Below are positions 1-42,485 of a DNA stretch of 42,485 bases, piece after piece; positions within the stretch are counted from its first letter, which is position 1; each line of letters begins with the position of its first letter. Made by a program: the position numbers and the translations under genes. Under the pieces are notes generated by a model that was not told the origin of the DNA, made no database searches, and saw only the letters and a program-made list of their open reading frames with translations. Source of the stretch: an uncultured Flavobacteriaceae bacterium (GTDB lineage: Bacteria > Bacteroidota > Bacteroidia > Flavobacteriales > Flavobacteriaceae); NCBI GenBank assembly GCA_938010765.1, contig CALLVX010000044.1:1-42485 (forward strand), written 5' to 3'.

Positions 1-1953
1 TATATTGTTATTAAAACTGGTGGCGAAAAACATCCCTGCCGTGTTGGTAATAGTGCTAAGATCCCAGTCATTAAAACTCGAGTTGCCCTTAAGAGATGAA
101 CATGTAATAAACATATTCAATAGGCTTGTTACGCCCGAAAGGTTCGGAACGTCGGTTGCCGTTACATCGAGATTATAACAACCATCGAAAGCACCGGTCA
201 TGGAGGTCCATGCGATATCTCCCCATTGCTTTACTTCCAACAATTTTCCGAAATCTTGAGGTGGGCCTGAGAAGCCATTAAACGACAGTCTGGGGAAATC
301 CCCTGTTATCGAAACTTCATAGGTCCCTGGAGTGGCATATGTATGTGTTGCCCCTCCGGCAACGGATGCACTTACGTTCCCATCTCCCCAATCAACCGTA
401 TAGTTATAAATTTCTCCTTCCGCCACAGGAATCGTTATTTGGTTGTCATTCGAAAGGCCTGGGTTATCCGTTTTCCAAACGGTTACAAAGGCTGATGATT
501 CACTACAATCATTCGTTTCACCACCATCGCTTATTTCCCAGCCATAGGTATTGACCAATTGCTGACGTGCGATTTTGCCGTCACAGTACATACTATCGCC
601 TGCATTAAAAATTACGTTCTGCTGTAGGCTTGGAAGATTTGCCCAACCTCTGAGCGTGGCATCATAGTTCGCCGTAGATAGACTTGCATCAAAGAACATA
701 TCATCCATTCTGGTAACACCGGATACGTCCCAATCACCCAAGTCTTGGTCAAACACTGTCGCATTTTGAAACATACTGTTCATGACCGTTACCTGCGACG
801 TATTCCAAGTGCTCAGGTTTTGGTTAAAGTTTCTCGCTTCAAAAAACATATAGCTAATATTCTGTGCATTTCCCATGTTCCATTCTCCGATATCCTTATT
901 AAAAGCATGGGTATTTAAAAACATGGAACTAAAGTTAACTCCATTGGAAACATCCCAACTCGAAATATTTTGATTGAATTGATTTGCTTGCAGGAACATT
1001 GCATTAAAGTCGCTCACCGAACTGACATCCCAACGTTCAAAGGATTCATTCCCTACTAGGTTGTAGGAAGCCACAAACATTCTTGCCAAAGAATTGACTT
1101 TTGAAAGGTCTGGGACATCGGTGGTCTTCACGTCGACATTGTTGCAGTTTGAAAATGCATCTGCCATCGTAAACCATTCGATATCTCCCCAACTATCGAT
1201 AGAGACAAGCTTGTTTACATCAATTGTTTCATTGGGGTAAAACCGCGGGTATTTACCAGTAATTGAGACACTATAGGTACCCGGTGAATCATAAAAGTGC
1301 TCTATGCTACTGCTAACTCCTTGATCCGAGGTACCGTCTCCCCAGTCCACTTCAAAGTCAAACCCTCCTCCAAAAGTAGGAATCGTAATTCTGGTTTCTC
1401 CGTCAAATCTAATATCGGTCTTCCAACTTGTCACAAAGGGCCGTTGTTCGCAGTTGGCCGAAGTACCTCCCAAATCAATGGGAATACTATCTGTATTAAA
1501 AACAAAAAGTTTATCAATTGCGATGTCTTCTTTAAGACTACCAAGTTCGATAGTATTTTCACCTTCCATTAGATTCAGGAGAAGAAAATCGTTGGCATCT
1601 ACACCATTGTAAAATCCAAACCAGCTAAACGTTGCATTGGCCAAAATGTTTTCCCATTGCATCCATTCTCCTTCATTGACCCGTACCCAAAAGCCTCCGC
1701 TTTCAGTACTTGCAGACTGTAAGCGCCCATATAATTTGTAAGCACCCTGTTCTGCGGTGAAGCGAAACGAAAGAATAGCACTTGGGTTTGATGGCGGAAC
1801 TTCTAAGTTGTTAGCGCCGGTAACCACATATTTACCTTTGGAGGCATTCACATCATCTACTATGCTCCATTCGGAACCAATTTCAGCGCATTCGGCCTCT
1901 AACCAAATTTCATCGTTGCTCAGTGGGCAATTCTCCCCTTTGTCAAGAATCGT

Positions 1954-1956
1954 CTA
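1954..1956 (-). other. In-frame TAG at the module boundary, probably from a Trp codon
   Basis: The frame reads AENYG-stop-TILDKGENCP. The equivalent place after the second BspA block (about 560-540) reads NTYGWEISDGGE. The stop therefore sits where Trp (TGG) is expected, a single G-to-A change. It falls exactly between BspA block 1 and the carbohydrate-binding-like module. Confidence 0.8.
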
Positions 1957-2502
1957 ACCGTAATTTTCTGCTAACCATTCTCTTGCACTACTTCCCAAAC
2001 AATAGCGGCTAAAACCAGCATCAAAAGCAACACCGTTCTTAAGCTCGGGCAACGCGGCCCATCCTTGTAAAATACTATCATAATTAGGTTCGGAAAGAAA
2101 CACATTGGTAAACATCCCCGACATATCGGTTACCTGACCTACGTTCCAAGAGCCAAGGTCTTGATTAAATTCAATTGAATTATTAAACATAGATGTCATA
2201 TCAATGACCTTCCCTACATCCCAATCTCCTATATCCTGATTAAAATTTCTAGAGTTAAAGAACATATAGGCCATGTTGGTTACATTGGACGTATTCCAAT
2301 CACCAATATCTTGGTTGAAACCGCTATTGTTAGAGAACATTCCCGACATATCGGTCACGTTTGATACATTCCAATCTCCTATGTCTTGATTAAAGGCAAA
2401 TAAATTATAGAACATATACGACATGTTCGTAACACTGCGAACATCCCATTGGCTTATGTCTTGATCAAAAAAACCGGTCAAGAAAAACATCTCTTTCATG
2501 TT

Positions 2503-2505
2503 TTA
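2503..2505 (-). other. In-frame TAA within the first BspA repeat block
   Basis: The frame reads GDWQVGKV-stop-NMKEMFF. Sister repeats at this point read SNVTDM, GKVIDM or RSVTNM, so the stop replaces a residue that is usually Thr or Ile. Change from a Thr codon needs two substitutions, while Lys, Gln, Ser or Leu codons need one. The next ATG (2499) lies inside the repeat and is unlikely to be a real start. Confidence 0.8.
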
Positions 2506-4051
2506 CACCTTTCCTACCTGCCAATCACCAATAACCTGATTGAAATCACGTGTCAAGAAGAACATTCGTGACATATCGGTTACATTGCTCACATTCCAAA
2601 AACCGATTGGGGCATTGAATTGCTCGGCAAATTCAAAAACACTGCGCATACTAGTAATAGTAGTGGTATTCCAAAAATTAAAAGCTTCCGTTCCCTTTAG
2701 ATTTGTACATTTTAAAAACATACGATTTAAAGAAGTTAGCCGGGATAAGTCCGGAGTATCGCTACTCTCTACATCGAGATTGGTGCAACCTGAAAATGCC
2801 CCCTCCATAGAACTCCATTGATTTGAGCCCCATTGATCTACGTATAAAATTTTATCCTTATCCGTTGGATTAGATCCGTTTTCATCATCAAAATAAATTC
2901 TTGGAAATGTTCCAGTTATAGAAATTGTGGGAGTCGAGGGCATTTCGTAGGTATGCGTGATAGCTCCCGTTACTCCAGAATCCGAGGTGCCGTCTCCCCA
3001 ATCAACAGTATAGTTATATACCTCTCCTTCGGCCACTGGAATCGTAATCTGGTTATCCTCGGAAACGCCCGGATTATCCGTTTTCCACGTGGTTATAAAA
3101 GGACGTTCCTGATTCAGCGATTCCGATTCAATATTGACTTCACTATAACTAGCGGTTGTCAGTTCCTGATTGTTATGGGAGGTAGTCGCCATCCCCAACA
3201 AAATTGTTTCGTTCATCGAAACCGTTTTAGATCCCAACAAAGACCAATTGCCATTTGTAATGGACCCATATCCTGAAAAAGTATTTCCTTCACGTACCAA
3301 TCGTAAATAAAAAGGGTAGTCAACAATTGGTTCCGGGCCAATATTATTCTGGGCAGAATTCATTGAAGCCCCATCAAAAGGCCTGTCCTGTAATGTATAC
3401 CCGAGTCTCAAACCATTAGGATTTGGTGACAAGGATAGTAAAATCATCGCCGCATTGTCAGCAGTTCCATTACGCATCATAATACCGGCTTTCGCCCAAG
3501 CGTTGGTACTTTCAAGGCTATTCACGCGTACTACGATTTCCGCATCTGCTGAGATTTCCTGATATACAAAATGAAACTCGTCTCTAGTTCCCCAAATATC
3601 GGCACCAGAAGCACTTACTTCAAAGACACCGTTCAACTCGGAAGTTTCACCAGTAAGGTCAACGGCGCCAATATCTAGATTTTGCCATTGACTGGACAAA
3701 TCACCACAGGTGTCTTGTGCAACTGAACTGCTTGATATGGTTGTAAAAAGTAAAAAAAGGAAGAGCGGTAAACGTAAAAATGTAATCATATGGGTTCGGT
3801 TTTGAAAGGTAATGTTCCAAGGTATTTTTATGTTACCCCAAGCAAGGTTAAATTCGATAAAAAGGACTATAAAGTCAACTATCTCAAAAATTTTAGTTAT
3901 TTGAAAAGATGACACATTCCCACGACTACATTCCCGTAAGAAACTCCATCAAATGCTGTGAAAATTGAATTCTTACCTTTCTTACTGTATCTTTCCTTAA
4001 ATATACTGTAAACAAGTGGTATAAAAAACGACTGAATTACAAATACATCAC

Positions 4052-4561
4052 ATGCAAAAGACCATCCTACTTTCAATATTGACATTGTTTTTTTTCGCCC
4101 AATTTTTGGTGGCCCAAGAAATGAACCCGACCAAATTAGAGCAACTCATTACCCAAGTAGCCGATACGGTCGAAGCAAATGGTAACTCTCTCCGTTTTGT
4201 CTACAAAGAAGCGTTCTTGATCTGCGTGTATGATGAAAATGCCAATCGCATGCGAATAATTACTCCCATTGTTGAAAGGGAAAAAATAGATGAGGAACAA
4301 CTTTTAAATGCCTTGGTGGCAAACTTTCATTCGGCCTTGGATGTAAAATACGCTTTGAGCGATGAAGTTATTTGGTCGGTTTTTATACACCCGCTAAAAG
4401 AACTAACGGAACATCAGGTATTGGATGCTATTGATCAGGTATATGCGGCGAGTGTCACTTTTGGCACAACCTATTCCAGTACCAGTTTGGTTTTCCCAGG
4501 GAACACGAAAAAGAGGGATGAAATTGGCGCAAAGAAACTAATAGAAAAGAATAAGATTTAG
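4052..4561 (+). CDS. Small secreted protein of unknown function
   Basis: Protein of 169 residues with a typical signal peptide (MQKTILLSILTLFFFAQFLVAQ, cleavage expected near residue 22). The mature part, with stretches such as LRFVYKEAFLICVYDENANRMRIITPI, alternates strands and helices in a way that recalls YbjN or type III secretion chaperone-like folds. That is only an impression of fold, not a recognised family. It is divergent from the BspA gene (262 bp between starts) and its last four bases overlap the convergent acyltransferase gene. Export to the periplasm is well supported; the role is unknown. Confidence 0.7.
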   Translation: MQKTILLSILTLFFFAQFLVAQEMNPTKLEQLITQVADTVEANGNSLRFVYKEAFLICVYDENANRMRIITPIVEREKIDEEQLLNALVANFHSALDVKYALSDEVIWSVFIHPLKELTEHQVLDAIDQVYAASVTFGTTYSSTSLVFPGNTKKRDEIGAKKLIEKNKI

Positions 4562-5103
4562 TAACTATATTCGGGTACATAGCCCACTACTCCCTTAAAA
4601 AAAGCTTCGTATACCTTAAAATCAACTTCCTTATCATCTGTAGTGTAATGAGGTTCTGATACTTTTATTTGTTTTTTACCAAAATCGAACGCGATTAAAA
4701 GAACAGGGACATCAGCCGATTTTGCGATATAATAAAAGCCACTTTTCCATTTTATTACTTTTTTACGTGTACCCTCTGGTGCCAGGGTCAAACGGAATTT
4801 TTTTCTATTTTTAAACACCTCGGCGGTAGCGCTTACCGTATCATTGTTTTTACTTCGGTCAACGGGCGCACCGCCCATCCACCTAAAAAACCATCCAAAG
4901 GGCGCTTTGAAAAGGCTCTTCTTCCCCACATAGTTGATTTCTTCGTTCCAAACCCTACGAATCAACAAGCCCAAAAAGAAATCGACCCAGCTTGTATGGG
5001 GCACCACCGCTATGACACATTTTTCGAGATGCGAAGGGAACGTTCCTTCAATGGTCCAGCCCAATAACTTAAAATAAATGAATTTGGCAATCGCCTGTAG
5101 CAT
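4558..5103 (-). CDS. PlsC-like 1-acyl-glycerol-3-phosphate acyltransferase family protein
   Basis: Protein of 181 residues, short for PlsC (usually about 240) but with the family motifs. Motif I is HTSWVD (the HX4D catalytic pair) near residue 36, followed by GKKSLFKAPFGWFFRWMGG and the substrate motif APEGTRKK near residue 108. Members transfer acyl chains to lysophosphatidate or other lysolipids at the inner membrane. It lies 75 bp downstream of kdnB on the same strand, so it may be the last gene of the lipopolysaccharide-sugar group, but an inverted repeat sits in that gap. The exact acceptor cannot be read from the sequence. Confidence 0.82.
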   Translation of the reverse strand: MLQAIAKFIYFKLLGWTIEGTFPSHLEKCVIAVVPHTSWVDFFLGLLIRRVWNEEINYVGKKSLFKAPFGWFFRWMGGAPVDRSKNNDTVSATAEVFKNRKKFRLTLAPEGTRKKVIKWKSGFYYIAKSADVPVLLIAFDFGKKQIKVSEPHYTTDDKEVDFKVYEAFFKGVVGYVPEYSY

Positions 5104-5126
5104 AAATATATTTTAGACAATGGTTC

Positions 5127-5143
5127 GATTGTAGGCTACAATC
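5127..5143. repeat. Short inverted repeat between kdnB and the acyltransferase gene
   Basis: GATTGTAG and CTACAATC face each other across one base, giving a 17-nt dyad in the 75-bp gap. There is no T run on either side, so it is not a standard terminator. It could be an operator or an mRNA processing hairpin; this is speculative. Confidence 0.35.
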
Positions 5144-5178
5144 CGGCTCTCATTTTAAACTGGTAGTTTTTCTGACTC

Positions 5179-6306
5179 CTATATCTTCCTATAAATTTCC
5201 TTCAATTGATCAGGACCGATTTTAGTTCGCCAATCTTTACCAAGAGCATTTTCCCACAAAGGCTCCATACTTAAAGACACTTTCACCATTGTATCGTAAT
5301 CACTATCGGATAGTTGGGCACATATTCCTGTAGGCAATTGTATGCCCTGTTTATTTCTCATTTTGTGAAATAGGGCGACCCCTTCCGGATAAAATTCTTC
5401 CAAATGTTGAAATACCAAGCAATTCCCAATACCGTGTTTTACACCAAGAAGGTACGAAAGGCCATAGCTCATGGCATGTGCAACCCCTACTTGTGAGTAG
5501 GCGATGCTCATACCCCCATGCCAAGAGGCCATCATCAGCTTTTCTCTTGCTTCGGAATCACAAAGCGATCCCAAATAGACTTCTTTGCAAAGTTCGAGGG
5601 CTTTTTCCCCATAACTTTGACTAAATGCATTCAGGTAGGTACCATTCAAAGATTCGATACAATGAATAAAACAATCCATTCCTGTATAGAACCACTGTTC
5701 TTTATCTACACCATCTGTCAAATCTGGATCTAAGATTACTTGATCAAAAATGGTATAATCCGAATTGATTCCCAGCTTTTTATCGGGGCCTAAAAGCACC
5801 GTAGTACGACTTACCTCGGCTCCTGTACCACTAATTGTAGGTATTCCTACGTGGTAAAGGGATGGCTTGTGTACCAAATCCCAACCTTGGTATTTTGAAG
5901 CATTCCCCTCATTCTGTAACATGATTGCCACCGCTTTGGCCAAATCGAGCAACGTTCCTCCACCGATACCAATAATTCCCGAAGGAAGTTCGGAATGCTC
6001 TTCCTTTATTTTGGCCACCAAGGCATCTACCTGATTTGTTTTTGGCTCTTCATCCGCGCTGATCAAGATCATCTGGTCGTTAAAAATTAAGGGAAGTCTT
6101 GTAATCAACTGTGTTCCCTCAAAAACATCATCAACTAAAAAGATGCATGCGGCATCGGCGTTCTTGCGTCTAGGCATCAGAATTTCACCTAATTGATCAA
6201 AACTACCCTTGCCATAGACGACTTTTGGGACCATTGGGAAGTTTCTATACCCTGTGACCTGTTTTTTTGAAATTTGTTGGGTTCGTATGTCTTTCTTTAT
6301 CTCCAT
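5179..6306 (-). CDS. kdnB: Iron-containing alcohol dehydrogenase, probable Kdo 8-oxidase (KdnB-like)
   Basis: Protein of 375 residues, full length for the group III Fe-ADH family. The nucleotide loop GIGGGT is at about 113-118, and the metal ligands are visible as Asp211, His215, His277 (GVAHAMS) and His291 (GVKHGIGN). In Shewanella, KdnB oxidises C8 of Kdo to an aldehyde, which the aminotransferase KdnA converts to 8-amino-Kdo before KdsB activates it with CTP. Here kdnB follows kdsB and a HAD phosphatase with gaps of only a few bases, which supports that reading. No kdnA aminotransferase is in the window. The family assignment is firm; the Kdo substrate is inferred from context and similarity. 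Confidence 0.78.
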   Translation of the reverse strand: MEIKKDIRTQQISKKQVTGYRNFPMVPKVVYGKGSFDQLGEILMPRRKNADAACIFLVDDVFEGTQLITRLPLIFNDQMILISADEEPKTNQVDALVAKIKEEHSELPSGIIGIGGGTLLDLAKAVAIMLQNEGNASKYQGWDLVHKPSLYHVGIPTISGTGAEVSRTTVLLGPDKKLGINSDYTIFDQVILDPDLTDGVDKEQWFYTGMDCFIHCIESLNGTYLNAFSQSYGEKALELCKEVYLGSLCDSEAREKLMMASWHGGMSIAYSQVGVAHAMSYGLSYLLGVKHGIGNCLVFQHLEEFYPEGVALFHKMRNKQGIQLPTGICAQLSDSDYDTMVKVSLSMEPLWENALGKDWRTKIGPDQLKEIYRKI

Positions 6307-6314
6307 AAAACAAC

Positions 6315-7013
6315 TTAGAGGTACGCTAGTATTTCTTTTAATTTAGGTAATTTCAAATAATCCCTATTGTCTTCTTCGGTTGACACTTCTTCATGTTGCC
6401 ATGTGGTATGGAATGGAACATGTACTGCTCTTGCTCCAATATTTACCAATGGCAGCACGTCTGATTTTAATGAATTTCCTATCATCAAAAACTCCTGAAC
6501 ATCAATTTTTAAATGCGCCAACAAACCGCTATAATTTGCTTCCTTTTTATCACTTAATACTTCAACGTGCTGAAAGTAACGTGCCAGGCCCGAACGTTCG
6601 AGCTTACGCTCCTGATCTAACAAATCGCCTTTCGTTAATACAATCAAACGATATTTCGGAGCAAGTTTGTCCAAAACTTCCTCCACATCATCCAATAACT
6701 CTACCGGATTGGAAATCATCTTTTTACCAAGACTCAAAATTTCTAAAAGCGTTGCTTGCGAAACTTCATTATTCGATAATTCAAGCGCCGATTCAATCAT
6801 CGAGAGCATAAAACCTTTTATTCCATACCCATAGAGTTCAAGATTTTTCATCTCCATTTTAAAGAGCTCTTGATCAATCTTATTTTTGGTCTCGTAGGCT
6901 TTCAACAATTCGGCAAACTTCTCCTCGGTTTCCCTAAAATACGTCTCATTTACCCAAAGGGTATCATCGGCATCAAAACCGATTACCTTAATACTAGCAT
7001 AGTCTATTTCCAT
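6315..7013 (-). CDS. HAD-superfamily hydrolase
   Basis: Protein of 232 residues. HAD motif I is GFDADDTLW (residues 12-20, nucleophile Asp14), motif II is VLTKGD (about 144-149), and motif IV is [12 protein letters not shown] (about 187-198). The helical cap region follows motif I, as in YjjG-type phosphatases. Its start overlaps the end of kdsB by 10 bp and its stop is 8 bp before kdnB, so it is co-translated with both. A phosphatase acting on a Kdo-pathway or related sugar phosphate is plausible, but the canonical KdsC is shorter and capless, so this is not called KdsC. Confidence 0.85.
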
Positions 7014-7732
7014 GCACGTTGTGCTTTCTCCAAATCTTCTGGTGTATCTATTTCTATACCAGAAACATGGGTCTCTACCATCTTAATTTTTTTTCCATAC
7101 TCTAAATAACGAATGGCCTCTATTTTTTCGGTTGCTTCTAAAGATAGCATTGGTAATCGCTGAAAATCCATCAAAGCCCTCTTTCGAAAAGCGTAGATCC
7201 CTTTGTGCTTGTAATAGGCTACCTTGGTTTCCCGATCTCTCGGATAGGGAATCGGAGATCGGGAAAAATACAGGGCGAACTCTCGATTGTCTACGATTAC
7301 CTTTACCGTATTTGGATTATTTATTTCTTCCCAATCGCTAATTTCGACCATTAGGGAGGCTAGATCAATCTCCTCTTCGTGGTCATCTTCAAAAACCTCC
7401 AACACCGCCTTTAGACTTTGTTTATCTGTAAAGGGTTCATCGCCTTGTACATTTACAATAATATCTACCTCCATATCGGTAACGGCCTCTGCAATACGAT
7501 CACTACCACAATCGTGTTCTTTGATACTCATTATTGCTTTTCCACCAGCCTTCACAATAGTGTCATATATTACCGTGCTGTCTGTTACCACATATACTTC
7601 ATCGAACAACCCCGTATATACGGCTGCTTCATAGGTACGTAAAATTACCGGTTTGCCTTGTAAATCCTGCATTAATTTTGCAGGAAATCGAGAAGCCGCA
7701 TAGCGGGCGGGTATCATAGCAATAGCTCTCAA
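7004..7732 (-). CDS. kdsB: 3-deoxy-manno-octulosonate cytidylyltransferase (CMP-Kdo synthetase family)
   Basis: Protein of 242 residues, normal for KdsB. The CTP-binding start [20 protein letters not shown] (residues 7-26), the metal/sugar motif NVQGDEP (94-100) and HKGIYAFRK near residue 175 are all present. It activates Kdo, or 8-amino-Kdo in species with KdnA and KdnB, to the CMP-sugar used for lipid A inner-core assembly in the cytoplasm. It lies 7 bp downstream of the DUF4126 gene and overlaps the HAD gene. The neighbouring kdnB raises the chance that it prefers the 8-amino form. Confidence 0.92.
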
Positions 7733-7739
7733 CGTATCA

Positions 7740-8321
7740 TCAGTTTTCGTTAGTTTGTTTTCTCGCGGGGCGTAATTTTCGATATATAGTAAAAATGATA
7801 ACCAATATTATTATGACCAGAACTGCAGCAAGTATGGGCGCAAAAATAGAAGCGGTTGAAACCACTACTGCCGTGCCTGTTTCTACTGTAGAAATAATAG
7901 GGTTTCCCAAGCCGCCCGTTGTTGCCGTACTGGCAAGTCTACCGGTTGCACCCGCCCCTTTGATAGCAGTTGCCGTTCCACCACCTGCTATAATGGCCAA
8001 GGCCCAGGTAACAATCGGGTCTAGATCGGCCACGGTAGAGACCATAACCGCCGTTCCTGCAATCGCGGCCAAAGGTACTGCAACACTGTCAAGTATGTTG
8101 TCTACCCAAGGAATAAAATAGGCGAAGATTTCAACCAACATCGCTACACCCAGGGCAATTACGGCAGCCAAACTACCGATCCACTCCCAACTATCATTAA
8201 GTTCCCATACATTAAAATAGGATGCTAAACTAAGTGCGAACAAGGGCAAAAATACCCGAAATCCAACCGAAGCTGCCAGGCCAATACCCAAAAAAACACT
8301 AATAATGGTATCCGAGGTCAT
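7740..8321 (-). CDS. DUF4126 family membrane protein
   Basis: Protein of 193 residues, very hydrophobic, with about four to five membrane segments. The beginning, [21 protein letters not shown], and the Ala/Gly/Thr-rich middle with [20 protein letters not shown] (about 122-141) match DUF4126 proteins. The basic C terminus ([10 protein letters not shown]) should face the cytoplasm. It sits 7 bp upstream of kdsB on the same strand, so it probably shares an mRNA, but a functional link to Kdo is not established. Function unknown. Confidence 0.82.
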
Positions 8322-8364
8322 TATATAAAGAATGCTTGTCTATAGTTACTAGAACGAATTTAGT

Positions 8365-9804
8365 CTATTCCTCCCCAACAAAAAAATCACTTTTAAAACC
8401 AATTAAGTACAATTGGCTTTTCGCACGGGTAACGGCTGTGTACAGCCACCGCAGGTATTCTTTATCTACCCCATTCGGCAAATAAGGTTGCTCTACGAAT
8501 ACGGTGTTCCATTGCCCTCCTTGGGATTTATGGCAGGTAATCGCATACGAGAATTTTACTTGTAAGGCATTAAAATACTTGTTGCTCTTTACGGATAGGA
8601 ATTTTTTGTACTTCGATTTTTCATCGGCATAGTCCTCCATCACTTCCTGATACAAGCGGTTGGAATCCTCGTATGGTAATGAGGGGGCCTCAGCCTTAAT
8701 CGTATCTAACAATAAAACAGTTTCAAAGGGTTTTTGATTTGGATAATCGACCATTTTCACTTTCACCTCGGCGAACTTGAAGGTATAGATTTCTTTAATG
8801 GCAAAAATTTCCAAAACTTCAATAATATCACCATTCGCAATGAAACCTGCTTCAGTAGTAGGTTCTAGCCAAAAGTAGTTGTTCTTCACCACCATCATAT
8901 AATCCCCAACGGCCAGTTCATTTTCGAGGTATAGTATGCGAGAGCGAATATTTTCATTGTACAAATTGGCCCTTTTGTTTGAACGAACTATAAACGCCGT
9001 TTCTTCCCTCCCGTGTTCGTCATAGGAAGTTTCAATGGCTTCTAGGATTTCATGACCATCAATAAGTCGTACAATGTCTTTATATGGATCGACGTTAAAT
9101 TGAAAACCTTCATAAAATTCACTCTGTAACTGCGCTCGTAAATTCGTAGCATTCATTAGGATTCCCGAATCTTCGGCCTGCCGCACAACTTCATCTAATT
9201 CGAGCTTGGTTACCTCCTTATTATATAACAAGGATAACTTGTCGGCATCAAGTGCCGGACTCAAATCTAAACGAACCGGTGGTAATTGGGCCGTATCCCC
9301 AATTAATATCAATTTACAATTATGACCTGAATACACAAACATTAACAAGTCGTCCAAAAGAGACCCATTGTCCATCAACTTAGAGTCTGCAGGCGTGTCC
9401 GGAATCATGGAGGCTTCGTCTACAATAAAAATAGTATCGCGGTGTTTATTGGGTGCCAAAACAAACTTTATCGCACCGCCTTGCTGTTTCTTTGGAAAGT
9501 AAATTTTTCTATGAATCGTAAACGCTCGGGTTTTTGAATAATTAGACATTACCTTTGCCGCCCGACCTGTAGGTGCCATTAACACCGCCTTTAACTTGCC
9601 CTGCCATAAATTGGTCACCACCGTACCTATTAAGGTCGTTTTTCCCGTGCCCGCAAAACCTTTTAATAAAAATAGCCGGTCTTTCTCCTTCGACAAAAGG
9701 AATTGCGCCAATTGTTGCAGTGCTATATTCTGATTCACCGTAGGTACATGGGGAAATTTCTCCTTTAATAATTTATAGAATGTTGCGTCTGTAAGGGTGG
9801 CCAT
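8365..9804 (-). CDS. RecD-like superfamily 1 DNA helicase
   Basis: Protein of 479 residues from the ATG at 9804 (MATLTDATFYKLLKEKF); an upstream in-frame ATG at 9843 adds 13 residues that look non-coding. Walker A is GFAGTGKTT (49-57), Walker B is IFIVDEASM, and the C-terminal UvrD_C_2 motif reads AITCHKSQGGQWNTVFVE followed by YTAVTRAK. These mark an ATP-dependent 5'-3' SF1B helicase of the RecD/Pif1 class, smaller than RecD2, common in Bacteroidota. It probably works in DNA repair or replication-fork processing. It is 43 bp upstream of the DUF4126 gene and on the same strand. Confidence 0.88.
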   Translation of the reverse strand: MATLTDATFYKLLKEKFPHVPTVNQNIALQQLAQFLLSKEKDRLFLLKGFAGTGKTTLIGTVVTNLWQGKLKAVLMAPTGRAAKVMSNYSKTRAFTIHRKIYFPKKQQGGAIKFVLAPNKHRDTIFIVDEASMIPDTPADSKLMDNGSLLDDLLMFVYSGHNCKLILIGDTAQLPPVRLDLSPALDADKLSLLYNKEVTKLELDEVVRQAEDSGILMNATNLRAQLQSEFYEGFQFNVDPYKDIVRLIDGHEILEAIETSYDEHGREETAFIVRSNKRANLYNENIRSRILYLENELAVGDYMMVVKNNYFWLEPTTEAGFIANGDIIEVLEIFAIKEIYTFKFAEVKVKMVDYPNQKPFETVLLLDTIKAEAPSLPYEDSNRLYQEVMEDYADEKSKYKKFLSVKSNKYFNALQVKFSYAITCHKSQGGQWNTVFVEQPYLPNGVDKEYLRWLYTAVTRAKSQLYLIGFKSDFFVGEE

Positions 9805-9992
9805 AGAATGCCAAAGATACTGATCATTTCTTTGGAAATACACTTAAATAAGACGAGGTATCCTATAGGGGGTAAATATGGATTTTATTAGAAATCAACT
9901 TTCTCAAAGGCGTTATAAAACAGGAATTCTGCACCCATTGAAAAGTACTGGAATTACGATTATAAAAAATTAGGCAGTTTCCAAAAAAATTG

Positions 9993-10000
9993 TAGATTTG
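9993..10000 (+). promoter_or_regulatory. Candidate -7 promoter box TAGATTTG
   Basis: Exact match to the Bacteroidota -7 consensus TAnnTTTG, 36 bp before the ATG at 10037. No clear TTG is seen at the -33 distance. If real, an in-frame ATG at 9998 would overlap the promoter, which supports the start at 10037. Confidence 0.45.
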
Positions 10001-10036
10001 TGTGTACCACTAAATTTAACTAACACAGAGAGGAAA

Positions 10037-10687
10037 ATGAAGACCATAATACAAATTGTACTTTGGATAGCTTGCGTCGTTTTTGGATATCTCATCTACA
10101 AGTCGGTGACCGGCCCTATTGAGTTTAACAAGACGAAACAAGAACGCTATGCAAAGGTCGTTGCTAAATTGAAAGACATTCGAAACGCACAAGAAGCCTA
10201 TAAAACGGTCAATGGAAAATACGCGCCAGATTTCAACAAATTGGTTAGTTTTGTTGACACTGGTAAATACACGATTACTCAGCAAAGAGATTCATCGTTC
10301 ATGCGATTCAATAAGAACTACCAAATTGATATGCAGGTAGATACCATTATTATAGATACGCTTGGTGTCGAGTCTGTACGTGATTCACTTTTTAAGAAAG
10401 ATGATCGTTACAAACGTATGATGGAAATCCCTGGAGCGGCGAACGGAGAAAAAGTAGAGATGAAAGCCGCAATAATCGACAAAGGCGGGTACAAAGCCCC
10501 GGTTTTCGAAGCCAAAGTCGCGAAAGAAACCATCTTGTTCGATCAGCCAAAAGATTTGTTGGCCAAAGAGAAACTAGAGGCAAGTGTGGAAGAAGTTAAC
10601 GGACCTGCTATATTGGTCGGGTCATTGGAAGAAGTGAGCACCAGTGGTAACTGGCCCCCAATCTATGATAACAAAAACGAACAATAG
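10037..10687 (+). CDS. Single-pass membrane protein with pilin-like N-terminal region
   Basis: Protein of 216 residues starting at ATG 10037, preceded by a purine-rich GAGAGGAAA. One membrane helix covers about residues 4-22 (IIQIVLWIACVVFGYLIYK). It is followed by a charged helix, KLKDIRNAQEAYKTVNGKYA, resembling the stalk helix of type II/IV pseudopilins, where residues after the helix often read AYK..NGKYP. No prepilin peptidase site is seen. The rest is a soluble domain, presumably periplasmic. The 3' end overlaps the DUF3822 start by 23 bp, so the two are co-translated. Function unknown; this gene pair before rsmD appears to be a usual flavobacterial arrangement (from memory). Confidence 0.75.
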   Translation: MKTIIQIVLWIACVVFGYLIYKSVTGPIEFNKTKQERYAKVVAKLKDIRNAQEAYKTVNGKYAPDFNKLVSFVDTGKYTITQQRDSSFMRFNKNYQIDMQVDTIIIDTLGVESVRDSLFKKDDRYKRMMEIPGAANGEKVEMKAAIIDKGGYKAPVFEAKVAKETILFDQPKDLLAKEKLEASVEEVNGPAILVGSLEEVSTSGNWPPIYDNKNEQ

Positions 10688-11501
10688 CGACTTAGACACT
10701 TCGTCAAAATATTTTTACAGACTGTCCATTCAAATTAGTTTGAATGGACTTTCTTTTTGTATTCTTGATACAGTGCAGCACACGGTCGTTTCTTCTGATC
10801 GAGTTACTTTTCATAAAGAGCTTACACCCTATCAAACCTTGAAGGAGCTTCGGCAGCTTTTCGCCAAGCATGAAATTGCCAAAGAGCGTTTTGCCGAAGT
10901 TATCGTGATACATCGCAACAAACTCTTTAGCCTGGTCCCCAAACCGCTTTTCAATATTGATGAACTAGCCAATTATCTAAAATTTAATGCTCGAATTTTG
11001 GCGAACGACCATATTGCATATGACGAATTGGAGGAACACGATCTTGTAAATGTATATGTCCCCTTTGTGAACATCAATAACTACGTATATGAGCTTTTTG
11101 GTGCCTTCATCTACAAACATCATAGCACCGTATTAGTGCAATCTTTATTAAATGAGCACCTTAACGCTAAAGAGCCAATCGTATATGTGCATGTTTTTGA
11201 GAAAGAAATAGACATTACGGTGGTCTCTAATAAACAATTATTGTTCTTCAATAACTTTGAATACGAAACGCAAGAAGACTTTCTGTACTATTTACTTTTC
11301 ACGCTAGAACAGCTCAAATTAGATACAGAAACTGTTGACTTAAAATTGTTGGGCACCATTGAACAAGATGATGAACTGTTCAAGTTATGCTATGAATATG
11401 TGAAGCGAGTGACTATTTTTTATCCTAACTCTAATTTTGCAATTCCGTTGGCTAACGAAGAATTGGAAACAATAGATTTTACCGTACTCAACGCTCTCTA
11501 A
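10665..11501 (+). CDS. DUF3822 family protein
   Basis: Protein of 278 residues from the ATG at 10665 (MITKTNNSDLDTSSKYFYRLSIQISLNG order); another ATG at 10644 adds seven residues. The early segment LSIQISLNGLSFCILD, the central YVPFVNINNYVYELFG and the later FEKEIDITVV and LLFFNNFEYETQEDFLYYLLF are typical of DUF3822, a Bacteroidota-specific family. No catalytic motif is apparent. Its stop shares a base with the rsmD start, so they form one transcript. A link to rRNA methylation or the envelope is not shown. Confidence 0.82.
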   Translation: MITKTNNSDLDTSSKYFYRLSIQISLNGLSFCILDTVQHTVVSSDRVTFHKELTPYQTLKELRQLFAKHEIAKERFAEVIVIHRNKLFSLVPKPLFNIDELANYLKFNARILANDHIAYDELEEHDLVNVYVPFVNINNYVYELFGAFIYKHHSTVLVQSLLNEHLNAKEPIVYVHVFEKEIDITVVSNKQLLFFNNFEYETQEDFLYYLLFTLEQLKLDTETVDLKLLGTIEQDDELFKLCYEYVKRVTIFYPNSNFAIPLANEELETIDFTVLNAL

Positions 11502-12058
11502 TGCGAATTATATCAGGAAAACATAAAGGAAGGCGAATTAATGCGCCAAAAAAGTTGCCGGTTCGCCCTACGACCGATATGGCCAAGGAAGCACTCTTCA
11601 ATATTCTTAACAATCAGTTTTATTTTGATGAACTAGCCGTTATTGACCTTTTTGCCGGAACTGGTAACATTAGCTATGAGTTTGCCTCAAGAGGTGCGAC
11701 CGAGGTAACTGCTGTTGATGGCAACGCCGGTTGTGTTCGTTTTATGGCCCATACAGCTAGTGAACTTGCCTTACCCATTACCACTATCAAAAGTGATGTT
11801 TTTAAATTCTTGGAAAAAACAGGCATGCAGGCAGATTTGATTTTTGCAGACCCCCCTTACGCTATGGATAAGATAGCCTTTGAGAAAATTCCGCAATTGG
11901 TGTTTGAAAGAAACTTGCTGACATCCGATGGTTGGTTGGTTGTTGAACACTCTGACAAAACCGACTTGTCTGGCCTCCCCTATTTCAAAAACTGTCGTAA
12001 ATACGGGGGAAGTATTTTTAGTTTTTTTGAAGCTAAAAACCAAAACGTAGTCGTATGA
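11501..12058 (+). CDS. rsmD: 16S rRNA (guanine966-N2)-methyltransferase
   Basis: Protein of 185 residues, the normal length. It opens with MRIISGKHKGRRI and RPTTDMAKEALFNIL, the RsmD N-terminal signature. The SAM-binding loop is DLFAGTGN (49-56) and the catalytic motif IV is DPPY (117-120). It methylates G966 in helix 31 of the small-subunit rRNA during assembly. The start overlaps the DUF3822 stop by one base, and the stop overlaps the next gene by four bases (ATGA). Confidence 0.95.
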   Translation: MRIISGKHKGRRINAPKKLPVRPTTDMAKEALFNILNNQFYFDELAVIDLFAGTGNISYEFASRGATEVTAVDGNAGCVRFMAHTASELALPITTIKSDVFKFLEKTGMQADLIFADPPYAMDKIAFEKIPQLVFERNLLTSDGWLVVEHSDKTDLSGLPYFKNCRKYGGSIFSFFEAKNQNVVV

Positions 12059-12604
12059 AGCTTTCGATTGAAATAAGGAAGAACGATCAGAGGCCATCTA
12101 TTTTACATTGCACCCGCGAGGATGGCAGCGTCACTTTTGCCAAACTACATCCAAATCTTGAAATACATGATATAACGCATTATGTTGTAGAACAACACTT
12201 AAATTTTTCGAATGCGTTCTATGGCCTTCTATCCCAAGGACATGACATTTTCAGATTTTGAACTTCCGAAAAATAAAAGACCAACCGCCTTATTTCCTAA
12301 AAACCTTTTGCAAGAAGCTTTGGTGACAGAACACTTGGTCAACCTGCTGCAAATGCCGTATTTGCAACCAACCTCTGTCGACCTCATTTTAGAAAACCTA
12401 ACCAAGATCCTTATCGAGAAACAATTGGAATTTCCTAATGGAGCAACTCGAGAAACGATCAATACTATGTTGCAGGGCTTGAAAAACTATATGCAGCAAT
12501 GGGTACATCTTGAAAGTGGTGAAAAATTGCTTTTACAATTTGAGGTATTGGCGCACAGAGCCATAGTAAAGAATAAATCGGTCGGCACGATTATGTTAAA
12601 TTGA
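12055..12604 (+). pseudogene. Conserved hypothetical protein split by a one-base frameshift
   Basis: The first part starts at ATG 12055 (MKLSIEIRKNDQRPSILHC) and ends at TGA 12259-12261. The second part continues one base out of phase to 12604. At 12248-12251 there is a run of four T; removing one T joins the frames as GLLSQGHDI-SDFELPKNKRP without disturbing either side, giving a protein of about 182 residues. The first half has CTREDGSVTFAKLHP and DITHYVVE; the second is helical (EALVTEHLVNLLQM). I do not recognise a named family. Translation is coupled to rsmD by the ATGA overlap. It may be a true mutation, a sequencing error in a short homopolymer, or recoding; the first two are more likely. 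Confidence 0.7.
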
Positions 12605-12640
12605 AAGGATTCCTAGCTTCATGGGAATGACTTTCACTTA

Positions 12641-12972
12641 AAAAAGCAGGCCAATAAGCCGGATCCTGTACACCTCGAAATACATCGGGGCTCCTTATCA
12701 TTTATCTAGACCTTTAGTTACCCAAAGGTTCGAACCGCCTACCCTTCGATTCGGGCGTGCAGCCCTCAAACACCGATTTACGTGACGTTTCACCGTATAG
12801 AGTTTACCTGGTTTCACTACAGCCGAACTGTACTTGCTTTCTGTTGCACTGGTCCTTTTCCATCCTAATAGAAATTAAAATGGAACGACGGGCGTTACCC
12901 GCTATACTGCACTATGGTGTCCGGACTTTCCTCTCTGACGTTCACCGCCAGAGCGATAAGGTAGCCTGCTTA
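12641..12972 (-). ncRNA. rnpB: RNase P RNA, bacterial type A
   Basis: On the minus strand the 5' end (about 12972) reads TAAGCAGGCTACC and the 3' end reads GGCCTGCTTTTT; AAGCAGGC and GCCTGCTT form helix P1. The conserved core segments are present: GAGAGGAAAGTCCGGACACCA near 12938-12918 (P3/P4 region and CRI), GCAGTATAGCGGGTAAC, and near the 3' end the pattern ACAGGATCCGGCTTAT. The length is about 330 nt. The RNA is the catalytic subunit that removes tRNA 5' leaders. It runs opposite to its neighbours, with a short T run after P1 and a -7 promoter box just upstream. A 79-codon plus-strand frame across it is spurious. Confidence 0.93.
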
Positions 12973-12975
12973 TTG

Positions 12976-12983
12976 CAAAGGTA
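12976..12983 (-). promoter_or_regulatory. Candidate -7 promoter box of rnpB (TACCTTTG)
   Basis: Minus-strand TACCTTTG matches TAnnTTTG exactly. It ends 4-6 nt before the 5' strand of helix P1, the spacing expected for initiation at the mature 5' end. No perfect TTG is found at -33. Confidence 0.6.
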
Positions 12984-13048
12984 TCCTAATTGTTGATAAA
13001 AATTAACTTTCCTATGCTCAAATCACCCCCATCATAGTACGCTATTTT

Positions 13049-13056
13049 TATATTTG
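13049..13056 (+). promoter_or_regulatory. Candidate -7 promoter box of dnaX (TATATTTG)
   Basis: Exact TAnnTTTG match 38 bp before the TTG start of dnaX. No TTG was found 17-23 bp upstream, so this is only half of the promoter signature. Confidence 0.45.
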
Positions 13057-13094
13057 TAATCACAGAAGTTTTATCCTAAAAAGCAAGAGCCAGT

Positions 13095-15110
13095 TTGGAA
13101 CCATTTATCGTATCGGCACGTAAGTACAGACCCCAGACGTTTAAAGACGTGGTGGGACAAGAAGCGATTACCAATACGTTAACGAACGCTATTGAACACA
13201 ACCACTTGGCACAAGCACTCTTGTTTTGTGGCCCGAGAGGCGTAGGGAAGACCACATGCGCCCGAATTCTGGCGAAGAAGATAAACGAAGATGGTTCGCA
13301 CAGGCCCGATGAAGATTTTGCCTTTAATATTTTTGAGCTCGATGCGGCCTCCAACAACTCGGTAGACGATATTCGGAACCTCATTGATCAAGTACGTATA
13401 CCTCCCCAGGTAGGGAAATATAAGGTGTATATTATTGACGAGGTGCACATGCTCTCGCAATCGGCTTTCAATGCGTTTTTGAAGACTTTGGAAGAGCCCC
13501 CAAAACACGCAATTTTTATTTTGGCGACCACCGAGAAGCATAAAATCATACCCACTATTCTCTCGCGTTGCCAAATTTTTGATTTCAAACGAATTACCGT
13601 TAAGGATGCAGCCAATTACTTAAAATACATTGCCGAAAACCAGGGAATCGACGCAGAAGATGACGCCTTGCACGTCATCGCCCAAAAGGCAGATGGGGCT
13701 ATGCGAGATGCGCTATCTATTTTTGATCGGGTGGTTAGCTTTTCTGGAAAACAACTCACTAGGAAAGCGGTGACCGAGAATTTAAATGTATTGGATTACG
13801 ACACTTACTTCTCAGCCACCGATCTTATTTTATCGCATGACATTCCATCGCTCTTGTTACTATTAAATAAAACCTTGTCACTTGGTTTTGACGGCCACCA
13901 CTTTATCAGTGGCCTCGCCTCTCATTTTAGGGACCTGCTGGTTTGCCAACACCAAGGAACTATTTCGCTCTTAGAGGTTGGTGATACTGCCAAACAAAGC
14001 TATTTAGAGCAATCAAAGATAACCAGTAGCTCCTTTTTGATAAGGGCCTTGGATATGGCCAATGACTGTGATTTGAAATATAAAACAAGTAAGAATCAAC
14101 GTTTGCTTGTTGAACTTACCTTGATGAAGTTGGCCTCTCTCGATTTTGAGGGAGAAAAAAAAAATCCTGAATCGATAGCCCTGGCCAATAAAACAGTTGA
14201 TTTCATTGCGCCCGCCTCTTTTTACAAAGATAAAAAAGGCATTTTACCCGCTGCTACAGAAGCACCGAAAGCAGCTTCTAAAACTCCCTTAATACCTGCC
14301 GAGACCAACACGCCCTCAATAACATCTGAACCGGCCATTGTAGTACTCCCTGCCGAAAAAACAGCCATAGTTCAAAAGGATACCTTGGAAACACCAATGC
14401 CCACCTCAAATTCGGCGGAAACGGCGGTTGCAGCAGATCCTGTAATAAAACCCATTGTAGAACAAATAACAACTACTAATCAGGAACTGACTATTACAGC
14501 TACTCTTGATAGCTCGCCACCGTTAGAAGATCCCATCGTTGAAACAAACGCTGTGGTAGAACCTGCGGTGGCACAAACACCACAAGAGGAAATAACAACT
14601 AATCAAAAACCCGCTGCAGCGACAACTTTAGCACCCAAGACACCCTCTAAAAGAGTATCGGGCCTGTCTATTTCTAGTCTTAAGGCTAAAAAAGAGCATC
14701 AACTTCAAAAAAAAGATGATGTTATCGACCAAGAAAATTTACCTAGGGCACCCTTTACAGAGGAGGTCATGCAAAAACACTGGGACGAATTCGTAAAAAC
14801 GATTGATGCTAAAGGACAGAAAATATTAGCTTCTAACTTAGCTACAGATGTTCCTAAACTGCTAAAGGATCATGTTATCTGGATCGAACTTCCAAATGGC
14901 ACTATGAAAAAAGAGGTGGAACGCGAACAGTTCGACCTTATGGAGCACCTTAGGGCAAATTTAAACAACCGGTTTATTGAACTGAAGATAACTGTGAACG
15001 AAGAAACTGCTAAAAAGTTTGCTTTCACACCAGAGGAAAAATATGAAAAACTACGGGAAAAGAACCCGGCTATCGACCTATTGAGAAAAGAGTTCGACCT
15101 AGACCTTTGA
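13095..15110 (+). CDS. dnaX: DNA polymerase III subunits gamma/tau
   Basis: Protein of 671 residues starting at TTG 13095 (MEPFIVSARKYRPQTF). An in-frame TAA at 13077 and no ATG in between leave TTG as the only sensible start. Walker A is GPRGVGKTT (46-54), Walker B DEVH (115-118) and the arginine-finger motif SRC (157-159). The CxxC zinc module found in E. coli between Walker A and the sensor region is missing: KKINEDGSHRPDEDFAFNIFELDAAS runs straight on, as I recall for other flavobacteria. Residues 1 to about 350 form the AAA+ core and collar. About 360-550 is an Ala/Pro/Thr-rich linker and the remainder a tau-like C-terminal domain. A run of ten A at the core-linker junction could yield a gamma form. 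The stop overlaps the convergent TMEM220 gene by 12 bp. Confidence 0.96.
   Translation: MEPFIVSARKYRPQTFKDVVGQEAITNTLTNAIEHNHLAQALLFCGPRGVGKTTCARILAKKINEDGSHRPDEDFAFNIFELDAASNNSVDDIRNLIDQVRIPPQVGKYKVYIIDEVHMLSQSAFNAFLKTLEEPPKHAIFILATTEKHKIIPTILSRCQIFDFKRITVKDAANYLKYIAENQGIDAEDDALHVIAQKADGAMRDALSIFDRVVSFSGKQLTRKAVTENLNVLDYDTYFSATDLILSHDIPSLLLLLNKTLSLGFDGHHFISGLASHFRDLLVCQHQGTISLLEVGDTAKQSYLEQSKITSSSFLIRALDMANDCDLKYKTSKNQRLLVELTLMKLASLDFEGEKKNPESIALANKTVDFIAPASFYKDKKGILPAATEAPKAASKTPLIPAETNTPSITSEPAIVVLPAEKTAIVQKDTLETPMPTSNSAETAVAADPVIKPIVEQITTTNQELTITATLDSSPPLEDPIVETNAVVEPAVAQTPQEEITTNQKPAAATTLAPKTPSKRVSGLSISSLKAKKEHQLQKKDDVIDQENLPRAPFTEEVMQKHWDEFVKTIDAKGQKILASNLATDVPKLLKDHVIWIELPNGTMKKEVEREQFDLMEHLRANLNNRFIELKITVNEETAKKFAFTPEEKYEKLREKNPAIDLLRKEFDLDL
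14155..14164 (+). other. A10 run in dnaX, candidate slippage site producing gamma
   Basis: Ten consecutive A lie in codons 354-357 (Glu-Lys-Lys-Asn), right after the clamp-loader collar domain. One extra A gives Glu-Lys-Lys-Lys-Ser-stop (TGA); one fewer gives Glu-Lys-Lys-Ile-Leu-Asn-Arg-stop (TAG). Either way a product of about 358-360 residues would result, the expected size of a gamma-like subunit. Thermus thermophilus dnaX makes gamma by transcriptional slippage on A9. The run and stops are seen; function is inferred. Confidence 0.6.
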
Positions 15111-15455
15111 TATAGAAAAGCGTTTTCGTAGACCCAATGTCAGTAACACTATCGAGATGATAAGCAACCCAAAAGCTTCTCTGGCTTCTTCCACATTTTT
15201 AATAGCCCCTTTTCCAATTTCAAAACCTTCGAACTTTTCGGGGTAGCAATAAAAAAAGCCGCCGAGCGCAAACAGCCCTATTATCATCAAAACACCATAA
15301 GACACTTTTTTCAAGGCAAATCCCAAAGCAAGTAGCCCTGCGGCGCACCAAATTAAAATCCAAACAAATGCATCGGGATCATTGTATTGCAGAGCGGCCG
15401 AAACAAAAAAAAGGGCGGCAAAAAGAAATCCAATACTTTTAAAAACTAGGTTCAT
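15099..15455 (-). CDS. TMEM220-like small membrane protein
   Basis: Protein of 118 residues with four predicted membrane helices: about 7-23, 30-48, 53-70 and 92-108. The motif ALQYNDPDAFVWILIW after helix 1 is the hallmark of the TMEM220 family. Function is unknown in bacteria and eukaryotes. It starts 4 bp after the stop of eboF and is almost certainly on the ebo mRNA, which makes it a candidate accessory membrane component of that system. Its 3' end overlaps the convergent dnaX end by 12 bp. Confidence 0.82.
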   Translation of the reverse strand: MNLVFKSIGFLFAALFFVSAALQYNDPDAFVWILIWCAAGLLALGFALKKVSYGVLMIIGLFALGGFFYCYPEKFEGFEIGKGAIKNVEEAREAFGLLIISIVLLTLGLRKRFSISKV

Positions 15456-15459
15456 ACTA

Positions 15460-16833
15460 TCAAGAATTGGTTATTTGCTCTTCTAAAATACGGAATACTT
15501 CGGTTGGTTTCAAATGAGTTTCCTCCATACCTTCACTATCTGTTATAAGAAGAGGATAGTCTTGGGTATCTTCAGGTATTCTTCCGTGGGATCCCTTGAC
15601 CAATTCTGCTTCTAGCGGAATAATATTCATTACCGTTCGAAAGCCCATTTTTTTCTTTAGCAATTTCGCAATAACCTTTGGCATCACCATTTTATCTTTT
15701 GGATCGGTAAGCATTTCTACAGGGTCATAGCCTGGTTTTTTGTGAATATCTACCATGCGCGCATAGTCGGGTGCTTTTACATCATCTAACCAAAAGTAAT
15801 ACGTGAACCATGAATGCGCATCGGCGACCACTACCAGGTCACCGCAACGATCATGTGAGAGCTTGGCTTCCTCCAAAGTGCTATCACATAGTACTTTTTC
15901 TACCCCAACAACTTTTTCAAGCAGCCCTTTCACTTTCATTTTAACCGACTTGTCATTCAGATACACATGTGCGATTTGGTGATCTGCCACTGCAAAAGCT
16001 TTGCTTGCGCCAGCATCTAAAAGTTCTAACCCGCGCTCAATACGAATGCTAAGCAAGCCTTCTTCCCGAAGCATGCGGTTTAGATGAATCGGGCGATTTA
16101 CATTGGTAATGCCATATTCGGATAATAACACCACTTTTGCATTTTGCTTTTGATAATGCAGCACCAACTGTTTCACTACAGCATCGATCTCATTCAAATC
16201 TTTTGAAATAAAATCAAAATTGAGCCCGTGTCGTTGCAAATTGTAATCGAGATGGGGCAGGTAGATCAAGGTTAATGTTGGGTCGTACAATTCATCTGTT
16301 CGAATCGACGCATCGGCAATCCACTTACTTGATTTGATCGAAGTTTTGGGTCCCCAAAATTGAAACAATGGAAAGGTACCCAACTCTTTTTGTAGTGTAT
16401 CTCGTAGGGATGCCGGGTGCGAGTAAATATCCGGTATTTTTCTGCCATCGGCCAAATAGTTAGGGCGCGGCGTTACATTAAAATCTGTACTTGCATACAT
16501 ATTGTACCACCAAAACATATTGGAACAGGTGAAGTTTGCATCTTGCTTTTTTAGCTTTTCCCATAGCTTTTCGCCTTGTACCAATTTGTTAGATTGTCGC
16601 CAAAATTTAACTTCGCATTCGTCTTTAAAATACCAGCCATTCCCTACAATACCATGTTCCTCAGGGTATTTCCCTGTAAGGTAGGTTGATTGCGCCGCAC
16701 AGGTAACCGCAGGTAAGACCGGAATAATATATGCGAACTTTCCTTTTTCAAGGAACGATTTGATAAAAGGGGTATGTTCCCCTATCAAACGCTTGGTTAA
16801 ACCTACTACATTAATTACTACTGTTTTTTGCAT
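15460..16833 (-). CDS. eboF: EboF, alkaline-phosphatase/NPP-fold protein
   Basis: Protein of 457 residues with the nucleotide pyrophosphatase/phosphodiesterase fold. PAVTCAAQSTYLTGKYPEEH with nucleophile position Thr44 and HGIVGN are clear, as are LPHLDYNLQRHG (Asp196, His202) and KGSHGR (His416). Against standard NPP enzymes, the first metal Asp (IDG) is replaced by Val10-Gly11 (NVVGL) and the DHG motif by Glu239-Tyr240-Gly (SEYG). One metal site therefore appears lost. No signal peptide is seen, so it should be cytoplasmic. It lies 6 bp after eboE. In ebo clusters this is the usual sixth gene. Hydrolytic activity is doubtful; a different chemistry or a binding role is possible. Confidence 0.85.
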   Translation of the reverse strand: MQKTVVINVVGLTKRLIGEHTPFIKSFLEKGKFAYIIPVLPAVTCAAQSTYLTGKYPEEHGIVGNGWYFKDECEVKFWRQSNKLVQGEKLWEKLKKQDANFTCSNMFWWYNMYASTDFNVTPRPNYLADGRKIPDIYSHPASLRDTLQKELGTFPLFQFWGPKTSIKSSKWIADASIRTDELYDPTLTLIYLPHLDYNLQRHGLNFDFISKDLNEIDAVVKQLVLHYQKQNAKVVLLSEYGITNVNRPIHLNRMLREEGLLSIRIERGLELLDAGASKAFAVADHQIAHVYLNDKSVKMKVKGLLEKVVGVEKVLCDSTLEEAKLSHDRCGDLVVVADAHSWFTYYFWLDDVKAPDYARMVDIHKKPGYDPVEMLTDPKDKMVMPKVIAKLLKKKMGFRTVMNIIPLEAELVKGSHGRIPEDTQDYPLLITDSEGMEETHLKPTEVFRILEEQITNS

Positions 16834-16839
16834 GGCAAT

Positions 16840-18033
16840 TTATAGTCTGTCTTTTAGCCAGTCGATTTCACGAACGATCGAATCGGATAATTCCCTTTTC
16901 AATCCTTTCGGAAGCACATCCCAGGTATAGGTCTCTATTTCTAAATGCTCGGAAACGGGTTGGTTCTTCAATTCTTCAACGACCTTTAGTATGTGGTCTT
17001 GGGTAGAAAACAATTGATCGAACTTTTCAAGAAAAATCGGCACATGAAAATGTGCCCGTAGTTCTGTGAATTTTTTTTGTTCCTTTAGTACAATCGGTAA
17101 ATCATTATAAGTCTTCACCATTCCGCCGACCTGTTCTGTCACCTGATGCAAGTAGGTAGGTTCATCGAATTTGGCAAGCGCTTCCCAAATTGCGGCTTCT
17201 TTCTCCTCATTGTACAAGATTTTTAAGGCGGCACTCACCTGAATTTTTCCAATATTTATATTGGCATCGGCAAATTTTTGAAAGGTATGCAACGGCTCTT
17301 CATAGGCCAATGAAAAATGGCAGATATCGTAGCAAACGGTTATATGTTTTTTAATGAGTTCGATTGCTTGCCGCTCTTCCACATTGCTTTTGTTCCGAAG
17401 AGTTTTCACTGCTATTGGCACCAAATACGTTTCAAAAAAAGTCAGCACCTCATCACTATTTTCCAATAAGCCATCAGGTTCGGGCTCTATATCTAAATGG
17501 AGGTATTTGCCGGTGGATGCTTCTATTTCTTTTAATTGCAATACAACTTCTGCCAACTGCTCGGCTCCCTTTTCAAAGGCTTTTTGCTTTAAAGCTTCCG
17601 TGTCATGCCAGTATTTGTAACTAATAGGGGAGGTAGAAATACCTCCTGACATTCCCTCAGGAAGTAATTGTGCCAGCTGCCCGAACAAACGTTGGGTATA
17701 CACCAGTCTTTCTGAAGTTGTCCAGTCGGGAGCATGTACCTTATCTTTTACACGCTCATCATGGAAATTTCCATATGGAAAGCCGTTCATTGTAAACACG
17801 TATAGATCGTGTTTCGAAAGCCACTTTTTGAATTCCGCAAAATTAGCACCTTCATTTAGTTCTTCGCTGGCTTTGTTGGATAAGCGCAATCCCAACCCAA
17901 AAGGCACCTCGGGAGCTACCCGTTCCTTTATACCGGGAACATATTCTTGAAGGCTATTGAACGTATGCTCCCAGTCAGAACCGGGATGAATGTTCGTGCA
18001 GTAAGTTAGTTGAAAAGTGTCTTTAATTTTCAT
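16840..18033 (-). CDS. eboE: EboE, sugar-phosphate isomerase/epimerase-like TIM barrel
   Basis: Protein of 397 residues. The N-terminal LTYCTNIHPGSDWEHTFNSL is the usual opening of EboE proteins. Internal features fit a xylose-isomerase-like TIM barrel: YVFTMNGFPYGNFH (residues about 73-86), LDIEPEPDG (about 199-207), and CYDICHFSLAYEEP (about 235-248), where Asp/His/Glu residues could bind a divalent metal. It has no signal peptide. The start overlaps the eboD stop by four bases (ATGA). The substrate is unknown; by context it may act on the cyclic or sugar product of EboD. Confidence 0.88.
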   Translation of the reverse strand: MKIKDTFQLTYCTNIHPGSDWEHTFNSLQEYVPGIKERVAPEVPFGLGLRLSNKASEELNEGANFAEFKKWLSKHDLYVFTMNGFPYGNFHDERVKDKVHAPDWTTSERLVYTQRLFGQLAQLLPEGMSGGISTSPISYKYWHDTEALKQKAFEKGAEQLAEVVLQLKEIEASTGKYLHLDIEPEPDGLLENSDEVLTFFETYLVPIAVKTLRNKSNVEERQAIELIKKHITVCYDICHFSLAYEEPLHTFQKFADANINIGKIQVSAALKILYNEEKEAAIWEALAKFDEPTYLHQVTEQVGGMVKTYNDLPIVLKEQKKFTELRAHFHVPIFLEKFDQLFSTQDHILKVVEELKNQPVSEHLEIETYTWDVLPKGLKRELSDSIVREIDWLKDRL

Positions 18034-19187
18034 TTGCAGTGCTCGTTCAAAGTCTCAATTGCTTGCTTCATCAAACTGTTATCAATAGAATTAACATCGT
18101 GTTTTGATCCTAATGCATCGATGAGAGTAATGCAAAGCTCCCCTCCTAGATGTTCTCTAAATTCCTGGATTCCCTCTAACAGCATATCCATATCTTTATC
18201 GGTTCGAACGGGAATACATAGATCAAAACCGATGGTCACAAATACTTTTAAAATACGGTTAAGAACCGTCTCTGGGATAAGACCTACTAATTTCGAATAG
18301 GTAACATCCAAGGCAATTCCCTTGGCCACTGCTTCGCCATGTCGCAAGCTATAGCCAGTCATTTGTTCCATCTTATGGGCGGCCCAATGCCCAAAATCCA
18401 AGGGTCTGGAAGAACCACTTTCGAATGGGTCTCCACCTTTCGCAATATGCTCCATATGCATTTCGGCACATTTGTAGATTACATATTGCATGGTCTCCAT
18501 GTCTCTATCCTTAAGCTTTAGCGCATTGGTTTCTATGTACTCAAAAAAAGAAAAGTCTTTTATTAGGGCTACTTTTAAAGCTTCGGAAACGCCCGATATC
18601 CAATCGACTTGCTTAAGTGTGGTCAAAAAATGACGGTCGTTTATAATCGCATACGGAGGGGAAAATGTGCCCAAAAAATTCTTTTTCCTAAAGGTGTTTA
18701 TACTGTTCTTTACGCCCACCGCAGAATCGTTCTGAGAAAGTACGGTTGTGGGAATGCGTAGTAGTTTAACACCTCTATGGGCAATAGCCGCGGCATAGCC
18801 GACCATGTCTATTACTGCGCCGCCGCCAATGCATATAACAAAGGAATGCCGATCGATATGTTCTTCGTTCACTCCCTGCAGTACACGATTTACCTGCTCA
18901 TAATCGTTCTTACAGCGCTCCCCTCCCGGTACAAGAATGCTGGTAGTGTATACCACATTTTGGGAATAATGCGCACAGTACGATGCAATGTGCGAGATTA
19001 AATCTGGATGAAAATCGGCTACACCTTGATCTACTACGAACAACAACTTAACAGCTCCGTTCTTTTTATAGGTGTTCAAAACATCCTTGAAGAGCGGGTT
19101 CCGAATATCAAAAAGATGTTCTGTAAAATGTAGCTTATATTCATAAGCAACCGAAAAAGTTTGTTCTATAGGTTTTAATTGCATCAA
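18030..19187 (-). CDS. eboD: EboD, 3-dehydroquinate synthase-like sugar-phosphate cyclase
   Basis: Protein of 385 residues. The NAD loop GGGAVID is at 121-127, PTTVLSQNDSAVGVKN at 146-161 follows the cyclase pattern, and metal ligands line up as Glu202, His267 and His283, with the catalytic His271 (GHWAAHKME, LRHGEAV). These residues are intact, so an active cyclase is likely. A second gene type, aroB, would serve the shikimate pathway; this copy belongs to the ebo group, whose substrate is not settled. Relatives such as 2-epi-5-epi-valiolone synthase make cyclitols. It lies 6 bp after eboC. Confidence 0.9.
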   Translation of the reverse strand: MMQLKPIEQTFSVAYEYKLHFTEHLFDIRNPLFKDVLNTYKKNGAVKLLFVVDQGVADFHPDLISHIASYCAHYSQNVVYTTSILVPGGERCKNDYEQVNRVLQGVNEEHIDRHSFVICIGGGAVIDMVGYAAAIAHRGVKLLRIPTTVLSQNDSAVGVKNSINTFRKKNFLGTFSPPYAIINDRHFLTTLKQVDWISGVSEALKVALIKDFSFFEYIETNALKLKDRDMETMQYVIYKCAEMHMEHIAKGGDPFESGSSRPLDFGHWAAHKMEQMTGYSLRHGEAVAKGIALDVTYSKLVGLIPETVLNRILKVFVTIGFDLCIPVRTDKDMDMLLEGIQEFREHLGGELCITLIDALGSKHDVNSIDNSLMKQAIETLNEHCK

Positions 19188-19193
19188 TATAAC

Positions 19194-20084
19194 TTAAGTA
19201 ACGGCAAACAACTTTGATAACAGCATTGATAAGGGTAGTAGCAATAAAATTAGTAATCCGTACCACCAAAACGAAAAACCAACGGCTATCGAAGCATCTA
19301 GTACAATTAGCGATAATACGCCTGCTATTACTGCCTTTTTAATGTTTCCGGGCGTATTTGCCTTATATGCATTTAGTAAGGGCCTATATATTAAAAAGAC
19401 AAAAAGTCCTAAAAAGGGTATACTTTCCAAATAACTGCCTGAACTATACATATGTATACCAAGAACGCCAAAAATGACCAAAGCATATAATACCCCTGCC
19501 CAAATCAAATGTTTTTTGTTGTTCCCGTGTACTTCTCCCCTGCTGATCATTGTAATTGCATAAATGTACAGCAAAGGAATAAAAGCATACTCCCAACCAT
19601 TGAACGTACCTAAAATGGTAATCCCCAGCAGTAAATTAGCACTTCTACAAAGCCCCATATTAAAGGGGCCTAAAAAGTCATATTTCTTTGAGAAGCCATC
19701 ATATGAAACAATCAAAGTAGCCAAAATCACCCCCACTAAGCCGCAAATAGGGCGAACATAGCATGCGAGAACTACACCTAACAACAATAATAATACGCCA
19801 AATATGGTTGCCGACCTGCGGGAGATCAATCCACTGGGGATCGGTCGTTCCGGCCTTTCTAGCTGGTCTAACTTAAAATCGAACACGTCGTTTAAAACGA
19901 CGCCGCCCGCATACATGCAAACCGACGCAAGTACTAATACGCCCACCGAAATTAAAAGTGCATTCGAAAGCTCCTGGCTTTCAAAAATACCTGCTATCGC
20001 TACACCGGCAAAAATATCGGCCGCAGCGGTCGGTAAATTTGCGGGTCGTGCTAGACGCAAATACCCTTTCAGTACTGCATTCAT
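19194..20084 (-). CDS. eboC: EboC, UbiA-family prenyltransferase
   Basis: Protein of 296 residues with eight to nine membrane helices. The first Asp-rich motif NDVFDFKLD (65-73) is followed by RPERPIPSG, and the second by DGFSKKYDFLGP (129-140), both needed for Mg-diphosphate binding in UbiA enzymes. It should attach a polyprenyl or similar chain to an acceptor at the inner membrane. Its start overlaps the eboB stop by one base. Context suggests the acceptor is made or held by the other Ebo proteins; it is not one of the quinone or heme prenyltransferases by neighbourhood. Confidence 0.9.
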   Translation of the reverse strand: MNAVLKGYLRLARPANLPTAAADIFAGVAIAGIFESQELSNALLISVGVLVLASVCMYAGGVVLNDVFDFKLDQLERPERPIPSGLISRRSATIFGVLLLLLGVVLACYVRPICGLVGVILATLIVSYDGFSKKYDFLGPFNMGLCRSANLLLGITILGTFNGWEYAFIPLLYIYAITMISRGEVHGNNKKHLIWAGVLYALVIFGVLGIHMYSSGSYLESIPFLGLFVFLIYRPLLNAYKANTPGNIKKAVIAGVLSLIVLDASIAVGFSFWWYGLLILLLLPLSMLLSKLFAVT

Positions 20085-20992
20085 TATACGATCTTATCAG
20101 AGTCTATCTTGGGTTCTTGTCCCCTAAGCACACTATTGTCGTTGAAGAGCTGTGTTTGATTAACTCCCTTGGGGTTCAACCAGTCCGTTTCCTTCATTTT
20201 GCCGTTTTTACCAAAAATATCAAGCGCATTTTGGTAACAGGTTTTTACCACATCTGCTTTTGCAATTCCACTTCTGAGCATTAAACCTGCTGTTTTTGGA
20301 ACTGCCAATGGGTCACTGACCCCCCAATCGGCGGAACTATCTACTATAATGTTATGACTACCATATGTTCGCACAACCTCGACCATGCGTTCATTCCCCA
20401 TCTTTGTCTTGGGATAAATCGTAAATGCTGCAATAAAACCACGTTCCAAAACTTCTTGTACCGTTTCTTCATTATTGTGGTCAATTACCACCATCGATGG
20501 GTCAAGACCATGCTCTAAGCAGACCTCCATACTTTTAATCGTTCCTGCTTTCTTATCACGGTGCGGCGTGTGAACCTGTACGACCATCCCCAGTTCTTTT
20601 GCCATTTCCAATTGCATACGAAAGTATTTGTCTTCCGCTGGGGTTTGGTCATCATAGCCTATTTCACCTATGGCTACCACATTTTCTTTATGCACGTACA
20701 AAGGCAATAATTCTATTACCTGTTCTGCCAAGGCCTCATTGTTCGCTTCCTTGGAGTTTAAACCGATTGTACAATAATGCTTAATTCCAAACTGGCTCGC
20801 ACGAAAAGGTTCCCAACCCACAAGACTGCTATAGTAATCTTGAAAAGAACCTACTTGGGTTCTTGGTTGCCCTAACCAAAAGGAAGGTTCTATAATCGCA
20901 ACTACGCCGGCTTCGGCCATGGCTTCATAATCGTCTGTGGTACGCGATGTCATATGTACATGCGGATCAATAAATAGTAGTTTATCTTCCAT
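20084..20992 (-). CDS. eboB: EboB, TatD-like metal-dependent hydrolase
   Basis: Protein of 302 residues. It has the amidohydrolase/TatD start FIDPHVHM with His11 and His13, a Glu-containing strand AIGEIGYDD (about 107-115), VQVHTPHRD (about 138-146), VIDHNNEET (about 173-181) and a late Asp in VDSSADWGVSD, giving a complete set of candidate metal ligands. The family hydrolyses phosphoesters or C-N bonds, and the EboB substrate is unknown. The 11-bp overlap with eboA and the one-base overlap with eboC show co-translation. Confidence 0.88.
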   Translation of the reverse strand: MEDKLLFIDPHVHMTSRTTDDYEAMAEAGVVAIIEPSFWLGQPRTQVGSFQDYYSSLVGWEPFRASQFGIKHYCTIGLNSKEANNEALAEQVIELLPLYVHKENVVAIGEIGYDDQTPAEDKYFRMQLEMAKELGMVVQVHTPHRDKKAGTIKSMEVCLEHGLDPSMVVIDHNNEETVQEVLERGFIAAFTIYPKTKMGNERMVEVVRTYGSHNIIVDSSADWGVSDPLAVPKTAGLMLRSGIAKADVVKTCYQNALDIFGKNGKMKETDWLNPKGVNQTQLFNDNSVLRGQEPKIDSDKIV

Positions 20993-21851
20993 TGTTATTT
21001 TTTATAATTCCCCATGTAACGGCCCCTGTTTGAAGCTGTTCTAACATATCGGGATAGTTGTTGAGTAATTCCTGAGCTGCAACGTTTTTCGAAGCAAAAC
21101 AACATAAGCCGCCAGCTTTATTCTCTGTACTATCAGTACTCTCTAACAGTCGTTGCATATCGTTTAAAAGGGCTTGGTCTAAAAAATTGGCCACCGGTCT
21201 CCAGAAAAGAGGGTCTATCGTCCTAGAGGCTGCCCATCGTTCATGTGCATAATCTGAAATAATTCGCGCCAACTCCTTGTTCGCTCGTTCATCAACTTGC
21301 AAAATAGCGGACAAATCCCTTTCCATAAAAGCCGCTTTTAAATACATTTGATTCCATTGCTGCTCGTTAAAAAAAGCTGCAGGATAATGGTTATGGGCAC
21401 TGATTGCATCAAAAACCGTCGCAATATTTGTTCGTAGCGCTTCTACGGCAACCTGTTTATAGTTCTCGGCATTTGGCAAGAGTATTAAATACTTTAAAAA
21501 AGTAATCATCTCGCCGGTATCGGCCACCTGAATAATGTTAGCCACCTTGGGTTCGAAAAATGAGCTATTTACTTCCAAAACCCTCGACAGCAGATAAATT
21601 CTTCCAACTTCAAGTGTGGTTGCTTTTTGACTTTTCAAATAGATTGCCAAAACATTATTCCCTAATTGAGCAACACCAGTTTCGATCGGTGCTATCTTAC
21701 TTGCCAACAAGCTATACGTTAGGTAAAGATCTTTCGTGGAAGTAGTTTTGCAAATTAACTCAATTTTCTCTTGTAGCCAGCCAATTACTGTACTATCCAA
21801 GTTATGTTGCAATACAATTTCAAGATTTCGGGTACTATTGGTAAACTCCAT
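20982..21851 (-). CDS. eboA: EboA family protein
   Basis: Protein of 289 residues, mostly helical, with no signal peptide or membrane segment. Segments such as LTYSLLASKIAP, ERDLSAILQVDERANKELARI and SDYAHERWAASRTIDPLFWRP are typical of EboA, the first gene of ebo clusters. No catalytic motif can be recognised; it might be a scaffold or carrier. It opens the seven-gene unit. The 159-bp gap to the divergent miaE must hold its promoter, but I see no convincing TAnnTTTG box there. Confidence 0.85.
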   Translation of the reverse strand: MEFTNSTRNLEIVLQHNLDSTVIGWLQEKIELICKTTSTKDLYLTYSLLASKIAPIETGVAQLGNNVLAIYLKSQKATTLEVGRIYLLSRVLEVNSSFFEPKVANIIQVADTGEMITFLKYLILLPNAENYKQVAVEALRTNIATVFDAISAHNHYPAAFFNEQQWNQMYLKAAFMERDLSAILQVDERANKELARIISDYAHERWAASRTIDPLFWRPVANFLDQALLNDMQRLLESTDSTENKAGGLCCFASKNVAAQELLNNYPDMLEQLQTGAVTWGIIKNNNGR

Positions 21852-22010
21852 AGGTAGTAATCTAATTTACCCTTGATTTTCAAGTATTTAGCTACTTGTT
21901 GATGGCTAGATTTTACAAAATTAAATATAATAAGGGAAACCAAGAGATTTTAGCGTGCAAATTACCAATGAGCATCTAAAAGATTCTTCCTAATTTTACA
22001 AAAAAAAAGT

Positions 22011-22592
22011 ATGCTGGGCCTAAAGCTACCTACCGACCCAAGATGGACACATCTTGCCGAGAAAAATATTGATGAGATTTTGACCGATCATGCCCACTGT
22101 GAGCAAAAGGCGGCAAGCACGGCAATTTCATTGATTGTGAGTTTTCCCGAGTATACTGATCTGGTTACTGAAATGATCGCCCTCTCTAGGGAAGAAATGG
22201 GGCATTTTAAGATGGTGCATGACCGAATTCTGGCCCGTGGGAAGACACTTGGCCAGCACCGAAAAGACGACTATGTTATAGCATTGACGAAATTTTTCCC
22301 AAAAGGGGGAAGCAGAACTACCCAATTGGTACATCGCCTTTTATATGCCGCATTAATAGAAGCTCGTAGTTGTGAACGTTTTCGTTTGCTTTCAGAAGCT
22401 TTAAAAGACAAGGATTTGGCCGAATTTTATCACAAACTAATGGTCAGTGAAGCTGGACATTATACAATGTTCCTAACGTTTGCCCGGCAATATGGCAACA
22501 AGGCGGAAGTTGATAAAAAGTGGCAGGCCCTGCTAGAATTCGAGGCAGAAATCATGAAAGGTTTAAGTAATAAAGAAACGATTCATGGGTAG
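22011..22592 (+). CDS. miaE: tRNA-(ms2io6A)-hydroxylase
   Basis: Protein of 193 residues, the usual length. It carries the carboxylate-bridged diiron ligands of MiaE: Glu31 (HCEQKAA), Glu62-Met-Gly-His65, Glu117 (EARSCERF) and Glu147-Ala-Gly-His150. It hydroxylates the isopentenyl group of modified A37 in tRNA, using O2. It is a stand-alone gene, divergent from the ebo operon and ending 12 bp from the convergent ppx. Confidence 0.93.
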   Translation: MLGLKLPTDPRWTHLAEKNIDEILTDHAHCEQKAASTAISLIVSFPEYTDLVTEMIALSREEMGHFKMVHDRILARGKTLGQHRKDDYVIALTKFFPKGGSRTTQLVHRLLYAALIEARSCERFRLLSEALKDKDLAEFYHKLMVSEAGHYTMFLTFARQYGNKAEVDKKWQALLEFEAEIMKGLSNKETIHG

Positions 22593-22604
22593 GAGCTCTT
22601 TGTC

Positions 22605-23504
22605 TTAAGGCTTTTTGGTACTATTATACAAGGTCTTTATAATCCCATCAGAAAGCCCGATCTTTGGGACATGTATCTTCTTTGCCCTACACCATTTGGC
22701 CGCTGACAGGAAAATTCTACTGGCAGGAATTATAACATCGGCCCTATCGGGATTCAAGCCCAGCTCAGAAATTCTTTCTTCATAGCTCAGGCCATTCAAG
22801 AAATTGTACTGCGCATTTAACCAAATATACGAGAGCGGTTGATTTTCTTTCCTTCCAGACATTTTATGTAATTTATTGATATTGCCGCCAGAACCAATAA
22901 TTGCAATTTCGGTACTATCTACCGAATGCTCTTTAACCCATTGCTCCAAGTTTCTCCAGATGGAAGCACCCACCTTATCTTGAAGCAGGCGCACCGTACC
23001 CAATTTAAATGATTTTGAAGCTTTAATAAGACCATCTCTAAAAAAAGTGAATTCGGTGCTACCGCCACCAACATCGATATATAGATATGCCTTGTCTTTT
23101 TTGATGAGTTGTTTCAAATCGGTAGAGGCAATGATAGTCGCTTCTTTTTTACCATCGATCAATTCAATGGCAACACCAGATTCCGCTCGAATTCTTTCAA
23201 TAATCTCAAGGCCGTTTTTGGCTTCCCGCATTGCCGAAGTAGCGCAGGCCATATATGCTTCTACCTCAGCAACCTCCATAAGAAGTTTAAAGGCTTTCAT
23301 GGTATCAAGGATACGTTTCTCATTGCGTTCCGATATTTTTCCTATAGTAAACGAATCTTCTCCCAGACGCACAGGAACGCGTATCAAGGCACTCTTGCGA
23401 AACTGGGTTTCTTTGTCCTGTTCTTCGATTATGTTATGGGTAAGCAAACGAATTGCATTTGAGCCAATATCAATGGCAGCAAATTTTCGAACTTTTAAAG
23501 ACAT
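22605..23504 (-). CDS. Ppx/GppA-type exopolyphosphatase
   Basis: Protein of 299 residues, the short two-domain version that lacks the C-terminal HD-like part of E. coli Ppx. The actin-like phosphate loops are AAIDIGSNAIRLL (about 9-21) and YIDVGGGSTEF (about 141-151), with IIGSGGNINKL (about 202-212) completing the nucleotide or polyphosphate site. It removes phosphate from polyphosphate or the 5' phosphate of pppGpp. It lies 3 bp after ppk1, so synthesis and breakdown of polyphosphate are encoded together. Confidence 0.9.
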   Translation of the reverse strand: MSLKVRKFAAIDIGSNAIRLLTHNIIEEQDKETQFRKSALIRVPVRLGEDSFTIGKISERNEKRILDTMKAFKLLMEVAEVEAYMACATSAMREAKNGLEIIERIRAESGVAIELIDGKKEATIIASTDLKQLIKKDKAYLYIDVGGGSTEFTFFRDGLIKASKSFKLGTVRLLQDKVGASIWRNLEQWVKEHSVDSTEIAIIGSGGNINKLHKMSGRKENQPLSYIWLNAQYNFLNGLSYEERISELGLNPDRADVIIPASRIFLSAAKWCRAKKIHVPKIGLSDGIIKTLYNSTKKP

Positions 23505-23507
23505 CTT

Positions 23508-25595
23508 TTAAGAATTCACTTTATTAAGATAATACTCGTATTTTTTAAACTGTGATCGCAAGGCTTTCTGGTCGTTTTTTCGATAGGCATTGTCTTGTTC
23601 TTCATTAAAAATACGCGCTTTCAAATTATCGTTCCAAGAAATATCGAAGGTCTCTAGCAATTCTTGTTTTACTTCCTCATCATAAATAGGGCAGCCGACC
23701 TCAACCCTATAATCAAGGTTACGGGTCATCCAATCTGCCGAGGAAATATACATTTTGGTATCCCCGTTATTACCAAAAACAAAAAGACGAGAGTGTTCCA
23801 GGAATTTATCCACCACACTTATAGCTTCTATATTTTCGCTCATACCCGGTACGCCTGGCACAAGACAACAAATACCTCTCACTATCATCTGTATCTTTAC
23901 ACCTGCCTTACTTGCCTCATACAATTTATCGACCATTTTATATGACGTAAAACTGTTCATTTTTAGTTTTATAAAAGCTTTTTTTCCTGCTAGTGCATTT
24001 TCAATTTCATTGTCGATTAATTTTTCAAACGCTCGTTGGGTATAGTGAGGAGAAACGATTAGATGCTTGTATTTATTGATTTTATAGGTAGTTTCAAAGA
24101 AATCGAATACTTTGTTCAATTCTTTTAAAATGGCTTCATGAGCAGTAAACAGAGTATAATCTGTATAAATACGGGCCGTAGATTCATTAAAATTCCCTGT
24201 ACTAACGAAACCGTATCTTTTAATACCATCGCCCTCTTCTCTTTCGATTACACATATTTTGCTATGCACTTTTAAGCCAGGTACTCCGAATATAAGCTTT
24301 ACCCCTTCGGCTTGCAGTTGTTCAGCATATTGAATATTGGCAGCTTCATCGAATCGTGCTTGTAGCTCTATCTGTACCGTAACCTGTTTGCCATTTTTCA
24401 CTGCGTTGATCAGCGAGGAGGTCACTTGTGAATTATTTGCCAACCGATACACCGTTATTTTAATACTGCGTACTTTTGGGTCTAATGCCGCTTCTCGAAG
24501 GAATTTAATGATATAGGAGAAGGTATGGTATGGTGTGTATTGCAAATAGTCCTTTTTTGCAATCTGGTCGAACAAGCTTCCTTCTAAGGCAAGTCCCTTT
24601 ACCCGCAAGGCAGTAATGTTATCATACAAGAGGTCTTGCCTGCCCAAACTAGGAAATCCCATATAATCCCTTCGATTATGATATCGACCACCGGGAATGA
24701 CACTATCGGTATCTTCGATATTCATTTTCTCCTTCAAGAAAACCAAGGTATCTTCTTCGATACCTTTATCATACACAAAGCGAACAGGATCTCCGATTTG
24801 GCGGTGGGCGACACTTGCCGATATTTTTTCGATAAAGCTTTTGCTCAAATCATTATCCATATCGAGTTCCGCATCTCGGGTAATCTTAATCATATGTGCC
24901 GAAATGGAGCTATAATCGAACATTGTAAAAATACTGTCCAAACAGTAGCGGATCAAATCATCTAGAATAATAATGTAGTTTCTATCATCTTCCTTGGGAA
25001 GTACTACAAAACGGTCAATTCCCTTTGGAATCTCAATAAGTGCATATTTTTTTTCCGCTATTTTTCTATCACCATCGGTATCACTCTCATTTGGCCTTAG
25101 CACCATCTTAATGGCTAGATACGCTGCGGTATCCTTTAGCGTGGGAAACCGTGCAAGGTTGTTCAAAATTATCGTCATCAATTGTGGACTCACATTTTGA
25201 ATAAAGTAATTTTTAACGAAAATCGATTGCGATTCAGTAAGTTCCGTATCTCTAATTATAAAGACATTCTCCGCCTCCAGTTCCTTCTCAATATCATGGA
25301 GAATTTGCAAGCTTTGTGTTTGTTGTCCAATACAAGTTTTGGTAATTTCGGCTAAAAGGTCTTTTGCTTTTTCACCTCCCAAGACACTTTTGCCTTTTTT
25401 TCCTGCTTCAACTATACGTTTTACGGTTGCGTAGCGTACCTTGAAAAATTCATCTAAGTTGTTTGAAAATATGCCTAAAAAACGAAGTCGCTCTATCAAT
25501 GGTACATTGGGGTCGGCACTTTCCTGTAAAACGCGTTCATTAAATCGCAACCAACTAATTTCACGATTTATATATTGATTTTTTGCCTTGATCAT
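23508..25595 (-). CDS. ppk1: Polyphosphate kinase 1
   Basis: Protein of 695 residues, full length. The N-terminal INREISWLRFNERVL (9-23) and the phospholipase-D-like core with the phosphorylated His444 (KVHSKICVI) are clear, followed by YGFVSTGNFNESTARIY. It makes polyphosphate reversibly from ATP at the membrane. The start directly follows the stop of the SixA-like gene, and ppx follows after 3 bp. Stress or phosphate control is likely but not visible. Confidence 0.96.
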   Translation of the reverse strand: MIKAKNQYINREISWLRFNERVLQESADPNVPLIERLRFLGIFSNNLDEFFKVRYATVKRIVEAGKKGKSVLGGEKAKDLLAEITKTCIGQQTQSLQILHDIEKELEAENVFIIRDTELTESQSIFVKNYFIQNVSPQLMTIILNNLARFPTLKDTAAYLAIKMVLRPNESDTDGDRKIAEKKYALIEIPKGIDRFVVLPKEDDRNYIIILDDLIRYCLDSIFTMFDYSSISAHMIKITRDAELDMDNDLSKSFIEKISASVAHRQIGDPVRFVYDKGIEEDTLVFLKEKMNIEDTDSVIPGGRYHNRRDYMGFPSLGRQDLLYDNITALRVKGLALEGSLFDQIAKKDYLQYTPYHTFSYIIKFLREAALDPKVRSIKITVYRLANNSQVTSSLINAVKNGKQVTVQIELQARFDEAANIQYAEQLQAEGVKLIFGVPGLKVHSKICVIEREEGDGIKRYGFVSTGNFNESTARIYTDYTLFTAHEAILKELNKVFDFFETTYKINKYKHLIVSPHYTQRAFEKLIDNEIENALAGKKAFIKLKMNSFTSYKMVDKLYEASKAGVKIQMIVRGICCLVPGVPGMSENIEAISVVDKFLEHSRLFVFGNNGDTKMYISSADWMTRNLDYRVEVGCPIYDEEVKQELLETFDISWNDNLKARIFNEEQDNAYRKNDQKALRSQFKKYEYYLNKVNS

Positions 25596-26081
25596 TTATC
25601 TAATATGCTTTGGGAAAATGGTTTGTACAGTGGTTCCTTTTGCTACTTTCGACCAGCTGTCTTCACCGAATTGAATTAAAACAAGTCCGCTCGTAGGAAC
25701 GTTGTCAATATAGGTATTTCCCAACAAATTGGCAATATGTGTAAAGGCATGATTGTGACCAAAAATAAGCACATTTTCTAGATCATCGCCGAAGTCGTTA
25801 ATCATGCGCAGCACCTCATCTCCAGAAAAGTCATACAAACGATCGGTTACTTGTAATTGCTCTAAAGGAAAGAAAAGTTGACGTAGAAAAATTGTACTGG
25901 TATGCAACGCCCTATTGGCCGAGCTTGAAAAGACGGCATCAATGGAAATTGCCAGCTCATTCAATTTATTCGACACTAGAATAGCATCGCTGATGCCCCG
26001 TTCTATTAAGGGACGATCTTTGTCGCTTACACTATATTCCCAAGAAGATTTACCATGACGTACAAGTATTAGCTGTTTCAT
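25596..26081 (-). CDS. SixA-like histidine phosphatase
   Basis: Protein of 161 residues from the ATG at 26081 (MKQLILVRHGKSSWEY); an ATG at 26120 adds 13 unlikely residues. The phosphoglycerate-mutase-type motif LVRHGKS holds the nucleophile His9, and the second catalytic His is in LIFGHNHAFTH. Family members dephosphorylate phosphohistidine proteins (SixA on ArcB/HPr-like targets) or small molecules. Its abutting position to ppk1, itself a histidine-phosphorylated enzyme, makes a role with PPK or polyphosphate control tempting but unproven. Confidence 0.85.
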   Translation of the reverse strand: MKQLILVRHGKSSWEYSVSDKDRPLIERGISDAILVSNKLNELAISIDAVFSSSANRALHTSTIFLRQLFFPLEQLQVTDRLYDFSGDEVLRMINDFGDDLENVLIFGHNHAFTHIANLLGNTYIDNVPTSGLVLIQFGEDSWSKVAKGTTVQTIFPKHIR

Positions 26082-26164
26082 AAGGTATTTCCAATTTATG
26101 GTTATTAAAAAAGTTGGCACTTATAGTTATTTTATGATAAAAGGCCGTGCATAACAATCATATC

Positions 26165-26818
26165 TCAGGGTGCCAATCGTTCTATTTTCCAATTTTTATC
26201 ATCTTGGAGCGTGAATAGAATACGATCATGCAGCCTATTGGGCCTACCTTGCCAAAATTCTATGGTCATTGGGCGTACCAAATAACCACCCCAATAATCG
26301 GGACGTAAGATCTCTTTGTTTTGGTATTCCTGTTCTAATAGTTTTAATTTGGCCTCCAATTCGCTTCGTGAAGTAATTACTTCACTTTGCCTTGAAACAA
26401 TCGCCCCTAGTTTACTTCCTGTTGGTCTCGATTCAAAATATTCGTCGGACGAATCGGTTGAAATCTTTTCTGAAGTTCCTTTTACTATTACTTGTCTTTC
26501 TAGGTTTGGCCAAAAAAAAGAAATGCATGTACGAGGATTCTGTGCAATCGCCTGACCCTTTTCACTTTTGTAATTGGTATAAAAAATAAAGCCTTCTTGT
26601 GTATATTTCTTAAGTAAGACAACCCTACTTTTTGGAAATCCGTCGGGGCCAATAGTACTAACCGTCATCGCATTAGGTTCCTCGACACCCTCTGTTGCTT
26701 CCACTTCATGGAACCATTTCTGAAAAACCGCTATCGGATTCCCAGAAATAGACTGTTCATTCAATGCGCTTTTATCATATGATTTTCGATAATCACTTAA
26801 GTCTTTTTGCATGCTCAT
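26165..26818 (-). CDS. pdxH: Pyridoxamine 5'-phosphate oxidase
   Basis: Protein of 217 residues from ATG 26818 (MSMQKDLSDYRKSY); ATG 26812 is equally possible, while the ATG at 26860 adds a non-family extension. FMN/PLP-binding motifs include SRVVLLKKYTQEGFIFYTNY (about 61-80) and SRQSE, and the C-terminal RLHDR signature (in RPNRLHDRILF) is present. It oxidises pyridoxine or pyridoxamine 5'-phosphate to PLP with O2 and FMN. It is 83 bp upstream of the SixA-like gene on the same strand. Confidence 0.95.
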   Translation of the reverse strand: MSMQKDLSDYRKSYDKSALNEQSISGNPIAVFQKWFHEVEATEGVEEPNAMTVSTIGPDGFPKSRVVLLKKYTQEGFIFYTNYKSEKGQAIAQNPRTCISFFWPNLERQVIVKGTSEKISTDSSDEYFESRPTGSKLGAIVSRQSEVITSRSELEAKLKLLEQEYQNKEILRPDYWGGYLVRPMTIEFWQGRPNRLHDRILFTLQDDKNWKIERLAP

Positions 26819-26955
26819 CTTTTGTCTAATGAAGATAGACAAAGTTCGGTAAAACAGCATACTCCTTAAAACAGATTGTACTTTTTAAGATAGCGATCAT
26901 GGTTGAAGTTTCCAAGACCAAATCGGTACCCGTGATCATTCCCAACAACTAAACT

Positions 26956-27861
26956 CTAAAACTCAAATAGTTTACCATCATCTGCAAGTTCAACATTATC
27001 GAAAATTGTTTTGGCTTCTTCTTTGAAAAGTTCTATCGACTTGTATCTGGTAGAATAATGTCCCAATAGCAAAGTACTCACTTTCGCATCCCTTGCAATG
27101 CAAGCCGCTTCTTTGGCCGTAGAATGTTTGGTTTTCTCGGTTAAATGGCTTTCAGATTCTAGAAAAGTAGATTCGTGATACAATACATCAACTCCCAAAA
27201 TTTGTGGTATCACTTCTACTTTGAAGGCGGTATCACTGCAGTAGGCGTAGCTCATAGGGGCAGGCGGATCAAATGAAAGTTCAGCGTTTGGCACAACGGT
27301 ACCGTTATCGAGCACTACGTCTTTTCCATTTTTAATATTTTGAAAATACGCCTTGTCGATCTTCTTCTTAGTCACCGCATGAATATTAAGCGTGCGATCG
27401 GTAACTTTTTCCTTAAACAAAAATCCATTCGTATATATCCTATGATCTAGCGGAATGGTCTCAACGGAAACCTTGGCGTCTTCAAAAATAACTTCTGAAT
27501 CTTTACTGACCAGCTCATGAAAAATTAGTGGATAGTTGGTCCAGGAATCGCCTAATTTCAGCAAGAGCGTTATCGCCTCTTTAATTCCTTTTGGTCCGTA
27601 GATATGCATTTCTTTGTCCCTACCCAGAAGACGAAAGGTAGAAATCATGCCCGGTAAGCCAAAGAAATGGTCGCCATGTAAGTGGGAAATAAAGATGTGG
27701 TTGATCCTAGAAAATTTTATTTTATTTTTTCTAAGCTGCACCTGGGTACCTTCGCCACAATCAATTAAAAAAAGGTGGTTTCTTATTTCCAATACCTGCG
27801 AACTAGGGTTGGTCATTGTCCTAGGGGTAGCGGCATAACAACCCAAAATATGTAATTTCAT
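26956..27861 (-). CDS. rnz: Ribonuclease Z
   Basis: Protein of 301 residues, the short form RNase Z-S. The metallo-beta-lactamase motif HLHGDH is at 60-65, with DHRIYTNGF (about 158-166), YCSDT (about 217-221) and LLLGHYSTRY (about 264-273) giving the remaining zinc ligands. It cuts tRNA precursors at the 3' end. It is the last gene of the pyrR-pyrB unit, 4 bp after the DUF3291 gene. Confidence 0.96.
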   Translation of the reverse strand: MKLHILGCYAATPRTMTNPSSQVLEIRNHLFLIDCGEGTQVQLRKNKIKFSRINHIFISHLHGDHFFGLPGMISTFRLLGRDKEMHIYGPKGIKEAITLLLKLGDSWTNYPLIFHELVSKDSEVIFEDAKVSVETIPLDHRIYTNGFLFKEKVTDRTLNIHAVTKKKIDKAYFQNIKNGKDVVLDNGTVVPNAELSFDPPAPMSYAYCSDTAFKVEVIPQILGVDVLYHESTFLESESHLTEKTKHSTAKEAACIARDAKVSTLLLGHYSTRYKSIELFKEEAKTIFDNVELADDGKLFEF

Positions 27862-27865
27862 AGAC

Positions 27866-28330
27866 TTAACTCAAAGGTTTATAGGCGACCGCATCATCAG
27901 CAATATAGGCTCCTTTAAACCCAAATGCGTAGGGTGTTTCCCCATGTTCGTTTAAATAAAGGAGTCGATCTTTGGCTTCTTCAGGGGTAGGTTCGTGGCC
28001 TATTTCTACAAACCATAGCGCCATATGCATATCGGTCATTTTTTGAAACCATTCTTTCTTTCTTTTGAGCACCTCTACATGAGCAGAACTATAGGTAAAC
28101 TCAAACAAGGAGTCTTTTGACTCCCAAACAGACATATTGATTATTAGAAAATCATCTGCAAATACCCGTAAGGCGATTGCATTATTCTCGTCTCCTTTCA
28201 ATCGCCATACAAAACCTTTGTTCCTTTCGGCAATTTCATTGATTCGGTCCAAATTATTAACAAAATCACTCATTACCGGATCATCTATAGGTGCCAACAT
28301 ACGGGCAATATTTACTTGTGCAAGATGCAT
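27866..28330 (-). CDS. DUF3291 family protein
   Basis: Protein of 154 residues. HLAQVNIARMLAPIDDPVM at the start, VWRLKG with NIAI/NMSVWES and ALWFVEIGHEPTPEEAKDRL towards the end match DUF3291, a ferredoxin-like/ABM-type dimeric alpha-beta fold related to small monooxygenases and heme-binding proteins. No catalytic residue can be pointed to. It sits 10 bp after the STAS-like gene and 4 bp before rnz. Confidence 0.85.
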   Translation of the reverse strand: MHLAQVNIARMLAPIDDPVMSDFVNNLDRINEIAERNKGFVWRLKGDENNAIALRVFADDFLIINMSVWESKDSLFEFTYSSAHVEVLKRKKEWFQKMTDMHMALWFVEIGHEPTPEEAKDRLLYLNEHGETPYAFGFKGAYIADDAVAYKPLS

Positions 28331-28340
28331 TATCGTATAT

Positions 28341-28673
28341 TTAGATTCCTAAATCCCTTTCAATTTCTTCCATCTCAATAATATCTTTAGCTTCTTGGAT
28401 CGTGGGAACTACCATGATAGTATCCGGCACCTCGTCGTAGCTAACCTTATCGGTCACCAAAACGAATGATTTACTGGCATTTCTATGCGAGTCTGACATC
28501 TGAAGAAATTCAAGAACATCACCAGCTTTTAATTTAGCGAATGAAAAAAGATTCACAATGATGTGGTCGTTTTCAATTTTAGGATACGCTTTGTTCAAGT
28601 TCTCCAAAAATGTCTTTAAATCTATATTTTCCTGAAATACAATGGTTGTAGTACCATCTTTATCAAAGATCAT
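28341..28673 (-). CDS. Small STAS-like cytoplasmic protein
   Basis: Protein of 110 residues with alternating beta strands and helices (TTIVFQENIDLKTFLENLNK, HIIVNLFSF, KSFVLVTDKVSYDEV, TIMVVPTIQEAKDIIEMEEI), which looks like a STAS/anti-sigma-antagonist type fold. No phosphorylated Ser in the usual DSSG context is seen. Relatives are often mislabelled ribonuclease Z because they lie beside rnz; it has no beta-lactamase motif. It is 8 bp after pyrB in the same unit. Function unknown. Confidence 0.72.
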   Translation of the reverse strand: MIFDKDGTTTIVFQENIDLKTFLENLNKAYPKIENDHIIVNLFSFAKLKAGDVLEFLQMSDSHRNASKSFVLVTDKVSYDEVPDTIMVVPTIQEAKDIIEMEEIERDLGI

Positions 28674-28681
28674 AGGGTATC

Positions 28682-29608
28682 TTATTTAATTTTTGAGGCC
28701 AATAGGTACATCACCGCCATTCGAATAGCCACACCGTTCTCTACTTGCCCAAGAATGATCGACTGTTTTGAATCGGCCACGTCGCTCGTAATTTCAACTC
28801 CTCTATTGATTGGTCCGGGGTGCATTATTACGATTTCCCTGTCAAGGCTATCTAATAGGGCTTTATTTACCCCAAACTGTTGTGTATATTCCCTAGTGGT
28901 CGGGAAGTAGCTAATATCAAGTCGTTCATTTTGAATTCGAAGCATATTGGCAACGTCGCACCAATTTAGTGCTTTTCGTAGATCGGTCTCAACCGCTACT
29001 CCGAGACTTTCTATGTATTTTGGAAGCAAGGTTCTTGGGCCGCAAACTTTTACATTGGCTCCTTGTAGCTTTAGTGCAAAAATATTTGACAAAGCCACAC
29101 GAGAGTGCAGAATATCACCTACTATTACCACATTCTTACCACTTACATCGCCTAGTTTTTCCCGAATGGAATACGAATCGAGCAAAGCTTGGGTAGGGTG
29201 CTCATGTGCACCGTCTCCTGCATTGATAATCGAAGCTTCTACGTGCTTTGATAGAAAAATCCCGGCACCGGGATTCGGATGTCGCATTACGACCATATCT
29301 ACTTTCATTGAAAGTATATTGTTTACGGTATCTATGAGCGTCTCTCCCTTTTTAACTGAGGATTGTGAAGCCGAGAAATTCACCACATCGGCCGACAAAC
29401 GCTTTTCGGCAAGTTCAAAAGAAAGCCGTGTGCGAGTGCTGTTTTCAAAAAAAATATTGGCAATGGTAATATCTCGAAGTGAAGGCACCTTTTTAATGGA
29501 TCGATTGATGACCTCCTTAAAATTATCAGCTGTTTCAAAAATGAGTTGAATATCTTCCTCTTTCAGATATTTAATTCCCAACAAGTGCTTTACACTTAGT
29601 TCGCTCAT
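28682..29608 (-). CDS. pyrB: Aspartate carbamoyltransferase catalytic subunit
   Basis: Protein of 308 residues, normal length. Carbamoyl-phosphate binding STRTR is at 57-61, HEHPTQALLD at about 137-146, and HPGPINRGVE near residue 270. It catalyses the first committed step of pyrimidine synthesis. No pyrI regulatory gene is adjacent. It follows pyrR by 60 bp, and PyrR probably controls it. Confidence 0.96.
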   Translation of the reverse strand: MSELSVKHLLGIKYLKEEDIQLIFETADNFKEVINRSIKKVPSLRDITIANIFFENSTRTRLSFELAEKRLSADVVNFSASQSSVKKGETLIDTVNNILSMKVDMVVMRHPNPGAGIFLSKHVEASIINAGDGAHEHPTQALLDSYSIREKLGDVSGKNVVIVGDILHSRVALSNIFALKLQGANVKVCGPRTLLPKYIESLGVAVETDLRKALNWCDVANMLRIQNERLDISYFPTTREYTQQFGVNKALLDSLDREIVIMHPGPINRGVEITSDVADSKQSIILGQVENGVAIRMAVMYLLASKIK

Positions 29609-29668
29609 TTTTAGTGGATATTAGGTTGTTTTTTAAAGTATTTATAAACTGCCTTGGTTTGCTATCAT

Positions 29669-30220
29669 TTATCTATCTATTAGATATATGACATCCTCGC
29701 CATCGTTTTCTTTCCACATCACTTTTACTTTTTCATCGTTAATTGCATCTACCTGTCTACCCCTATAGTTTGGTTGAATCGGTAAATGCCGACTAAACCT
29801 TCTGTCTATTAAGGCTAAAAGTTCAATTTCTAGCGGTCGACCAAAAGATTGAATTGCCGTCAAAGCAGCTCTGATACTTCTTCCGGTATATAGCACATCA
29901 TCAATTAGCACTACTTTTTTATCCTCTACCAAAAAATCAATTTTCGTTTGATTGGCCGAAAGTGTTTTATCGCCCCTCCGGAAATCATCCCTATAAAAAG
30001 TGATATCCAAAAAACCGACATCAATATGTTTAACGCCATAGTCTTCCCGTAAAATCTTATCAAGTCTTCGGGCGACAAAAGTGCCTCTGGGTTGTAAGCC
30101 GATCAAAACCGTATTTTTGAAATCTAAATGGTTTTCAAGAAGTTGGCAAGCCAAACGATGAAGTATAATGTTTATTTCTTTGGAAGAAAGCAATACTTTT
30201 TGACCCATGGGCTCTAACAT
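29669..30220 (-). CDS. pyrR: PyrR, pyrimidine regulator / uracil phosphoribosyltransferase
   Basis: Protein of 183 residues from ATG 30220 (MLEPMGQKVLLSSKEI); 30208 is a possible alternative, and the ATG at 30301 adds 27 residues not expected in the family. The PRPP-binding loop is VVLIDDVLYTGRSIRAAL (about 99-116). In Firmicutes PyrR binds pyr mRNA and attenuates transcription according to UMP level. I could not identify a PyrR-binding hairpin with a terminator upstream of pyrR or in the 60-bp gap before pyrB. Confidence 0.93.
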   Translation of the reverse strand: MLEPMGQKVLLSSKEINIILHRLACQLLENHLDFKNTVLIGLQPRGTFVARRLDKILREDYGVKHIDVGFLDITFYRDDFRRGDKTLSANQTKIDFLVEDKKVVLIDDVLYTGRSIRAALTAIQSFGRPLEIELLALIDRRFSRHLPIQPNYRGRQVDAINDEKVKVMWKENDGEDVIYLIDR

Positions 30221-30353
30221 CAATACTTTTGAAGGACAAAAATAGGGAATTCTCTCAAATAAACTTCGTCTCTTCTTTTGATTCGTCCATATCCGATTCA
30301 CTGCTTTCTTAAAAATCTGTAACTACCAAGACGCTAACTAAGCCTATTATATA

Positions 30354-30387
30354 ATAAAAAAGCCCTGACTATGAAGGCCAGGGCTTT
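30354..30387 (-). terminator. Rho-independent terminator of rpsA
   Basis: Stem AAAGCCCTG (30379-30387 read on the minus strand) pairs with CAGGGCTTT (30359-30367), with an 11-nt loop. It is followed on the minus strand by TTT and an AT-rich stretch. It lies about 30 bp after the rpsA stop. The right-hand side is also T-rich on the plus strand, so it may act both ways. Confidence 0.88.
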
Positions 30388-30419
30388 GTTTTATAAAACT
30401 CGATAAAAAGGTTGAAATT

Positions 30420-32243
30420 TTATTTCTTACCTTCCATCTTATCTTTCAATGCTTGCAGTTGTTCATTGGCATCTCCTAAGGTAGGTTTCGCCTCGTCACT
30501 GCTCGTTTTGGCACGCTTAACAGCGGCCTTTACATTGCGTTCTTCTTCTTCTCTAAAAATAGCAGTATGACTCGCAACTACCCTCTTAAAGTCTTTGTTG
30601 AACTCAATGATCTTGAATTCGGCCTCTTCGCCTTTCCCAAGTTTCTTACCATCTTCTTTTTCCAGGTGACGTTGTGGTACAAACGCAGTGATATCCTCAT
30701 TGAAATCGATAGTAGCGCCCTTGTCTACAATCTCGGTAATTGAAGCTGTGTGAACGCTACCTAAACCAAACTCTGATTCATACTTGTCCCAAGGGTTCTC
30801 GGTAGTCTGTTTGTGCCCTAAGCTTAGCTTACGCCCTTCAACATCCAACTCAAGAACTTCAACCTCTAGTTTATCACCTACGGTTACAAACTCGGATGGG
30901 TGTTTAATTTTCTTGGTCCAAGAAAGATCTGAGATATAGATTAAACCGTCAATACCTTCTTCCAACTCAACAAATACACCAAAGTTGGTAAAGTTTCGAA
31001 CAATACCTGTATGCTTAGAAGCTACAGGGTATTTGGTAGTAATATCGGTCCATGGATCCGGGCTCAATTGCTTAACGCCCAATGACATTTTGCGATCTTC
31101 TCTATCCAATGTTAATACCACTGCCTCTATTTCATCTCCTACTTTTACAAAATCTTGCGCAGAACGCAGGTGAGTAGACCAGGACATTTCAGAAACGTGT
31201 ACCAATCCTTCAACGCCTTCAACAACTTCGATAAAGGCACCGTAATCAGCGATTACCACTACCTTACCTTTTACTTTGTCCCCAATTTTGATTTCATCGC
31301 TAAGAGCATCCCAAGGATGTTTCTCCAATTGTTTCAACCCTAACTGGATTCTAGATTTATTTTCATCGAAGTCTAAGATTACCACGTTCAATTTCTGGTC
31401 TAAATCTACCACCTCGTTCGGGTGATTGATCCTGCTCCAAGAAAGATCTGTAATATGGATCAAACCATCGACGCCACCTAAATCGATAAAGACACCATAA
31501 GAAGTAACGTTTTTCACAACGCCTTCCAATACTTGGCCTTTCTCTAATTGGCTGATAATTTCTTTTTTCTGTTCTTCAATATCGGCCTCGATCAGCGCTT
31601 TATGTGAAACAACTACATTCTTGAATTCATGGTTGATTTTTACCACCTTGAATTCCATGGTCTTGTTTACATACTGATCGTAATCCCGAATAGGTTTCAC
31701 ATCGATCTGAGAACCTGGCAAGAACGCCTCGATGCCAAATACATCTACGATCATACCACCTTTGGTTCTACATTTCACAAAACCGCTCACTACTTCTTCT
31801 TTATCGTGCGCTTTGTTCACCCGTTCCCATGCCATGATGGTTCTGGCCTTTCTGTGAGAAAGTACCAACTGGCCACTCTTATCTTCACGGATATCTATGA
31901 GTACCTCCACCTTATCACCGACCGTAAGGCCAGGATTGTAACGGAACTCATTCAAGGAAATTACGCCCTCTGATTTTGCATTGATATCGATAATTGCTTC
32001 GCGATCGGTCAAATACACTACGGTACCTGTAACCACTTCTTCATCTGCCGTATCGACAAAATTTTCAGCTACTAACTTCTCAAATTCTTCTAATTTGGAA
32101 TCTTCAACACGCTCAATGCCTTGTTCGTACTTTTCCCAATTAAAATTTTCTAAAAACTCTTGTGGGTCCTGTACCGGTGCTGCTTTTTCTACTGGTGCCG
32201 CTGTAGTTTCCTCTACTGGGGCGGTTGCTTTTTCTTCAGCCAT
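30420..32243 (-). CDS. rpsA: 30S ribosomal protein S1
   Basis: Protein of 607 residues with six S1 RNA-binding repeats between about 68 and 565. Repeats 3-5 are the most alike, e.g. GVFIDLGGVDGLIHITDLSW, GAFIEVVEGVEGLVHVSEMSW and GVFVELEEGIDGLIYISDLSW. The N terminus (1-30) is rich in Ala, Glu, Pro and Thr, and the C terminus is a charged helix. In Bacteroidota, where Shine-Dalgarno pairing is little used, S1 is important for mRNA recruitment. A single-gene unit with its own promoter and terminator. Confidence 0.96.
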   Translation of the reverse strand: MAEEKATAPVEETTAAPVEKAAPVQDPQEFLENFNWEKYEQGIERVEDSKLEEFEKLVAENFVDTADEEVVTGTVVYLTDREAIIDINAKSEGVISLNEFRYNPGLTVGDKVEVLIDIREDKSGQLVLSHRKARTIMAWERVNKAHDKEEVVSGFVKCRTKGGMIVDVFGIEAFLPGSQIDVKPIRDYDQYVNKTMEFKVVKINHEFKNVVVSHKALIEADIEEQKKEIISQLEKGQVLEGVVKNVTSYGVFIDLGGVDGLIHITDLSWSRINHPNEVVDLDQKLNVVILDFDENKSRIQLGLKQLEKHPWDALSDEIKIGDKVKGKVVVIADYGAFIEVVEGVEGLVHVSEMSWSTHLRSAQDFVKVGDEIEAVVLTLDREDRKMSLGVKQLSPDPWTDITTKYPVASKHTGIVRNFTNFGVFVELEEGIDGLIYISDLSWTKKIKHPSEFVTVGDKLEVEVLELDVEGRKLSLGHKQTTENPWDKYESEFGLGSVHTASITEIVDKGATIDFNEDITAFVPQRHLEKEDGKKLGKGEEAEFKIIEFNKDFKRVVASHTAIFREEEERNVKAAVKRAKTSSDEAKPTLGDANEQLQALKDKMEGKK

Positions 32244-32362
32244 TTGCTGATTCTAATTTGTATTCCGTGCTGTTACAAGAGTAAAGCAATATGCAGGGAA
32301 GCTGTTTTTATCTATTTTGTTCTAATTCCTTTTTTCTCTTGATTCTTTGCAAAAAAGGAGTG

Positions 32363-32393
32363 CAAAAATACAATATATTTACGGTTTTAACAA
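32363..32393 (-). promoter_or_regulatory. rpsA promoter: TTG, 20-bp spacer, TATTTTTG
   Basis: On the minus strand TTG (32393-32391) is followed after 20 bp by TATTTTTG (32370-32363), an exact TAnnTTTG box with the spacing known for Flavobacterium promoters. Initiation near 32357 would give a leader of about 115 nt before the ATG at 32243. Confidence 0.65.
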
Positions 32394-32507
32394 TCTAAAC
32401 GCCCTTAAGGTTGATCACCGAACCACTATTTTATCGTTTTTAAGCAAAAATAGGGCGAGAATCCGTATCTTTCAGATTCAAATATTAACCGAATAAATAA
32501 AATTAGT

Positions 32508-32888
32508 ATGAGTGTCAAAGCAAAGTACCAAGGGCTTTTGAACCTTGGTGAGCAATTAGGAATTAAAGACGGAAATGTTACCGAGGACGGTGGCGTACTT
32601 AAAATAAAAGGGGAAGCGAATACTCCCTATGAAAAAGATCTTATGTGGGATAAGATCAAAGAATTAGGTGGGGAAAATGCTTCTGACATACAAGCTAACA
32701 TTACTGTTTCTGATAGTTCTGTGTACCACAGACACGTGGTAAAAGGCGGTGAGTCATTGAGTAAGATTGCCAAGCAGTACTATGGTGATGCTATGAAATA
32801 CAACCAAATCTTTTCGGCCAACACAAATATCTTGAGCAACCCAGATGTAATTCATCCGGATCAAGTGTTGGTGATTCCAAATCCGTAA
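32508..32888 (+). CDS. BON-LysM domain protein, Kbp/YgaU-like
   Basis: Protein of 126 residues without a signal peptide. Residues about 10-70 (NLGEQLGIKDGNV to DIQANITV) form a BON-like domain, and residues about 73-124 are a LysM domain beginning YHRHVVKGGESLSKIAKQYYG and ending PDQVLVIPNP. The same order is found in E. coli Kbp (YgaU), a cytoplasmic potassium-binding protein with a LysM domain. The missing export signal fits a cytoplasmic role rather than peptidoglycan binding. It is divergent from rpsA and is followed by its own terminator. Confidence 0.85.
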   Translation: MSVKAKYQGLLNLGEQLGIKDGNVTEDGGVLKIKGEANTPYEKDLMWDKIKELGGENASDIQANITVSDSSVYHRHVVKGGESLSKIAKQYYGDAMKYNQIFSANTNILSNPDVIHPDQVLVIPNP

Positions 32889-32910
32889 AAGAGTAAATAT
32901 AAAAGATAAG

Positions 32911-32938
32911 AAAGGGACGCAAATTCGTCCCTTTTTTT
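32911..32938 (+). terminator. Rho-independent terminator of the BON-LysM gene
   Basis: AAAGGGACG (32911-32919) pairs with CGTCCCTTT (32926-32934) around a 6-nt loop, followed by T to 32938. It lies 22 bp after the stop and 5 bp before the convergent cmk stop, and may also serve cmk weakly. Confidence 0.9.
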
Positions 32939-32942
32939 ATGA

Positions 32943-33629
32943 CTAAGTTTTCGTCTTTTCAATAACTCGCAGCGCAAAACCATACATACGTTCAAATTGC
33001 TCTTTTAGCCCCATATCTGTATTATCAAACTCAATAGCATCGGTAGCTTTCATCAATGGCGAGAACTCTCGATGAGAATCAATATAATCCCTTTCCTGAA
33101 CATTTTTCAGAACCTGTTCATAGGTCACCTCTTCACCTTTGTCCAGCAACTCCTTATATCTTCTAGCCGCCCTGGCATCGGCCGAAGCATTCATGAAAAT
33201 TTTTAGCTCAGCATCCGGAAATACGACGGTTCCAATATCACGACCATCCATCACAATGCCCTTCGATTTCCCCATACTTCTTTGTATATCGACCAGCTTA
33301 ATGCGTATCTGTTCTATTTCAGATATCTTACTTACCTCACCAGAAACGGCCAAACTACGTATTTGGGTTTCTACATGTTCCCCGTTCAGGTACATCTCAG
33401 AATACCCTAAAGCTTCATTAAAAATGAACTTTAAATGAATTTCTGGAAGTAATTGAACCAATTTTTCTGCATCTTTTTCAACACCATTTCGCATTGCGAA
33501 CAGGGTAACCGCGCGATACATGGCACCCGTATCTACATATATGTAACCCAAGGACTTGGCAAGCTGCTTGGCTATAGTACTTTTTCCTGTAGAGGAGTAC
33601 CCGTCGATGGCTATGGTAATTTTTCCCAT
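32943..33629 (-). CDS. cmk: Cytidylate kinase
   Basis: Protein of 228 residues. The P-loop is AIDGYSSTGKST (about 7-18), with the CMP-binding MDGRDIGTVVFPDAELKIF (about 127-145) and ASADARAARRYKEL. It phosphorylates CMP and dCMP. The start Met is followed directly by GKITIAIDG, as expected. It lies 79 bp downstream of lon on the same strand, possibly read-through transcribed. Confidence 0.95.
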   Translation of the reverse strand: MGKITIAIDGYSSTGKSTIAKQLAKSLGYIYVDTGAMYRAVTLFAMRNGVEKDAEKLVQLLPEIHLKFIFNEALGYSEMYLNGEHVETQIRSLAVSGEVSKISEIEQIRIKLVDIQRSMGKSKGIVMDGRDIGTVVFPDAELKIFMNASADARAARRYKELLDKGEEVTYEQVLKNVQERDYIDSHREFSPLMKATDAIEFDNTDMGLKEQFERMYGFALRVIEKTKT

Positions 33630-33708
33630 TGTTCAAAAATAACCAGAAAAACAACCAGAAGGTGTTTCAAATTTTAAAATTTAGCCAACCAACCAAAAAA
33701 AGAGCTGT

Positions 33709-36159
33709 TTAAAGTTTTTTGGCCGCCTTTACCTTTTGTTTTGTAACCGCAATATCGATTACCTCGTGCATCTCGGATACGTAGTGAAAGCTTAACCCTT
33801 TTAAATACTCCTTTTTGATTTCCAAAATATCACGCTCATTCTCCTCACATAGAATAATTTCTTTGATACGCGCCCGTTTGGCCGCCAGGATCTTTTCCTT
33901 AATACCTCCTACAGGCAGCACCTTTCCCCTTAGGGTAATCTCTCCTGTCATCGCCAAACTTTTTTTGATCTTGCGTTGAGTAAAGAGCGAAACCAAAGAC
34001 GTGAGCATAGTAATACCTGCACTTGGACCATCTTTTGGGGTAGCGCCCTCCGGAACATGGATATGCACATTGTATTCTGAAAAGATATTGGAATCAATGC
34101 CAAACCGATCTGCATTCGATTTGATGTACTCCATGGCAATCGTTGCCGATTCTTTCATGACCTTGCCCAGGTTACCGGTAATATTCAACTGTCCTTTCCC
34201 TTTTGACAAGATAGACTCAATAAATAAAATATCACCCCCTACACTCGTCCATGCCAAACCGGTAACTACGCCCGCCACATCGTTATTTTCATATTTGTCT
34301 CTTTCCAAACGAGCAGGGCCCAATACTTTTTCAATATCTGCCGAACTGACTTTTATATCATAATTTTCCTCGATAGCAATTGATTTCGCGGCATAGCGAA
34401 CCATTTTTGCAATTTGCTTTTCCAAAGAACGCACACCCGATTCTCGGGTGTACCCTTCAACAATTTTTTCTAATTGTGGTTTTCCAACTTTCAAATGCTC
34501 CTGTCCAAGACCATGTTCTTTTAATTGTTTTGGCAATAAATGTCTTTTTGCTATTTCCACTTTTTCTTCGATCGTATAACCAGATACATTGATAATCTCC
34601 ATTCGATCTTTTAAAGCGGGTTGTATAGAAGCCAAATTATTCGCCGTAGCGATGAACATTACTTTTGAAAGGTCATAACCCATTTCAAGAAAATTGTCAT
34701 GAAACTCACCATTTTGCTCTGGGTCCAAGACCTCTAGCATGGCTGATGAAGGGTCTCCCTGATGGCTATTGGACAGTTTGTCTATTTCGTCAAGAATGAA
34801 AACGGGGTTTGAAGTACCCGCTTTTTTAAGGCTTTGGATTATACGCCCGGGCATGGCGCCAATATAGGTTTTTCGGTGTCCTCTAATTTCAGCTTCATCG
34901 CGCAATCCGCCAAGTGACATTCGCACATACTCACGTCCTAACGCTTCGGCTACAGATTTTCCAAGAGAAGTTTTCCCTACTCCGGGAGGGCCGTATAAAC
35001 AAAGGATGGGCGACTTCATATCGTTCCGTAATTTCAACACTGCCAAATATTCGATGATTCTGCGTTTAACATCTTCAAGACCATAATGGTCACGATCTAA
35101 TATTTTTTCGGCTCTCTTAAGGTCGAACTTATCTTTTGAAAATTCGTTCCATGGAAGGTCTAAAAACAGATCCAAATAATTTCTTTGAATAGAATATTCC
35201 GCCACCTGCGGATTCATACGTTGCATTTTTGAAAGTTCCTTTTCAAAATGTTCCGCAACTTTGCTATCCCATTTTTTATCCTTGGCCCGCACTCTCATCT
35301 CTTGAATTTCCTCGTCGTACGAAACACCCCCCAACTCTTCTTGGATGGTTTTCATTTGTTGATGCAGGAAATATTCTCGTTGTTGCTGATCCATATCATT
35401 TCGAACCTTTGACTGAATATCGTTCTTGAGTTCTAATTTCTGCAACTCAACGTTCATATATCGTAAAGTCGCCAGTGCTCTCTCCTGTAGATTTCCTATT
35501 TCTAATAGTTCTTGCTTTTCCTCTACACTAAGGTTCATGTTAGAGGAAATAAAGTTGATTAAAAATGAATTACTTTGAATGTTTTTTATAGCGAATGAAG
35601 CTTCGCTGGGAATATTCGGATTGTTCTTGATAATCTTAAGGGATAGTTCTTTAATGGTATCAATAATCGCTAAAAACTCCTTATCGGTATTCTCTGGGCG
35701 TTCTTCGTTCGTATCCCTTACAGTAGCCGTCATGTAGGGTTTTCTAGTAAGTACTTCTGCTATTTCAAATCTCTTTTTACCCTGAATGATCACAGTGGTA
35801 TTCCCATCTGGCATTTGCAGTACCCGAAGAATTCTAGCGACTGTACCCAAAGTATTGATATCTTTCACATCAGGGTTTTCGGTATTCTCATCTTTTTGAG
35901 ATACAACACCAATTACCTTAGAGCCATTGTTTGCATCTTTTATAAGATTGATCGATTTGTCCCGACCAGCGGTAATAGGTATAACCACCCCTGGGAATAA
36001 GACAGTATTTCGCAATGGAAGAATTGGCAGTGTCTCGGGAAGGCTTTCATCATTCATTTGTGCTTCGTCTTCTGCGGTCAATAGCGGAATAAGTTCTGCA
36101 TCTTCATCGAAGGTATGCAACGACATATTGTCAAAATTTGAAAAATTGGAATCGTCCAT
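33709..36159 (-). CDS. lon: ATP-dependent protease Lon (LonA)
   Basis: Protein of 816 residues. The N-terminal LAN domain starts at [13 protein letters not shown] (45-57). Walker A is GPPGVGKT (390-397), Walker B is VFILDEID (453-460), and the protease dyad is Ser713 (PKDGPSAG) and Lys754 (GGIKEK). A 40-residue acidic lead precedes the LAN domain. It degrades misfolded and regulatory proteins in the cytoplasm. The gene stands alone; no heat-shock promoter motif was recognised in the 215 bp upstream. Confidence 0.97.
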
Positions 36160-36308
36160 AATAATATTTCGGTCATTCTGTCATTAAAAAAACAGAAATC
36201 ATTTGTAGTTTATTTTTCCCTGGTCATTTAAACTTCCCATATAACTGTAAATCAAGGAAGTCCAGGCTTTTTATCGTACTATAAGGACAATTGTTATGCC
36301 AATCTTAT

Positions 36309-36344
36309 TAAAAAACCCTCTTTGAACTAAAGTTCAAAGAGGGT
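36309..36344 (-). terminator. Rho-independent terminator of the sugar dehydrogenase-like gene
   Basis: A perfect 14-bp stem (36331-36344 with 36315-36328) and a 2-nt nominal loop, followed on the minus strand by TTTTTT (36315-36310 region). It lies 31 bp past the stop at 36375 and separates that gene from lon. Confidence 0.92.
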
Positions 36345-36374
36345 CCTATACATTCTTTAAGCGCTGTTGCTATA

Positions 36375-39300
36375 TTATCTCTTCACCACTTTTTTGGTGA
36401 TGACCTCCCCCCCATCTACTCTAAGGGAAACAAAATAAGTTCCAGCACTATAGCTCCCAAGACTTAGCTCCAAGTCTGATGGATGATTCTCCTCTAGTGC
36501 TTTAAACACTAATTGTTGTTGCTGCATATTGGAAACGACTACATCTACTTTTTGTCCTTTGAGACTATATAGGTCGATTTTCACCATATCGGCCGTAGGA
36601 TTTGGATAGGCCGTAATTAAGTCAGTTGCCCGCTCAGGATTCTCGAAATCTACTCCGAACTCGTCAAAACCGCTGTTTCCTTCTCCATTTTCAACAACGT
36701 AAAGCTCTAGTACGGTTTTACAACCCTGTGAAGATGTTAGGATATAAAAACCAGAATCTGCTTTTACCAGATTTCCAAAGTTATAGTTGTCCCCTACTTG
36801 TTCTCCATTTGGAAGAGTAATAGTAACTCCAATACTATTCGGCAACATACTTAAAATAAACTCTGTCCCTTCTTCAAGTTTTACATAATTCTGCCCGCTT
36901 TTCCATTCACCATTCACCCGATATTCGGTTACAATTGAGTCATCGGAACAATTTGGAAGGTTTTCGACCTTTATATTAATTGTATTGGTACAACCATCTT
37001 CGGACCTGAGTATGTAGACCCCGCTATCAGCGGTAGTCACACCTCCAAGATTAAAATTATCTCCAACAACCGACCCATCGGGCTTGGTTATTGTAAGCCC
37101 TACAGAATTCGGAAGCATACTCAACATAACATTAGTTCCTTGATCTACGGTCACATCGTTATCTCCACTAAACCATTTCCCATCTATACGATACTCTGGA
37201 ATAACCGTATCCTTGCAGTCATTGGCTAAATTAAGTTCTAAAGTTTCAACACACCCTTCTTCAGATGTAAGAATATAGGTTCCTGTTAGGCCCGCAGTGA
37301 AGCTGGGGAATTTATAGTTATCACCCACCACACTACCATCGGGTAATGTAATATTTAAGCCCACACCATTCGGTAACATGCTTAAAATCAGCTCCGCTCC
37401 TTCATTTACCTCAATACTATTTTCACCACTCAACCATTTTCCGTTGATTCGATACTCTGGTATTATTATTCCCGTACATTCTGTTCTTTGTTCAACGGTT
37501 AGGTTCAAAGCAGCCGTACAACCATCTTCTGCAGTAAACATATATGTACCGCTATCGGCCAAGGTAACAAGTCCTAAAGAATAATTATCGTTTACGATAC
37601 TGCCATCTGGTAATGTTATGGTTAAAGATATATTATTCGGCAAAATACTTAACATCACATCGGTTCCCTCTTTCACGACGATATTCGATTCTCCACTATA
37701 CCAAACGCTGTTCAAACGATACTCAGGAATAATTTCGCAATCGGACGGTTCGTCTTCATTTACAATAATCGTCAGAGTTGTTGAACAATCTTCAGAAATA
37801 GCAAAAGTATATACACCTTCTTGTTCAGATGTTATATCTCCAAGACTCAAATCACTGGAACTTATTTCGCCACTTGGTGCGGTAATCGTAAATGCAACAC
37901 CATTTGGTATTATGCTTAGCACTATGGTATCTCCTTCATCAACAGTAACAGTACTTTCCCCTTCTACCCAAGCTTCATCATTTACCTTATATTCTGTTTC
38001 AATATCGCAGGTTGCCTCTTCAATAGTGTCATTTACGTTAATTGTCAACGCTGCCTCACAACCTGCCGACGAAATAAAAGTATACACTCCCTTTTGGGCA
38101 GTCGTAATATTACCCAATTGATAGTTATCACCAACTTCAGAACCATTTGGCAATCGTATTCTTAAACCAGGATCATCTGCTACAGACCCAAGTACCAAAT
38201 CATCACCGGCCTCTACGGTTACACTACCTGCTCCAGTATATACAGTATTATTTACACTATATTCAGGAACAATACTACCTTCAGGACATACCTCTTCATC
38301 TTCTATTACGTTCACAGTAAAAGAATCACTGCATCCCTCTTCGGAAGTAAATACGTAAACCCCATTCTGAGAGAGCGTAACAGCACCTAAATTTAGGTCG
38401 TTAGACACCTCACTCCCATCTGGTAATTTGATTGTAAACTGTAAATTGTCTGGATACATACTCAAGGAAAGTATCGTTCCTTCATCTACGGTAATTTGAT
38501 CTTCTCCCCTGACCCAATCGCCATTCCCAATTTTAAATTCAGGAATTACACTGTCATTATTGCATTCAACCGAACCATCGTCGACCGTTAACGTTAAGGT
38601 AGTTTCGCAACCATCCTGCGTTCTATAAACATATTCCCCAGCGTCTTCTGTAGTTATTTGCCCCAGACTGTAGTCATTATTTACCACAGAGCCATTCGGA
38701 AGCGTTATGGAAAATTGGACATTATTAGGAAGTAAACTAAGTACCAATGTGGTTCCCGCTTCTAAATTAATTTCGGGCTCCCCACTCGACCATTCCCCGT
38801 TAATGCGATACTCGGTTATAAGTCGTTCATCAGAGCAATCAAAAGACTGGGCCCAAACCGCCAACCTGTTGGCACTTGTATTTGCCACTGTACTAAAAGT
38901 ACCTCCTGTATACAGCCTATCTTCATCGGCAGATAGTACAATATCATTTACCATATTATTGGTGCCCACATTTTTTGAAGGGCCCATAGCTTGCCAACCA
39001 TTGGCAATACTCCATCTTGCCATGTTTTTAACAATGTAGTTGGTACTTGCATCTTTACCCGCAGTCTCAAAACTACCTCCTGCATATAAGTAGCTACCGT
39101 CAAAAGCTAAAGAATTGACATTCCCGCTCAAACCGTTCCCCATTGCTTCCCATTGGTTTGAACTTTTGTTCCACCGAGCAACTCTATTTACTGTTTTACC
39201 ATCTGCCAAACTGAAATTACCTCCCGCATAAACAGAACTATTCGTAACTTCTATGGCTTGAACAAAACCGCTGGTACCTTGTCCTAGTGTACCCCAGGTA

Positions 39301-41141
39301 CTACCATTCCAGGTAGCAATTCGGTTCGCTGTTTTACCACCGGCACTATCAAAATTACCACCAACGTATAAGGTATTGTCAGTATCAAATGCAATCGCTC
39401 TTATTTCATTATTAGTTCCTCTCCCCGAAGTACCCGAATCAACTAATGCCGACCAACCGTTGTTCCATTTAGCAATATTACTAACAGAAACACCTCCTGC
39501 AAGTTCAAATGCGCCACCAACATATACGTTATTGTTTGCATCAATACCTATTTTAGCAACGGTGCCATTGGTTCCGGAGCTAAGTGCAGACCATGAGTTT
39601 CCATTCCAGACACCTACATTTTGCGCAGACACACCTCCTATAGAGGTAAAACTACCTCCAGCATATACCTTCCCATCTGAAGTAACCGCCAATGCCTTTA
39701 CAGTACCGTTCGCTCCGCTCGACAGTGTTGACCAACCTGTATTTTTATTATATACGGCAATGTTGTTCGCGCCTATTCCACCGGCCAATGAAAAACTTCC
39801 TGCAACGTAAACATTATCTCCATTTACCGCAATAGCTTCTACATTACCATTCGTCCCATTTTCCAATTCTTTCCAAACTCCGACTCCGTCAACGGCCACT
39901 GTGGTGGGTCCTGGAGGAGGAGGAGGTGGTGGTGTTCCGGAACCTCCATTGATTTTAAATATTTTGGCAGAAGTACCATAACCACTGAAATATAGTTCTC
40001 CAGACTCGTCTAAACCGAAACTGGAAACAAACTCGCCACTCGTACGAAATAATAATTTTGATGTTGCCGAGTTGTTAGTTGCATTATAACTTAAAGCCCA
40101 TACACGGCCAGAAACATAATCGGCATAAATATACTTGTCCTTTATGTTTGTATTGGTACTACTCCCCTTATACACATACCCACCTGTAATGGATACGTCA
40201 CCAGCACTATGCCCATAGGTAAAAACCGGTTTAATATCTGGGGTGGTTACAAGGCCCGTAGACGTATTATAGTCTGAATTTCCTTCAAAACGGTTCCAGC
40301 CAAAGTTGCCTCCTTTTTGAATAATATTAATTTCTTCTAAATTCGCTTGCCCTACATCAGCTCCCCACATTCGATCGCCATCCCAAGAAAATTTCCATGT
40401 ATTTCGAATTCCCCATGCGTACAGTTCGTCAAGACCACTTTGTCCCCGTCTGGGGTTATCAGAAGGTATTTCATAATTGCCGTTGGGAGCATCTGGATTA
40501 GATTCTAACGGATTATTTCCGTTTACATCGATATCTATTCTGAGTATACTACCAAAAATATTATCAAGATTTTGAGCGTTTCTTTGAGGATCGCCCCCGC
40601 CCCCGCCGTCACCAACAGAAACATATAGATATCCATCCGGTCCAAACCCTATCTTTCCGCCATTGTGATTTGAATTTCCCTGATTCTTATCAAAACTAAA
40701 AATTTCTAGTCTACTATAGGTATTTGCTTGATTCGGATTATTCGCATTAACCTGATATCTTGCTAAAACTATTTCAACTCCGACATTCGCAACACTACTG
40801 GTTCTAGTATGGTATACATAGAAAAAACCGTTTTGTGAATAATTAGGGTGAAAGGCAAGGCCCAATAAACCGATTTCCTGGCCAGCAGAAAAGCTAACCA
40901 CATTTCGAATGTCCAAAAAAGTTTGTTGCGATGTTACGCCACTATTGTTTTGAAAAACTTTGATTCTGCCGGCTTGCTCCACAACAAACATTCTGTTTGA
41001 ACCGTCTTTCGCATTCTGTATTTCTACGGGAAACTCAAAACTTAAATTTGGGAAAGCCTGATCGTAAGTTACGGGGTCTTGCGCTTTTAACGGAGTAAAA
41101 AATAAACTCATTAAAAGCACTAAAAAAGTAATTTTTTTCAT
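36375..41141 (-). CDS. Secreted multidomain protein: PQQ-type sugar dehydrogenase, beta-propeller, eight Ig-like repeats, T9SS sorting domain
   Basis: Protein of 1588 residues. Signal peptide 1-20 (MKKITFLVLLMSLFFTPLKA). Residues about 25-398 form a soluble glucose/sorbosone dehydrogenase-like propeller: GLLGLAFHPNY, SNHNGGKIGFGPDGYLYVSVGDGG with the catalytic-type His, and LDELYAWGIRNTWKFSWD. A Pro-rich hinge (PPPPPPPGP, about 403-411) leads to a second propeller of kelch-like repeats (VYAGGSFSLAGG type, about 418-765). Eight repeats of about 87 residues follow (about 767-1483). The C-terminal 80 residues, starting AYPNPTADMVKIDLY and ending VITKKVVKR, are a T9SS type A sorting domain. It should be exported and anchored or released at the cell surface. 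The sugar substrate and PQQ use are inferred from family only. Confidence 0.9.
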   Translation of the reverse strand: MKKITFLVLLMSLFFTPLKAQDPVTYDQAFPNLSFEFPVEIQNAKDGSNRMFVVEQAGRIKVFQNNSGVTSQQTFLDIRNVVSFSAGQEIGLLGLAFHPNYSQNGFFYVYHTRTSSVANVGVEIVLARYQVNANNPNQANTYSRLEIFSFDKNQGNSNHNGGKIGFGPDGYLYVSVGDGGGGGDPQRNAQNLDNIFGSILRIDIDVNGNNPLESNPDAPNGNYEIPSDNPRRGQSGLDELYAWGIRNTWKFSWDGDRMWGADVGQANLEEINIIQKGGNFGWNRFEGNSDYNTSTGLVTTPDIKPVFTYGHSAGDVSITGGYVYKGSSTNTNIKDKYIYADYVSGRVWALSYNATNNSATSKLLFRTSGEFVSSFGLDESGELYFSGYGTSAKIFKINGGSGTPPPPPPPGPTTVAVDGVGVWKELENGTNGNVEAIAVNGDNVYVAGSFSLAGGIGANNIAVYNKNTGWSTLSSGANGTVKALAVTSDGKVYAGGSFTSIGGVSAQNVGVWNGNSWSALSSGTNGTVAKIGIDANNNVYVGGAFELAGGVSVSNIAKWNNGWSALVDSGTSGRGTNNEIRAIAFDTDNTLYVGGNFDSAGGKTANRIATWNGSTWGTLGQGTSGFVQAIEVTNSSVYAGGNFSLADGKTVNRVARWNKSSNQWEAMGNGLSGNVNSLAFDGSYLYAGGSFETAGKDASTNYIVKNMARWSIANGWQAMGPSKNVGTNNMVNDIVLSADEDRLYTGGTFSTVANTSANRLAVWAQSFDCSDERLITEYRINGEWSSGEPEINLEAGTTLVLSLLPNNVQFSITLPNGSVVNNDYSLGQITTEDAGEYVYRTQDGCETTLTLTVDDGSVECNNDSVIPEFKIGNGDWVRGEDQITVDEGTILSLSMYPDNLQFTIKLPDGSEVSNDLNLGAVTLSQNGVYVFTSEEGCSDSFTVNVIEDEEVCPEGSIVPEYSVNNTVYTGAGSVTVEAGDDLVLGSVADDPGLRIRLPNGSEVGDNYQLGNITTAQKGVYTFISSAGCEAALTINVNDTIEEATCDIETEYKVNDEAWVEGESTVTVDEGDTIVLSIIPNGVAFTITAPSGEISSSDLSLGDITSEQEGVYTFAISEDCSTTLTIIVNEDEPSDCEIIPEYRLNSVWYSGESNIVVKEGTDVMLSILPNNISLTITLPDGSIVNDNYSLGLVTLADSGTYMFTAEDGCTAALNLTVEQRTECTGIIIPEYRINGKWLSGENSIEVNEGAELILSMLPNGVGLNITLPDGSVVGDNYKFPSFTAGLTGTYILTSEEGCVETLELNLANDCKDTVIPEYRIDGKWFSGDNDVTVDQGTNVMLSMLPNSVGLTITKPDGSVVGDNFNLGGVTTADSGVYILRSEDGCTNTINIKVENLPNCSDDSIVTEYRVNGEWKSGQNYVKLEEGTEFILSMLPNSIGVTITLPNGEQVGDNYNFGNLVKADSGFYILTSSQGCKTVLELYVVENGEGNSGFDEFGVDFENPERATDLITAYPNPTADMVKIDLYSLKGQKVDVVVSNMQQQQLVFKALEENHPSDLELSLGSYSAGTYFVSLRVDGGEVITKKVVKR
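36690..38841 (-). repeat. Eight tandem Ig-like repeats, about 87 codons each
   Basis: Each unit starts with Cys and a PEYRINGKWxSGE-like strand, continues with EGTxLxLSxLPNxVxxTITLPDGSxVxDNYxLG and closes with DSGxYxxxSEDGCxxxLxLxV. Two Cys per unit could form a disulfide. Units 5-8 are most alike, suggesting recent expansion. The same unit occurs twice in the gene at the right edge. Confidence 0.85.
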
Positions 41142-41481
41142 GCGGTTGTGGGACTTAGATATAATGTATACGGACTATTTTCGACTAAATACACCTTTAC
41201 TACGTTGAAATATCCTAAAAAGTCTATGAGCAACTAAAAAAAAGTTAATTATTCGATGAAACGTTCGAAAATTTAACATTTTTAACACTACCAGATTCCA
41301 CATGGATTGGTTTCGAATGTAAAATCTCGAAATCTACGCAAAGTACTAATAATTAAGGGAATAGAGTGAAAAAAAAATAGTACTGGATTTTACCTGAAAA
41401 AGTATGCGCAAAAGACTACGTAAACTTAATCAGGTAAATTAAACAGAAGAATGTAGCTATTAAAATTTATTTCTTAGGTAT
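41142..41481. other. AT-rich intergenic region without a gene
   Basis: No credible reading frame, tRNA or terminator was found in these 340 bases between two leftward genes. They must hold the promoter of the sugar dehydrogenase-like gene. A 9-bp inverted repeat, TTTACCTGA (41389-41397) and TCAGGTAAA (41430-41438), with a 32-nt spacer, is the only structure noticed. It lacks a T run, and its role is unknown. Confidence 0.5.
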
Positions 41482-42485
41482 TTACCTATCAATAAGAATA
41501 GACTTGACCGCGGTACCTCCTATATATTTCACGTCCAAAATGTACACTCCTTCCGAAAGGTGCTCGAGGCTTATAGTTTCTATTTTATTATGATCTTCAT
41601 GAAATTTCTGACTAAGAACCGCTTGTTGAACCGCATTATACAAGGTGACGCTTACCGGTTCCTTCATGAAATTAGCCAAATCCAAGTTTAAAATGCCAGA
41701 AGTTGGATTTGGAAAGACCATCAACTCACGAACATTGGAACGTGCTCCTGTAACGGCTTCCTCATTTGATTGTTGGTCATCGATAGGTTCTTTCGAAGGT
41801 TCATTGGTCGGCAAAACGGTTAAATTTATAATGGTTTTGCAACCTAGACTAGAAGTAATCAAATAAACTCCGCTATCCGCAACCGTAACATTCCCAAGAT
41901 TATAATTATCACCCACTTGAAAATTATTAGGCAATACGATCGATTGTAGAGGAACATTGTTGGGAAGCATGCTCAAGACCACCTCGGCACCTTCATTTAC
42001 TACCAGATCTTGGCTACCACTTGCCCACTGTCCATTTACCCGATACTCCGGTACTATACTATTTTGTGTACAACCAGCACCATTTAACTGTATTTCTAAT
42101 TCAGCGGTACATCCTTCTGTGGTGACGAACGTATAGGTACCGCTTACCACATTGGTATTCGCAAAAACATTTACAGGGGCATTTAATGTATTCCCGTCGG
42201 GAAATATAATGGATTGTGCCAAGTTCTCCGGAGTTATGTCCAGAATCACTTCTTGTCCCTGTTCTACTATTAAAGGACCGTAACCACTGCCCGTTACTCC
42301 ATCAATCAAATACTGGGGAACGATTTCCGTGACACAGGTATCAACTACCTTGTATACCACAAGATTATCGAAATACGACACCGAGGGCGTCGCAAGTGCG
42401 AAACCGGGGAAAAGCCATAGGTCGAGCGTCGTAGCCCCGGATGGTACCGTGGCCGTGCCCGAGAAACTGTCCCAATCGGAACCGA
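41482..42485 (-). CDS. C-terminal part of a secreted T9SS protein with two Ig-like repeats; 5' end outside window
   Basis: The frame is open to the right edge (about 333 residues visible). A GTG at 42381 is inside the coding frame and is not the start. The first visible stretch (GSDWDSFSGTATVPSGATTL, then SVSYFDNLVVYKV) looks like the end of a jelly-roll carbohydrate-binding-like domain. Two Ig-like repeats follow (about 42345-42080 and 42070-41815), the second nearly matching those of the neighbouring gene (IVPEYRVNGQWASGSQ). A linker then leads to a T9SS sorting domain, VFPNPTSGILNLDL to KSILIDR. Probably a surface or secreted glycan-active protein. Confidence 0.85.
   Translation of the reverse strand, partial: GSDWDSFSGTATVPSGATTLDLWLFPGFALATPSVSYFDNLVVYKVVDTCVTEIVPQYLIDGVTGSGYGPLIVEQGQEVILDITPENLAQSIIFPDGNTLNAPVNVFANTNVVSGTYTFVTTEGCTAELEIQLNGAGCTQNSIVPEYRVNGQWASGSQDLVVNEGAEVVLSMLPNNVPLQSIVLPNNFQVGDNYNLGNVTVADSGVYLITSSLGCKTIINLTVLPTNEPSKEPIDDQQSNEEAVTGARSNVRELMVFPNPTSGILNLDLANFMKEPVSVTLYNAVQQAVLSQKFHEDHNKIETISLEHLSEGVYILDVKYIGGTAVKSILIDR

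Follow-up and report, generated by a model that had tools for sequence, protein, structure and literature searches.

Does the small membrane-protein gene that closes an ebo operon in an uncultured Flavobacteriaceae bacterium belong with that operon, and on what kind of molecule might the seven proteins work? The stretch of DNA that we analyzed (the window, 42,485 nucleotides) carries on its minus strand, from 21851 to 15460 in the list of open reading frames, a complete eboABCDEF set in canonical order. A seventh gene, matching PF15071 (TMEM220), lies on the same strand at 15455-15099, 4 bp after eboF. With its flanking genes the locus reads dnaX-TMEM220-FEDCBA-miaE:

dnaX, 13095-15110, plus strand: convergent flank, PF13177
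TMEM220-family gene, 15099-15455, minus strand: four-helix membrane protein, 118 aa
eboF, 15460-16833, minus strand: protein of the alkaline-phosphatase fold, metal site altered, 457 aa
eboE, 16840-18033, minus strand: xylose-isomerase-like TIM barrel, 397 aa
eboD, 18030-19187, minus strand: sugar phosphate cyclase, 385 aa; the listed start is TTG, and the ATG at 19184 is the likely one
eboC, 19194-20084, minus strand: UbiA-like intramembrane prenyltransferase, 296 aa
eboB, 20084-20992, minus strand: TatD-like metal hydrolase, 302 aa
eboA, 20982-21851, minus strand: all-helical protein, 289 aa
eboA/miaE intergenic region, 21852-22010, no strand: 159 bp between divergent genes, presumed promoter region
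miaE-like gene, 22011-22592, plus strand: divergent flank, PF06175 at 151.5 bits

The genes are tightly packed, with overlaps of 11 bp (A/B), 1 bp (B/C), and 4 bp (D/E) and gaps of 6 bp between eboC and eboD (9 bp counted from the eboD ATG), 6 bp between eboE and eboF, and 4 bp before the TMEM220 gene, which itself overlaps the 3' end of dnaX by 12 bp. The preliminary description had claimed a complete set in canonical order with no overlap or gap beyond 11 bp, and the open reading frames and profile matches bear this out, the A/B overlap being the largest. All six ebo genes also fall within the fetched stretch at 69 of 80 named EboE loci (those most similar to the window among 585), several of the remaining loci being short contigs; the window operon is thus not a chance arrangement. 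It is a genuine ebo operon of the Bacteroidota form, the eboABCDEF operon itself being already known. The eboA/miaE intergenic region contains a TAATTTTG box whose end lies 65 bp upstream of the eboA start; a scan for the Bacteroidetes-type promoter pattern gives it no support (29 matches against 24 expected), and we therefore claim no promoter.

Profile searches identified the remaining ebo proteins. EboC and EboE score 374.6 bits against NF035940 and 489.9 bits against NF035939, respectively (cut-off 250 for each), whereas EboA passes the domain model NF035938 (144 bits, cut-off 50) and falls below the narrower EboA family NF035937 (153.4 bits, cut-off 320). The predicted EboA model has a pLDDT of 94.6; a structure search with it returned no PDB match at E<=0.001, and searches of PDB sequences gave none at E<=0.1 for the EboA profile or at E<=0.01 for that of EboE. 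EboB matches PF01026 (64 bits), and H11, H13, E110, H141, H172, and D222 are invariant in all 107 alignment rows, with D218 varying between Asp and Asn. In EboC, N65-D66-x2-D69-x3-D73 is invariant in 104 of 104 rows and matches the UbiA prenyltransferase motif NDxxDxxxD.

Type I phosphodiesterases bind metal through six ligands, three Asp and three His, and use a Thr nucleophile. EboF matches the type I phosphodiesterase/nucleotide pyrophosphatase family at the level of fold (PF01663, 212.3 bits, cut-off 23, E 1.9e-62) and keeps Thr44, Asp196, and His416 of the site. The other four ligand positions are occupied by V10, Q200, E239, and Y240, so that the six-ligand set is incomplete, and these replacements are nearly invariant across the EboF alignment; the pairwise stretches behind this mapping are weak alone (9.1 bits and -1.9 bits for the later two). 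Glu239 could still bind metal. EboF is a presumed hydrolase, yet most of its usual metal ligands are gone, which we count against the mechanism proposed below.

The cyclase bears most directly on the product. EboD matches PF01761 and PF24621 and scores 224.9 bits against the AroB model TIGR01357, below the cut-off of 305 that a separate AroB elsewhere in the window's genome passes with 339 bits. EboD also exceeds the cut-off of NF004852, another model named 3-dehydroquinate synthase (549.5 against 333 bits), but because the genome has its own AroB we rejected EboD as the shikimate enzyme. Residue comparisons for EboD were made on PDB alignments and read against general background on residue roles in cyclases. 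Among the plasmid ebo loci (21 of 47 records fetched), the unrelated cyclase Ino1 (PF07994 and PF01658) stands at 11 of 14 actinobacterial loci and at the single Gemmatirosa locus (1/1), and so replaces EboD in 12 of these 15, as found with a profile made from six of the same loci, annotated inositol-3-phosphate synthase in their records, the Pfam pair being checked on one protein. EboD occurs at none of the 15; the six other plasmid loci have EboD and no Ino1, and no fetched locus has both. This swap favors a cyclitol head group on the ebo product. A prenylated cyclitol, an idea published in 2016 (PMC5133447) and put forward again in the preliminary description, thus gains support from the swap but is not proven by it, and the EboC activity found so far, in the accessible part of PMC9235831, is on aromatic acceptors.

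TMEM220 recurs beside ebo well away from the window. Among the same best 80 of 585 loci, it lies inside the fetched stretch in 34 and somewhere in the genome in 69, being apart from ebo in 35. Where close, it follows eboF on the same strand in 18 loci, precedes eboA on the same strand in 9, diverges from eboA in 4, and converges with eboF in 3; spacings in these relatives are approximate, as the ORF caller picks the longest frame, and negative values may reflect overlong starts. In a fifth arrangement it precedes eboE (G328/L070). On the EboE tree (FastTree; L094 and rows under 300 aa left out) these arrangements sit on different branches and require 14 changes. Allomuricauda has two ebo lineages, each accompanied by its own TMEM220 at a place of its own, and on this the EboE tree and the TMEM220 tree concur, three pairs of long branches meeting in the latter (99 rows, 129 columns). 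Judged by the distance between matches, 26 of the 31 Flavobacteriaceae genomes with EboE have TMEM220 within the operon or next to it; DNA was inspected for G000, G130, G182, G395, G411, G414, G441, G501, and G576. Given the other arrangements, we rejected a simple one-locus artefact.

The two genes also co-occur across genomes. In Bacteroidota, TMEM220 is found in 24 of 31 EboE-positive and 26 of 364 EboE-negative genomes (Fisher p 1.2e-18) and in 16 of 19 genera with EboE against 15 of 152 without (p 1.8e-11). Within Flavobacteriaceae the figures are 29/31 and 14/168 (p 5e-22). Two of the TMEM220 matches counted fall short of the curated cut-off (G085, G470). Because the survey searched EboE alone, EboE-negative genomes may hold other ebo genes, and the Fisher tests ignore shared ancestry. 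Stratifying by miaE, a rough control for lifestyle, leaves the association in both miaE-positive (13/14 against 15/113) and miaE-negative genomes (11/17 against 11/251); TMEM220 shows an association of its own with miaE (28/50 against 99/345, p 2.8e-4), so lifestyle may still be a contributing cause. TMEM220 was not found in 117 sampled cyanobacteria (0/117), where ebo works without it, or in a Flavobacterium-type clade (L193, L209, L235); a plasmid search with the window protein, an insensitive single-sequence query, gave no match. Its absence from cyanobacteria and its persistence in some genomes without EboE mark TMEM220 as a partner rather than a core enzyme. The preliminary description had proposed it as a possible new component, an idea that depended on TMEM220 lying near ebo elsewhere: repeated proximity was found, but in only part of the ebo range and with TMEM220 also living independently of EboE. 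These patterns suggest that TMEM220 is a real, recurring ebo partner in Bacteroidota.

The window TMEM220 scores 59.5 bits against PF15071 (cut-off 27), spanning profile positions 1-97 of 100, and its predicted model has a pLDDT of 90.4. N25, D26, W32, E89, R92, E93, and G96 are invariant in 98 of 98 rows (the overlong row L136 was dropped) and all lie at an acidic face, the opposite face being rich in K/R. Read by the positive-inside rule, the model places every invariant residue on the predicted periplasmic face. Neither a structure search (E<=0.001) nor a profile search of PDB sequences (E<=0.1) returned a match, and our literature search on the family found no reported molecular activity and no bacterial study. 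Human TMEM220 is described, in the accessible part of PMC6979480, as Golgi-resident and required for normal glycoprotein secretion, which agrees loosely with a membrane secretory role; it also appears in the titles of liver cancer papers.

The reading we prefer, at about even chances, is a Bacteroidota-form ebo operon in which TMEM220 is a seventh, lineage-specific functional partner in making a prenylated cyclitol. We infer the following product, order of steps, and action of TMEM220. EboD would cyclize a sugar phosphate to a cyclitol, which EboE (a TIM barrel), EboB (a hydrolase), and the unusual EboF would tailor, EboA acting as helical scaffold or accessory subunit; EboC would attach a prenyl chain to it within the membrane; and TMEM220 would receive, flip, or modify the prenylated product at the periplasmic side. 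A bolder version, which we think quite unlikely, has the lipid ferrying small molecules through the inner membrane, EboD and Ino1 being interchangeable cyclases that set the head group and TMEM220 acting, in Bacteroidota, as a dedicated flippase, receptor, or enzyme at the periplasmic face; proteins of the wider TMEM220 family, the human Golgi member among them, would in that case work on prenylated polyol or cyclitol lipids. Against the preferred reading stand the TMEM220 genes of genomes lacking EboE and the ebo clusters in which TMEM220 was not found; in addition, Nostoc ebo mutants yielded no scytonemin monomer conjugated to a lipid (PMC6282210), and the EboC enzymes tested farnesylate quinoline carboxylates (PMC9235831).

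TMEM220 could instead be a bystander, resident at the dnaX-miaE locus, beside which ebo chanced to insert in one Flavobacteriaceae lineage. TMEM220 does stand alone at that site in 4 of 13 fetched EboE-negative Flavobacteriaceae TMEM220 loci (L107, L220, L223, L228), where no ebo gene was detected, and in G411, of the window's own genus, whose ebo genes lie elsewhere (L229, L230); the 35 of 80 named genomes with the two apart fit as well. We nevertheless find this very unlikely, given that 16 of 19 ebo genera have TMEM220, that it adjoins the operon in four other arrangements at other loci and on other EboE branches, and that in G414 the site holds eboE as the only ebo gene detected, with TMEM220 not found in the genome.

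Two further alternatives concern the product. TMEM220 might help export, or protect against, a prenylated aromatic such as a quinoline carboxylate: the accessible part of PMC9235831 reports that EboC of Maribacter, Zobellia, and Algoriphagus farnesylates 8-hydroxyquinoline-2-carboxylic acid, that the Maribacter enzyme also accepts quinaldic acid, and that quinoline carboxylic acids were the best of the aromatics tried. In that same part, however, 6 of the 14 aromatic acceptors on offer were taken and no native product is reported; profile searches show no likeness to a quinoline-forming enzyme in any of the seven operon genes; and the usual partner is a cyclase, the exchange of which for Ino1 speaks for a cyclitol. 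We regard an aromatic product as rather unlikely. A reading with somewhat better prospects, though still on the unlikely side, is that the clients of TMEM220 are sugar- or cyclitol-derived envelope molecules more broadly, ebo being merely the commonest of them in Bacteroidota. In its favor, TMEM220 persists without EboE; away from ebo it follows a same-strand xylose-isomerase-like TIM-barrel gene by 1-230 bp in L095, L122, L124, L125, L127, and L132 (PF01261 checked for L122 and L132, the others assigned by clustering) and by 20 bp in L217, and a TonB-receptor gene precedes it in L111, L112, L116, and L126 (Pfam checked for L111 and L126). Its other neighbors there are mixed, however, including IF-2, a histidine kinase, an H+-pyrophosphatase, and an aldo-keto reductase (20 proteins Pfam-scanned), and the PF01261 cases are raw counts.

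The ebo operon has a wide distribution; PMC6282210 describes it as required for making scytonemin in Nostoc and as linked to nematode deterrence in Pseudomonas. The cyclase swap narrows its product to the cyclitol class and makes assays specific, and a recurring membrane partner offers a new knockout target. Conversely, ebo gives a bacterial genomic context to TMEM220, a little-understood membrane family with a human member and without a molecular activity found in the literature.

Among known systems, actinobacterial Ino1-SCO3242-TIM barrel-EboA-EboB-EboE-EboF clusters (L243 and others) share with the window EboA, B, E, and F relatives, a UbiA enzyme, and a cyclase, but that cyclase is inositol-phosphate synthase rather than EboD, and no TMEM220 lies within about 7 kb. 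UbiA-297 of Maribacter, Zobellia, and Algoriphagus is, like the window protein, the EboC of an ebo cluster with an Asp-rich motif, its activity having been measured on offered aromatic acceptors, not a native substrate (PMC9235831, accessible part). The Nostoc punctiforme cluster for scytonemin monomer export (PMC6282210) shares the EboA, B, C, E, and F families and a possible role in membrane translocation; it differs from the window in belonging to the cyanobacteria, sampled above without TMEM220, rather than to Flavobacteriaceae. The ebo operon known from eustigmatophyte plastids, Bacteroidetes, and Cyanobacteria (PMC5133447) has the same six families in the same ABCDEF order; operons of plastids and Phycorickettsia are likewise reported as six genes, and the main text of that paper mentions neither TMEM220 nor inositol. 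In the window, as in most of the Bacteroidota ebo genomes sampled, this set is joined by TMEM220, a recurring companion that is new as far as our search of the ebo literature shows.

The seven genes that the preliminary description assigned to the ebo operon are present as reading frames at the positions it gave, all on the minus strand; adjacent frames are separated by, or overlap by, no more than 11 bp.

21851-20982, minus strand, eboA, the first gene
16833-15460, minus strand, eboF, the sixth gene
15455-15099, minus strand, the TMEM220 gene, directly after eboF
12639-12972, minus strand, a bacterial RNase P class A RNA (RF00010, 188 bits)

In profile searches, EboC and EboE exceeded curated cut-offs, EboA exceeded that of its domain model without reaching the narrower EboA family model, and EboB, EboD, and EboF were recognized by Pfam profiles. 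The seventh protein matched PF15071 (TMEM220) and is the only TMEM220 found in this genome (86.9% complete). A convergent dnaX overlaps 12 bp of its gene; at its other end the operon is flanked by a divergent miaE-like gene. The genome also has a separate AroB that scores above the aroB cut-off, whereas EboD falls short of it.

TMEM220 is very probably a partner of ebo in Bacteroidota. Among 395 genomes from the phylum, 31 had EboE, our marker for ebo, and 50 had TMEM220 (49 over the cut-off). TMEM220 occurred in 24 of the 31 EboE genomes versus 26 of 364 others, and in 16/19 EboE genera versus 15/152 others; within Flavobacteriaceae (199 genomes, 198 genera) the counts were 29/31 versus 14/168. 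The link held in genomes with miaE (13/14 versus 15/113) and in those lacking it (11/17 versus 11/251). TMEM220 was itself associated with miaE, found in 28/50 genomes with TMEM220 versus 99/345 without (p 2.8e-4); EboE showed no clear association with miaE (14/31 versus 113/364, p 0.11). None of these tests corrects for shared ancestry.

Judged from the EboE-to-TMEM220 distance in the 31 Flavobacteriaceae EboE genomes, TMEM220 lies 1.41-1.57 kb away in 22, where a gene directly following eboF is expected, and 3.8-4.1 kb away in four, where one preceding eboA is expected; it was 4.6 kb downstream in one, on another contig in two, and missing in two. In the phylum sample it sat in or beside the operon in 7 of 24 co-occurring genomes. 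The survey for ebo-adjacent TMEM220 that the preliminary description called for found it within the fetched stretch at 34 of 80 named loci, the best 80 of 585. It followed eboF on the same strand in 18 of these, preceded eboA on the same strand in nine, diverged from eboA in four (at 38-593 bp), and converged with eboF in three (one at 2.2 kb); before eboE, as in locus L070, it forms a fifth arrangement. Among the other 46 genomes, 35 carry TMEM220 elsewhere, so that 69 of the 80 have it (69/75 minus cyanobacteria). It was not found in five cyanobacteria and in the genomes of L183, L192, L193, L195, L208, and L209.

Mapped onto the EboE tree, these arrangements require 14 changes, and the same-strand TMEM220-eboA order alone requires three, each forced by well supported branches. 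Allomuricauda L163, with TMEM220 before eboA, clusters with Flagellimonas L198 in both the EboE and TMEM220 trees, and Allomuricauda L150, L151, and L157, with TMEM220 after eboF, fall apart from that pair in both. Such a pattern suggests a gene that moves together with the operon or is drawn to it. Two ebo loci from metagenomic bins labelled Neomarinimicrobiota and Thalassovita (L153, L203) cluster with Bacteroidota in the EboE tree and are possibly misbinned contigs. Genus code g153 (L084, L086, L088, L092) showed no eboC in the interval from eboB to eboD; the gene may be absent, moved, or missed.

The two also occur apart. Four of 13 fetched EboE-negative Flavobacteriaceae TMEM220 loci (L107, L220, L223, L228; a 14th, weak match was left out) retain TMEM220 at the dnaX-miaE site with no ebo gene detected there, and three of them adjoin the window in the TMEM220 tree. 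In genome G411, of the window's genus, TMEM220 occupies this site and ebo lies elsewhere (L229, L230); in G414, eboE alone was detected there and TMEM220 was not found in the genome. Across the window's relatives L107, L220, L223, L228, L229, and L234, ebo at this locus is absent, relocated, or down to a lone eboE. Genome G501 has no TMEM220 adjoining ebo, and one of the other lineage elsewhere. A Flavobacterium-type clade (L193, L209, L235) has ebo with no TMEM220 found, and none was detected within the stretch of any of 21 fetched plasmid ebo loci, including that of the Bacteroidota plasmid of Aureibacter. EboE was present in 4/117 cyanobacterial genomes; the TMEM220 profile matched 0/117, in a search whose controls were also silent, yet it matches in Bacteroidota. 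The proposal that TMEM220 is a new ebo component stands as to wide co-occurrence and adjacency in Bacteroidota, but not as a strict unit; TMEM220 also occurs in genomes without EboE. In L095, L122, L124, L125, L127, and L132, whose genomes have EboE elsewhere, TMEM220 lies away from ebo, 1-230 bp after a same-strand xylose-isomerase-like TIM-barrel gene.

The predicted TMEM220 model (pLDDT 90.4) has four helices (3-25, 29-47, 53-70, 85-116) and no PDB match at E<=0.001. Across 98 aligned rows, N25, D26, W32, E89, R92, E93, and G96 never vary, D28 is conserved in 95, and 96 have Tyr at position 36, where the window has Trp. These residues all lie close to helix ends on one face, which is acidic (K+R versus D+E per row, 0.16 versus 2.03 in the first loop and 1.68 versus 3.09 in the third); the opposite face is basic (1.79 versus 0.28, 1.68 versus 0.16, 2.69 versus 0.26). 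By the positive-inside rule, the basic face of a membrane protein is the cytoplasmic side, and the conserved face is thus predicted to be periplasmic. Tentatively, we infer that TMEM220 might act there on a prenylated, cyclitol-based product.

Tested residues in the ebo enzymes are strongly conserved: the metal residues of EboB (107/107 rows, D218 varying Asp/Asn), the Asp-rich residues of EboC (104/104), and those of EboE (115-117 of 117). EboF aligns with nucleotide pyrophosphatases (212 bits for the whole protein against PF01663). At positions we take to bind metal in phosphodiesterases, Asp is replaced by V10, His by Q200, and Asp-His by E239-Y240, while Thr44, Asp196, and His416 are retained; considered alone, the pairwise stretches that place Q200, E239-Y240, and H416 are weak. 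V10, T44, D196, Q200, and Y240 are invariant in 113/113 rows, and 112 retain E239 and H416; H285 and H289 are likewise invariant. Five cyanobacterial EboF proteins show the altered pattern, as does every one of the 19 aligned EboF proteins from plasmids (of 21 loci). Glu239 may still bind metal, and we read EboF as a probably changed enzyme rather than a standard phosphodiesterase. In EboD, at positions whose synthase and cyclase roles we assume, D264 is Asp, as in the cyclase ValA (4p53), with Asn in the dehydroquinate synthases shown; H271 resembles the synthases; and the invariant F255 stands opposite the Lys found in the D-E-K-E stretch of the synthases. This pattern agrees with the separate cyclase class to which the available text of PMC5133447 assigns EboD.

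Plasmid records (47) yielded ebo loci in other phyla as well; the 21 loci fetched differ in their cyclase.

EboD, no Ino1 (inositol-phosphate synthase), 6/6: Aureibacter, Deinococcus, Ketogulonicigenium, Salipiger, Mycetohabitans, Azospirillum
Ino1, no eboD in the stretch: L243, L244, L245, L246, L248-L253, L255, L256 (actinobacterial, and Gemmatirosa L244)

The 14 actinobacterial loci comprise 11 with Ino1, none with EboD, and three with neither within the stretch (L247 and L257 show B, E, and F only, L254 eboE only). One Ino1 protein scanned matched both myo-inositol-1-phosphate synthase domains, and no Ino1 was found in the scanned Bacteroidota and cyanobacterial ebo loci. Six annotated Ino1 loci share the order Ino1, SCO3242-type UbiA, TIM barrel, EboA, EboB, EboE, EboF. 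That two unrelated sugar-phosphate cyclases alternate in a single pathway slot is good evidence for a cyclitol as a product of the pathway; the actinobacterial clusters could produce a different one from EboD-type clusters. On balance we favor a product that is both cyclitol-based and prenylated. The Ino1 loci also carry an additional xylose-isomerase-like TIM barrel. In three Streptomyces plasmids (L243, L249, L250), genes annotated as ScyD/ScyE family directly precede Ino1, recalling the cyanobacterial scytonemin association. A PLSDB-predicted tetracycline resistance label at L249 13442-13765, where the annotated product is a 2Fe-2S protein, looks like a mislabel.

Taken whole, the reading that TMEM220 partners ebo, that the product is a prenylated cyclitol, and, as we infer, that TMEM220 would act at the periplasmic face has about an even chance. 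We found no literature joining TMEM220 with the operon, bioRxiv preprints and most subscription papers lying outside the search. Among the matches listed (25 of 100), TMEM220 work was human or animal by title, matches under its Pfam names were unrelated by title, and none listed paired ebo with inositol by title. The main texts of PMC5133447, PMC6282210, PMC9235831, and PMC6092422 do not mention TMEM220, nor the first three inositol, and the altered EboF metal site is not stated in the available text of the four. As far as these searches reach, neither the TMEM220-ebo partnership in Bacteroidota nor the EboD/Ino1 swap has been described. The human TMEM220 is reported, in the accessible text of PMC6979480, as Golgi-resident, its knockdown upsetting Golgi shape and protein secretion. 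The ebo operon itself is already known: in the portions available, PMC5133447 coined the name and suggested an isoprenoid-cyclitol product, PMC6092422 describes ebo in Phycorickettsia, PMC9235831 measured farnesylation of quinoline carboxylates by EboC, and PMC6282210 found the scytonemin monomer retained in the cytoplasm of ebo deletion strains and suggested a lipid carrier.
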